Positions 1 to 64,000 of a stretch of 64,000 nt of DNA are shown piece after piece. The DNA comes from Loxodes magnus (taxonomy: Eukaryota; Ciliophora; Karyorelictea; Loxodida; Loxodidae). The stretch lies in assembly GCA_946699065.1 (NCBI GenBank), contig CAMPDV010000078.1, positions 434,001-498,000 on the forward strand. Direction: 5' to 3'. The notes beneath the pieces were generated by a model, which worked only from the letters and a program-made list of their open reading frames with translations, was not told the origin of the DNA and did not search any database. Both the position numbers and the translations under genes were made by a program. The first letter of the stretch is position 1. Every line of letters starts with the position of its first letter.

Positions 1-235
1 ATTTTAATATTCTTTAAACATATAGAGAGTAAGTATTTTAATATTCTTTAAACATATAGAGAGTAAGTATTTTAATATTCTTTAAACATATAGAATGTAA
101 GTATTTTAATATTCTTTAAACATATAGAATGTAAGTATTTTAATATTCTTTTAAACTTATAGTTGGTAAGTATTTTAATATTCTTTTAAACATATAGTTG
201 GTAAGTATTTTAATATTCTTAAACAAATAGAGCGT
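1..235. repeat. 34-bp tandem repeat, about 6.5 copies
   Basis: A unit of 34 bases beginning ATTTTAATATTCTTTAAACA is repeated head to tail from the first base of the window. The first four copies differ by only a few bases; later copies are 35 bases with ATAGTTGG replacing ATAGAGAG, and the last is degenerate. The array probably continues beyond the left edge. It is noncoding satellite-like DNA; no gene is seen in it or in the following 1.1 kb. Confidence 0.95.
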
Positions 236-1280
236 ATTTATTAATATTGATAGTATGTAAGGTGTATTTATAGTTTTTTCTATTTACTAGATCGTAGGTT
301 TAGAATAATATTTATAGGAGGTGAGTTATTAATTATTTTATATAGAATGTATGTTAGTTTAAGGTTATTATAAAGGGGGTGAGTTTGTTTTTTAATGAGT
401 TTAAAATAGGACTCGTTGAAAAATCGAGTGGTTGTGAAATATTCTGAGTGAGTGAATGACTTTAAATACTTAATTTAACTTTACTTAATTTTAACTCTGC
501 TTAATTTGAACTCTACTAAATATATGTTTATTAATTAAGTATTTATATATAAGGGGTATTAAAGGTATTAATGATTAATAATAGTAAATCTTAGTATATC
601 TTAATATATTTTAGTATATCTAAATATATTTAAAAATATCTTGTATATCTTTAATATATCTTAATTTATCATTTGAATATATATTATTGCGTTTTTTATT
701 ATTAAGTTATATTATAATTGATATTTTATAATTGATATTTTTATTATATTTTGTTATTTGTTTTTGATTTTGTATAAGGTTGTATGAGTGTGGAGAATGA
801 GTATAAAAGGTTTAAAGTTATTTTTTAATAATGTTGTTTAAAGTATTGGAGTTAGAATATTTAGTATTGTAGTTTAATAATTATAAGTAGTTGTTAAGGA
901 TTTAAATTTTTTAAGGGTAAAAGTATTTTTTTAAAGAGTAATTAGAGGAAGGGTATATAATTTTGTTAAAGTTATAAAAATGTAAAAAGTTATAAAAGGC
1001 AAAAAAGCGTAAAAAGTGAAAGAAAGTTAAGGAGTAAAAAATTTTGTAAATTAAGACTGAAGATATTTTTTAAAATAAGAGGACAGAAAGAGTGTAGTTG
1101 TAAAGAAATGAGAAAGATATTTTTGTTTTTTAAATATTTTCTAATATAAAATCTTTTTTTTAATATGTATTAGATAATTTCTAAATTATTTAAAGTATTA
1201 AAATTGTTTAAATAATTAAATTTTTTGAATATAAATTTTTTTTTGTTTAAAAATTGTGAAATTGTAATTTTGTTTTTTTA

Positions 1281-1746
1281 TTCAGCGTTTTACACTATAG
1301 GGAATTTTTCGGATAGAACAAAAATTTTTTTTTGGAATTTTAAAAGAAGGATAGGATTTTTAGATTTTTAGATTTTTAGATTTTTAGATTTTTAGATTTT
1401 TAGATTTTTAGATTTTTAGATTTTTAGATTTTTAGATTTTTAGATTTTTAGATTTTTAGATTTTTAGATTTTTAGTAATCAATATTTTTTAATTTAATAA
1501 ATTTTTTAGATTATGAATTAGAAAATTCAAAAAGTAAAGATAATTAATTATTAATTTAATCTTTTTAATTTAATTTAAATAAATAAATTTTTATAATTTT
1601 AGTGGAGGTGAGGCTAAGAAAGTTCTAATCTATATCAGTTAATTTTTGTTTAACTGATAAAATCGATTTAAGATGTAAAAATTTAATTTTTGTTTTTCGC
1701 TCTGAATTTTATATTATAGAAAATTTTTCGGACGGAACAAAAATTT
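1281..1746. repeat. Direct repeat pair of about 48 bp, 416 bp apart
   Basis: Two similar stretches, roughly 1281–1330 and 1697–1746, share the core ATTTTTCGGA followed by GAACAAAAATTTT, preceded in both by a TATAG-like sequence. The octamer array lies between them. They could be the ends of a small element or a duplicated segment. No coding potential is evident. Confidence 0.6.
1355..1475. repeat. Octamer tandem repeat (GATTTTTA)n, about 15 copies
   Basis: About fifteen uninterrupted copies of the 8-base unit GATTTTTA. It is internal and lacks the G/C-rich strand typical of ciliate telomeres, so a simple microsatellite is the best reading. It lies between the two copies of the short direct repeat described next. 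Confidence 0.95.
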
Positions 1747-3040
1747 TAGAAATTTTGAATCAAGTTTATAAGTCTAAAGTTATTCTTATTAAAGTAAACC
1801 ATTTAGAATTTTTTAGATAATGCATAATATAGAGATTAGGAATATAAAAAATATTTTAATAATTAAATTTTTATTTTTTATTGTAGATTTACTACAGGAA
1901 CTTTTAAAGATAGACTAATATTTTAATAATTAAAAAAAATATTATTTATTTTATTTTTTTACTCTAAGTTTTTAATAAAAATATTTGTTTATTAGACTGA
2001 TGCTATATAAATATTTTTTAATAATAATTCATTAATTTAGTTTTTTATATTTAATAGTGATAAGGATGATAAATATCTCATTAATAAATATTTTAATGTT
2101 CATTTAAGAATTAAAAATCGCTAAAAAAAACAAATTAAAAATCAGAAAATTTATTTTCTTCTAAAAATAATTTAATTGCAAATATTAAATTATAAAATGA
2201 GAAAAAAATTTAATAGCAAAAAAAATTAAAATTTTTTAGACTATATCATATGAATCTTTATTCATACACCAATAAAATCTTAAAAATTTTAAATTTTTTA
2301 TAATGAAAGAAAACATTTTTTTAGCAGAAGATATGAAAAATTTTAATAAATATATTTGTTTATTCTAGAAAAAAACTAAATATATTAAGCTAAAATTTAT
2401 TATTAGTAATGCATTGCTTTCACAACAATTATTTTTAAATCTAAGTTTAGTGTTTAATAATATTAACTGTAATATTTAAAATTAAATTATAGTTAACTGA
2501 AATATTTTTATTTTCAAACCAAACAATTTTAGAAGTTAATTCTAAATAATTAAATATTAACTAATATTACTATAAAAAATTACTTTGCAATCTATAAAAC
2601 TAAAATTTTTTAATATTGTTAATCTTTTAAACATGTATAAAATATTGCAGAAATTTAATATAATGGTATAATGAAAGATTCTTATTAATTTTAAATTAAA
2701 ATAAATAATTTTATTAAATAAAATAAATTTAATTATTATGATACAAATTTTAAAAATACAATAGAATATGTTAATTTAGCATCAGAATAAATCATTTTAT
2801 AAAATAAATAAACAAACTAACAATGAAAAAAAAATGAAGCTAAAACTATAGAATATTCTAACTGCTCTGCATTTTAATTTAATTATTATAAAAGAAAATA
2901 TAAAAAGATAGAATTACATTGCAAAAACTGATAAAGACACATATTAAATACTATTTGAAGACTTAATTACTAAATTGTTGTCTTTAAAATATTTTAAATT
3001 AAGCTAAACATTAAAATAAAAGAACATAAATAATAAATAA
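1477..3040. other. AT-rich stretch, no gene seen
   Basis: Extremely AT-rich DNA in which I find no protein motif, RNA gene or clear repeat apart from the second copy of the short direct repeat. Open frames exist only because TAA and TAG are sense codons. Confidence 0.5.
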
Positions 3041-3049
3041 ATTTATTAT

Positions 3050-3082
3050 AGAGCGCGTAGAACCTCATTTATGTGCAGCTCT
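3050..3082 (-). repeat. Dispersed hairpin repeat, copy a (degenerate)
   Basis: A 33-base segment starting AGAGCGCGTAG and ending GCAGCTCT, next to an AATAAATTTATTATA-like flank. It is a diverged relative of the better copies at 3360, 43683 and 49652: the outer AGAGC/GCTCT arms pair but the inner stem is poor. The orientation given places the TTTA-rich flank downstream, as in the other copies. Confidence 0.7.
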
Positions 3083-3359
3083 TTATAATAAAAAAGAAAA
3101 ATAAATGATAAATTATAAATAACTAAGCTATTTTAATTTTTTTCATATTAAATTAAAAAAATTAAATCCTTCATCAACAGTAATTTTAAAATAAATAAAT
3201 TGTAAATCAAAACATCTTTAAAAAAATATCAAATAATTAAAAAAGATAAATAAAAATAATTTAATAAAAAACAAAAAATTATTAAAATTTAAGAATCCAG
3301 ATATATGTAGTTAAAAGCTTTATGCAAAATTAAAAGATTAAATAAATAAATTTGATTAT

Positions 3360-3807
3360 AGACCGCGCAGCACTCTCGTTGGTGCGCAGCTCTTTAAAAA
3401 AAATGTTTCATACTGACAAGAATGTTTGTTACTGATAAAATTATCAGATAATGATAAACCTTGTTCAATACTGATATAATTTTAGAATACTCGTAATCTT
3501 TAATACTTGCTGGAGGTCCAAGGACATGGCAGGATTGTGTCTCATTGCATCACCAAAGCAGAGGACGACATGCGTCAATTATGGATACTTAAATTCCCCA
3601 CCTCTGATGAAGCTCGCAATATTATTTATTTTTCGTTCCAGAATTAAAAATAAACGAAGCCGAGCAAAGCCAGTGTCGAAGGTCTAAGAATCTTATGTCT
3701 CGAGGTCAAACCAAAGCAGAGGAAGACATAAAGTCGATTATGGGTACTTAACTTCCCAACCTCTGATGAAGATGACCTTGTTGCTCACCTTCGAACAACT
3801 ATGGCGG
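3360..3807 (-). mobile_element. Hairpin-ended repeat element, copy 1 (about 450 bp)
   Basis: This segment is about 90% similar to 43683–44164, the clearest long repeat in the window. It starts (minus strand) at a GGCGGTT-complement end near 3807 and ends in the hairpin at 3360–3392, then a TATAATC + AAATTTATTTATTT tail. Inside is an imperfect direct duplication of about 68 bp (about 3549–3617 and 3707–3778), each copy with CAAAGCAGAGGA and CCTCTGATGAAG. On the minus strand one frame reads MSSSALV twice, once in each duplicate, so it may be coding or RNA. A terminal stem-loop plus short-repeat tail suggests a LINE- or SINE-type retroposon, but a Helitron-like end is not excluded. Confidence 0.75.
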
Positions 3808-4079
3808 TTTTAAAAAAATTTATTTAATAATTAATAAAAAAGCTATATTTAATAAATAAATAAAAGATGCATACAAAGTAATGATTTTTTATTATAATAG
3901 CTTAAATTATAAAAAATTCAATAATATAAAATTCAATAAAAAATTGAAATCTAACATCTTATGAAAAAAATTTTATTTTTTATTAATTCTTAACTATTTG
4001 AATTTTTTTGCAAAATAAAAAACAAAGGAATTTAATTCCTCGATATTTGAAAGATAATTATTAGATAATTTACGAAACT

Positions 4080-4500
4080 ATAACATAACATAACATAATT
4101 TATTAACGTTGTATCACCTTTATTTGATTTGCCATTAATCAAAAAGTTTAAAGTTTAAAATTGTCTTAAGTGTTATTCCATTTCTAATCTTTTTCCGAAT
4201 CTTCTTCTTAGAATATATATTTTTAGAAATAAGCTTACAGTCAATTCCGCTAATTTATTAAATTTGGATTTTATCTGTTCAATTCTCAGATTGACTGGGT
4301 GGAAATTCTTATTTTTTGTATTTATGTGTTAGAAATTAGGTTTGCGATTTTTCTTCAAGCTCTTATACGTTTCTTAAAAATTTAAAATTCTCCTATAACA
4401 TAACTTTGAGTTCTTAGAGTATGTTTTGCTAATCGTAATTTGATTGGGATGGATTCCGTTTAGAACAGACTTTTTGCAAGAAATGTTAAATTTTTCTATA
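4080..4500 (-). mobile_element. Retroposon 3' part, ORF1-like, (TTATG)n tail
   Basis: Read on the minus strand, this encodes a basic, helical C-terminal segment ending GKSNKGDTTLINYV and running into a short TTATG tandem tail near 4080–4105. The same ending occurs at 14905 (AKPNKGEVTLINY) and 55330 (GKPNKGDDTL), which ties these copies into one family. Only about 130 residues are recognisable, so the copy is probably 5'-truncated, as is common for LINE-type insertions. The upstream limit is uncertain. Confidence 0.7.
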
Positions 4501-7500
4501 TATGATACTAATTAATAAGATACGAAATAGTTTCTTAAACCAAAAGAATAATTAAAAAGATTTATAATAAATTTCTCTAAATATGAACTAAAAAATCCTA
4601 GAAAATTGTTTTGTATAAAGAAGTATAAATGTTTCATATTTATTTTATGTAAAGACTAGATAATAATGAAACCATAAGAAGTAATTAAAAAGTCTATATT
4701 AGTAAATTTCTTACTAAATTCATAAATTTTTTTAAGAGAAAAATCTTTAATAATAATTAAATAAACCTAAAAGTATAAAACTTATAAATAACTTTACTTT
4801 AATAACATTTTTATTGTATGTAGTTTCCGATCTAATTCAAATACTTAAATTTATATAAATTTAAGTTTATTAATATAAATTTCTTTTTCTTATTTTACTT
4901 TTATGTATCATGCTTTCATTATTACTCTCTTTTTATTCTACCTTCGGTTCTGTTTAATTTGATATACTTCTTTCAAATATTTAATTTATTTTCATAGTAA
5001 ATTCTTATGAAGATCCATTTCTAATTTTTATAAAAAGTAGAATATAAGTTTAATTAAATTTGATTTATGTTATTAATCTTTCAAATTTTTACCTGGAAAT
5101 TTTCAGAATGATTTCAAAATAAGTTCAAATAGTAGAAGCATTTGAAGATATGCATAAACATGTTTTACTTTCACTCATATAGAGATCATTTTTCACAGAA
5201 TAATACAGCAAATGTAATTCATATTGAAAACTACAAGAATCAGTTCGCAACTTCAAGAATGAGATTATTTCTTTCCTATATTGCTTATTTATTATAGTTA
5301 ATTTTAAAAAATTTCTAAGCTTCTTTTAGTTTTTCTTGGATTATCTATGTAGTCTGCATGACTCTAAAGCGTAAAATAGTTTCTTAATAAAATGAAGCTA
5401 AAATGTTATGTTTAATATAGTTCTGAATAGGAATATAAGTTAAAGTAATGAGTTGATATTAATAATTAATTTGATAGAGACAAAATAAATAAGATAAAAC
5501 TAATAAATAAGAATTAATTATATTAAGATTATAATTAAGCTATAAACATTTTTTATTTTCAAATTCTTATAGAATAGACTTTACAATATAAAGTGAATTA
5601 AGAAGCTTAGAATTTATTAACTAAAGCTAAACATATGAACACAATCAATTATTAATTAAAGAAAATATAGATAATCTAATAAAAGTAAAATTCTCTGACT
5701 AGTAAAGTTTTAGATAAAGCATACTCTTTTATAAGAGTGCCTGCTAAATTGTTTGTGAAGTGTTTTAACTTATAAAGTTATAGCATACAGTGTGAAAAAG
5801 TAAATAAAATGAGTCTTTGAAGCAAATACAGAGAAATGTATATCATATTAATTTAAGATAAATATTTTGGTCAGATTTTATTTAAATTTCATTAGAATAT
5901 TTAAAATTCTCTTTTTGAAGTTATATTTTCTATATTAAACTTCCTAAAATTAATTAAAATATGCCTTAATATCATAAGTTAATGAATAATAGCTTAAACA
6001 ACTAATAAATTCAAATTAATATTGGAAATTAACTTACTAGTTTTGAAAAGAAATTAGTATATAATGATTTAAACATTTAAAAGAAAATTAAACAATACTT
6101 TAATTTTAATAAAATTTAGATTATTTTATGCATTTTCAAAATAATATATTAGAAGTTTAGCTATTGGAAAAATTTAAGCTGCTTGCAAATATCAAATTAA
6201 AAAACTACTGAAGGAGATAAAAGTAAAGATATTTTAAAAGGAAATATTTAGAATGACACAAATAACTTAATAATTGAATAATAAAAAACATCATTATTAG
6301 TTAAATAATAATAAAGAAAAAAGATTAAAAAAATTAAAATTAAATATATTTAAAACAACTGAAGTTTTTGCATATCTTATTAAAGAAAAAAAAAACTAAA
6401 TTAAATAAAAATTCATAAATATTAATATCTTTTATTTTGCTGATAAATCCTTAAAATATTATTTTATATATAAAATGTATTAGTGTTTTATAAGAAACCA
6501 AACTAAATGTTGGAAAAAATAATAAACTATAATTAGAGAAATTTAGGAAAATTTATTATTTTAAATGATATTTTAAATAAATATTAAAATATTTTAATTA
6601 AATGTAAAGATAAAGTATGTAAAAAATTATATAACCTAGATTTAACTTTAAAAATATGTTAAGGATAACTAAAGTTAAATGAAAAAGTAAATGGAAAACT
6701 TAAAAAATTAAATTTTTCCATAAAAATGATTATAAAAACTACTTATAATTTAATTGACGCTATCAGTTTCTAAAAAATTATTTAAAAATATTAGTAAAAG
6801 AAAAATCATAAAGTGTAAATTAATAAATAATCAAAAAAATATATTAATAAAATTTTAATTTTAAATTACTAATTTACAATCTAAATTATATCAATAAGGA
6901 ATAAATTCCTTCTTATTTTTAGTTTAAATATATTCCTTTCTATTAAAAATAATATAAACTTATTTTTCTAAACATTTCAGACAAAATTAATTATAAAAAT
7001 CTCTTTTATAATTAATTAAAAACTCTATTAAGTTAATAAAATTTAATTTATACTTTTATCAAAGAGATATTCTTTCTAATTATATTATAGCAAGTGGTTT
7101 ATTTATTATATTTTCGAATATATATAGAAATTAAAAAAATAAATTAGACTAGAATTTTAAAGTTTTGTATTATAAGAAATGTATTTTATATATAGTAAAT
7201 TTATACAAGAATGATATAGTAAATAAAGAAATTAATAAATATAAGCATCATTAATGGACTCTTTATATCTATTATATAAATATTTAATTTCTTATTATAT
7301 TTTAAATAATATATTTTTCTGTTTTATATCTTTATATAATAGTTCTAATTTATTTTTCATAAAATTTTAGCTTAGCAAAATCTCTATAAGTTAAAAAATA
7401 TTTGTATTTCAAATTTAAAATATTTTTTATTGTAAAATTATCAAAAATGTACTAAAAATTGTCATATGATTTTAAGCTACAATAAGAATAAAAGAAAGTA

Positions 7501-8440
7501 TTAAATTATGTTAGAATAGCATTTAGAAAATATAGTTATATTTATTAAATATATTAAATAACTTAAAAAATAATTTAATTTTCTTTAATTTTAAACATTT
7601 TAAGCATAGTAAAGCTTTAAATAATTTTAAATTATATATAGAAATAAATAATACTATTTTAATAAAAATTATAAATCAAATATTTAAATTAAATTAATAT
7701 AACTTTCAAATTTAATTTAAGATTATTTTTATTGCTTATTATTATTATTTTTTATATTTATTTATTTATAGTTTTTATTATTAGATTCTAAATATTTTTA
7801 ATAATATAATTTATTATTTAGAATTTATTTATTTCAATACATTTGTTTTATTTATAATTTTGTGATTAAATTATGAATTTTTAATGTTTATCATATTCTT
7901 TTAGAATAAAAATTATATTATAAATTGTTAAATTCTTATCATAATAACTTATTTATTATTCAATCCTAATTAATTTTCTTAAAATTTAGATTCAATTAAT
8001 TTAATTCTAGCAAATATCTTTCAATAAACTAAGTTTTTTCACTAATAAATATATTTTAATATATTGTTTCTATAGTTTTAAATTATGTATTTTCAAATAG
8101 TCATATTCTATTAAAAAATTGCGCCGAAGTTTTATAAAGTTCGAAAAGGTTATTTTATTGCTAATTTTTCACTTTCATTTCTTTTTTTATTCTAGATAAA
8201 TTTTACTAAATCTTTATTACTAAAATATCAGATCTACTTTTTTTCTAAACTATATTATAGAGATTAAGTTTCAATGAAATAATAGTAACTAAAAATAGTA
8301 TTATTTTAATCTTTTATTAGTATTATCGAATCACTTTTTTACTTAAAAATCCAAAATTTGAGGGGAAAATAAATGTCTATGATTTTAATGAAGAGAAATA
8401 ACAATATTATATGAGGACATTTGATATCTAAAATTTTAGA
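4500..8440. other. Long AT-rich stretch, no gene seen
   Basis: Almost 4 kb without a recognisable protein or RNA. At 8112–8140 a 25-base stretch (TTGCGCCGAAGTTTTATAAAG) resembles the region after the zinc knuckle of the element at 33810–34680 and may be a small relic of it. The remainder is AT-rich sequence with no clear tandem structure. Confidence 0.5.
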
Positions 8441-8449
8441 TAAAATAAC

Positions 8450-9424
8450 ATATTAATTGATGCTATTATAATTATATAAAATTATTTCTCCGTTATTAGG
8501 GAATTTCATCCTGTCAGGATTACATCGCTTTAAACTCCTCATTTTTCGCAAAAATGTTTGGGGCAACAGGAAGATTATACGTTCCCATTCGCGGGTTTTT
8601 TAATAGGTTTTCCGTCCTACATTTCTGTCAAATCTTGGTTATAACTTCATCTACTTCCTCTTATAAATACTTCATTCTTGTTGCAAAAGAACTTTTTCAA
8701 CCTAATTTTTTCTGCTTGCTTTGTTATCAGAAATCCTGCTATTTCTATTGAAACTTCCGACTGTTCTATATAGGTGTTATTGGCTTTGTATCAAAAACAT
8801 CTCTTCCTGATCGGAATTAGTCTCATTCGAGGTTAAGCTTAGTATTCGACAACCATTGGGTTAAATCCATTATTCAGCTATTCCATTCTTGATCTTTTAG
8901 GATTTGAATTTTCTATTTTTATTTCCCTACTTAATCCCTCGACTAAGTTTTGTTCTTATCTTTGTGGTGTTGGATGCTGAAGAACACATCTATTGAGAGC
9001 TCATATTTGTCTATACAATCCCCGTCCATTTAATTATTTTCTTCTACCTTGAAAATTAGTTTTTTCGTTCAAGTTCTTCAACTTTAAACCTCTTCATGGA
9101 TGTTCACCGCATTCAATGCAAACTACGCTACATCAACTTGCTCGTAATTGAAGCATAATGATCTTAACTTGTCATGCAATAACATTTTCTGTTTCTTTCG
9201 AGGTATCTTTTCCGTGTTAAGAGTTTGTGGAATATTTTGTCATTTAGCCCGCTTTGGAAGTTGTTAGGTCTTTTATTATTTTTTTGGCTGATCAAAAAGT
9301 TGATTAAAATTAAATTAAAGACTTGAAGTTATAAGAAGTGGCATCTCGCTTCCTCTCCTCCTTTTTGTCTTTGGAAGAGGTGGTAAAGAAGCCCTATTGG
9401 ATGTTTATTCTTGTTTGGCTACAT
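8450..9424 (-). CDS. ORF1-like protein of a retroposon, broken frames
   Basis: A stretch of higher base complexity reads on the minus strand from an ATG at 9424. The N-terminus is basic and proline-rich (MQPNKNKHPIG, then LPPLPKTKRRR), followed by lysine/glutamine/glutamate-rich segments expected to form coiled coil. The reading frame shifts several times, so this is probably a decayed copy. The architecture (basic proline-rich start, coiled coil) resembles the ORF starting at 33751 (MAGKKDFLPPPQNMRKPKG). I found no reverse transcriptase or nuclease. It could alternatively be a host coiled-coil gene; no catalytic motif is visible. Confidence 0.5.
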
Positions 9425-9759
9425 ATAAATTATGTAATTTATAATTATCAAGCTAGAAGAAACTTAAAACTCAATAAAGTTAATAACTTAAAACTAATTA
9501 ATTATTAGATTAAAACTCTTTAAATAAAATTAGTTTTAAAAAAAGCTTACCAAGTTTTATAACTTTTAAGAAAGCATCATAAACGTTTTTGTATTCTAAG
9601 TTTTTAAATCTAAATTTTATTTTTCAATTTAAATTATTAAATTAAAAATTTTAAAGTTAATAATCTTAATGAAATTAAGCTTTTAATGTTGCTTCAATAA
9701 AGGCTTATAATTAGTGTTAGAATATTCAATTTAAGATTGATAGTTTAATTAAAAATGCT

Positions 9760-11850
9760 TTTAAAGTTTCTATCTAATAGAGGACAAAAATTCAATCTCT
9801 ATAGACATATTTCACATTTCAAATGACGTGGATCATCATGCAAAGCAACTTTCAATATTTATGAGAAAGATGTAAAACATATAGGACATCCTGTCTCATC
9901 TTCCATTTGCTACCATATTTTTTCTTTTTCTTGGTTGAAGATTCCTACTATTAAAATAGCTTTTTCTATATTATTCTATATTTCATCTTATATTTCTTCC
10001 TGTTTTTCTTCACTTTCTTTTATTTACTTTTGCTGTATATCCTGATTTTGTTCTTATAGTTTATCCTAATTACATTATTATAAGACTTATTTATTTTTTA
10101 ACTGATTTTCTTTCATTTTTCCAATTCATATCGTAACTGTTAAGCTTAGGAAGTCTTTCCTTGAAAGCCTCATATACTGCACTATCTTAAGAAGCTGTTC
10201 TTTCAATTATAAGTAAAATAAATTTTACTCCTAAAGGTAGTGAAAGATTTTCTTCTTTACAAACATCTAATATCTCTTTGAGAGCTCAAGCACTTTCTTC
10301 ACTTTTGCTAGACTTAAAATAATAATTTTCCATTCTTTGCTATTTTAGGATGTATGAATTTGATTTGAAAAGTGAGAACTTAAGGTTTGATAAACATTTG
10401 ACACTTATTTAGTTTACTTTACTTTTCCTATTCAGTTTATTGAGCACTAAGAACGTTTTAAATATTTTAGCGTATTCTCTAATCTAAAAGAGGCGTAAAA
10501 GCATTTGATTATACTAAAATAAGCATCAGCTCTCCTATTAGAACAGCATGTCTATTAAGTTTAATAACTCCTAGATAAATTCTGCAACTCCTGCATCACT
10601 TAAGGAGTTTTTCACACTTGCACAGATGGCTAAATATAGAGTAGAATTCCCTTCAAATCTTTACAATTTTCCCTTACTAAAGATAAATTCTTACTTTTAT
10701 TATATAAACTAGGAATTCCTCTAAGTCTCTAAAATGCTGTTCTGAAACAATCCAACATAAAACTACAACTTCTTAGCGTATTTTGCACTGAATTTTCTGC
10801 TTTTTTTTGTAAATATTCAATCAGTTAGTCTCTTTCTAATATGCCTTCCACTTCAAGACTTGGAATATTTCTAGCAATTCTTTCCCAAATCATTCTTAGG
10901 CTTTATAATCCATCAAATGTTATATTTTATTGAAGAGAAAAATAAACCATAAAAAAAGCCATAAGTTGGTTATTTAAGAACGTTTTACTATTTCAGAATC
11001 TCCCATATTATAAAGCATGAAGTTAAAGTCACTAGAATGAAGAGAGTTTATATAATCTTTATATTTTATAGCTGCTTCAAGAGTCATCTCTCTTCATCAT
11101 CAGTTCTTCTAATAGCTATATTCCTTATAGTTTCTACTAAAAGTTTATCAAGTCAGATACTTTCACTGATTATTCTCTTAGAATTTCTTATACAGTGTTA
11201 TCATAGCCCGTATATAAGTTAAATATTTGTCTTCCCCTAATCTATTATAAACCACTAGAACACTATGAATACATGCTAGATAAGGCAAAACATTTCAAGA
11301 AAATTTTTTTCCTCTCTGATCTTATCAATCTATTCTATGCGTCAGGTTCTAGATGTACGAAAGATGATATTAATCAGTTTTCGTTCTCTGGAAATTTCTC
11401 TCTCCAAAATACATTATCTATTATTCTGCAGGTAATAATCCTAGAACACCTCCTAATTTCATCCATTATTTGTTCTACATAAAAAACAGGTACAATGTCC
11501 GTTTGTAATGATACATCTATTTCTGGTAATTAAAAACGAACACCAGATATTCATCAGCTTCAGTTTTACCATAATAGGCTTTAAAAGTATCATTAAGCAT
11601 TTAAAATACTACATTTTGTCTCAATCAATTTTATTTCTCAGCCAGCCCACTACTTTGGAGATGCTATCTAATAACTCATTATAGGAGACAGGCAATATTA
11701 ATAAGATATTTAAAGTACAGAAATTTTTAGCTAAATGGCAATAAAAAATGTTAATAAATTTATAATATAAGAAAGATATTATAAAAATAATAAGAATATG
11801 TGATATTAAGACAGAAAATTTATTTAAGAAATTAAAAAGAAGCACTGATA
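9760..11850 (-). CDS. Helical-repeat protein with C-terminal RING-like finger
   Basis: A long minus-strand reading frame in reassigned code. Its N-terminal part is hydrophobic and helical (LLDSISKVVGWLRNKID), then come long amphipathic helices (DIVPVFYVEQIMDEIRRC, SLRMIWERIARNIPSLEVEG, LAICASVKNSLSDAGVAEF), reminiscent of HEAT/ARM folds. Near the C-terminus CPICFTSFS is followed after a histidine by HLKCEICLQRL and FCP, spaced like a RING-type zinc finger, suggesting an E3 ubiquitin ligase. The central 1.1 kb (about 11500–10560) is one continuous frame; outside it a few single-base frame changes are needed, one at a GGG run near 10640 and one at an A run near 11600. Start and stop are not certain. 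The RING reading is better supported than the repeat-fold reading. Confidence 0.6.
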
Positions 11851-12429
11851 AAATAAGGTCTGCAATGATAGCAAATGAAAATAAGAAACAAAAAAAATTT
11901 GGAGATGATTATAAATTAAAAGAAGACTAATGGTAGATTGAAGAGTATATTAAGGGAAATCGATTTGATAATACATGGATGTACGATATAAAGAGTGTAA
12001 ATTGAGGGAAGAGATAAGACATTTAACTTAGAAAAACATTATCATTAAATTGAAATTAAAAGATAAAATTTGGAAATAAACGAAAAAAAAATTTTAAATA
12101 TTTAAATATTAAAAGTAATTGAAAGATATATTTTAAAACAAAAATAGAAAAAAAATTAAAGAATAAATTAAATGTCAAACTACTGTTCGAAATAAATAAG
12201 TAAAAGGTAAAATAAAATTTATAAATAAAGAATCAAATCTAAAATTAAATATTATTTTTAAAATAAGCAAATAAAAATAAGTTTGAAGTGTAAAATAAAT
12301 TAGAAATTTAATATACGAAAAATTTATGAAATGAATAAGGAAAATTGATAAAAGCGGAATCTTATTATTAATATAATAAAAAGAGTAAAACAAATGTAAA
12401 AGAAAGTAAATATGAGAAATTTAATATAA

Positions 12430-12930
12430 TGTTGGAAAAAGCAGCAAAAAGGATGAAAATAGTATTTGGTTTTTAGGTTATTGCTTTTAGTTTTTTGGTT
12501 TCTTGCTTTTAATTTTTGGTTTATTGTCTTTTAATTTTTGGCTTCTTGTTCTTTTTTTTTGGTTTCAAGTTTTTGGTTTTTGGTTCTTGTCTTTTGTTTT
12601 AATATTTTTTGTTTTTTTGTTTTTTTGTTTCTAGCTTTAATTTTTAGTTTTTAGTTTCTTGTTCCTGGTTTTTGGCTTTTTTATTTTAATTTTTTGGTTT
12701 CTTGTTTTTAACTTTTTCTTTTAGTTTTAGTTTCTTTTTTTTGTTTTTGCATTTCGGTTTCTTTTTTGGTTTCTTTTTTTGTTTTTTATGCCTTTTAGTT
12801 TTTGGTTTCTTTTTTGTGGTTTCTTCCTTTTTTTGTTTTTTTTTTTTTATGCTTTTTGGTTTTAGGTTTCTTTTTTTTAAGTTTTGTTTTTTGGTTTCTT
12901 GTTTTTTATTTTTTTCTTTTTGGCTTACAA
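12430..12930. repeat. Pyrimidine-rich low-complexity tract
   Basis: About 500 bases made almost only of T with GG and C interspersed, repeating variants of GGTTTCTTGTTTTT. The opposite strand would read as a lysine/glutamine/asparagine-rich chain, but with no flanking domain that I can recognise. It is best described as a degenerate tandem or low-complexity repeat with strong strand asymmetry. Confidence 0.85.
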
Positions 12931-13139
12931 AATTAAATTTTATTTTATTATTAAATTAAATAAAGATTTTTCTTTTTTTTTCTTTTCATAATTAGTTTCT
13001 AAAACCCGGCTTAAATCTTCAATTTTAAATTTTAAAACTAAATTTATCAAAATTTACAAAAAATAAGATGATTGATGTTAACAGATACAAAAAATATTCT
13101 TTCACTATTTATTTAGAATAATATTAAATATTTTAATAT

Positions 13140-13875
13140 ATAGATCCTGAGGGCGGAAAACTTAAATCTTCGGCTTCTTTTGTAAGATAGAAAAAAGGAA
13201 AATCAAGACTTGTTTAGTAAAGTTTAGTTTTAAATTGAAGCCTTAACTTCCTAATTTGAACTATTAGAAAAAAACCTAGAAGCAAATCAATAGAAAATTA
13301 AAGAAGAAATTCGATTACCAATCAAAAAAAACTAACTTCAATCAGAAAAGATGGAAATTGAAAAAATGTAAACAGAATAAAAATTTTAATTCAAGCCCTT
13401 AATAGAACGTTGCTATTGTTGTCAAAAGGCTGGACATTTTTGGAGGTAATGTCCGAAGTGAAGAAGAGTGCTTGAGCAGCACCGTAAATAATTTGGAACA
13501 TCGAGGAGGCTATATTGTAACTACTTTGGAGGTATTTACAGAAAGAAGCTGATATTAGATGATTCAAGTGTGACACTAATCAAACAGGATCTTGGTAATT
13601 AATAGTAACAGAATAAATAGCTTTAAAAGGACAACAATGACCTTAGAATTTGTTTAGAGAAGCTGGAGAAAAATTACAAGAAAATGGAAGAACAATTCTA
13701 TGAGCTTATTGAAGAGAAAGAAGAATTATCTCAGTTTGAAATTGATTCAGATGAAGACATGTACAGTTGAGTATTGAATATAGAAACTTTTATTGTCTTT
13801 AGTTTGATGAAACATTTTCTCTAATTAAAGATGACCCTAACCCTTATAGTTAAAATTAATTAATTAATTAAATAT
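13140..13875 (+). mobile_element. ORF1-type retroposon protein with CCHC knuckle
   Basis: One continuous plus-strand frame, in reassigned code, runs from about 13143 to TGA at 13768–13770. It encodes a charged coiled coil (FELLEKNLEANQQKIKEEI), then a CCHC zinc knuckle (CYCCQKAGHFWRQC: C-x2-C-x4-H-x4-C), a second coiled coil (LRICLEKLEKNYKKMEEQF) and an acidic end (FEIDSDEDMYS). Such knuckles bind nucleic acid in LINE ORF1 and gag-like proteins. About 85 bases after the stop comes a short ATTA tandem at 13857–13875, the likely tail. No upstream ATG is clear; the first in frame is near 13350, inside the coiled coil. No enzyme domain is present. Confidence 0.7.
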
Positions 13876-14116
13876 TTTTAATACTAAAGTCAAAAAGAAT
13901 ATATCCTATTAAAAGAATTAATAAATGGATTTAACTAGCTAATAAAGTATTTATCAAAATGAGATAGAAAGAGAGCTATGACTGAAAACGCAGAAACATT
14001 TAAATTTAAAATTATTTTTTTGATTTTTCCCGATAATTATTCAATTATGTCTCAATATTTCAAATTTTGAATCTCATATAGTTTATTCTTTATATCATTA
14101 TATATATTTAAATAAA

Positions 14117-14945
14117 ATGGCTCCTAAGAAATAATCGACAAAAACTAACAGGAAATCGAACAATAAAACTCTCTAATCGAAATATACTCCCTAGAAGCGG
14201 AAAACAAAAAAATGCAACAATCACTTCTAGACTTTATTTAACGATTATATTCTCTAACTTTTACTGTGCAATAATTATAAAACGAAAATTAATGATTAAA
14301 AACTGAAATAAGTACTAAAGCCTTGATGTTGCAAGGTAATTAAAAACTGGAAAAAATGGAGCAAAAAATAGTAGAAATTAATAAATCATACAATTCTAAT
14401 CTTAATAATGTTCCTATGATAATAGAAGAACAAAATTTAAATTCTTTTTCGGATCGGAAAAAAATTGTCAATTTTTTAAAATTCCAAAAATGCTAAAAAT
14501 ACTTAAAAATAGGACATAGCTCGAAATATTGTAAAACAAGATGTTTTTAATGCTAAAAGGTTGGACACATCTTTAGAAGATGCTGGTATTTCCAGAAGAA
14601 GCAAGAATCTAATAATTGAAAGATATGAAATAATATGAAAAAATTATATTGTTCTCTAGAAGGAAGACTTTACAAGAAAAAATTATACGGTGGAGATTAA
14701 TTATTATTGGATATAGTAAATGCTCAAAAAAGAAGGACGAGGAAGATGTTGGGACCTAATTGAGATTGAAGAAAAATTCCTAAGATCAAGAAAGGTTAAA
14801 TCTGTACAACACGATATGCAATAGAAGAAGCAAGCTCTGAAGAAGACCCGAACGATTCATTTACATCTTAAAACTCATAAAATAATTAGTGCCAAACCAA
14901 ATAAAGGTGAAGTCACTTTAATAAATTATGTTATGTTATTAAAAT
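14117..14945 (+). mobile_element. ORF1-only retroposon, tandem knuckles, (TTATG)n tail
   Basis: Begins with ATG at 14117 and a basic N-terminus (MAPKKQSTKTNRKSNNK). After a coiled-coil-like middle come two adjacent CCHC-type knuckles; the second, CFQCQKVGHIFRRC, is canonical. The C-terminal part has an acidic stretch (EEASSEEDPNDSF). The sequence ends with the family-specific 3' box (CAAATAAAGGTGA) and a TTATG tandem at about 14926–14937. At about 830 bp it looks like a complete small element with one ORF and no enzyme. It is not in a single frame throughout. It lies directly behind the element at 13140–13875 in the same orientation. Confidence 0.7.
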
Positions 14946-14949
14946 TTTA

Positions 14950-16100
14950 TATTTAAAGAACAGCTTTAAAAATTTCTATCACTATATATAACAAAAAAAA
15001 TTAAATAATAACTAAGATTTATGTGTTTCAAATTAATAGTAAATTAATACAAAAGGAAATTTTTTTTAATTCGTAAAATAAAAGATTTAGGCCTTAATAT
15101 TCTTCATTAACTATATATTATTTTGCTATATTTTTAGCTTTATTAATGATTAACTTAGTACAAACATATTAGTTTTAGGCTGATTCTATTTTTACATTTA
15201 GGTAAATTATTTCATAATTTTATTATTTTGATTAGATTTTTTAATATACTTTTAATTATTTTATTTTCTTTCGAGGTTTAATGAAAATTAAATAAAAATT
15301 AATTAATTTTATAAAAAAATTTAAATTCAGTGAGTTAATACCGTGCTTTAAATAATTTTATATATATTATAACTATTTTTATAGTTTATCTTTTGATTCT
15401 TTTTAATTTTATCATAAATTATAATTTTTTAATTAAGAAGTAGAAATTAATAAATTACTATTCTTTTACTTTTTAAACATAAATTTCTTAATTTATTTTT
15501 ATTAATTTTCACTTTTGTATACCGGTAAATATTTTTAACTAAATCTTTTTATTTACTTAAACGTTTTCCTTATATAATATCTTCAAAAAAATGAGCTCAA
15601 AATTTCCTCCTTATTTATTTACTCTTTTTTGCGCAGTTGAATTAAAATTTAATTACAACAATTTTAATATATTTTAATTATTTAATAACATTTCCTTTAT
15701 AATTCTAACTGCTGCTCTTTATATAATTTTTAAGTAATAAATAATTGCTAACATTATTTTCCATATTTAGATTTTAAATAAAACTCCTTATTTTTATAAA
15801 TCAAATTATGCATTTTTAACAATGCTTTACTACTCTCTTTTTATAATTTCAACTCTCCATTAAAAATTATTTGATAATTTTCTCTTTTTAAGATGTATTC
15901 TTCCTTTCCATTAAAAATATAAAATTTTTTTGATTCTCATTTTTATATTTATCAAATTTATAAATTTAAATTATTAAATTAAGTACTTTTTTTTAATTTT
16001 TATAGTTAGAAGCTTAATTATTCTTTCATTGATTTCATATTTCCTCTTTTTATAATTAAATAGCTTTGCATATATATCCTTAATTTATTTAAATTTTTTT
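14950..16100. other. AT-rich intergenic stretch
   Basis: No gene, RNA or repeat recognised. It separates the retroposon at 14117–14945 from the 3' end of the RING–WD40 gene. Confidence 0.5.
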
Positions 16101-16106
16101 AATTTA

Positions 16107-18014
16107 TCATTTTACTTCTTAAAGTTCTATTTTTTTCTCTTTTAAATCTGAACTAAAATATTTTACCTTTACTTACTTGTTCAATATATTATTTACATAC
16201 TTTCTCTACATATTTCACTTCTTCACATTTTTATCCCAACTACCTGATATTATTCACTTGTTATCACTATTAAGTGCCACACTCCTTACTTCAGCTGTAT
16301 GCCTCGTTAAAGTACATGCATATTCTCCTTTTTAGAAATTCCATATCTTTATTGATTTATCTTCGTTTCTTGATACTATAAGACTATTGTCGCTTGTAAA
16401 TGTAACTCCTCCTATTCAACCTTAATACCCTGCTATTATTCTTATACACTATCCAGTCTAAAAATTACATATCTTAATCATCTTATCAGAACTTCCAGAA
16501 ACGATTCCTCTCTGGTCACTTGATATTACTACATAATTTACAGATTATGTATGTCCCTTCAAAGTACTCTTTAACTAGTTAGCTTGTAAATTTCTTATCT
16601 TTATTGTATTATCTATACTTCCAGATACAATATAGTTGTTTTCACTTGAAATTGCTATAGATAAAACTTTACTCGTATGTCCCTACAAGGAACTTTTTAA
16701 TTAATTAGTTTTGAAATCCCAAATTTTTATCGTATTATCATAAATACCAGAAATGATTCACTTCTGGTCATTTGTTAGAACTACTAAGTAAACAGAACTA
16801 TTATTTCCAAATAAAGTACTCTTTAACTAACCGGACACTAAATCACATATCTTTATATTATTTTCATCACTTCCAGATATTATATAGTTGCTGTCACTCG
16901 ATATAGATGCAGTTAAAACAGAACTTGTATGTCCCTTCAAAGTACTCTTTAATTAGTCACTATTAAAGTCTCATATTTTTATCTTATTATCATCGCTTAC
17001 AGAAACAATTCATTTTTGTTTCTAGATATAGTTACAGATAATATATTTTTTGTATGTCCCTACCTTATTTGATCTGTGTATAAAAAGATACCTTAATCTT
17101 AAAATATTAAATTAATTAATAGCTTTCTATTAATTATTTACTGTTTTGTTTCTATATAAATATTTAAAATAAGTACATTAAATTTATGATTCTTAAGATT
17201 TTATCCATTACCTCTGAAATTTATATTAAACTTACTTCTGGTTTTTATAAATATTCTTTATAGAATTCTTGGTACATCTACTTTAATTAGTCTCTTTCTT
17301 AGATTGATATATTTTTAAATTTCATTAACTAGCTTGATAATAGTTTTATCTAACTCGTTTAATGTTTAATAATCTCTTTATGTTATTCTATCTGTCTACG
17401 GTATTCTTATATCTTACATTTAAAGTTATTGCTTAATTAAAAATAATTTTAGTCGTGGTTAATTAAAACAATATAGGCCTGCTAAGCTTTTAATATTGCA
17501 CTTTAAACTTTTTAAATTATTTAGGAATATTCTAAATTTGAAGCAACATGTCGTTTATTTCATTTCAATTAGCTTTATAACTCCTGTAATTTATTTATCT
17601 CCTTCTTTGTTGTTACTTAGTGACTTATAGTTCTTCATATATTTTAGAACTATCTGTAAATAAATAATTTTCGAGGCCCTCTAGAAGTTTATTTACTATA
17701 GCCAGCTTTATCTTTTTTATCTTCTATAACTCTTAACTTACTCTATTCTCTAATGATTTTAACTATACTATATTTGATTATTTAAAGCTTTGCTTGATAG
17801 TGTCTATTAATAGTTTATCACTTTATAATTAAGTAGGTGAGATTTAGTATGAATTTTGCAGTTAATATCCAAACATTAGATTTATTTAGACCTTAAGAAC
17901 TAGTTATGAATACACTCTTAATACATTTTATGAACTACATTCAAGTATCATAGGAACCTTCACCTAGTCATCAAAATCTCCATTACAAGCTTTACATTTG
18001 ATGCTTACGAACAT
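16107..18014 (-). CDS. RING-like finger plus seven-bladed WD40 protein
   Basis: Starts at ATG 18014 (MFVSIKCKACNGDFDD) and ends at TGA 16109–16107. The first 70 residues form a RING-type finger; one expected cysteine appears as tyrosine and small frame changes occur there. A helical middle (IVNKLLEGLENYLF, LLQIQNIPKQFKKFKVQYQ) leads to seven WD40 repeats, enough for a full propeller: for example VSGSIDNTIKIRNL and ISGSWDKNVKKWNM. Several conserved tryptophans are encoded by TGA (KWIISG is AAG-TGA-ATC) and many glutamines by TAA/TAG, which is primary evidence for the genetic code. One further base is needed at an A5 run near 17005. The layout resembles RING–coiled-coil–WD40 ubiquitin ligases; substrate unknown. 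It is a paralogue of 21037–22830. Confidence 0.85.
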
Positions 18015-18049
18015 TTTAATAATTATTTTTATTAATTAAAAATTAGATT

Positions 18050-19600
18050 TTAAATAATATCTTAAACTCTTAAACTTGCTACTTTTATTTTAGCACTTAA
18101 CATCAGTTAATGCTTAAAAATTCTCTTATTTATCAATATACTAAGCATATAAAGAACTATAATTTAATAGTTAGAATTAAAACTCAGTAATAATAATATT
18201 AAATTAATTATAAAAGTATAGCCTATTAGTAAATCAGCCACTTTAATCCTTAATTCTTTCTCATCTTTTATCTTTTTTTGGGATTACATACTTTGCTGTA
18301 GGTATTTAAAAAAAGCTTCTTAATTTTTCTCCATTTTGTTTATTATCTTTCTCATCTCAGTTATTCTTTTAATTATGTAATTTAATTATTTTCAATTTGT
18401 TTCTATTACTATTCTGGAACTATATTTAACAGTAAAAAGCTTACTATAGTTTTCTTAATAAGTTTTGTTTATTAGATTAATCTTCTTTGTTTTCTATTAT
18501 CTTTATCTACCTTAAAAAATATGCAGTTTATTATTAAATATCATATTTCATTTTTGTGTACAAGAATCATTTAAGTCTCTTTTATTCTTTACTGTAAATT
18601 GTTATTTTAGGTTTAATGTTCATATTATCTCTAATTACAATTTAGGTGTTCATTTACTTTCTGTTGAAGTTATGCTAAACAGTTAATCAATCAAGAGATT
18701 TTATTGTTAAAATTTTAATTTGATTCCAAATATTTTAATTTCAAGTTTTCCTTTTTGACTCTTGGACTGCAGCTTGATAAGATCGTTTAAGATAAGAAGA
18801 ATTTTTAATCTAATTAATATACACAAAAATCAAACTTTATTTATTACTTAAATCAGAAATATTTATATATCGCCACCAAGAAAAGTCTAAATTTAAAAAT
18901 TATAATCATAAACCTTAAGTTTTGAGGACAGCTAAGCACTCGTCTTGCTCATTCTCTGAATGGCCTCGTTACGAACATAATAGGATTATTCTGTTGATCG
19001 GTTTCTGGAAACAGGGAACACCATGATAAATTAATTTTTACTCCATAATTATATACTTGAAACCTCTATCAAATTCATGTAATCTTCCAGATGCCCTTTC
19101 TTCAAGAAATTTTATCCAACAAGTAAACTTTCTAAGATTAGAGATATAATCAAAAAATCCAAAATCTTGCTCACACCATTCTTTTGATTATTAAAGTATA
19201 AATTTAATTTTTTTATATATAATAAAATAGATGTCGGCTGTGGTTAGGAGAACTATTAGGTAATCTGGTTCAGTGTATACTGAATTGCGAATAACTTCGT
19301 ACTAGATGCCACAAAGGGGAAGAGTTGACAAATTTGCAAAAGGTAAGCCTAACTTGTCCAAGGGTTCTCTTTGTAGTATGAAAGTTTGACTGACGAGTCT
19401 ACTAATGACTTAATTACTGGTACTTATTTGAATTTTATACAAAAAGAGTGGAGCATTTGGTTAAAAATTTGAGAATAATCTTTAATAAGCAGATTCCCCA
19501 TTTGGAGAAATTGACGTGACTAATTGGAAGGTTAGAATGACAGCAAGAAGTATGAGAACACTTTCTTAATATTAATAATGAAAGAACTGGCTACCAACGA
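18050..19600 (-). CDS. Unrecognised protein-coding region, broken frames
   Basis: Three stretches on the minus strand look coding: about 19600–19240 (VISRLVSQTFILQREPLDK, DYLIVLLTTADI), about 19190–18920 (EQDFGFFDYISNLRKF, FLEERASGRLHEFDRGFKY) and about 18800–18240 (coiled coil with KVNEHLNCNQRQYEH and ITEMRKIINKMEKNQEAF), followed by hydrophobic segments near 18200. They are in the same strand and order and may be one gene. Between the first two lies an AT-rich gap of about 50 bases (19190–19240) with no convincing GT–AG ends, so an intron, an eliminated sequence or decay are all possible. I do not recognise the family. The 3' end lies just upstream of the RING–WD40 start at 18014. Confidence 0.4.
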
Positions 19601-19616
19601 AGGTGCTAAGCACACT
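19583..19616 (+). repeat. Dispersed hairpin repeat, copy c
   Basis: The segment AGAACTGGCTACCAACGAAG and its continuation GGTGCTAAGCACACT, followed by TATAATCAAATTTATTTATT, is a diverged copy of the hairpin repeat, in the same orientation as the copy at 49652. The inner stem is weaker than in that copy. It abuts the apparent 5' end of the minus-strand coding region at 18050–19600. Confidence 0.75.
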
Positions 19617-19639
19617 ATAATCAAATTTATTTATTGTTT

Positions 19640-21030
19640 ATTATTTCATACAATATAAATTAAATATCAAGAGAGTTTAAGTATTTTCTTATTAATAAAA
19701 CTTAAAAAATCAACACGAGTGCTTAATTATTTTTATTGATACTTATTATAAAATAAGTTGTCACAAGTTTTTAAGTGATTAATTATGATAAGTACTATTA
19801 AAAAAGTTATTGCGAGAGTTTTAATATTTAATTATATTAAGTACATTAAAATAAGCTTTCTTGAGTTTTTAAGTATTTTTTATGGCAAGTACAATAAAAT
19901 GAATTATCAGAAGTGTAGAAGTATTTATTTTTTATAAGGATTATACAATCCCAACTTATTTTTTTACTATTTGAATTTCCATAATTTTTTTTAAATTTAT
20001 TATAATTTTATATTAATTAATAAAAAATTAATTATTTTTAATAAAATTTTTATTTAAATTGTTAATTTTATAAAAACAATTCATTTTTGTATTTATTAGT
20101 TTTTTTCAAGTACTTCAAATTTTTTAATTCATATTTTATAATATGGTTTTGAAGAATAAAAAAAATTAATTTTAATTCTTTTTATCATTTTTTAATTTTT
20201 TTTCTTGGTTAAATAGTTTGATTATAATCTTTGTTAAAATAATTTGCTTTAAGTAAATATCTGTTATACTACAATAATATTGTTTTTTATAAGATTTTTT
20301 CTTCATTCATGTTCTTTTATATTTATTTTTTAATTTTTTCTTTTTAGTGAAAATGTAATATTCATACAAATTTCACTTAAGTAATACTTATTTTATCTGT
20401 ATAATGGTGTATATGAAATTAATATTATTTATTTATTATTTAGCTTATCATAAATCTATCTTATTTGTTATTTTTTAGTATCTTTATCATTATCTTTAAG
20501 AATATAAATATTTTCTACAATAAAAATATTTTTTAGTTCCTTATAATATTTTTTTCTTAATTTCTAGGTAGAAATGTAAATAATAATTTTATAATTTGAA
20601 GAAAATAAATGTTTAGTAATTTAAACTAATTAGTTTAGTTTATTTTACATGCATCAAATTCTAAAATTAAGTAATGATATATTTTAGTTTTTTAGTATTA
20701 AAATAATAATTCTTATATTTTATTATTATATATAATTAATTAATATTTATTTTATATTTTATTATTTTATTTTTTGTAGTTACATTTTTTAGTAACAGAT
20801 AAATAAATATTTTATTTTTTAAGATAAATGTTTCTTTAATTATTTTAATTTAATTATTAATTTTGGTCTATTTTTAATATATAGTATTAATATTGTGAAA
20901 TTTAATATTTATTTTTTATTTTATAACTATTTTTTTATTAATGCAGTTTAGGTAATTTAAAGATTAATTTCTAAGTTTAAAGGTTTAATCTAATATATTA
21001 ATTTCAATATTTTTAAGTAAATCATAAAAG
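19640..21030. other. AT-rich intergenic stretch
   Basis: Between about 19660 and 19930 a loose repetition of AAGT.TTTAA..ATTA..AAGTA occurs four or five times (TTATCAAGTGTTTAAGTATT-like units of about 60 bases), a possible decayed tandem repeat. The rest is AT-rich with no gene seen. It would hold the promoter of the gene starting at 21037. Confidence 0.45.
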
Positions 21031-21036
21031 TTTAAG

Positions 21037-22830
21037 ATGTCAGTAAGATGCTAATGTTGAGATTGTAAGAGTGAATTTTATATTTAAGTAAAGATTCCAA
21101 TGATCCTTCCTTGTAATCACTAATTATGCTACGAATGTGTTTAAAAATAATTTTAGTAGTCAAAGTAAATTTAATGTTCAATTACAAATTGTGAAAAAAA
21201 TACTAAAATACATCCTACCTAACTTAGAAGTGAAGAAAAGTTATTAAATATCATTAAATAAATTTATCTTTAAATAATTTAGAATTTATGCAAATTCAGG
21301 AAAATGAGATAAATGTAGGATTATAAAACTTAAAAAGAAAAAGCTTAATGTAGTTAATAAGTTTATATAAGATTTAGAAAATTAGTATTTCGCTAACTTT
21401 TCAAATATCTAACAAGAGTTATAAATTTTAGTAACTACATATAAATAAGAAAATATTAAATTATTAAAATTTTAAAATAGATAAAAGTAAGAAATGGTAA
21501 CGTTAGCTTTCAGGATTTAGATTGAAATCACTTAAATGAAAAAACGCAAAGATAAATTAAAAAAATATAAATTGAAATAAAGAATCTAGTGAACTTTAAG
21601 AAGAAAATATTTGAGGAAAATAACAAATTAAGAGTTAAAAATTAAAAAAGTAAAAGGGCAATCGAATGGAATAAGTTTGTATAAAGCAATTAGTGAATTA
21701 GGTTTAGCAGATATAGATTTAGTTATTGATCACTTAATAAAAATTTATTCAGGTGAAAGATTAGTTAGATTAAATAAATCTCAAAATATAAATGGAGTAA
21801 GGACTAGCTATTAAAAATTAAATTAATATTTATAATAGAGCAAGAAGATAAATATATAGTTTTTATGGAAAATATTAAATGAAATTCAAAATAATTAAAT
21901 AGATTTAAATTCAATAATTAAGAATCTCATAAATATAATTCAAATCAATCAAAGAACGGAAAATTTTTTGATTTAGTTTAACTATAATCTGAATAGAATC
22001 AACATTGGATGCTATAAATTTTAAATCTAACAAAGAATCAACCTTAAATTTAATAAGCAGTTGCCAATGACCTAACTATTTTAAAATACATGAATTATGT
22101 ACGTACCCATCAAAATTACCGGAACATTGATTTAACTAAATCGGATCTTTCGGATACTACATTCACCAACTGCAATTTCTCCAACTCAAATCAAACTTTA
22201 TTAAATCTTCGAAACTCCAAATTCGTCAGCTTAGAATTATTCTGCGCTAATTTATATTCAATCTCATCTGAATATTCTCACATCCTTGTCGGTCACACGT
22301 ATTATGTCTCTTCCTTTTCGATATAAAGTGATAGCAAGGTCATAGTTTCTGGAAGTGGAGATAAAATTATGAGGAGATGGGATGGAGATACAGGGAAGTG
22401 TGATGAGTGGTCACATGTATTATGTCTGAGCTGTAAAGATATCAAGTGACGGTAAGATCTTAGTTTCCAGAAGCTGTTATGCAACTGTAAGAGATAGGAC
22501 GAAATTGCGGGGAAGTGTTTGAGTATGATGTGAGACACTCGTTTTCTTTCACTTCTGTAGCGATATCAATTGACGGTAAGGTTATAGTTTCAGGAAGTAG
22601 AGATAAAAATTTGGGGAGATGGAACGAAATTACAGGGAAAATGTTTTGGTGTGAGAAATCACACGAATTCTGTCACTTCTGTAGAGATATCAAGTGACGA
22701 TAAGGTCTTAATTTCTGGAAGTTTAGATACAATTGTTTGAATTTGGAACTTTCTGCCTAATGTCTTAAGATTCTTTCTGGACATTCTAATTGAGTGTATT
22801 TGATTATATTTTCAAGTGATGAAAAGTTTA
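21037..22830 (+). pseudogene. RING–pentapeptide–WD40 protein, cut by a retroposon
   Basis: Starts at ATG 21037 (MSVRCQCWDCKSEF). The N-terminus is a convincing RING: C-x2-C, then PMILPCNHQLCYECV and later QIQCSITNC. It aligns with the start of the 18014 gene (PMILEC; SPTQLQSDKLL versus HPTQLRSEEKLL), so the two are paralogues. A coiled-coil middle is followed by pentapeptide-like repeats (DLTKSDLSDTTFTNCNFSN, about 22125–22230) and WD40 repeats (KVIVSGSGDKIMRRWDG, KVLISGSLDTIVWIWN). The last repeat stops at SSDEKFII at about 22830, exactly where a retroposon tail of TAA repeats begins. Several single-base frame changes occur between the WD40 repeats. Truncation plus frame changes make a functional product unlikely, though an assembly problem remains possible. 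Confidence 0.75.
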
Positions 22831-23590
22831 TAATAATAATAATAACAATAATAAAAAGTGGCGTCACCTTTATTTGGTTTATCACGAATTAGAGTTTGTA
22901 AAAAGTCTTTTATTCTCAAAAGGTTTCGTAGTCGAATTCTTCTGGTTTCTCTGGATCATAAATTTTTATTACTTTCTTGTTTTCTCCTCTCATTAATTAT
23001 TGTAAGTCAAAACCGTACTATCATCTTTCAAATCGTCTCAGTGCATCCGTAATCTTTGGAGCTTCTAAGTATGGTTAAAATCTTTTTTCTAGTATAATAT
23101 TCAATTTGGCATGCAGTAAATCTTAAATAAGTTTTAAATATCTTTTTCCATTGCTCAATCTTATTTTTATTAAAATTTGTAACAATTTTTTATCGTGTGG
23201 CCATATTTTGCAGTATCAACATTTATTTTTTCTCTTTTATATGAAGACTTAGGGCGATTTTTGTTTTTCTCTTGATTCTAGATAAATTCATTTGTTAATT
23301 TATATTTGCTCCAATTAGATAAATCTCTGATCCAAGTTTTGTCTTAAACTTCTTTCGATTGTATTGAATTACATTTCCATCTATTAGGAGAGGGGTTATT
23401 AATTAAATTCTTGTTTTAAATTCTATTTACAGATCAATTTTTAATAGTTAGCATAAGAGATTAAGTTATTTATTTTAGATCTTAAACTTCTTTTGCTAGT
23501 TACTAATTGTCCAGTTTTAGCATGTACAAATTATTACTTAAGTCTGGTTAATTATTCGGCTGTGCTAAAGAAGTATGTTATTTCTTAGAA
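22831..23590 (-). mobile_element. ORF1-only retroposon with (TAA)n tail, inside a WD40 gene
   Basis: A minus-strand element of about 760 bp, clearly homologous along its length to 55311–56048. It encodes a coiled coil (MLKLDNQQLAKEVQDLKQIT), a basic linker and a CCHC-like knuckle beginning CWYCKIWPH, then a segment with MHWDDLKDD. It ends with the conserved 3' box (CCAAATAAAGGTGA) and an (ATT/TAA)n tract at 22831–22856. The tail abuts the interrupted WD40 coding sequence, so the insertion is younger than that gene. No reverse transcriptase is present, so it depends on another element for movement. Confidence 0.8.
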
Positions 23591-24239
23591 GCTATTTTAT
23601 TTATATCATAAATTAAATAATAATATTTAGACTTATTGCTAAAATAAGTAAATATTTAGTATTAAAGAAAAATAAAATAGGATTAAATAAAATAGAAGTA
23701 GTAAGACTTAAGATAAATGAAGGTATTTAAATATAATGTGTGAAATTATTATTACTAGAATATTACTAAATTATTAGGGATTATACTCAGTTATTTAGAT
23801 TAACAATGCTATTCTTGTTTTATAAATTACCTTCTTATTTATATTAATTTTTCGAAAATTAAAAATTAAAATTAAGCTAAAAATGATTGTACCTTATCAG
23901 TTGATTAAATTCATTCTCCGTCTTACTGGTTGAGAAATGGAGGAACAAAACTTGACCAAAAATTAAGTTTTAAAATAAAAATATGAATAATAGTAAATTA
24001 AATTAAATTAAATTAGATACTTTAGGTTTAATTAATTTATTGAATTTCTTTAAAGCAATTTCTAATAAAGAATAAAAGAATAATTTGATCATAATAATAT
24101 TAAATTTGAAAGATTTTATAATAAAGAGAAAATAATTCTAAAAAAACTAAAATTAAGATACAAGAAATGAATAAATTAAAGCTTTGCTTTAGCCATAAGT
24201 TTTTTATATATTATATATTAGTAAACTAAAAGCCGAAAA

Positions 24240-25018
24240 AAAATTGTGTTTTTGGAATCTAAATCAGGTTCTCACTGCCAGTTTTTTAACATGGTGGAAA
24301 CAACGACCGAGCTTTTTATGTGGGAGGTAACCACTATGATAATCTCCTTGATCCGCTGAAAGTCTCCTTCTTGAATACTCCATTAAGAGTTATATATAGC
24401 CTTGTAAGTTCACTTAACTTTATTTAATCTTCCTTTCTCTTTAGTTGCTTAAAACTTTGCAGATTTTCAATAAATGGTTTTTTGAGTGGCAGAATCAGCA
24501 TCTTCTATATTTGATGATTTTAGGCTTTAATTCCGGGTATAAGTGATTCTCTATCTTTTCTATTCTAGTTATTAGGTTCTATTATTATTTTATTCTTATT
24601 AATTCTATTTGTTCTATGTTTACCTTATTAAATATCCATTTTGTCAACTTTGTTCGATTTGAATTAAGATTATAGTCAGAGTTGTTCTTTAGTCACTACT
24701 TGACTTTTATCAGTTGATTCCTTAAGAAGTTGTTTTCTAATTAAGTTCTTCAATTGTATTTAGGAGTTCTCTTATCTTTTCCGCGAGATTAAATATTGTC
24801 TCATTCTGCTTTTAGAAATTTTTCTTCATAAGTCAAACTTGATTACTTAACGATTTGATTGTATCAAATTCTTGCTCCTCAATGTTTCCTTTAAGGAGTT
24901 TTCCTTTTGGCGATGGATGAGAGTCAGGATCAGTAAGCTCTTTTATTTGAAGTTATATTTGTTTTTGTGCAAGTTTCCTGGCTTTCTTTGCTTCGATCTT
25001 CTTTTGCTTGCTTTCCAT
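24240..25018 (-). mobile_element. ORF1-like coiled-coil protein element
   Basis: From ATG at 25018 a clean minus-strand frame encodes a very basic N-terminus (MESKQKKIEAKKARKLAQKQ), a proline/serine linker (DPDSHPSPKGKLLKGN) and a long coiled coil (MKKNFQKQNETIFNLAEKIR). It reaches MLKNWQ followed by TGA at about 24284. An AT-dinucleotide tract near 24205–24225 may be the tail. No zinc knuckle or enzyme is seen. The size and shape match the other single-ORF elements in the window. The stretch 23600–24200 between this and the previous element shows no gene. Confidence 0.6.
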
Positions 25019-25019
25019 T

Positions 25020-26765
25020 TTTTTATTCTAAGTTTTTTTATATAAACAGAAGAATTTAATTTGCTAAAAAACTGAGAAATAGTTCATCATATAATAAAAA
25101 ATAATTAAAGTACTTTTTCAATGTCTTAAAAAGTAACTTAGTTTATAAAACTGAAGCAACTCAAATGAAATGAAAATTTGATTGAAAAGTTAATAGCTAA
25201 ATTAAGTGCATCAAATATCCTTGCTATTAGTAATAAAATTCTCGAGAAATTAATTTAAAACACGGGAAATTATAACAAGAGTTTATAAAGTAGCTTTATC
25301 GAGACTAATTAAAACTGGAAAATAATATTTTAGCCAAGTTTTCGATTTTAATCCAATTCTTTAAATTGGTGTCAGAAAATCCACAGAAACAATCAAATAG
25401 AATTAATTCCTTTGAAGACTCCAACACAATATAATCCATCAGTATTTACAAACATGCTAATTGGATATGAAACGTTATAACATCTAGATAATAAATTTCT
25501 TACGAGGTAAATTTAAATATGCAAGTAATAAAAATTAAAATGACTAAAAATAATGCTTCGAAACACATCCCAACCCAACATTAATTACGAAAAATAGAAA
25601 TACAGGGAAAGATAAAATTACTTTTTAGTGAAACATAAAAGGAATAAAATGAAAAAGTTTGGTATAAGTTTTCTGAAATTTTTATGAAATATATAAAATA
25701 GATTGATAGCCTTTAATATGAAGTATAATGATAACTCTGAAAAGGAACAATTAAAATTTTTTTTTTCGAATTTCTAAAACAAAAGATCTAAATTGTAGAA
25801 TATCTTGCTATCTGAATGTGATTACAAAAATAATGAATCAAATCTTCAAAAGAATATAGAAAACCTAGTTAGTTAAATTTAAGAAATTTATTCGCTTTCT
25901 AATTATTAATAATTAATTTATTTATTTAAGAAAATCTATGTTTATTTGAGTTTTTTAGATTATACTAAGAAATTTTTTGCAGAACTGAGCAAATATAATT
26001 GGAATTTAATTTTGGTAATAAGATTAGTCAAACAAATAGTTTTCCTACTCAAGGATTACTAATTTCTCATCTCTTATTTAGCATAATCTCAAACCGGTAT
26101 AAAATTATTAAGATTTTAAATGTGAAAGACAAACTAAAAAAAACTATGGCTTACTAAAGAATCATTTTTTTTAAATAACTTAAACAACAATAAAAAGAAA
26201 AAAAATAGGAATTATAAATAATAAAAATATAAATAAATTTCTACTTAAAAAGAAATTAAATTTCATCCAAAAAATCGCAATTTTGATATATTTTATCATT
26301 TACTTATTTATGTAATTTAAAGTGAAACTATCAATAATTGATTTTAAATATAGATGATTTTGCTAAAAAATAAACATCTATATTTATTACATAATTTAAT
26401 AAATTAACTTTAGATTAGAGCTAAATTACAAAATAAATTATTATTTTAAATTTAGCTGGCTTATTAAATTAATTTGGTAACATCCAAATTGTAAAATTCT
26501 ACTGTAATTTTATGTATAAAAAATAAAATATTAATAAAAATAGAAAAATATAAATTTAAAATAAAATTATTTAAATAATATTTTAAAGTAATTATTATTA
26601 ATACTCAGAGAGTTATAAACTTATCAACTATTAAAAAAGACATAAATTTTAGCTAAAAATAATTAATTATCTTATAATATACTTTATTTTAATCTAAAAT
26701 TTATAATAAGCATTTAATATATATTTAAAAATGTAACTCATTAATCTTGTTCCATTTGCATTTCA
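25020..26765. other. AT-rich stretch, no gene seen
   Basis: The 25040–25900 part has somewhat higher complexity and could hold a short coding exon, but I could not identify any protein motif on either strand. The rest is AT-rich filler. Confidence 0.4.
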
Positions 26766-26769
26766 CAAA

Positions 26770-27495
26770 GCTTTTCTTTATTATAATAATAATTAATTAT
26801 CGTGGTTTTATCATTATAAAATTAGCCACTTTTAAGTTCAATTGTATTTATTCTTATAGAACTCTTGTTTCTTCCTACAAAGTTGTTCATAGATTTCTTG
26901 TTCTTCTTTTTCTGTTGCTCATTCTTTTTCTTCCTCTTGTAATATGATATGTCCAATGCTCCTGCTAGCATCTTCTTCATTTTGATGTTGTTTACTTCTG
27001 CTATATCTTCATGCAGTTCTTATTCTTATTATAATTCTCTTCTATAAGTTGACCCTAATGCGTACAATATAGTTAATTAAGTTTATTCCAGAGTTTCATC
27101 CCTTCTATCTTTTGATTTTTTGTAAATTATTAGTATTATCTGACTAAGTAACCTTTTCTCTTGCAGTAACAGTATCTAGGCATCTTACTTTGCTAATAAA
27201 TTGGTATGTATTCCGTCTCAATATTCATTGGATTATTTTTGAAATACATTTATTACGATTATGCTGCAATCTTTTTAAGCTACTCTTTGAGCAATGACAG
27301 TCTCATATTCTCTTCAGAAGATTTAGGTTCATTGCTGATTTCCTTTTTTAATAAATGATTAACTTACTGAATTTTTATAGCATTTAATAGCATGGCTTTT
27401 AATCTTTTCATTTAATTTATTAACTTAATTTTAAAGACCTTTCGTGGCTAATATTAAAAATTATCTATATTTTCTTTATTTTAGTTAGAAGCCAT
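26770..27495 (-). mobile_element. ORF1-only retroposon with (TTA)n tail
   Basis: From ATG at 27495 (MASNQNKENIDNFQYQPRKV) the minus strand encodes a basic start, a helical segment (KSSEENMRLSLLKEQLKKI), a degenerate knuckle-like motif (YCYCKRKGYLVRQY, in which most ligand positions are tyrosine), a charged C-terminal part rich in RKRK and a final (TTA)n tract at about 26772–26792. At about 725 bp it is one of the shortest apparently complete copies. The knuckle substitutions suggest it is no longer able to bind zinc. Confidence 0.65.
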
Positions 27496-27499
27496 TTTA

Positions 27500-30400
27500 A
27501 TGTAATTAAATAGTCCAAAAATATATAATCTTAATATATATCATCTCGTTGTTTAATTTTACATTTTTCTGAGCAAATTTGAATGCAAAAGTTTGATACT
27601 AAAACAGTTTTTTAAAGTGTATTAAAGTAGGAAATTATTAAAAAATAAATTTAGATGCAAATTTAAAGTTTTAATAAGCCATATTTCTGAATGATTTTAT
27701 TTCTGCATTAAACTAATCTATGCATTTATAAATAAAGATTTAGTTTTTAATTCATCTCTAAATATACTGCATTTTTTATTATATTAATCAAAATTGTAAA
27801 TAAAAGTTCTGAAAAATATTAACTGAGCTATAGTCTTTTTAAGGACTTGGTATCCATAATTTTCAGAGCTATTTATAAGTCTTAAGAAAATAAATATTTA
27901 TATATCTCAATTATCTTCAAAAATATCTTAAATAAGTTTCTATTAGTTTAAATTTACCTTTTTAAATAAAACTTTGCTTTCCTAGTACTTTAATATTATC
28001 TAAAAAAACTATTATATTTTTGTTAGATTTTTTAATATTAAACTTTATTTTTTTATAATATAAAGAAATATTTAAAAACAAAATTCTGATATGTACTCTA
28101 CTTTTGGAAGTTAAAATTAGTAGGGAATTTATTTAATTTTTAAGTTTAATAATTAAACATTAAGATAACAGAGTTTCTGGAATTCTAAAGGAATTATCTT
28201 TATAATTTTAATTTTGAACTAAAATTTTAACTTAAATAATTAATTTTATTAATGACAAAATTAGTATTTTATTCAAATATATTTTGAATAAAAGATTTTT
28301 AGGATTTAAATATTAAAATTAAAATGAAATCTGATTATGTTTTGTGTATAATTTTATTATTACTAGTACTTTTTTAACTACTATTTTTTAATATAATTCT
28401 ATATATTTATTTGAATATAAAAAGATGTTGATGTCAAAATTAGGTTCTTTATAATTAAAAAATAATAATAAATAAATAATAAATTAATAAAGGAAAAGTG
28501 AAAAATTATTAGTTAATAAGATTAATAATTACATTAATTGTGCTTTTTCTTCCAATTTTTAATTAAAATTTATAGTTTATAATTTTATGTTTTCACTTTT
28601 TAAAAATTTTTCTTTTTTTAAATTAAATGATATGTTTGCTTAAGAGCATTGAAAATAATTATTCGGTAAATAATAATTTTTTAGTATTTTATCATAGTAA
28701 TTTAAAAATAAAAATAACTAAATAAATAAAATAAAAGCATTATTAAATTAGTTTATAATGGAATTAGAAGATATTTTAAAGATTAACTAAAGATAATAAA
28801 ATTTTAAAATTAATAGAAATAATTAATTTATTAAGTTAAAGCTTAAATATAAATAAAAGATTAAAAATTAAAAAATGGAATAGAAGATATGGAAATTTAA
28901 TAAAAAGATGAAAGCATTTTGAGTAAAATAGCATTCTTTAATAAAAAAATAATGAAGCTAACATAAAATAATTCCAATAATTAAAGTGATTATCTAAATA
29001 ATAAGTTAATAAATAAGAAAACTTTTATTTTAGGCAGAAATGAGAAATTAACAAATGCTAATTTAATTAAAAATTAAAGATATAAGGTAGAAAGAATCAA
29101 AAATAATTTATTTATATTAAAAGCAGATTAAAGCAAATTAAATAAATCAAATATAAAACTAAACTAAGAAAATTTTTTTGATTATTTAAGTAATTAACTA
29201 AGAATAATTACATAAGAGTCACAATTATAAAATTATAGATTTCTATGTTTTCTTTTAATCTAAAATTATTTACTTTTTAAATAGAAATAGTTAATTGAAA
29301 TTTAAAAGTAGAAATTAAAGTCTTTAATAAAAAATTAGTTAATAATTAAATTCTTTAAACTTAATCAAGTTAAATATTTAAAAACTTATTTAATTTAATT
29401 TTCTATTTTAATTTAGTTTCTCATACACTAAAATTTTATATTATGTTTTATATAATTTTATATTTACTAAAATATAGTTTTAAGTTTAATTTACTTATTA
29501 AAAATTTGTCTTTAATAAATATAAAATTTAAAATAAGAAGAGAGAAGAAATATTGAAAACACAATTTAGTACTATTATAAAAGAAACAAAAGAACAGGAG
29601 CAGGAAGAATTAGCAAGAAGTTTATTATAAAATTAGATAAACTCTTATACTTAACATAATTAGCATGAAATATAACTAAAGTACTGCAATTATATTCCAA
29701 TACTTAAAATATTGAAACTTCTTATTATAATTAAGATTCTGACTTTATTTTATTTTATTGCTAGTTTTATTATATTATTTTTTCAAAAGTTATTAATGAT
29801 AAATTAATATTATAAAATATAATTAATAAACTAGTAAAATAAAATTTTATATCTTAAACGCAGTATAAAACTTTAAACTAAAGATTAAAATTTGAATAAT
29901 TTTGTTTATCATTTTTAATAAAAGATAATAAATTATTTTAATATTCATATAAAGGAAATTTTATTTTACTAAAATGATTAATATAAATTAATCTGGAGAA
30001 AAAATCTTAATAAGTATTGAAAACAAAATAAAAATTTATGTATTTAAAATAATTTTCCTTATCGATTAGATTGAAATATAACAGAATTAGAACTAATGAA
30101 AAAAAACAAAAAAGTATTTTTCTTAAATTGAGGATAAAAACTACTTTTATATATTTAAATTTATTAGTTTATTAAAAAATAATTAGAAAAATAAAAAAAA
30201 TTTATCTTAAAAATAATCATTAAAATTTTAACTAAACTTAAATTAATAAATTTTAATATTCAAGCAAAATTAAATTAATTCAAATAAAAAAAATAGAGTT
30301 AAAATAATTTGGTGGGAAGAAATCTAAAGATAATAAGTTTTAAATTAAAATATTAATATAAATATTAAAATTAAAAAATAAATAGAAATTATACTTTATA
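27500..30400. other. Long AT-rich stretch, no gene seen
   Basis: Nearly 3 kb of AT-rich DNA. I see no RNA gene, protein domain or tandem array; occasional open segments have the low-complexity Lys/Asn/Ile/Leu/Phe composition expected by chance. Confidence 0.5.
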
Positions 30401-30404
30401 ATCT

Positions 30405-31385
30405 TTAATAATAATAATAAAAAAATATAAAAGTTAAGAATTTTTGCTTTATAAGAAGATCTTTTTAGGTCTATACCCACATTTGACAGCATTTATGCAA
30501 CTACTTTTTTTATTTTTTTATTTTTTTATAGTCTGGATACTCAAGTATGCTATTGAAAATTCCTTCCTGAGACTGTGTCCAAGTCGTGTCTTGATCTAAA
30601 GAGAAATTTTTAATCTTCTTATTTTAGTCCAAACTCTTCCCGTAAATCCTTCCAGAAGAATTGCATTAGAGTTGTTACTTTTGGTAGAATTTTTAGCTTA
30701 ATTCCTTCTTTTTATATCTTTCGTGAATTACCTTCTCTTTCTTTAATTACAGACAGCATTCTCTTTATTAAGAGAGAAATCTCTTACATTTTTGGTAGAT
30801 ATGCCATCCAATGAAGCAGAAGAAGGGTTTCTTTTTCGGACGGTTTTACTGGTTCTTGAGAAGTTAGTAAGATTGCTAAGAAGAATACACTTAATATAAC
30901 TCCATAAGAAATCATGATTAGAGTTATTTGGAGGAAGCTTCATTCAAACTTTCCCTGTGCCGCAAGGTTACGTAGTTCTTGTTCCAGATTGTTGATTAGA
31001 GATTCAATAGTTTTCCTAGACACATTAAGCACCTACTACAATTTCTGAACTTCCTTGCCATGTAAATTTAACAAAATTCAATTCCAAATTCAAATCGGTA
31101 CATTTTATCTGCACCTGGGAGTTCTCAACCCTTAGTAAATACACATCTTGTCTCAGCACATCTAACTCAAGGACGAGTTAGTCCTCAAATCCTAAGTTGG
31201 ATATTAAGAATTCCCTCACAGCTAGTGCAACTTATTCCTAATATTTTAGGATTTCAGATTTCAGGATAATTCTTTTCTTGGAGCCCAGTCGATAAAAATT
31301 TTCTAAGTTTGTCTGTTGCTTTCCTTTTTCAAATTATTTTGCACTCTTAGATGGTAGATAGAAACTTTTTCTTAATGTTTGACAT
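30405..31385 (-). mobile_element. ORF1-only retroposon with (TTA)n tail
   Basis: From ATG at 31385 (MSNIKKKFLSTI) to a (TTA)n tract at about 30407–30425 on the minus strand. The encoded protein is basic at the start, then strongly coiled coil (LVLELDVLRQDVYLLRVENS, SRKTIESLINNLEQELRNL), then a serine/lysine-rich segment (TSKTVRKRNPSSASLDG-like) and a C-terminal part with HKCCQMW. The frame changes at least twice. About 980 bp long; no catalytic domain. The ATG-to-tail layout matches the elements at 14117, 26770 and 32690. Confidence 0.65.
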
Positions 31386-31389
31386 TATT

Positions 31390-32640
31390 TATTACACTAA
31401 ATTTATAATATTTAATTAAATAATTTTAAAATTAATAAAAAAGATAAATAATTTATAACAGTTTGTATTTTAATTTGAATGCAATAAATACAAAAATCTA
31501 GAAAATTAAAAAAATAAAGAAAAAATAAAAATTATAATAAATTAGTTCTAATTTAGAAAATAATTTAAACTAATTAAAAACTAAATTTATTATTATTTAA
31601 TCATAAATGTCTAATATTAAATTTTAAATAAATTTTAAATAAAGTTAAAATAGTTTGTAATCAAATTAAAGCTTATTTAATTAAAAAAGTAAAATAAAAT
31701 TAGATAATAATAAAAAGATATTAATTTGCTATAATTTAAAATTAGTTAATTTAATTAATTTATGATTAAATAAAAGTAAATATATTTATATTATGCTTTA
31801 ATTTTTAAAAGTTAAATAAAATAAACTAAAATTTAAATTTAATTTTAAATGCTAAAATATATATTAAATTAAGATATATTCACTTTTTTACTTTATCTAG
31901 CATACATAATTGTTCAATCTTCTGCTTAACTCCATTTTTTCATGCCTAAGGCAAATAAATAACTTAAATTTACAAAATCTTAAAATAATTTAATATTAAT
32001 AGAAATGAAAATAATTAACAAGCAATTAATAAATAGTAGTTAAATAAAGCAGACTATTAAATTAAAATAATTATAAATCAAATTTAAATTAGAAATAGTA
32101 GCAATAAAATAAGTTTAAATTAAATAAAATTAATCAAGATAACTTATTTGCTTAACATAATTTTACTTAATTTGAACTAGTCAATTTATTATAAATTACT
32201 AAAACTTAAAAATAAGTTTAATTTTTAATTATTTTAACTTAATTCAAAATTAGCAATCTATTAATTAAAACTAAATTGAAATTAACTAATTCAATTTTAT
32301 TTTGAGATTTACCTGAAATATTATAAAATTAATTAGAAGGAAATATAAAATTAAATCAAATAAAATTATTTAATATGGACTTAAAATTTAGTACCTAAAT
32401 TATTTATTAAAATTAATTTAAATTAAGAAAAGTGAAATGAAAGATAAAGCAAATAAAAAATAAAAATTATAAATATATTTAAATTAAGACTAATCTAAAA
32501 TAATTTTAATTAAAAAATAAATTAAATTAATTTTAAGATAAATTAAAGTTAAAAATTAAATAAAGCTAAATCACAATTTAGTAAAATTAAATCAATTTTT
32601 AATTATTTTATATAAATTAAGATAAAAATTAAATTTAAAA
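31390..32640. other. AT-rich stretch, no gene seen
   Basis: AT-rich DNA with no recognisable gene; it separates two ORF1-type elements in the same orientation. Confidence 0.5.
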
Positions 32641-32689
32641 TATATTATAGCTAAATTAATCATATATCATTAAGATAGTTGTCGCCTTT

Positions 32690-33751
32690 CTACTTAAAAG
32701 AAATTCATTAATTCATTAAAATAACTGATCGCCTTCTGGTTAAATTGAAGTTTTAAATGTATAGAATCTCCATTCTTGCATATTTTGTCCTTTTACATTG
32801 CACTTTTTCCTTGACTTTTCTCTTTTATATAATCTGAGTTGAGAATTTTTTTATAGATTTTCCCATTTCCCGATGGTAAGAATTCCGTCACTTGCTACTT
32901 CAGTTGCTATTAGTTAACATTTCTCCAGATATTCATTCTTATTTTTTTCTATTTGAGACATTTCCGTCATAAATGTCAAGTGCTGCTGTAAATATAGCAT
33001 CTTTTTTTTGCTCTCGGAAATGTCTTTTATTGTTTCTCTATTTCCATTGAAGTTCCTTATGAAGGCTTCTACAGATTTTCTTCTATTAATATGAGTCTTG
33101 AATCTAATTTTACTCAGTTTCTCTTATCTTGCTCTTGCATTATTCAAATATCATTCTCTAAACTTTCCATTTGCTCATAAATTCCGACTTTAGCTCTTCA
33201 GTCTACCTTATGGACTTCATCATCATCATCTTCATGATTTATCAAATCCTGATTTATTACAAAAATCTCTTCCTTCTGAGAGTTTAATTCCTTTTTTAGT
33301 TTTTTTATATTTTTAATAAGTTGATAAATTAGATGTTTCATCTATTCAGAGTCCATTTATTATATTTCTGAATTTTCTAAATAAAAGGTAATAGGATCTA
33401 TATTGAATTATCGTACTTTACCTTCTTCATTTATTTTTTATTTTTTAGTTATTATTTTTATCGATTAAGTTGAGTGGTCTCTTTTTTCAGTTTTCAATGG
33501 AGGTATTAAGAGCTGTGTTAATTTTTCTGTTCTGAATTTTTATTTCAGTTCTTACTTGTCCTTTGATGGAAGAGATCCTTTTTATTTTAATTTGTAGGAG
33601 TTAGTATCTTTTATAAGTTCTTCTAATCTATTAGATAGTTCTGTTTATTTTTATTAAGAAGAGCGTTAAGTTGAGGAAGAGTGGCTAGAATATGTCCTTT
33701 TGGTTTTCTCATGTTTTGAGGAGGTGGTAAAAAATCCTTCTTGCCAGCCAT
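32690..33751 (-). mobile_element. ORF1-like element with proline-rich start
   Basis: From ATG at 33751 (MAGKKDFLPPPQNMRKPKG) the minus strand encodes a proline-rich basic N-terminus, long coiled coils (IKKLKKELNSQKEEIFVIN, then an acidic EDDDDEVHK, then EQMESLENDIWIMQEQDKR) and a C-terminal part (ATEVASDGILTIGKWENL). Near its end two similar 3' stretches occur in tandem (GGCGATCAGTTATTTTAATG and GGCGACAACTATCTTAATGA), followed by short AATTAATGAATT repetition, suggesting either a duplicated end or one copy inserted at the tail of another. The frame shifts several times. Confidence 0.6.
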
Positions 33752-33809
33752 TTTATATTATTTAAAAATTGAATTTAATTATAAATTAATTTAATAATTT
33801 AAAGAAAAA

Positions 33810-34680
33810 ATGTCGAATTTCAAAAAGGAATTTTAACTTCTAAGAAATAGTAGGATGGCATGTAGCGACAATAGGAGGAGGAGAAAAAGCTTCAGAAAGT
33901 GCACAAGCAATAACATCAACATTAAAAGAAAAACTCAGGAAACAAATGAAGTCCGCTTTGCCTCAAGAGACCACAGAATTCAATCCCTCTAGTCGGATAA
34001 GTATGGAATAGCTCATCAAAGTAGTATCAAACCTCCAAGAAGAGTTCAGGAAGCTCAGTAAATGAGAATGAGAAGCTGACAGAAAAGATCCAACACGAAC
34101 TTCATGATACCTTAAGCTTCAGAATGGCCAATTAAGAAAGGGAGATCGATACTCTTTGAAATTACTAACGAGAGTAATTTAGTTAGATGAACTTACAAGG
34201 GGAGAGGATCCAAGTTTAAACTTCTTAGATGAAAATATTTTACAGAGTAAGAAGACACAGAATTAAATAGAACAGAAAGAAAAAAATGGAGATTGAAAAA
34301 ACTCCTCAAAAAATAAAGAAAGAAGAAAAATGATTAAAATTTAGTAAATTTGCTATTATTTTAAAAGTAAATATCATTTATAGAAGAACTGCGCCGAATT
34401 TTGTAAAGTTAAAGAAAATTATGACAGAAACAAATTTAATAACAAATAACGATAAGGAAAATTAGATCTGATGCGTAGAGAATGGAGCAATTTACAGGTC
34501 AAAAAATGGATTTGGAACCAGAACAAGAAATTTATGATGGAATTACAATAAGACAAGAATCTCAAGTGCTAGAGCTTGTAAAAAACTTGATTCAATATTC
34601 AAAACTGTTTTTAAGGGGTGATTTTTCAAACACTGCGGACATTCTAATAATAATCATTATAATTAGTTTAGCACAATAAG
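33810..34680 (+). mobile_element. ORF1-type retroposon with (TAA)n tail
   Basis: From ATG at 33810 (MSNFKKEF) the plus strand encodes a coiled coil (ASESAQAITSTLKEKLRKQ, MEQLIKVVSNLQEEFRKLS), a knuckle-like motif (CYYFKSKYHLQKNC, spaced as CCHC but with one cysteine replaced) and a segment ending LFLRGDFSNTADIL that runs into TAA/ATA repeats at about 34648–34670. It starts only 58 bases from the ATG of the divergent element at 33751, so the two are head to head. The C-terminus aligns loosely with that of the 55330 copy. Confidence 0.65.
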
Positions 34681-34945
34681 ATTTTCAAGGTATGTAATAA
34701 AATTAGGATTGAAATTTATCTATATAACATTCAACTAAAAATCAAGGGCTAAGTTTAGAGAAATAATTAAGTTCTTATCTAAGAAAAGTTATTTAATTTA
34801 GTTAAATTTTCGTAATTGTTATAAGTGAGGGTTTATAAGTCAAATTTATAAAAATGCTAGCTATTTAATAGCCAAATTTATAAATAAAAGGGATAAAAAT
34901 ACTTTATTAATTAGCTTTTAGTAAATACACATGCTAATTATATCA

Positions 34946-36090
34946 ATGAAAGCATTCCTAACTTCTATAGTTACTTTTATATTTATTATTTAAAAAGAAG
35001 TCTAAAATATTGATTACACCAAGTAAGAGCAACAACTAAAGAAAACGAAGAATGGTATACTAGTAAGATCAATTGGTTGATTTGCTTCCATTAGCTACTC
35101 TCTATAGATTTTAGTTAAAGTTAGTTTACATATGATTCATATAAAAAGCTATAGTGAAATTAAATATCAGTTTAAATACCATACAAATACCATATCCATA
35201 GCAAGGCTATTAAAATAGTTTTCTACCTGTAACAAATTTAAATAAGAAGGAAAGTTAAATATTAGTAGAATTATATAACTAATTAGAGGTTTAATTAAAG
35301 TAGGCTGTTTATTTGATTTCTAAAATATCTTATTCAACATTAATCTTGCAGCAAGTTTTGGCTAGTAAGGAAGGATTATTATATCTAATTAAGAAGCAGA
35401 TTTTTTATCTTAAACTATTGAAAGATATTCTAAGTCATAGCTCTATTTGTCGTGAAAAGGGATTGGAAAGCTTAAGAACTAACTTAAGTTAATGTTAAAG
35501 AATTTGATAAGCAGGAGGACATCCAAAGTATATATAATGGGGATATAGATGAAACTATAAAAGAAATAAGGTTATGCTAATGAAACTACTACTTTAATAG
35601 GTATCTAATAGCAAACTAAATTAATAAATATTCTTTATTTTACCTTTTTATATAATCTTATACCTTTAATTTTAGCTAATCATTAGTATAAATACCTAAT
35701 TATAAGAACATACTAAAGCTTAAGATTATAGTACTTTAATAACTTATGCCATTAGGTTATGTGGTAGTAAAAGAAAAATAATAAGGGAAATTAAGAGCTA
35801 TAATAGGTAATTAATAACTATGCTAAAAAGGAATTATTCTAAACAATTAAGTATTTTCTATTAAAACAGTTAGAAAAATAGCATTTTAAAATGATATATA
35901 ATGATAAACAATTTCTTAAGAAGCATTTAATTAAAATCTTGCTTTAATAGCAATAAAACTATTTAAAGATTTAAGAGTATAATTATAATAAAGCTACTAG
36001 TTAATAATCAGTTATATTATAATTAGCTAAAAATTCTGTATAAATCAAATAATATAGAAGTCCTTTGATTAGCTTGAGACTTTTAATTTT
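34946..36090 (+). CDS. Possible hypothetical protein, weak evidence
   Basis: An ATG at 34946 opens a plus-strand frame (MKAFLTSIVTFIFIIQ, signal-peptide-like) with few TGA codons for about 380 codons and plausible helical segments (SQTIERYSKSQLYLSWKGIG). Because only TGA can stop translation and the DNA is AT-rich, an open frame alone is weak support, and no family is recognised. Another frame in the first 250 bases looks equally protein-like. Treat as tentative. Confidence 0.25.
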
Positions 36091-36129
36091 ATTAAGATTA
36101 AAATTATTTTTGCTTATAAAGCAGAAAAT

Positions 36130-36336
36130 TATCATAGCTCCAATTTCGCTTTACTCTTTCTTAAAAGTTTACAATTTCTCTTCTACTTTTCCGAGTCTGT
36201 TATCCAGTTCAGTCTGTTTCTAAAGCTAATTTTAGGATTCGATAGTCTGACTTTGTGAGATATTCCAAAAGGCGTTAAAATCTCTTTCCTAGGACATAAG
36301 TCTTGTATAGAAGCCTGACTTGAAACCTTCAACCAT
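36130..36336 (-). mobile_element. Fragment of an ORF1-like coiled-coil protein
   Basis: From ATG at 36336 the minus strand reads about 70 residues: MVEGFKSGFYTRLMSQERDF, then NAFWNISQSQ, then a coiled coil (LDNRLGKVEEKLQTFKKEQ). The motif ERDxNAFWNISQxQ recurs in the plus-strand element at about 48150 (ERDLNAFWNISQDQ), which shows both belong to one family. TGA encodes none of the key residues here; tryptophan is TGG. This piece is probably a short remnant. Confidence 0.65.
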
Positions 36337-36339
36337 TTT

Positions 36340-37200
36340 TTTTAAAACTTACATTAAATATTAAGTTATTTTTAATAATAATTAGGACAAACTTTCTTTC
36401 TAAGTCTATAATTTAAAAGTTAATTGATAATAAATCTTATATAGATGTAAAGAATTAAGATTAAGCATATAATTAAAATTTGCTGGATTTTAATTTTAAA
36501 GTGTATAAACCATTTTTCTTAAAGTGAGAATTTTAAAAAATTTAGATACAAAAAATGAAATCTAAGAAAAGAAGGTAAAATTTGTATCCTCTAAACTTTA
36601 CAAGGATCAAAAAGATTATGTTTAATTATTTAAAAATAAAGGATATTCTCATTCTCACTAAAGAAATAAAAAATTAACAAAAAAGAGATTTTTTATAGAA
36701 AGTACCTATTTAACTAAGCTAATAATTGATTTATCATAAATGGATTTAAAAATTAAGCTTCTTTAAAATAATTGATAAAAAGCATTTTTATTTAATCACA
36801 TTCGTGAGATTTTAGTTGAAGAGATTTAGAATTACTTAAATAATCTAAGAATTAATGTTAGATAAAGAACATAAAGTTGTCTATATGAAAAAGAAAAAAT
36901 TAAATAAACATTTTGAAAAATGATAAGAAAATGCTTTAATCTTAGTAACTAAGCTTTCTAGTTAAAATTCTATATAAATGTATATTGTTATAAAACTTAT
37001 GAAAGATGTTGATGATTACTTATTTATTGAATAATAGTTTATATATAGTTATATAAGATATACATCATTTAGATATATTTATTTTTACTATTTTCTAAGT
37101 AATTATTTCTAAGTTTATCTTATCTGATGTATTTAAATATAGCTAATAATAAGTTTAATAGTCTAGTTATAAATTTATTCTTTTAATACTTTAAAATTAA
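36340..37200. other. AT-rich stretch upstream of tRNA-Phe
   Basis: No gene recognised. Confidence 0.45.
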
Positions 37201-37212
37201 AATTATTAAAAT

Positions 37213-37284
37213 GCCGAAACCCGGGATTGAACCGGGGACCTTTAGATCTTCAGTCTAACGCTCTCCCAACTGAGCTATTTCGGC
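37213..37284 (-). tRNA. tRNA-Phe (anticodon GAA)
   Basis: A complete cloverleaf on the minus strand: acceptor GCCGAAA/TTTCGGC, D arm GCTC/GAGC, anticodon arm TTAGA-CTGAAGA-TCTAA with anticodon GAA, T arm CCCGG/CCGGG with loop TTCAATC. Internal promoter boxes A (TAGCTCAGTTGGGAGAGCG) and B (GGTTCAATCCC) are intact and a short T run follows. No intron and no encoded CCA. The 72-base gene is identical to the copy at 53945–54016, which lies on the opposite strand. Confidence 0.98.
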
Positions 37285-37637
37285 CATACTTAATGAGTCA
37301 TACAAACTATTAAAAGCATAATTATCATTTAATGCTAGTAATTTTCTTATATTAAGCAATCAAATTAAAATTCAGTTATGAAAGCGTAAATAATTTAAAT
37401 CATAATAAAGTTAAAATCCATCTACTACTAATAAAGATAATTAACTATTACTATAAAGCAGCTTTGTATATATAAAGATCTTAATGTATTAATATTAAAA
37501 CCATAGATATTGAAATAGCTATTGTCTATAAACTTAATAGCATATAAGCTTAAATAATAAAACTAATAACTTTTTATTAAACTAAAAGCTTAATAGATAT
37601 ATTAAGAAAATCTTTCTATTTTATAGAAATTTATTAA

Positions 37638-38578
37638 ATGCAATCTCAAAACGAAAACAGTATAATAAAGATTTTATTTTTAAGAAAGATATTAAGAAAC
37701 AAAAATTAGTTAAGAAGAGAATAAACTTTAGCTAAATTCGGAATAGGTGTCACCAAATATGAAATAATTCCTAACTTAATCACATTGAGATATTTCAAAT
37801 AAATAGAAACTATTTTATGATCTTCAAATCTTAAGAAGACTTATTCATTATAGAATAAATAATTTTATTAACAAGAAATTAACATTGAAAAAACTTATGA
37901 AAGCGATACTTTCATAGAATAGATTAAAAATGAGACACTGCTTATATCTGGAGGATTTTAGAGCTGTAGATTTACTATATATTCACCAAATAAAACTGAA
38001 AACTATTAAATGTAATTTGAAAGAAGTACTCATAAAACCAATTTTAATAATAGGAATCTAATTTATATCATTTCAGGGTCTAATTCTATTGATAACGATT
38101 ATTGAATGCATGTGGCAGAATGTGAAGTATTCAATATAAGCAAAATAATTTTAGCAGAATTTAAACTATCTAAATTCCAGTTAATTTTTTTGGATGTGAC
38201 TAACATAATAAATAGATATATGTATTTGGTGGATTTAATTAGTAATAAAATTATTGTAAGGAAATTTAAGTATACGATATAATTAGCAATGAATGGAAAA
38301 TAAGTAATTTTGATCTATTTAAAGGTGGATTGTTCTCAGCAATATTTGTTCCTCAAATAAAGGCTTTTCTAATATATGCAAACTAAAAATAATTAGATAC
38401 CTTACTATTTGATTTTTAATCTATTAAAATAAAAGGTGAACCATATCCAATAAATTTGAGTACCCAATGCGATAATAGTCAACCAGTTCTAAGCAAAAAT
38501 TAGATTTTTTAATTCAATCTTGATAATATGCTACATAGTTATGATCTGAGTACTGAAAAATGAAATCTGATTCAGTGA
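37638..38578 (+). CDS. Kelch-like repeat protein
   Basis: From ATG 37638 (MQSQNENSIIKILFLRKIL) to TGA 38576–38578, about 313 residues. The N-terminal 80 residues are helical and charged; then kelch-like blades follow: NETLLISGGFQSCRFTIYS, NLIYIISGSNSIDNDYW, QIYVFGGFN followed by EIQVYDIISNEWK, and a final HSYDLSTEKWNL. Conserved glycine doublets and the tyrosine/tryptophan spacing are clear. Two kelch tryptophans (DNDYW and TEKW) are encoded by TGA, the last only five codons before the terminating TGA. One extra base is needed near 38135 to join two frames. Ciliates have many such cytosolic kelch proteins; the binding partner is unknown. Confidence 0.75.
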
Positions 38579-38579
38579 G

Positions 38580-39655
38580 ATTAGAAAAATTTTTAATGAT
38601 TTGAACTTTTATATATCTTAATATTTAGCTTTAAATTTAAAATAAATACTTAGAAAATACCAATTTACATTAATTATCTCATTTGTTTATTTTTTAATTA
38701 ATACTTTTTATATATTTTTATATTCAATAATAAACTCTTAAAATACCTTTAAATTTTTACTAATATAGCTATTTTTCTAAAAAAAGAATAAATTTTTGCT
38801 TTTTTGGTTTGTTATTTTATCAAATTTGTTTATTGAAAATTTTTCTGGAAAAAGAAATAATAATAAATAAATACAATAAATAGATATTATCTTGTTGTCT
38901 TGCTTATTTGAATATTAAGTATAAAATTATCTTTGAACTAAGCTTATAACTCTTTTTGAATTAAATGTTATTAAAAATATTAGGTTAATTTAAAGATATG
39001 TCTTCGTTATTAATATTAAATGATTTCTAATCCATTAATTTTGCTTTTAATCCTTGTTATAAATAGACTAAATTTAAGTTCTATTTAAATGATGTTGCTA
39101 TCTCTTTTTAAATAAAAGGTATAAAAGATATTAAATAAATATTGTATTTTAAGTATAAAATATCTTATAATATAAAGCTTGGTTATTGATTTTAGTTATG
39201 ATTTATTTAAAGATTATTAATATCTTTTATTTCAAAATTAAAATATTTAGATCTATATTTAAAGCTTGACTAAGCTTTAATAATACCAAGATATTAATTA
39301 TATGTGTTATTCTATAAATAAATCTACCATTAAAATACTTGGATACATTTCTTAATTTCTTAATAGCAGCTTTAGCAAGCATAATGTTTAATATAGATAT
39401 GCTCTTTTTAGAAATAATTTACAATAGCCTTTTGATTAATAACAAATCAAATAATATAAACTTTATATAATCGTAATAGATTAAAAGTTTAGGGCTAGTT
39501 AAATCATTATTTTAGAAATTACCCTTTATTTAAGTTAGATACTTTACCTATCTATTCTGAGATACTTTTTAGTTATTACCTTATACAAGTAAATCCATTC
39601 TATTATATAAAAGAAATATAAGAGATATTATTATTAAATTTAATAATATATGATA
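38580..39655. other. AT-rich intergenic stretch
   Basis: No gene or repeat recognised between the kelch gene and the hypothetical gene downstream. Confidence 0.45.
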
Positions 39656-39659
39656 ATGC

Positions 39660-40510
39660 TCATTTATATACTTACAAACCACCTCACCACTATTCAAAAG
39701 TTAAACATTCTTATGATTATGCATAACTACATTAATATCAATTCTATCAAATATCACCAATAAATACTCCTATTTAATCAAATGTATATTCTCTAATCAA
39801 ACCAAATATTATCATTAAATCCCTATAAGCAAGATATTCCTAGTCATATACCAATCTAGTTTTCATCAGTTTACGAATTATCGTTTTATAACTGGCAAGC
39901 CTAATTATTTTATGGTTTATTCTTAAATTACCTTATTAAGAAGTGTCTAATAAACAAAATCCAAGTTTAAACATTAATTTCTCACAAAGTTAAATAACCT
40001 ACCTTCAATTATACTTATACCTATTAAGCTTTTATGGTTTATAATGAAAATGCTCGCTAAGCTATTATATTTAATAATAGTAATATTAATTTTGAGAAGA
40101 GATTCAATGGAGTAATTTGACGGAGAAAATATCGCGAACTTTCTAGTGGAGGAAATTTTAATGCAATCAAGTTCTAATTTACTTGTGATATGCGCTTCAA
40201 TAATATACAATTACTTGCTGCTATTCAGGGATTAATTAAACTTAGTCATTGAGTTCAACAATTTTAAGATTTGGAATTTTAAATTTACCGAAAACGTGAG
40301 AATTACACTACAATAGAATAATTAAATAATGAAATAATATTAAAGTCAGAATATTTAAGGAGGAAGATTTAGAAAACACTAAAATTATTTTAAAATAAAA
40401 GAAAAAAATCTGATTCTTCTAAATTAAGACAAAGAAATAATTAGAATCTATTAAAATTATTTTAATCTTCAATTTATAAATAATTTAAATCGCATTCCAC
40501 TAAAACAATT
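39660..40510 (+). CDS. Hypothetical protein, function not recognised
   Basis: A plus-strand region of better complexity. The first part is tyrosine/proline/glutamine-rich (YTYKPPHHYSKVKHSYDYA), then after a frame change comes a continuous segment (DIPSHIPIQFSSVYELSFYN, FEKRFNGVIWRRKYRELSSG, CDMRFNNIQLLAAIQGLIKL) and a lysine-rich end (LRRKIQKTLKLFQNKRKKSD). The tryptophan in GVIWRRKY is TGA. No ATG or stop can be fixed. It is convergent with the vWA gene whose stop is at 40705. I do not recognise a family. Confidence 0.45.
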
Positions 40511-40704
40511 TCTCTACTAGTTTATCTAAATCAAAGGATAAACTTTTGCAAATAAATATAATTTAAATAATTAGATATTAGATCTTAGTTTAAACTTAGT
40601 GCTTTATGCATTTAATTAAATGAAGATTAAATTTAGACATATAAATAATAAAAGTTAAAATCAAACTTTCAATGCTAAATTTAAAAATAAAATCCTTCAA
40701 TTTG

Positions 40705-42730
40705 TCATTCTGTATCAGGTAGTTCTTTTTCATTTGGTTCTTAGTGAATTTGTCTTACAACTTAATTTAAATGGGATGTTTATTCCTTTATTTATTGATT
40801 TAATTTTTTAACTGCCACTAGTACTTTAACTTTATTGCTTGCTATGCGATTTTTTATAATTAAATCACTTAAGTTTCCAGCTGCTTCATTAATTTTTTCT
40901 GTCTCTCTTCTTTACTTTAGCTTTACATAAGATATATTCCTTGTTATATTTCCAATTCAACTTATTAAATTTATCCCTTCCATACTAACTCAGTTAATTT
41001 ATTTATAGCATATATCTTCAATGCATCACAGTTCACTTTAACTTCTTCTTCCTTGAATGGTACTTTTCCAACAAGATTCTTTACTACTAAATATATGTTT
41101 AAGTATTAACTTATTCAAACTATACTTGAAATACCTCTCTCTTTTATTCTTTACTTCCTGTTCTTCCTTACCCAGACTTTACTATATTTCCATTAATTTT
41201 TTAAATATCTCATTGATATTAATAATTAAATTCTTATGCTATCAATGATCCTTTGTAAGCAGCATCCAATTATCAACTCTTTCGAATTATTTGGCAAGAA
41301 GTGAATTGAAATTTTTAAGTTAAATTTCAATATACTTTAGCAATTTCAGCTCACATTTAGTTTTCCAATGTTTATTCAACATTTTCTGTAAAAATTTTGA
41401 TTTAATTTGTTTTAGTTATCCTATTTATTCTTATTCTTTACTTTTTCTGTTAGTACTCTTAAATTTTCTAAATCACAATTGGCATTTCCAAAGCTAAGAA
41501 TTTATATATCAACATATTTTTACTTGGCTATTTATGAAAATTATTTATAAAATTCTAGATCTTTAAGCATCTGCTTGGCAAGCTATCAGTTTCTAGAATT
41601 ATTTTTTGATCTATGACTTCCTTCACTAGCCTCTATAAATAGCTAAAAAAATAGCAGGATCTAAGGTAGAAAGGGCTCCTACTTTAATTTAGTCTATCTT
41701 ATCAAGAAGAACATATTCATTTTCTTGGATTGGAAATGAGATATATTCCCTCAAATTATTTGGGAACAATTTGCTTTTTTTCTTAGTTACTTTCAACTAA
41801 AAACTAGGACGCATCAAGGCGGTTATCTCCAAGCCTCAAAAGTCATCTTCGAAAAGTATTAAGACAGCTTTTAAGTAGGATTATTTATCATTAAGTATTT
41901 ATAACTATTTTAGTTTTATTTCACTTCCTCTTAGCGATACCAAATCGAAGTTGAAGTATCTACAACAACTATAATATATATTTGTCCTCGATTCATTCAG
42001 GCCTGATTTACTCTTCTTATACAATTTTTTATTCAAAAGGAATGTCTTTCAAATTTACGCCTAACTCTTTAAAAAATTTTAATACTTTAAGGATTCACGT
42101 ATTCATATCATTTTATCTTAGTTTTTATTAATTTTACTAGTTTTATTAAAAGTTCTAGGACATTTCTTATACTTGAAGAAGCAATTTTAATTATCTATTC
42201 GAGATTATTAGCTTAATTCCGAATAATAAGCACTTCTAGGTTAAGTGATTATATCTTTATTTTAAATAGATCTGATATTATAGAATTAAGTTTATTCTTT
42301 GAAATTAATTATTAATGTCTGTTGGAGTTTAATAACTATTATTCCATGGTATCGTATATAATTTAATTTCTTAATTATTTCGCTTAATATTATAATTGAT
42401 TCTACTCATAAAGTAGCTTCATTTAATATAACTTCTAGTTTTGAATTAAACTCATTTAATTTACCTTTCTGTTTAAATTTCTTCTGATTTAATGCTTATC
42501 TAGAAGTTTTTAATTTGGAAACTTGTTATTTCCTTACTAGCCACTTTTATAATTAAAGTTGTTTATTTGTATTACTTGAAATTAGGAAATGCATCTTCAG
42601 GAATCTATTTATCAATTTTTTAAAATTATAGCCAATCATGCCTGATTTTTAAACTCTTCTATTAAAGTAATAATTATGAACTTAAAAGTCTTCAAAATAT
42701 GTGAATGATTTAGATTTACTATAAATCTTA
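40705..42730 (-). CDS. von Willebrand factor A-like domain protein
   Basis: A long minus-strand coding region ending PNEKELPDTE-TGA at 40707–40705. The first third is helical (ALNQKKFKQKGKLNEFN, NEATLWVESIIILSEIIKKL, SSSIRNVLELLIKLVKLIK). Near 41960 a strand plus DxSxS motif, IYIIVVVDTSTS, marks a vWA metal-ion site, followed by vWA-like strands (LKAVLILFEDD, ILSFGNANCDLENLRVLTEK). The C-terminus is coiled coil (NEAAGNLSDLIIKNRIASNK). Several single-base frame changes are needed, for example in the T run after the DxSxS motif. The conserved threonine and aspartate of a full MIDAS were not located with confidence. ATG 42639 is one possible start, but the frame is open to about 42730. Confidence 0.7.
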
Positions 42731-43277
42731 GAACTTTTTATAGTTGAAATCTAAAATTAGTAAAATACAAAAACTAAAATTAATTATTAAGCTAAATAAA
42801 TGAAAATGTAAGCATTAAGTTCTTATTATCGAAACTTATTTTTACATCTTTTGCCAAAATCTATTTTAAGTGAACTTTCTATTATGAAAAAGAATGATAA
42901 GTACTCTATCTTTAAACTACAAGAAAAGAGTAAAATATTTTCCTAGTATTTATATAATTAAGAGTCATTTTTTAAGTTATCTTCACTTCTTTTTTCGTTT
43001 CATATATTTTGCTTTTTGAATGAAAGTCCTTTGCATGTTTTAGATATGCAAATAATCGAATATGAATAAAATATATAACTGAACTAAATTATGAAGGATT
43101 TCATTCTTGGTTTATCCAATACCTAAATTCTTAAAAATTAGAGCTACTTAAATAATCTTTATCTCCTTTTGAAATTTCTTAATGTGTTAACTTTTTATTT
43201 AAATTTGATCGATAAGAGATAAAGATTTAGAAGCATTAACAATTAATTTAAGAAAAAGTTTCTAATTTGATTAACTT

Positions 43278-43670
43278 ATGGAAATTATATCCAATAACAG
43301 TGCTATTTTAGGTAAGTATTTTGTCACTGTTATTATGATAATCCTTTATTAGACTATTTAAGGAAGTGAAACAAAATAAAAGTAATAAATAATTATAAAA
43401 TAAAAGGTTTATAATCTAGCATATTTATCTTAATTATAAAAGAAGTGCTATTTATAGTACTGCTATTCTTAGTCAAAAGCCAAATAAGCCATGCTTATTA
43501 AAATAAAGAGATAGAAAGAATAAAGAACAAAATCTACGAATGATTTAGGAGAATCAGAATCCATAGAAAATAATTTAGCTAAGAGAATAAAAAAACTAGT
43601 AAACTATAGAAAAACAGAACTAAAATATTGTAAGAATTATTGAAGAGAGATAAAAAAACACGAAATAAAT
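43278..43670 (+). CDS. Possible small protein with hydrophobic N-terminus
   Basis: ATG at 43278 begins MEIISNNSAILGKYFVTVIM, with a likely membrane segment, followed by a lysine-rich helical part (TNDLGESESIENNLAKRIKK). The frame runs to the repeat element at 43683 with no clear stop. No homologue recognised; open frame only, so tentative. Confidence 0.25.
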
Positions 43671-43682
43671 AAATTTGATTAT

Positions 43683-44164
43683 AGAGCGCGTAGTACTCTC
43701 GTAGGTGCGCAGCTCTTTAAAAAAATGTTTCATACTGACAAGAATGTTTGTTACTGATAAAATTATCAGATAATGATAAACCTTGTTCAATACTGGTATA
43801 ATTATTCAGTACTGATAAAAATGTTCAATGCTGATATAATTTTAGAATACTCGTAATCTTTAATACTTGCTGGAGGTCCAAGGATATGGCAGGATTGTGT
43901 ATAATGCATCACCAAAGCAGAGGACGACATGTGTCAATTATGGGTACTTAAATTCCCCACCTCTGATGAAGCTCGCAATATTATTTCTTTTTCGTTCCAG
44001 AATTAAAAATAAACTAAGCCAAGCCAACGTCGAAGGTCTAAGAATCTTATGCCTCGAAGCCAAACCAAAGCAGAGGAAGACATAAAGTCGATTATGGGTA
44101 CTTAACTTCCCCAACCTCTGATGAAGATGACCTTGTTGTTCACCTTCGAACAACTATGGCGGTT
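43683..44164 (-). mobile_element. Hairpin-ended repeat element, copy 2 (about 480 bp)
   Basis: Near-copy of 3360–3807 with the same limits: a GGCGGTT end near 44164 and a hairpin (AGAGC … GCTCT arms) at 43683–43716 followed, on the minus strand, by TATAATCAAATTTATTTATT. It contains about 35 extra bases relative to copy 1 (around 43800–43835, a duplicated TACTGATA/AATGTTC motif). The internal 68-bp duplication is present at about 43908–43976 and 44064–44131. High similarity of the two copies suggests recent activity compared with the other repeats here. Confidence 0.8.
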
Positions 44165-44699
44165 AAAAAATATAATATATATAATAACTGAGATATCTAA
44201 GGTAAAATTTAACTTTATATTATAACTATTTTAGTATAAATATTTCTAAATTTAGATAATGATTGAGATAATATCAATTGAATAGATAGCAATTTAAAAT
44301 AATAAAGCTATTTCTTTAGAAAGAGTATTTATAAGTATGTTAAAAAATATACTAAAAATATAAAAATTAAAAGCAGAATGGATATTATTACTTTAACTTT
44401 ACGCTATTTAACAAATAAATAAATCTATAATGACTCTTCTTTATACTATTTCGATCTTAATAACTTTTAATTATCACTTGAGCTAATAAATATCATTTAA
44501 GAAACTATAAATAAAAATCTTGATTATAATAAAAATGAGAATATCATAATAAGTTGGAAGATATATTCTTGAACGTAACTAATAAAGCTAATAAGTTTTC
44601 GAAAGCAAGCTTCTTAACAGTATAAAGAAACCTAAGTTTAAAAATATAAAATTAATCTTTTCTTAAAACTTATTAAATTAAATTTAACTAAAAAAATTT

Positions 44700-46270
44700 G
44701 TGGTACCTTCAATTTTCAGAATATGTTCTTCCAATTGAAGGTATTATATTGTTTTTAAATGTTATTGTATATCAAGTTTATTGCTCTTCAGAACTAATTT
44801 TCTAGTTTAGGTTTTTTTTTCCTTCTAATTATTTCCTTTCTTGTTCATTTTCAAGCTAACTTTCATTTTTTACTATTTTCTGTTGTCAATCTTCTTCTTC
44901 TTCATCTTCGCTATCGTTTTCCTCTTCGTTCCAATCTTCTTCTTCCTCATCATTTTACATCTAATTTTGTTGGACATCTTATTCTTTGTTTTCTTGTTTT
45001 TATTATTCTTCATTCTCTTCATTAAAATTTTCTATTCTTAGATTTGCTTCTTTTTATTATTTCTCGTATTGCTCTTCTTCTTTCTCTTGTTATAGAATTT
45101 CTCGTCTCCTTTTAATAAACATTTGAATGAATATTTTTATTTATTCATCCACCATTTCTATTTTTTTCTTAGGAAAAGAGTTTATATATAGTTAATCGTA
45201 ACTTATTAGTTTCAAAATATCACATTAACCAATTTTGGAGACCAATCATTCTCTTATATCAATGTAATATATACATTCCATTACATGTTGCAGAGTGTCA
45301 TATTCTCCGCATATACAAAAAGGGTTTTCAATAATATAATTTCGATCTTTCAGAGTCTTTCGAAATGCGTAAGACTGGCTTCTAATCTTATAGATACAAA
45401 TTATTTCTTTCAAATATTTTTTGTTTAATTTCGTGTATGTTATTTTGGGGAATTATCTTAGGTTTTAAAATTGTTCTGTATATATTTATGCAGTAGGCAT
45501 TCTGCTGAATCTTGAAAGAGCTAATTCAAAATATGTCTTTTATATTTATGCCTACACATATTTACTGAATTAAATTAAGTTATTATTGTGCTCTTTATTA
45601 TCAATTTCTATTTTATAAAATGAGGCCAGTTTCTAAACTTCATCATAATATTGATATCCCTCTTTATAATTATTCTCTTTCTTAAAACTTATTTGTATTA
45701 TCTTATATCTTATATAAATATGCTTTAGGTAAAATCAACTTAATATATATTTAGCTTTAATTTATTTCAAATTCTAAAAAGGAGTAATTACAACTCAAAA
45801 TTTTTATAAATACCTAGATAAAAGATTTTATTGTGCTTTAAATAATCAGATTAAATTAAATAAAAGAACCAATAGATAATTTACTTAATTTAAGAAATAA
45901 AAGGATTTAATTATTACTAATATAAAAAAAATAAAGCCTTTTTATTTAAACTTAGTTTTTATCTCTTCTTAATCATTAATAACTAAATACCTTGAAATTG
46001 GTTAAGAGAAATATAAGATAATATTCAATAGCCTAATTAACTAATAAAATACTATATTCTTAAATTATATTTCGAAATATGTAAATTCTAACTTCTTCAG
46101 TTTTCTTTGGATATCTGCAAAGAATTTGTTAAGTTTAACTAGAAAGAAATGCTATATAATAAAGCTAAATCTACATTATATTGCTTCTATAATTTTATAT
46201 CTCTATAAATTAATAAAAAATTGGTTTATATCTAATTTTAAAGATTTTTTAAAAAGGATAAAAAGCAAAA
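44700..46270 (-). mobile_element. LINE ORF2 3' fragment: reverse transcriptase end and zinc motif
   Basis: On the minus strand this reads as the C-terminal part of a non-LTR reverse transcriptase. About 46150–45800 holds thumb-like sequence (NKFFADIQRKLKKLEFTYF; YLGIYKNFE with the usual YLG). Next comes a connecting region (YFELALSRFSRMPTAQIYTE, KLNKKYLKEIICIYKIRSQS) and a typical C-terminal zinc motif, CICGEYDTLQHVMEC (C-x-C-x7-H-x4-C). It ends in a very acidic glutamate-rich tail (DEEEEDWNEEENDSEDEEEE) and a TGA at 44774–44772. A degraded YxDD-like site may lie near 46200. The element is 5'-truncated and no endonuclease is seen. This is the only reverse-transcriptase-like sequence I found in the window. 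Confidence 0.75.
44704..44743. terminator. Perfect 11-bp inverted repeat at the LINE 3' end
   Basis: TACCTTCAATT and its exact complement AATTGAAGGTA are separated by 18 bases, so RNA from either strand could form a strong hairpin. It lies about 30 bases beyond the LINE ORF stop on the minus strand and may be its 3' recognition or end structure. The terminator label is only the nearest available type. Confidence 0.6.
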
Positions 46271-46279
46271 ATTTCAAAA

Positions 46280-47155
46280 AAAATCTGAACTTTTAATAGC
46301 AAGGTACCATAAGAAAACTCTAAATAGAACTTTAATGATAGCTTTTGAATAAAAAATAATAATCAAAGAATACTTTTAAATTATAATTAACTTAAAGGCT
46401 CATTTATCTCTTAATTTTAATCATTTAAGTAAAAATTTATTTTTATATCTTAGGAACTATTTAATTGTTGATTCATCTCGCTAATAAATATACAGATTTA
46501 GTATTTATATCTTTTATGAAGTTAATTTTTATAAACAACTCTTTGATCATTTTTATAAGTACTAAATCGGAGAAATTGTTAAGAAAATAGAAGTAAATTA
46601 TCTAAAATTAAGCAGATTTCAATTTTTAACGTTTTTTAAATTATTAGCAAAGAAGAATTATTAGAAAGAAGATAAATAATTAATGATAAATGTTTATTAT
46701 AATTATTAGCTTATAACTCTTATTTTTAGCTAGGATTTAAGCATCTAAATATAGCAACTATATTTTTATATTTCAATAAGACTTAATTTGAATAAAAACA
46801 ATTTTTAATAAATTTTATCTCATAATTTTTCTTGGATCTATTAAATAAATCAAATGATTTTTCTATTTTTAATATTAAGTCTAGTAGATAAAAAATCACT
46901 TTTAATGTTTGTTGTTTTCATAAATTTTATAAATTCATTAAAATCAAGTATAGGTTTATATGATTACTTAGCTCGTAATTTTATAAATAATAGACAACTA
47001 ATAATTATAATTAATTTTAATTTTTTATTAATTTACTTATAAAATATAAAATAAAGTCAAAAAGTAAAATTTTTATTCATTTGATTTTCTATTTTTAGGT
47101 TCTTAAATTTTATTGTTATTTTGCTACTAAATATCCTAATTTTAAGAATGCTGCT
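46280..47155. other. AT-rich stretch, no gene seen
   Basis: No clear gene. A short plus-strand open frame at 46854–47042 free of all three standard stops has a plain hydrophobic composition and is not convincing. Confidence 0.45.
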
Positions 47156-47181
47156 AAATAAATAATAAATAATTCGATTAT

Positions 47182-47470
47182 AGAATGCGCAGCTCTTTAA
47201 ATTAATTTTATTTAAAGTAAATAAAAATTTCTCCTTGGAAGTTCCTCCAGTGCTTCACTCCTTTGAAAATTCTATCTTCTAAAAGGGCATGGTCGGAGTG
47301 ATGCCCCAAGAGATCTAATCGTCTAGCATCTTTCAACAACCGTTACTCAATGCCTCAAGTTCTTTTCTGTTTGGCTCCTGCCAAGATTCTTCTCAATTTA
47401 TCCCTCTTGAAGTTCTTCCTGGTACTTGAGTTAAGTTAATCTCAATTGGAGGATTGGTGTTCCCTATTTA
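47182..47470 (-). mobile_element. Coding fragment ending in the hairpin repeat (copy e)
   Basis: A GC-richer patch that reads well on the minus strand: NPPIEINLTQVPGRTSRG, NWEESWQEPNRKELEALSNG, WGITPTMPFQKIEFSKEW. Three of its tryptophans are TGA. It runs toward a shortened hairpin copy at 47182–47196 (GCGCAGCTCT on the plus strand), then the usual TTTA/TTA-rich flank. The protein family is not recognised. By position it is probably the 3' end of an element in the hairpin family. Confidence 0.55.
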
Positions 47471-47829
47471 AATTATATTATTTAATATTTAATATTCTAC
47501 AAACACTCTTCTACAAACTTGTTTAATTTTAGGTTAGAAGTAAATAACCTATCTTTAGTTTTTGACTTTTCTCTTTCTTTTACTAAGTTATAAATGCTAG
47601 ATTTAAAATAATTTAGCTATAAAGTTTATTTGATTAGATTTATTTATTTTCTAATTTAAGAATCAAATTATTTATATATTAATTCTATATCTTCCTCTAT
47701 ATATCGATCATACTTTAAGTCTAAGATTTTTTAGATTCATTTATTTTTTACTACATAACAAATTTTAAAAATGAAGCTTCTTTTAATATTTTTAAATTTA
47801 TAGGAACTAATTTAAAACAAAATCAGGAT

Positions 47830-48720
47830 TTAGATCAGAATTTTTCCCGGAACCAAAAAAGGCAGGAGTTAACGATATCCTAGAGAAAATAGAACCTGAA
47901 AAAGGGAATTAAAAAAGTCATCCGTCAAATCGAATCTCCCACTTCTGAATAAAAGCCTAGGAAATAGACTTAAGTACTCTGCGCTCGAAAGTCTTAAGTC
48001 TCACCACAAAGGAGTAAATAAACTATGATTAGCTGATAAAAATGTGCTGGATCTCCAGGAAGAGGTAAAAAAATTGAACAAAGATGATAAGAGACTGATG
48101 GAAAAACTTGAAAATACAGAGGAAATAGAATCGATACTCATTACATATGAAAGAGACCTTAATGCATTTTGAAATATTTCACAAGATCAGATCAATTAAT
48201 CATAGCATTAACAAAAGAAGCAGAAAGAACGTCTAAAAATAAAAAAATAGAAGAAAATCAGCAAAAATTGCAACGTTAAATGGACCTATAATAATAAGGA
48301 AATGACCCAATGATAATCGAAGGAGAAAAAACTCAAGACTCAAACCTAAACGAGAATTAAAAAGAAGCTATTATTGTAATTCTCGAACACATCTACGAAA
48401 AACATACTAGAAATTTCATAACTTTGAATAAGAATACTGAAACTACTAGAATAAATTGAAGAATAAAAAGAAGATACAACAACAACTAAAACAAAAAAGA
48501 AAAGAAAAAGATTATATTGAAAAAAATTTGTAAAAATATACAATAAGAAAGATATCAATCATTATCTAGACGAAAGTATACATCAGTGAAAATATGCATA
48601 CAAAGAAAAGAGTTGTCATTACATTCAAACTTTTATATTTAGCCTCTTGAAAAATTTAGAGGAAGGCAGGAAAGAGGTTGAAAAACTCTAAGAATGTCAA
48701 ACATTTAATTTTGGATTTTT
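47830..48720 (+). mobile_element. ORF1-like coiled-coil element
   Basis: A plus-strand region of higher complexity: LPLLNKSLGNRLKYSALESL, LDLQEEVKKLNKDDKRLMEK and ERDLNAFWNISQDQ, then further charged helical sequence up to about 48700 (PLEKFRGRQERG). The ERDxNAFWNISQxQ motif links it to the remnant at 36130–36336. The start is not fixed. No zinc knuckle or enzyme was found. A helical coiled-coil protein of this kind fits the other ORF1-only elements. Confidence 0.6.
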
Positions 48721-48729
48721 TTCTTTGTA

Positions 48730-49480
48730 TTGCTAATTAGTTAATGTTTACTATATTAGGTTCAAATAAGAATAATAATATATTTGATTTAATAATTTAA
48801 ACTTTTGATTTATAGTAGATTTGTCTTATAATAGCAAACTAGACTTTTATACTACTAAACTTTGTAGTTATATAACTTTTTTCTATTTTAATTAAGGAGG
48901 TATAATATATAGTAATTTAGGTGTTTTTGATATATAGTTATAATCATAATGGCTTTAATTTTGCTAAGACTCTTTAAATTTTGTATTTAAATCAATTGCT
49001 TTTAATTTAAAAAACTTATTTCTTTTTAATCCTAAGAATGCATATATAATTAGGCATTCTATATCTAAGACTATCGTTAAAAAATAATCCATAAAGAAGA
49101 AATGCAGTTACATTTATAAATGCTAGATTAAAAATAGTAGACTTTAGCTTTTTAAGCTAACGTGCTTATAAATAATAATCTAGATATAGAAACTTATTTC
49201 ATGTTAAGTCTAAAAAATTATAGAGAATATAGTTATATAGTTAGTTTAATAATTAGTAGTAATATCAAAAAGAAGGTTAGTTGATGGGCTTTGGTATCTA
49301 TATACTTCCTAATTAAACTATAATGATTGAAATGATATTATGATGATGATATACATTATTATAAAATACTAAATATAATTAAGAGAAACTTGATTTTAAG
49401 TTATTATTAAATTCTTATTAGTTGTATAAAAGCTTGATCAAGAAGAAAAGAATTAGAAATTATAATTAGTAAGTTATGTA
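48730..49480. other. AT-rich stretch, no gene seen
   Basis: No gene recognised. Confidence 0.45.
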
Positions 49481-49489
49481 AGAAAAATA

Positions 49490-49710
49490 AATTAAGTTTG
49501 CAATAAAGATCTAATAAAGCGTAGATAGATAGAGGACAGAAGATTAAGAGATAATGTAGAGGAAAATGAGGAAGATATGCAACTAATAAGAGAAAAATTT
49601 CTATTGCCTGAAGGCTTACTTGAAGAAACGGACATATATTGAGATATGGAAAGAGCTGCGCACCAACGAGGTGCTACGTGCTCTATAATCAAATTTATTT
49701 ATTTAATTTA
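49490..49710 (+). mobile_element. Coding fragment ending in the hairpin repeat (copy f)
   Basis: On the plus strand a charged segment (DLIKRRQIEDRRLRDNVEEN, DMQLIREKFLLPEGLLEETD) leads directly into the best hairpin copy at 49652–49684: AGAGC-TGC-GCACC-AACGA-GGTGC-TACGT-GCTCT, two 5-bp stems separated by an internal loop. It is followed by TATAATCAAATTTATTTATT and further TTTA repetition. This is the reference copy for the family's 3' end. Confidence 0.7.
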
Positions 49711-49789
49711 TTTAACATAATAAAGTAAAAGCAAAGCTTCTTAGATAATTTAAATATGTGAATATTAATATATCATTACATACATTATA

Positions 49790-50385
49790 TATTGATATAA
49801 ATAATTAGTTATTATAGGATATTAAAGTCTAGGTTTGGAGTAGCTTTGTTGCTCAATAATTTGAAGCAGTTTAATATAAATAGAAAGTTATTCTAAGAAA
49901 ATAATTAACTAATAAGATTTTAACTATCTTAATCAAAAGTTAAAGAAAAAGATGTGCTAATCTTCTCACTATCTAGTAGTTTGATTTTTCAAGTGGATTA
50001 GATAATATTAATCTTTTTCAGAAAGCAAAAAACTTATTTTTAGCTTTTAAGTCATATATGAATTGGCACTACAGATCCAAGTTATATTTTTATATAAATG
50101 ATATTAATAGTTATTTGAAAGCAAGCCTAATAATATCTATTAGCTTGAGATTTGATAAAACTTAATCTGATTAACAACAAGAAGATATGGGAAATAACTT
50201 AGAGATTATGTTATATCTAATGTCTGAGAATTAATATTATAATTTTGAGGCACTCTACTAGTTTCTTAAATGATTTGATTTTAATTTTAATTTGTTCGAA
50301 ATAAACTTGTGGTTCCAAAATAAAAGAAATAAGGAGAAGAATTATTAAGTTAGTAAATTAATTGAAAAGTTAAGATCTAAAGGTG
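49790..50385 (+). CDS. Hypothetical protein, function not recognised
   Basis: A clean plus-strand frame of about 190 codons with helical, well-mixed composition: SSFVAQQFEAVQYKQKVILR, KAKNLFLAFKSYMNWHYRSK, DMGNNLEIMLYLMSENQYYN, FEALYQFLKWFDFNFNLFE and a lysine-rich end. One tryptophan (FLKW) is TGA. No start codon is evident; the frame is preceded by TTATTATAG, which could be a 3' splice site. It is convergent with the RING–MORN gene, the two meeting near a T9 run at 50393. Family not recognised. Confidence 0.5.
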
Positions 50386-50389
50386 AAAA

Positions 50390-52313
50390 ACTTTTTTTTT
50401 CCATTATCCCAAGTTTCTTCCTTAGCCTTTCCCTTATTGTCAGTGAAAAATACTTTTCCTTCTAATTTATTTTGATTTCATCATCCTTCATGCTTTGATC
50501 CGTCCTAATGTATTAAGATTCCATATCCATGGTACTTGTCTTTTTACCATTCTCCTTAGTATTTTTCGTTATTCGGAAAATAGAAAATTCCTTTTCCTTA
50601 TTTTTTGCCTTACTCTCAAAATCCATCGTATTTGGCTCCATCACTTCAAGCATAAACTCCATTTCCGTGTATTCAATCTTGGTAAAAATTACCTTCATAT
50701 TTTTCACCTTTTGAAACATTGAAGATACCAAGGCCTTATTTCATTCCATTTTCTCATTATCCTTCATATTTATCACCATTTCTATATAAAATTTATCCTT
50801 TGCCATGTCTTTTATCCTAAAAGAATTCTCCTTCGTATTTACTTCCATCTTCAAAACAGCAAGATCCTTAGCCTTATCTCTTATCTTCAATTCAATTTCC
50901 CTCGTATTTATCACCTATTTCGCTTCTAGAAACTCCTCTCCCATGCTTTTTATCTTGTAGCCATTCTCCATCATATACTTCGCAATTTGCAGAATAAAAT
51001 TTTCCTTTACCTTGTTTTTTACCTTCAACTCATTAGCCTTCATAACAGCTTCTATCTTTCCAACTTAAATTTCCAGTTCCATGCATTAAATCATTAAGTC
51101 ATTCACCTTCATAAGTACTTTCATCTTAAAAATGTTGAATTCCTTTACCTTACTTTTTATCTTCTTTTCAATTTCCTAAATATTTATCTCCCTTCTTATT
51201 TTTAAATTCTCCATAACCATGCTTTTTGTTATTCAACCAATCACCTTCATATTCTCCTTCCTTTGTATTTAAATTTCCTTTTCCATTCTTTTAATCTTCA
51301 ACTCATTAACCTAAATATATATCTCCATTTGAATATCATTGTTCACCTTGACCATGTCTTTTATCTTCGAATCAATCACCTTCATATCTCTCTCCATTCT
51401 TCAAACTTAATGTTCCCTTTAAATGTTTCTTATCTTTTATCCAGAATCCTATGTATTAATCACCGTTTACATATTTTTAAATACCGTAACTATGTCTTTA
51501 ATCTTGAAGTCACTTTCCTTCGTAAATATCACCATTTTAATATTTTTAGATTCCTTTACCTTATTTTAAATCTTCTGCTCATTGTCCTTCATATTCATTT
51601 CCAGTTACTTATTTAAAAATTCCTTATCCTTATTTTTTATCTTGATACCAATCTCCTTCATAATAATCTCCATTTTAACAGGAATATTTTCCTTATCCCT
51701 ACCTTGTATTATTAAATCATGTGCCAATGTATTAATCGCCATTTTTATATTTGAAAATTCCATTTCCATGCATTTTATCTTCAAACCACTCTCCTTCATA
51801 GGTTTCACCATTTTAGAAAGTTAAAATTCCCGTTCCATGTCTCTAATCTTAATTTCATTATCCTTCATATTTATCTCCATTCTTATATTTATAAATACCT
51901 TTTCCATGTCTTTAATTTTAAAAGTAATCCCCTTCATATATTTCTCAGTTTTCATATTAAAAAGGTTCATTTTATAAGTTTTCATTGAATAAAGAAACTT
52001 AATAATTTTAAGCACATTGCTATATTTCACTTGTTTCATATATTTAGTTCAAGTCTTGCGTTTCTTTTGAAAATTCTTTGCCTTGATATTCAATTTTTAT
52101 TAGTTACTCCATTATCACTTCATCTCTTTGCAAATATACAGGATTTTCTTTCGATTCGAATTAACATACAGCACATTTATTTTCATTTTTATCTTAGAAT
52201 TCATTAAGTAGACATAATAAGCAAAAATTATGACTACACTAGAGCTTAACAGGAACATTGTCCTTAGTATCATATTCCTTTTAACATAGCATACAACTCT
52301 TGCCTTGATTCAT
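50390..52313 (-). CDS. RING finger–MORN repeat protein
   Basis: From ATG 52313 an uninterrupted minus-strand frame of about 640 codons. Residues 7–50 are a C3HC4-type RING (CMLCQKEYD … LQCSHNFCLLCLLNEF … CAVC), expected to bind an E2 enzyme and make it a ubiquitin ligase. A linker of about 60 residues leads to about 22 MORN repeats of 23 residues (YEGEWFEDKMHGNG, YEGDWYQDKKQGQG, YDGFWEQGKKQGKG), which usually bind membranes or scaffold the cortex. More than ten of the conserved MORN tryptophans are TGA and many Gln are TAA/TAG, giving the strongest evidence for the code. No frame break in 1.9 kb. The C-terminus (KAKEETWDNGKK) is clear but the stop codon was not found; it may lie beyond an A9 run. 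Confidence 0.93.
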
Positions 52314-52319
52314 TTTATT

Positions 52320-53940
52320 TTATTAAATCAAACAAAGAGTAAAAATAGTTAAATAGATAAATTGAAAAAGATTATAATTCATAATAGCTTCTTTTATTTC
52401 TATACATTGTATTTTAAAATAATTGTTAAGTTTATGAATCTTTTTACATTATAAATTTATAGAATCTTCTTTTTTCAATTTTATTTATGTCGCTAATTTA
52501 TGCATAAGAGAGCTTAAATTTATTACTTTTAACTTAATTCTTTTATTTTTACCTTATTCATTTTCTAAGGTAATCAAATGTTCAAAATCCTCGCAAGTTT
52601 TGCTTTCTTCTGTCCTCTTCATTCTTATAACTAGTTAAGATATTAAAAGAATATATAGTTAATTAAGTTTCTTCATTCTTAAATAAAAACATTTTAATTG
52701 CTAGCTTAATAATTTTCTCAGATATTCACCCTTTTTAGTTGCTTTTTATCTTTATACAATAAATAATTGTATAATATTTATTTATCTAAATTGGAGATAG
52801 TTAGCATTTATTTTCTATATATTCAGAACCCTTTAAAAAATTAACAAAAAACTATTTTATAATGTCTTAGCTTAAGCTATATTTAATAAAGTTTTGCTCT
52901 TCTTTTATTTATTTATCTTTTATTCATATTGAAACATCTTTTTGTACGCTTTTATTTTTTAAATAAATACATTTATCTATTAATTTTTATTTAGTTAGGT
53001 TTTTAGTTATATCTGAACTTCAACAATCTTATATTAGGACTATATGATTAAGGAAAATTATAAAAATGCTAGATTGAAAGATTTATCTCTCAGGTTGTCT
53101 TAAAATTTTTTATCGGAATCCAAGAAAAATATATCCAATAGACATAAAGTCTCACTATTCATCAGAAAATTAATTCTTTATAGGTTTCTATTTATTATTA
53201 ATTTTTTAAAAAAGTTGATAAGTTTTAAGTTAATCATAATTATACATCAAGCATATATGGAAATATATAAAATAATAATCAAAACTATTTACTCAAGAAA
53301 GGTAGTTGCAATGATAAAAGGGCAATAAGATGAGCTTAGTCAATTTATACAAAAAGAAGATTATAAAATATAAGACTTAGTTGTATTTTATAATTTTACA
53401 ATTCCACTATAAAGTTAAGAATCAATACTTTAGAATAAACTAAGAATTTTTATTTATTAAAGTACAATTAAATATAGTAGGAATTTCTCACCTTAATTGA
53501 GACTAATAATAGTAATATTGTTCTTAAGGTTTTTTTCCAGATTTTCCATTAGTTTTCCTCTGAATCATTTTACTAAAATTATATTTATACGATGATCAGT
53601 ATCACTTAATTTATATAATTTTACTAAGGAAGTTTCAGATGAATTAGTAAAAATTTCTTAATACATTTCTTAAACTCAAAAATGCAGAAGTTTGAATTAT
53701 TTTTTTCCTTTATAATCTAGATTTATTAAATTTATAAGTGTAGTTGTATTTTTATATTATTCTCTTTATGAGATAAAAAGGTCTTTGCTTTATAAAATAA
53801 TTGTAAAATAAGCTTTTTAAATTACTTCTAGTTGCTATAATTTTATAAATATTCGAGTTATGAAGAAGAGAAAATTTAAATACGATACTCGAAAGTTCTT
53901 CTTGATATTTTTATTTTAATAGATTGTATGATTTATAAAA
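52320..53940. other. AT-rich stretch upstream of RING–MORN
   Basis: This region should contain the promoter of the RING–MORN gene. I see no other gene, RNA or repeat. Confidence 0.45.
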
Positions 53941-53944
53941 TATG

Positions 53945-54016
53945 GCCGAAATAGCTCAGTTGGGAGAGCGTTAGACTGAAGATCTAAAGGTCCCCGGTTC
54001 AATCCCGGGTTTCGGC
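53945..54016 (+). tRNA. tRNA-Phe (anticodon GAA)
   Basis: Identical over all 72 bases to the tRNA at 37213–37284, in opposite orientation, 16.7 kb away. Anticodon GAA is at 53978–53980; internal A and B boxes are intact and CATTTTTATTT follows as a likely Pol III stop. The flanking sequences of the two genes share only a few bases (TATG before, CATTTT after), so only the gene itself is conserved. Confidence 0.98.
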
Positions 54017-54019
54017 ATT

Positions 54020-55310
54020 TTTATTTATAATAGTTTAGTTTATTAATAGAACTTCTTTTACTAGTAATTGCTATTATAATCTTTAAAAAATTGTATTATA
54101 TAGTACCAATACTTACGATTTAACCATAGGATGATAGAATGTCTAATAAATGAAGCTAAAGCAAACTATTAATTTTAAATTTTAAATATATGACCAACTA
54201 ATTAGTAAGAAGCACATATAATTGCCTCCTCAATAACTATACTAAATAAAAATATGAAGAGTTCGCTAAAAAAACGAGGATTTATAATTTTAAGAATTGT
54301 ATAACTTTAAAAAATATGTATTATGATATAAAATTTTCTTAGTTAAGTGAAATATAATTTAAATTTATCTAGAACATTTATCTTATTTATAAATCTAAGT
54401 TTGTTTCAATTAACGTTTTCAATTTCTAAGCATAAATTTAAGTGTATAAATTATAATCTTAAATTAATTTAACTTATAAATTGTATTTTCAAATAATTAT
54501 TTATATGATAATAGCCATTTAATCATCTAATTCATCAATCATAAAGTAAAATTAAAGTTTTCTAAATAATAGTCACTTTAAGTAATTGGTAAATACAAGT
54601 AAAGTGTTATTTAAATTAATTTGTTGGCTTTTATTTGTAAAGCTATAATAAGATTTTTCTTAAAATAAAATTAAATCTTTTATCCTAAATGTTTATTTTT
54701 AAGTTTTTAAATATAAGATAACTTTGAGATATTAAAGATGCATATAATTTTTTTAAGTTAATAATCTAATTTATTTTTAGAAAAAATCCTTCTTATTTAT
54801 TTGAAATTTCAAGAGAGAATAGGATGAGAAAAGAGATAATTTATTAGTGGATTAGGAATACATATTACTGGAATATCGGCAGTTTTATATTAAAAAAATG
54901 AAATAAGTTTTAAGCTTAAGAAGATGAGGGTATAGCTTTGTAGTTCGAATTGTCATTAATTAATTAATTAATTATATCACAAATTTTATTAAGCTTTTAA
55001 GAAATTTCTTTATGTAAGAAAATGAGGACTCAAGTATTAGATAATTAAAGCATTTTAGAAAAGTTAAAATATTTCTGATTTAAAATTATTTTATTTTTCT
55101 CTTTTTAAATAAAAATAATTAGCTCAAAAACTTAATTTTAGTATGTTTTAAAATTTAAGAGAAACTAGATTATGCTAAAACAATAATCTCAGAGGTATTG
55201 AAAAAATGCAATTTTGTAAATAAACCTTAAAAATCTCCAATAAGTGACAAAAGTATTTTTATAAAGTAATAAGTTTTGGAGATAGCGACCGAAAAATTTG
55301 TATTTTAATA
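54020..55310. other. AT-rich stretch, no gene seen
   Basis: Contains a short ATTA run at about 54956–54975. No gene recognised. Confidence 0.45.
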
Positions 55311-56048
55311 ATAATAATATATTAATGTGTCGTCACCTTTGTTTGGTTTACCACGAATTAGAGTTTATAGAGTTTTGTATAAATCAATATGTCTTGAGGT
55401 TGTATTCTTCTGGATTTTCTGGATATTAAATCCTTATTTACTTATTTTCTTCTCTTGCTAATGCTTGCAAATTCAATCCAAATTGTTATCTTTCGTGTCA
55501 TCTCAATGCATCTTAGATTTTTGGAGCTTCTAAAAATGGTTAAAATATTAATTTCTTGTAAAGCTTTCTGCTTGGCAAGCAATAAATTTTTAATAGGTTT
55601 TAGACTTCTCTTTCTGTTACTTAAGATTGCTTAATCTTAAATCTATAACACTAATTAGCCTTGAAATAGCAATATCAACATCTAATTTTTATTTTCTAAT
55701 AGGATAAGCTTGAGTTCGTATTCTCTTCTCCGTTTGATTCCGGGATTTGATAGCTAATTAAGCATTGTGCTCCAGTAACTGATCCTCTGGTCGAAATTTT
55801 ATCTTAAATTACATTTGATTTGACCAGTATGCCTTTACATCTCTTAGGAAATAGTTTATTATTTAATTTCTTGTTTAGGATTCTATTTATTTATCAATTT
55901 TTTAACGGTTAGCGTGAGGGATTAAGTTAATTATTTAAAGCCTTAAACTTCTTTTGCTAGTTTCTAGATATCCAATTGTACCATATAGAAATAGTTAGGA
56001 AAGTCGGGGTAATTATTAGGCTTTATTGAAGAATTGTATTATTTCTTA
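55311..56048 (-). mobile_element. ORF1-only retroposon with (TAA)n tail
   Basis: Minus-strand homologue of 22831–23590 and the best-preserved member of this family: a single frame stays open from about 56000 to the tail. The protein begins with a coiled coil (GYLETSKRSLRLQIINLI), continues with a basic region (DVKAYWSNQMQFKIKFRPED), then QKFIACQAESFTRNQYFNHF, KMHWDDTKDNNLDW and a C-terminus GKPNKGDDTL, followed by TTA/TAA repeats at about 55305–55320. Both tryptophans in HWDD and LDWIC are TGA. A knuckle-like CWYC occurs in another frame, suggesting a frame change in that part. No enzyme domain. Length about 740 bp. Confidence 0.8.
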
Positions 56049-56049
56049 G

Positions 56050-58300
56050 GTATAATTTTATATTATATAATAATTTAGTAATCTAAGCTTTGCTGACATT
56101 AGTTGACTATAGAAATTAATTTTTTAAATAGTTTATTCTAGATATTTAGCTATAAAATAAGATTATATTTAATAAAATATAGATAAACAATTATAAAACT
56201 TAATTTAAATATAAAAGAAATTACTAAAGAATGCTATTGTGAGATCATGCTATATCTATAAACATTTGGAAAAATACTTTAACTAGATAATAAAATTGAT
56301 TAACTAATATATTAGTATCAACTCAACTTTATTTGTGAAAACTTAGTAAAGCTAAAAGTTTTAATTTAATTGCTTTATACTATTTTAGATATTAAAATAA
56401 TTTAAAATTCATAAATTAAAAATAATTTGCTTAAGAAATCATAGTTGAATTCAATAACTTACAATAAACAGTTATGAAATATAATTAATCAAGTTTAATA
56501 TTTTTAGAATTTATCTTAATTTATAATAAAAACTTTAATTAGTTAAGTTTATGTAATATGATGCAATTAAAGCTGCAAACATTTAATTAAGTCAGATATG
56601 AAAAATAATTTTAGTAGAATTTTTAAATTAATGCTTACTTAAATACATTAAATTTAATAATGAAACAAATAAATTGCAATAAAGATAATTTATTATGAGT
56701 TCTGTAAAATTAATACAAATATTAAAAAGTTATATCATTAATATAGATAGAGACATTTACATTTTTTGACAATCTACATCAAAGCTAATAAAATTAATTA
56801 TTTTGAAAGTTAAGAATTCTATTTTTAGGAAACAAGTAAATAAATTATTAAAATCCTGACTTTATATAAATAAACTACAATCTAGATTTAAAATTAGACT
56901 ATCTAAAAATTAATTTTATTTATTAATTAATAGTAAAAGTCGAAATAGTTTGATTTTGTTTATTATGATCTATTTTAAAATATTTTAAAATAAAGATAAA
57001 AGTTATTATTTATCGTTTTGGCTATATTTTATCAAATATAACTTTTACACCTTCTCTATCTCATTTTATGTTCTGAAAACACATTTTATTTCAAAACAAA
57101 TCCTTTACAAGTCATAATTTCTAATAAATTATATCCTTAAAAAATATTTTTACTTATTATATCTGAACCTTGAAAATTTCTCTTTTTAAGTTATTTAATT
57201 TTTTTATATTACGAAAGATATTTATCTTAATACTAAAGCGCAAAAAAGATTTTAATATCTTCTGAAAAAATTCTTTAATTAAAAGAAAATCTTTCAAAAT
57301 TAAAGAATTCAGATTTGAATTTATTTAAATATAATTTTTATTAATAATTTAGAAAATTATAAAAATAAAAGCTCTATTTTTAGTACAAAAATAGAAATCC
57401 TTTACTTTGTTTTATTTAAAAGGTTGGATTGTAAAATTTTATTTTTTACTTTTTTTATTTTTATTTTTTATGCCGATCAAATAAAAATATTCAATGAAGT
57501 TTTATTAATAAAAAAATTCTAGGATTTCTTTATATTATAGTTAGGATAATAAATAATTACTCAACTTTAAGTAGAATCTCGTGAATTAGAAAATTAAAAC
57601 ATAATTAATTTAATGACTTAGAATTATTTTTATTATGGTTTAAGTCAAAAGTTTGAGTATTGTAAAATAAATTCTGATTTTTTATTTTTTATTTTATCTA
57701 GCAGGACATATTTTAAGATTTTCTTGCGTTAATAATTTCTCATATAATAATAATTATATTGATTACATAAATAGAAGATTGTATATCTTTATATCATAAA
57801 ATTAGGAATTTTTGCTTAGAGATGATTTACCTATTCACATTTTCTTCCATTAAATCTATTTTATATATAATTATTTTTCGAAAATGTTAAAAAATATTTT
57901 AGTTAATAATATACTTTTTTCTAAAGTTCCTTTTATTTTATTTTGGCTTTATGATCAATAGATTATTAGACAGTTTCAAAAGTACCTTTTAACGTCTGGT
58001 TAATTTTTTTAATTTATTACTAAAGTCAATTTCATTTTATCTTTGGAAATTACAATCTTGATAAAATAATGATTTTTTCTTATTTATTCGTCTATCATAT
58101 TTATAAAATGCTTTCAAACTTGAATCTTTATTCTTTTTTTCTAAACACTAATAGCATTTTTAAATAGAGATAATTCTTAATAAATATTATCAAATTTATT
58201 AGATTTGTTATTTAATTAATTAATTTTTTAATTATGATATTTGCAAATATTTTTTCCATTATTTATCTTATAAATCTTTATTAATATAAATTAAAGCTTA
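56050..58300. other. AT-rich stretch, no gene seen
   Basis: More than 2 kb of AT-rich sequence lacking recognisable features. If the kelch membrane protein at 58310–60400 has further exons, they would lie in its right-hand part. Confidence 0.45.
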
Positions 58301-58309
58301 AAAATCTTT

Positions 58310-60400
58310 ATTTTATTACAGAAACTAGAGCTATTGAAATTCCTATCCAAAAATTAATTCCAGAAACTTCTTTTTACTTTCCTTATAAACTCTTTGGCTA
58401 AGAGGATTCAATACTTTACTTTTAGATCGTTGTTGTTTGCTATATCAACCCTACTGGACATATAAAACTAGAAAAACATTCAAGACAGAATGAAGTTCCT
58501 TCTTAGTCACTAAAAAATCCTTCTGGACATGGTAAACATTATTTATGAGAGTAAGCACCGGAATAGAATTGTTCAGTTCCTTTATCGCAAAGTTAGCATT
58601 GGTGGTTTGAATTAGAAAATGTGCCTCGAGGACATAGTTCACATTCTCCTTTTTCATTTTCATAAGTTCCTTAGCTGCAAGGCCATCCACATAACATTTC
58701 GTCTTTTTCGCATTTATTTGGAATTTCATAAATTCAGAATTCATTTTACGCTCTTTTATTAATACTCGATAGACCTTTTACATAAGCAACTCCAAAAAGT
58801 AGTAACTTTCTCTTATAATAAGCCATTGCAAATCCATACATTCGTGGTGGCCAGTTTTATTCTTCTTACTACTGTATCTTCTGATAAGTTTATTTATCTT
58901 TTTCTAATTTTCAACGTGAAGATCATTTTCAGGTTAAATTTCTCATTCTAAACCTCCGTAAAAATATAGATAATTATCAATAGCTCCAAATCCTGCTTTT
59001 ACTTTTCCATCGATTTTTTGTCCAAGCATGAAATATTCCTACTTTATATCATAAATCAGAACATTGCCATTATTTATGTCTTGACTATTTTGACCCTAGA
59101 TGATGTATAATTTCTTTTCGAATTCATGCATATTGTAAAAGAATAATTAAAAAGGTCTTGGTCCATTTTCATTTAGCAAGGTTCATACAGTAGTTCCTAT
59201 ATCATATTTTCACAACTCATTTATAATTAATGAATCTGTTTTCCTTCCAAAAATAAGCTTAACTCTCTCAGACATTACTCCACATGCCCCATATCTTCCT
59301 TAAGGAGGATCTATTTGTTTTATTGTTTATCAATCTCTACTGACTGTATTATATCCATACTATGAAGTTAAATTGGTTCGGGAGCATCAAAATTGTTGGA
59401 AAAACTTTTCATTCGAGATGTTACTTTGATAGATCTAAGGAGGCTATTCCATTTAATAAATTTTTTGCTTACTAACCAAAAGATATTCATACTTTGTTAT
59501 TATAGCAAGCAGAGATCATAGAGTTTCTTTGAGGTCTTGCCAGATACTTATTTTTAATAGATCATGCTTCAAATTATAAGGATCTAAAAAATCTAACTCC
59601 CAAACCTCTTCCTGATTTTTTTCTTCAGTACCTAAACAACCAGATGTTAGATAAAATTTTTTTCTATCTTAGAAGAAGCATGCTCCTAATAAGATTTAGT
59701 CAGTTGGATGTGGATTAATATTCACTTTTCTTCAAGCTTTACTTTTCAAATCTAGGATATCAAAATCTCTGATGTTCCTGAGTTTTTACTATTATCTCGT
59801 CTCTAGCAGCAATCATGCTAGCATAGCCTTATTTTTGAGGTGGGTTTCCTGCAGCTTTTATTTGTGTTCAGTTGCTTTTTATGGAATTAAAAACCCATAC
59901 GTCATTTAAATCACTATAAGTTCCTCTTCCACTAAAAATATAGAAAAGAAAACCTTCACTTTCTTAATAAGTAATGACAGAAGCTGCCAAATATCTTTAA
60001 GGAGGACGCACTCCATTTCTATAATTGGTTCCCAACTTTAAATTTCAACTTAGAACTTCCATAAATCGTTTTGTATCCCATAATTAGTTTGACCTCCAAA
60101 TACAATCATAACCTCTTCATCTTCATAGAATTAAGCACAAGATTCATAACGAGATTCAGGCTTTACTTCATTAGATAATGGTAAGAATTGTCATTTTTCA
60201 TGGTTCATATCAAACTTCCAAGTGTCATCAAGAATATCAGATTCAACTCCTTTTCCCATAGATACCAAGAAATATCCTCTCTATTAACTTGTAGCTCCTA
60301 AAGCATAAAATCTTTTATTTGGAGGACCTAGAGTTTCAGGAAAGAAACTCCATTGAGAAAGAAATAGAGATAAAACGCTTGCAAGGAGAAGACCAAACAT
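58310..60400 (-). CDS. Secreted or membrane kelch protein with cysteine-rich GCC2/GCC3-type domain
   Basis: ATG 60400 opens a signal peptide (MFGLLLASVLSLFLSQW). Kelch blades follow (DDTWKFDMNHEKWQFLPL, MIVFGGQTNYGIQNDLWKF, SGRGTYSDLNDVWVFNS, DNYLYFYGGLE), forming an extracellular propeller. A cysteine-rich segment (GTYENEKGECELCPRGTFSN, QCQLCDKGTEQFYSGAYS, QCLPCPEGFFSDQEGTSFC) matches the ephrin-receptor-like repeats common in ciliate surface proteins. At the end GINFWIGISIALVSVI starts a membrane helix, after which the DNA becomes featureless. Kelch tryptophans at NHEKW and SNWTQI are TGA. Several extra single bases are needed, for example in AAA near 60020 and in A4 and T4 runs near 59770–59790. 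The end of the gene is not located. Confidence 0.85.
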
Positions 60401-63400
60401 TTTAAGATTAAATTCCTTGCTTAATTTAAAGGACTAACAAGACTAAACGCTTGATGAAGTTTCTTAAAGGAATAAATTAAATCAAATTATGAATAAATTA
60501 AAAGCAAAAGTATGTTCTACACTTACCTCATATAAGCAATATTTATTTCTCCTTTACTTCAGTCTAAATAATACATATACTAGAACTCCTTTAAAGTGCT
60601 TATGATAATAAAGAAATATGCTAGCAACTACTGAATAAAAATGGATATCAATTCTTGAAGATAGAATTTCTTTAATAATAACTAAATCTATTTTTATTTT
60701 TTTGGATAAAGCATATCCTAAGTAAGACATATAGTATGTACTATTTAGCTTAAATTATAAGGATAGTAATTTTTTCCTTAGACAATTATGCCTAATTTAT
60801 TTTTTGATTGTTAAAGAAACCTTTACAATGATATCCTAAATAATAGAACTTTAATACCCTTTTACTAATAATTTCAAAGTTATCTAAGGACTAAAGATTT
60901 TTATCATTTAAGGCTAATTAATTCCTTACTCAATTTTATAATAGTTAGCAATATAACTAATGGAACTTTAAGTTTAAAGTTCTAGAGACTTTTAAGCAGA
61001 CTTTTATTATTTATTTGGGTTTATAAAATTTATTTGCTTCTTAAAAACAAAAGCAAACTGTCTTTTGCTTCAGTCAATATATTTTCTTAATCTTTCTAAG
61101 ATTTACATTTTAAGTTCTTTTCAGCTTAATAAAAAATCAAATCTTAAGCAATAAAAAAATCGATTCTCATGATACTGTAATCAAATAATCTAATTTTTCT
61201 ATATGCTATTAAATGAAAGGACTGTATATAAAATAATAGGTTAAGCTTAGCTGGTGCTAATAGCGAAAGTCTCAAATATATCTAATCTAGATCAAAACTA
61301 ATAAAATAACTTTATCTAATTAAGCTATTTGGTATTTTAATTAGGACTTAAACTTACTTTTTTACTTTTATAATTTTGTAAACTTTGTATTATTAAATGC
61401 TTTTGACTATAATATAAGAAACTAGTTGAAAGGTAATAATTTAGCTTAAAGATTTATTTTCTTCAATTATTGATTTTAATCCTATCGTACGATTTGAAAT
61501 GATAACAGTGTTACTCATTAAATATACACGATGGTAATTAAAGCTTCAATACATTTTGCAAAAATATCTTAAGTTGCTAAAATAAATTAGGATTTAATAT
61601 AAATAATTCCTAGTTATCATTATCCTCTTAGTTTTAGTATATATCAATGTAACTTTAATAAATGTATGCATATATGCATGTAATATTTATACTGAAGACT
61701 TGAACTTAAGAGAGAATAATAGAGATATAAAGTAAATATGGTCTTAGAGTTGTTGAGAAAATACATTTTATTTATAATATTGCATTTTATTATAGTTACA
61801 TTATAGTTATATTTCTCTATTTTTTATGTTTTCTTTGGTTGTATTTGCTACCTTTTTTATACATTCTTCATTTATAATCATTTGAAATAGTTCTCCATTA
61901 TAGTTTTCGTCCTTGTATTGTTGTTGTTCTTTTAAATTCTCTCTGTCATGTAAATTTAATTATTGATTTTGCGACTAAATATAACTACAATCTTCATTTA
62001 GAATAATCTTAATCCCTTTTTATAACTACTTTGCTATTAGTCTATTTATTACTATCTAGTATTTAATCAATCAAAAACTAGAGAAGCATTACATAGTTCC
62101 TATTTTTATCAAACTACTAGAATATTAAATTGTATATACATGCTTTACTCTTATTATATGAATATAGCTTTTATAAATAAGCTTTAATTAAATAATTCTT
62201 ATTAAGAATTTTAGTAATAGCCTGTTTATTATTATAGTACTTTTATTTGTATTATGCTTATATTAACTAACTTAGAAATAAAGCTTCTTTATCCTCTATT
62301 GCTTTAGTTACTATTTCCGAAATACTTTTTGTAGCTCTAGTTTCTTATTTTTACTTTTAGTTATTATAGTGACTGTTTAATATACACAGAGATAAGTGAG
62401 AAAGATAACTTTCTTATATTGGTTATCAAACTCTTTATAAATCTTAGTTATTGTAGAATAGTAATGTAAACTAAAGAAAATAAAGTTATTAATGGTAAAG
62501 GAAAGGAATTAAATGAGAACATCCATTTACTATTTAAATCTTTCTTTTCTAGGTAAATATATCTAAACTAAGCTATACTAATAAAAGACAATTCTACTAC
62601 CTATACAAGCTCTTTCAATCAAATTAGTCAAGCTTAATTATTTAGGTACTAAGGTACCTTAGTATTCGATAGTCTTAAAAAATTATTTCTATTGAGGTTA
62701 TTTAAAATAATTAGAGTACAATTCTTATCTTAATAGCAAGGATATAAATAAATATAGTAACATTAATGACAGCTATTTCAAAATGCCTTATAGTTGATCT
62801 TAGATATTTAACTTAATGAAATAAATGTTTCAATTAGTAATATGAGATTATATGCATATATGCAATGAGTTATTTAATTAGACCACTTGGGAACAATTTC
62901 AATTTATACGCGAAATCCTTAAGGATATAATGATAATGAAATAGCTCTAATATATTTACCTCTCATTGACATACTAAGCACTAATAGTTATATTGCAATA
63001 GCTACTAATACCTGCCTACAGTATTTATAGCCTTATATTTAACTTTGCTGCTTATTAAATAGGCTAGTTATCTTGAGATAATAGAAAATAAATATTTTTA
63101 CCTAAAGTAAGTTAAACTTATATTTAGTTCAGACAAAATTAGAAGAGTTTAAATTTAGTTTGCTAGCAAGATGAAAGTTATTCTTCTATAATGTTAAAGG
63201 CATAAATTAATCTGATTTTGATGATTTTTATTTCTATAAAGTAGATAATCAAATAATAACAAGTAATTAGATGTAATAATTAGTGCTTTAAAAGTGAGTA
63301 GGTAGGTTAATTTAACTATAGTTAGATTTTAAAATAAACTATTAGAGCGTAACTTAAAACTAGAATACTAGGAATTTTATATTTAAGATTTCAAACCTTT

Positions 63401-64000
63401 AGTAGCTTAAGTTATTGAGAAACTAAGATTCAATCCTTAGAGGAATTAAATGCTCATTAGAGGTAAAAAAATGTAGATGACTAGTAATGCTGAGAACTAG
63501 CATAATCATATATTGCTTATTTTTATTATTTAACTTATTACCTTATAACTTTAAATATTAGATCCATAAGTATGTAGAGAGATACTTATAACAGGAATTG
63601 AACTAAGAGGACTAACAAATTTAAACTAATACCTTTAAAGTAGGATATCTAAATCATATTTAAATATTGATTGGTTAATTAAATAAAATTTGAAATTAGA
63701 TAGAAAAAAGATACATAACTAACTTAGAAAATAGATGCTTAGAGTAAAAAAGAAAAATATTTTATATAAAAGGAAGCAAAAATAATAAAACTATGAAGCT
63801 TACCAGTGAAATAAGTAAATTAAATTAAAAAAGCATAATTATCTTGCTGGAATGGTCTTGGACTAGAACTAATATTTACTCTATTTTATAAGTAAAAATA
63901 AATATTAAACTAGTTTCAATCCTATGATTAAGTATTTGGTTAATGGGGATTTAAAACTAAGAATTTATTTTTTTAGTTAATAGGAAAGCTATTAAGTAGC
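60401..64000. other. AT-rich right end, no gene seen
   Basis: 3.6 kb with many ordinary-looking AT-rich stretches and no protein family, RNA gene or repeat I can support. Short, slightly richer patches around 61.8–62.4 kb gave no convincing translation in the reassigned code. Confidence 0.45.

Follow-up and report, generated by a model that had tools for sequence, protein, structure and literature searches.

UGA as sense codon and stop, and UAA as a possible minor stop, in a genomic region of Loxodes magnus

Genes of the window and their in-frame stop codons

The window, a 64,000-nucleotide stretch of Loxodes magnus DNA (contig C78, positions 434001–498000), contains a RING–MORN gene, a WD40 gene, a kelch-repeat gene region, and four further probable gene ends at TGA (Table 1). 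The assembly searched comprises 705,730,643 bases in 7843 contigs; the published account gives 706 Mbp for the MAC assembly of L. magnus (PMC11441545). The left end of the window (positions 1–2000) has a strong GC skew of 0.53 and a G+C content of 17%.

Table 1 Features of the window discussed in the text
Feature	Position	Strand	Remarks
RING–MORN gene	50370..52313	-	Proposed stop TAA at codon 648, after 647 sense codons
TGA TGA, codons 611–612	50478..50483	-	Read as Trp-Trp; the second lies at a MORN Trp position
Proposed UAA stop of RING–MORN gene	50370..50372	-	Codon 648; preceding 35 codons free of TAA, TAG and TGA
First in-frame TGA past MORN domain	50052..50054	-	Codon 754; stop if UAA cannot terminate
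WD40 gene	16107..18014	-	In-frame TAA, TAG and TGA; ends at TGA 16107–16109
Kelch-repeat gene region	58406..60388	-	Read with code 27; PF24681, E=3.1e-26
Probable TGA gene end	13768..13770	+	Composition only; coding stretch from about 13147
Probable TGA gene end	38576..38578	+	Composition only
Probable TGA gene end	40705..40707	-	Composition only
Probable TGA gene end	44772..44774	-	Composition only

Translation with NCBI code 27 followed by profile searches, as proposed in a preliminary description of the window, recovered MORN repeats in 14 stretches of the RING–MORN gene (Pfam, E=5.2e-97), the WD40 domain (PF00400, E=4.6e-49), and kelch repeats. RING models matched the RING–MORN gene with E-values of 2.6e-5 to 1.1e-4, matches that do not reach the curated cut-offs of Pfam. 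The scored stretch of the kelch region (58496–60298) contains nine TGA, seventeen TAA, and eight TAG codons in frame. In-frame stop codons had been claimed for WD40, kelch, and vWA genes; the first two were borne out, and there was no vWA match in the nineteen coding stretches scanned, which were delimited by ab initio codon-usage segmentation and cover part of the window. The same description listed five open reading frames that appear to end at TGA (13768, 16107, 38576, 40705, and 44772). The triplet is present at all five positions, and the G+C content drops across each of them from 0.25–0.33 to 0.12–0.19. With the exception of that of the WD40 gene, their assignment as gene ends is by composition only. 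The codon-usage stretches overrun four of the five TGAs by 12 to 84 bases, and at 38576 the segmentation found no codon-usage stretch.

The RING–MORN frame runs on the minus strand from the ATG at 52313 to 50391 and has 641 codons counted from the ATG. It is open as described earlier, when no strand was given, and there is no TGA at 50390, the end assigned to it then. Codons 1–641 include 18 TGA, 40 TAA, and 6 TAG codons, so that TAA and TAG do occur throughout the approximately 640-codon frame. The numbers expected from base composition for ordinary codons are 20.5, 48.0, and 9.7, respectively, and are close to those counted; therefore, the three codons are not avoided in the frame.

The placement of the TGA codons was compared with the MORN motif after masking all stop codons and leaving motif position 5 free; the null distribution was obtained by placing the 18 TGAs at random in 20,000 trials. 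The masked motif identified 18 repeats, in which position 5 is occupied by TGA in ten, TGG in five, and Tyr or Phe in three. Ten of the 18 TGAs thus lie at the MORN tryptophan position, compared with 0.5 expected and a random maximum of five. Three more TGAs (codons 268, 337, and 612) are located at MORN tryptophan positions as judged by eye, which agrees with the earlier count of more than ten TGA-encoded MORN tryptophans. UGA appears from these positions to encode tryptophan.

The RING–MORN gene and its flanks are present in the assembly in six near-identical copies (L042–L047 and L059) on contigs C78 (two), C158, C182 (two), and C201. The region is a recent segmental duplication. The copy on C201 is represented by two overlapping matching pieces, as if it were partly repeated. 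Decay of pseudogenes or errors of assembly could also place stop codons in frame, and the position of the gene within a recent multi-copy duplication would fit decay. Nevertheless, this explanation is extremely improbable: the five full-length copies are each 1923 bases long and ungapped, their pairwise dN/dS values are 0.09–0.48, with few changes behind them (0.45–0.73 in comparisons with L059, for which 171 codons were compared), and in-frame stop codons also occur in the conserved histone and eRF1 genes.

Codon meaning and gene ends in histone and Rab genes

Eleven H3 genes were aligned to a human H3 sequence. Glutamine columns of the alignment accommodate 18/36 TAA and 17/23 TAG codons, together with 20/34 CAA and 5/6 CAG codons. 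The sharing of H3 columns by TAA and TAG with CAA and CAG suggests that UAA and UAG encode glutamine.

The ends of histone genes were determined for 29 of 31 matches; the other two were excluded as copies because of their equal scores. Twenty-seven of the genes end with TGA, two with TAA, and none with TAG, a count that is not blind because the ends were set by eye on code-27 translations and by alignment of paralogues. Over their final 20 codons, the 29 genes together have two TAA codons against 55 in earlier positions (Fisher p=0.014 among glutamine codons; the value overstates independence, because the histone genes are paralogues). TAG is not depleted, with six codons in the last 20 positions against 44 earlier (p=1.0). 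Depletion of TAA and not of TAG before gene ends has been published for L. magnus (PMC11441545), and the histone data repeat this pattern.

Other conserved termini also point to TGA as a gene end. Among 150 Ras-family matches, the eight with the best scores were read at their cysteine tails; TGA is present there in all of them, and in two of the eight a TAG precedes it. These two Rab genes (L098 and L099) carry the TAG directly 5' of the TGA, an arrangement that does not discriminate for or against UAG termination. A pattern for the H4 terminus had ten matches, nine with TGA and one with TAA; the one of the nine that was checked is H4, and the apparent TAA-ended H4 was rejected, since its sequence proved not to be H4. 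The gene ends taken together suggest that UGA also terminates translation.

A genome-wide search with a putative actin-type C-terminus pattern (HRKCF) gave 85 matches compared with three in the control. The next codon, counted by hand, is TGA in 59 matches, TAA in 21, TAG in one, and TGG in four; the matches are unconfirmed as actins and were left out of the evidence on stop codons, and 14 of the 21 followed by TAA are one identical string.

The combination of sense and stop meanings resembles NCBI table 27, the code of Parduczia sp. and Loxodes magnus, in which UAA and UAG are glutamine and UGA is both tryptophan and the main stop. In its published form for L. magnus, UGA is tryptophan or stop, is the only stop codon, and is read as tryptophan when it lies far enough upstream of the poly(A) (PMC11441545). 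Also shared with this published system are the depletion of TAA, not TAG, before gene ends and 3' flanks of low G+C content. The lack of a dedicated stop codon is a likeness to table 28 of Condylostoma magnum. If all three codons both coded and terminated, as they do in Condylostoma, TAA could be expected at some gene ends, and it ends two of the 29 histone genes and probably the MORN genes. However, C. magnum recognizes all three stops, whereas TAG ends none of the 29 histone genes and is not depleted near their ends (a small sample from one gene class), which makes a table 28 code very unlikely here.

Decoding machinery: tRNAs and eRF1

A tRNA-Trp-like pattern had 126 matches in the assembly and one in the control, and all 100 matches listed have the anticodon CCA. 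Among these 100 tRNA-Trp(CCA) matches, 98 are one string with C43 and the other two (L073 and L074, on contig C110) have five base pairs in the anticodon stem. Two of the 98 were examined fully, and both have the CCA anticodon and a broken 27–43 pair (A27–C43 in L072 and T27–C43 in L075). Since A27 or T27 is opposed to C43, the anticodon stem of these tRNAs has four base pairs. Four-base-pair stems in Loxodes are already reported in two papers, which cite an eLife critique (PMC13092985, PMC12005148). L072 and L075 belong to long tandem arrays on contigs C67 and C148, with spacings of about 187 and 241 bp. The dosage of these arrays is high for a tRNA that reads one codon and is perhaps linked to the reading of UGA. 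An elongator tRNA with the anticodon UCA gave no matches to the one pattern used, and the 100 listed of the 126 tRNA-Trp-like matches are the ones covered.

Three tRNA-Sec genes (L116, L117, and L118) exceed the Rfam cut-off, and all have the anticodon UCA; therefore, UGA may have a third meaning, selenocysteine. A search pattern covering the anticodons UUA and CUA had 261 tRNA matches against 19 in the control, and one of each type was examined fully. ARAGORN names these tRNAs by their anticodons only, so their glutamine identity is putative.

The eRF1 gene (L010) differs from an eRF1 of solved structure in the motifs TASNIKS, NIKSRVNRLS, and YLCDNKF, which are changed to RAQNIKS, NIKSRAVQKA, and FLCENTF, respectively. 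Loxodes eRF1 has alanine in the position of human Ser70, which is equivalent to Ser67 of yeast eRF1. The terminal TGA of the gene is followed by two more in the same frame. About 35 kb from it on contig C196 lies L011, which by its score looks like a second eRF1 copy. Another locus from the eRF1 search, L009, was set aside, as by eye it reads like Pelota, and L010 was taken as eRF1.

Based on these genes and the published work, a decoding mechanism can be proposed. UAA and UAG would be read as glutamine by tRNAs dedicated to them, with the anticodons UUA and CUA, and UGA would be read as tryptophan by tRNA-Trp(CCA) with the anticodon stem shortened to four base pairs. The roles of the four-base-pair tRNA as the UGA reader and the charging of the UUA and CUA tRNAs with glutamine are suggested by analogy with published work on Loxodes and related ciliates. 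At a UGA close to the 3' end of the mRNA, eRF1 may outcompete the tRNA with support from the poly(A) tail and terminate translation; the distance to the poly(A) as the deciding signal is taken from the same body of work and is supported here indirectly by the depletion of TAA. The codon meanings by position, the gene ends, the tRNA genes, the eRF1 changes, and the depletion of TAA before gene ends were obtained here. Blastocrithidia offers a parallel, since it decodes UGA by a tRNA-Trp(CCA) with a four-base-pair stem (PMC13092985) and uses UAA as both sense codon and stop (PMC12153298). It differs in that its UAR codons are glutamate and its stop is UAA, whereas UAR is glutamine and UGA is the main stop in Loxodes.

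We conclude with high confidence that the genes of the window follow NCBI table 27, the karyorelict nuclear code of Loxodes magnus, with context-dependent UGA. The preliminary claim that all three standard stop codons are sense codons and that TGA is both tryptophan and stop agrees with the TGAs at MORN tryptophan positions (ten against 0.5 expected), the H3 columns, and the TGA at 27 of 29 histone ends.

UAA as a candidate second stop codon

The expectation of a stop at TGA fails for the very gene on which the earlier claim was centered: no TGA stands at the end of the RING–MORN gene; past the repeats a TAA (codon 648) is reached first, and the first TGA only at codon 754. The repeats extend to NGKKK (codon 641), and six codons later the TAA follows. 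The stop-free run of 35 codons before it proves little alone, because the gene has four more runs, 26 to 45 codons long, that equally lack TAA, TAG, and TGA. If UGA were the sole stop, as stated for table 27 (PMC11441545), the gene would have to end at the tandem TGATGA of codons 611–612 or at the TGA of codon 754. The tandem is the less likely end of the gene, since the sequence past codon 612 matches, at the protein level, the terminal repeat of the homologue L062 (27 of the 29 codons to 641 were compared). In these 27 codons, 9.5 of 14.2 synonymous and 17.5 of 66.8 non-synonymous sites are changed. Similar terminal repeats are followed by TAA in L062 (NGIKK-TAA) and in L064 (NGKKI-TAA-TAA, with a TGA a few codons on), and by TGA in L063 and its near-identical copy L069 (NGKNIL-TGA). 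The end of L065 differs (ENW-TGA, with a TAA eight codons on), and in L066, L067, L070, and L071 this terminal repeat was not recognizable. Read-through to a later TGA is opposed by the copies of the gene, because the frame beyond the TAA is broken by 1-nt deletions, with an 81-nt length difference, in three of the five other copies, whereas the compared coding part is ungapped. Three copies reach their first in-frame TGA at codon 754 and two at codon 792; the nearer TGA of L059, at codon 683, would suit UGA as the sole stop. The RING–MORN gene most likely ends at the UAA of codon 648, as judged from these sequence comparisons.

The two TAA-ended histone genes belong to one subfamily of H3 variants. 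L084 ends with LTDV-TGA, L083 with LTDM-TAA-NLNY-TGA, and L086 with LTDM-TAA-TAA-TAA, carrying TAATAATAA at the site of the TGA of its paralogue. The TGA of L083 five codons after the TAA, and the 27 of 29 histone ends with TGA, are compatible with UGA as the only stop; L086 would then be an H3 variant with a long tail. However, its TAA lies exactly at the site of the TGA of L084, from which it differs with dN 0.014 and dS 1.12, indicating strong purifying selection, and its first in-frame TGA is more than 160 codons past the TAA. No GT–AG interval of 15–30 nt begins within the first 200 nt of this tail. UAA most likely terminates translation in L086, because a histone with such a long tail is implausible. 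L086 is the one UAA-ended histone gene wholly without a nearby TGA. Given these comparisons and those of the MORN copies and homologues, UGA as the sole stop is unlikely.

It is reasonably likely that UAA acts as a true second stop in Loxodes, with UGA and UAA having dual meanings and UAG being purely glutamine, a code between tables 27 and 28. In conserved genes, TAA would then have replaced TGA at the end, and UAA would still be a frequent glutamine codon. Continued recognition of UAA by the release factor would account for the removal of coding UAA, but not of UAG, from the ends of genes. A small proportion of genes appear to terminate at UAA, namely the H3 variant and probably the RING–MORN gene.

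Two ab initio stretches of the window, 8485–9417 on the minus strand and 47803–48702 on the plus strand, stop one or two codons short of a TAA, with the next in-frame TGA 128 and 76 codons away, respectively. They are further candidates for UAA-ended genes, and neither stretch had a Pfam match. Segmentation stretches were not counted for stops, because they may stop at exon boundaries and they overrun known TGAs.

A karyorelict paper by Seah et al. (2022) reportedly contains a tentative mention of a small minority of UAA stops. The limited part of the literature searched yielded no statement on UAA stops in Loxodes. The context-dependent termination attributed to the window at the outset is the karyorelict code already published for Loxodes magnus, and it is amended here in two respects: no TGA terminates the RING–MORN gene, and UAA seems to serve as a minor stop. 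The code itself is thus known; the addition made here is UAA appearing to end a few genes, unlike in table 27 with UGA as the only stop (PMC11441545).

Genomic sequence alone confirms that the window needs a context-dependent code, and a gene caller using the standard code would split such genes at each in-frame stop. A UAA-ended histone provides a clean natural test of the loss of other stops by the eRF1 of karyorelicts.
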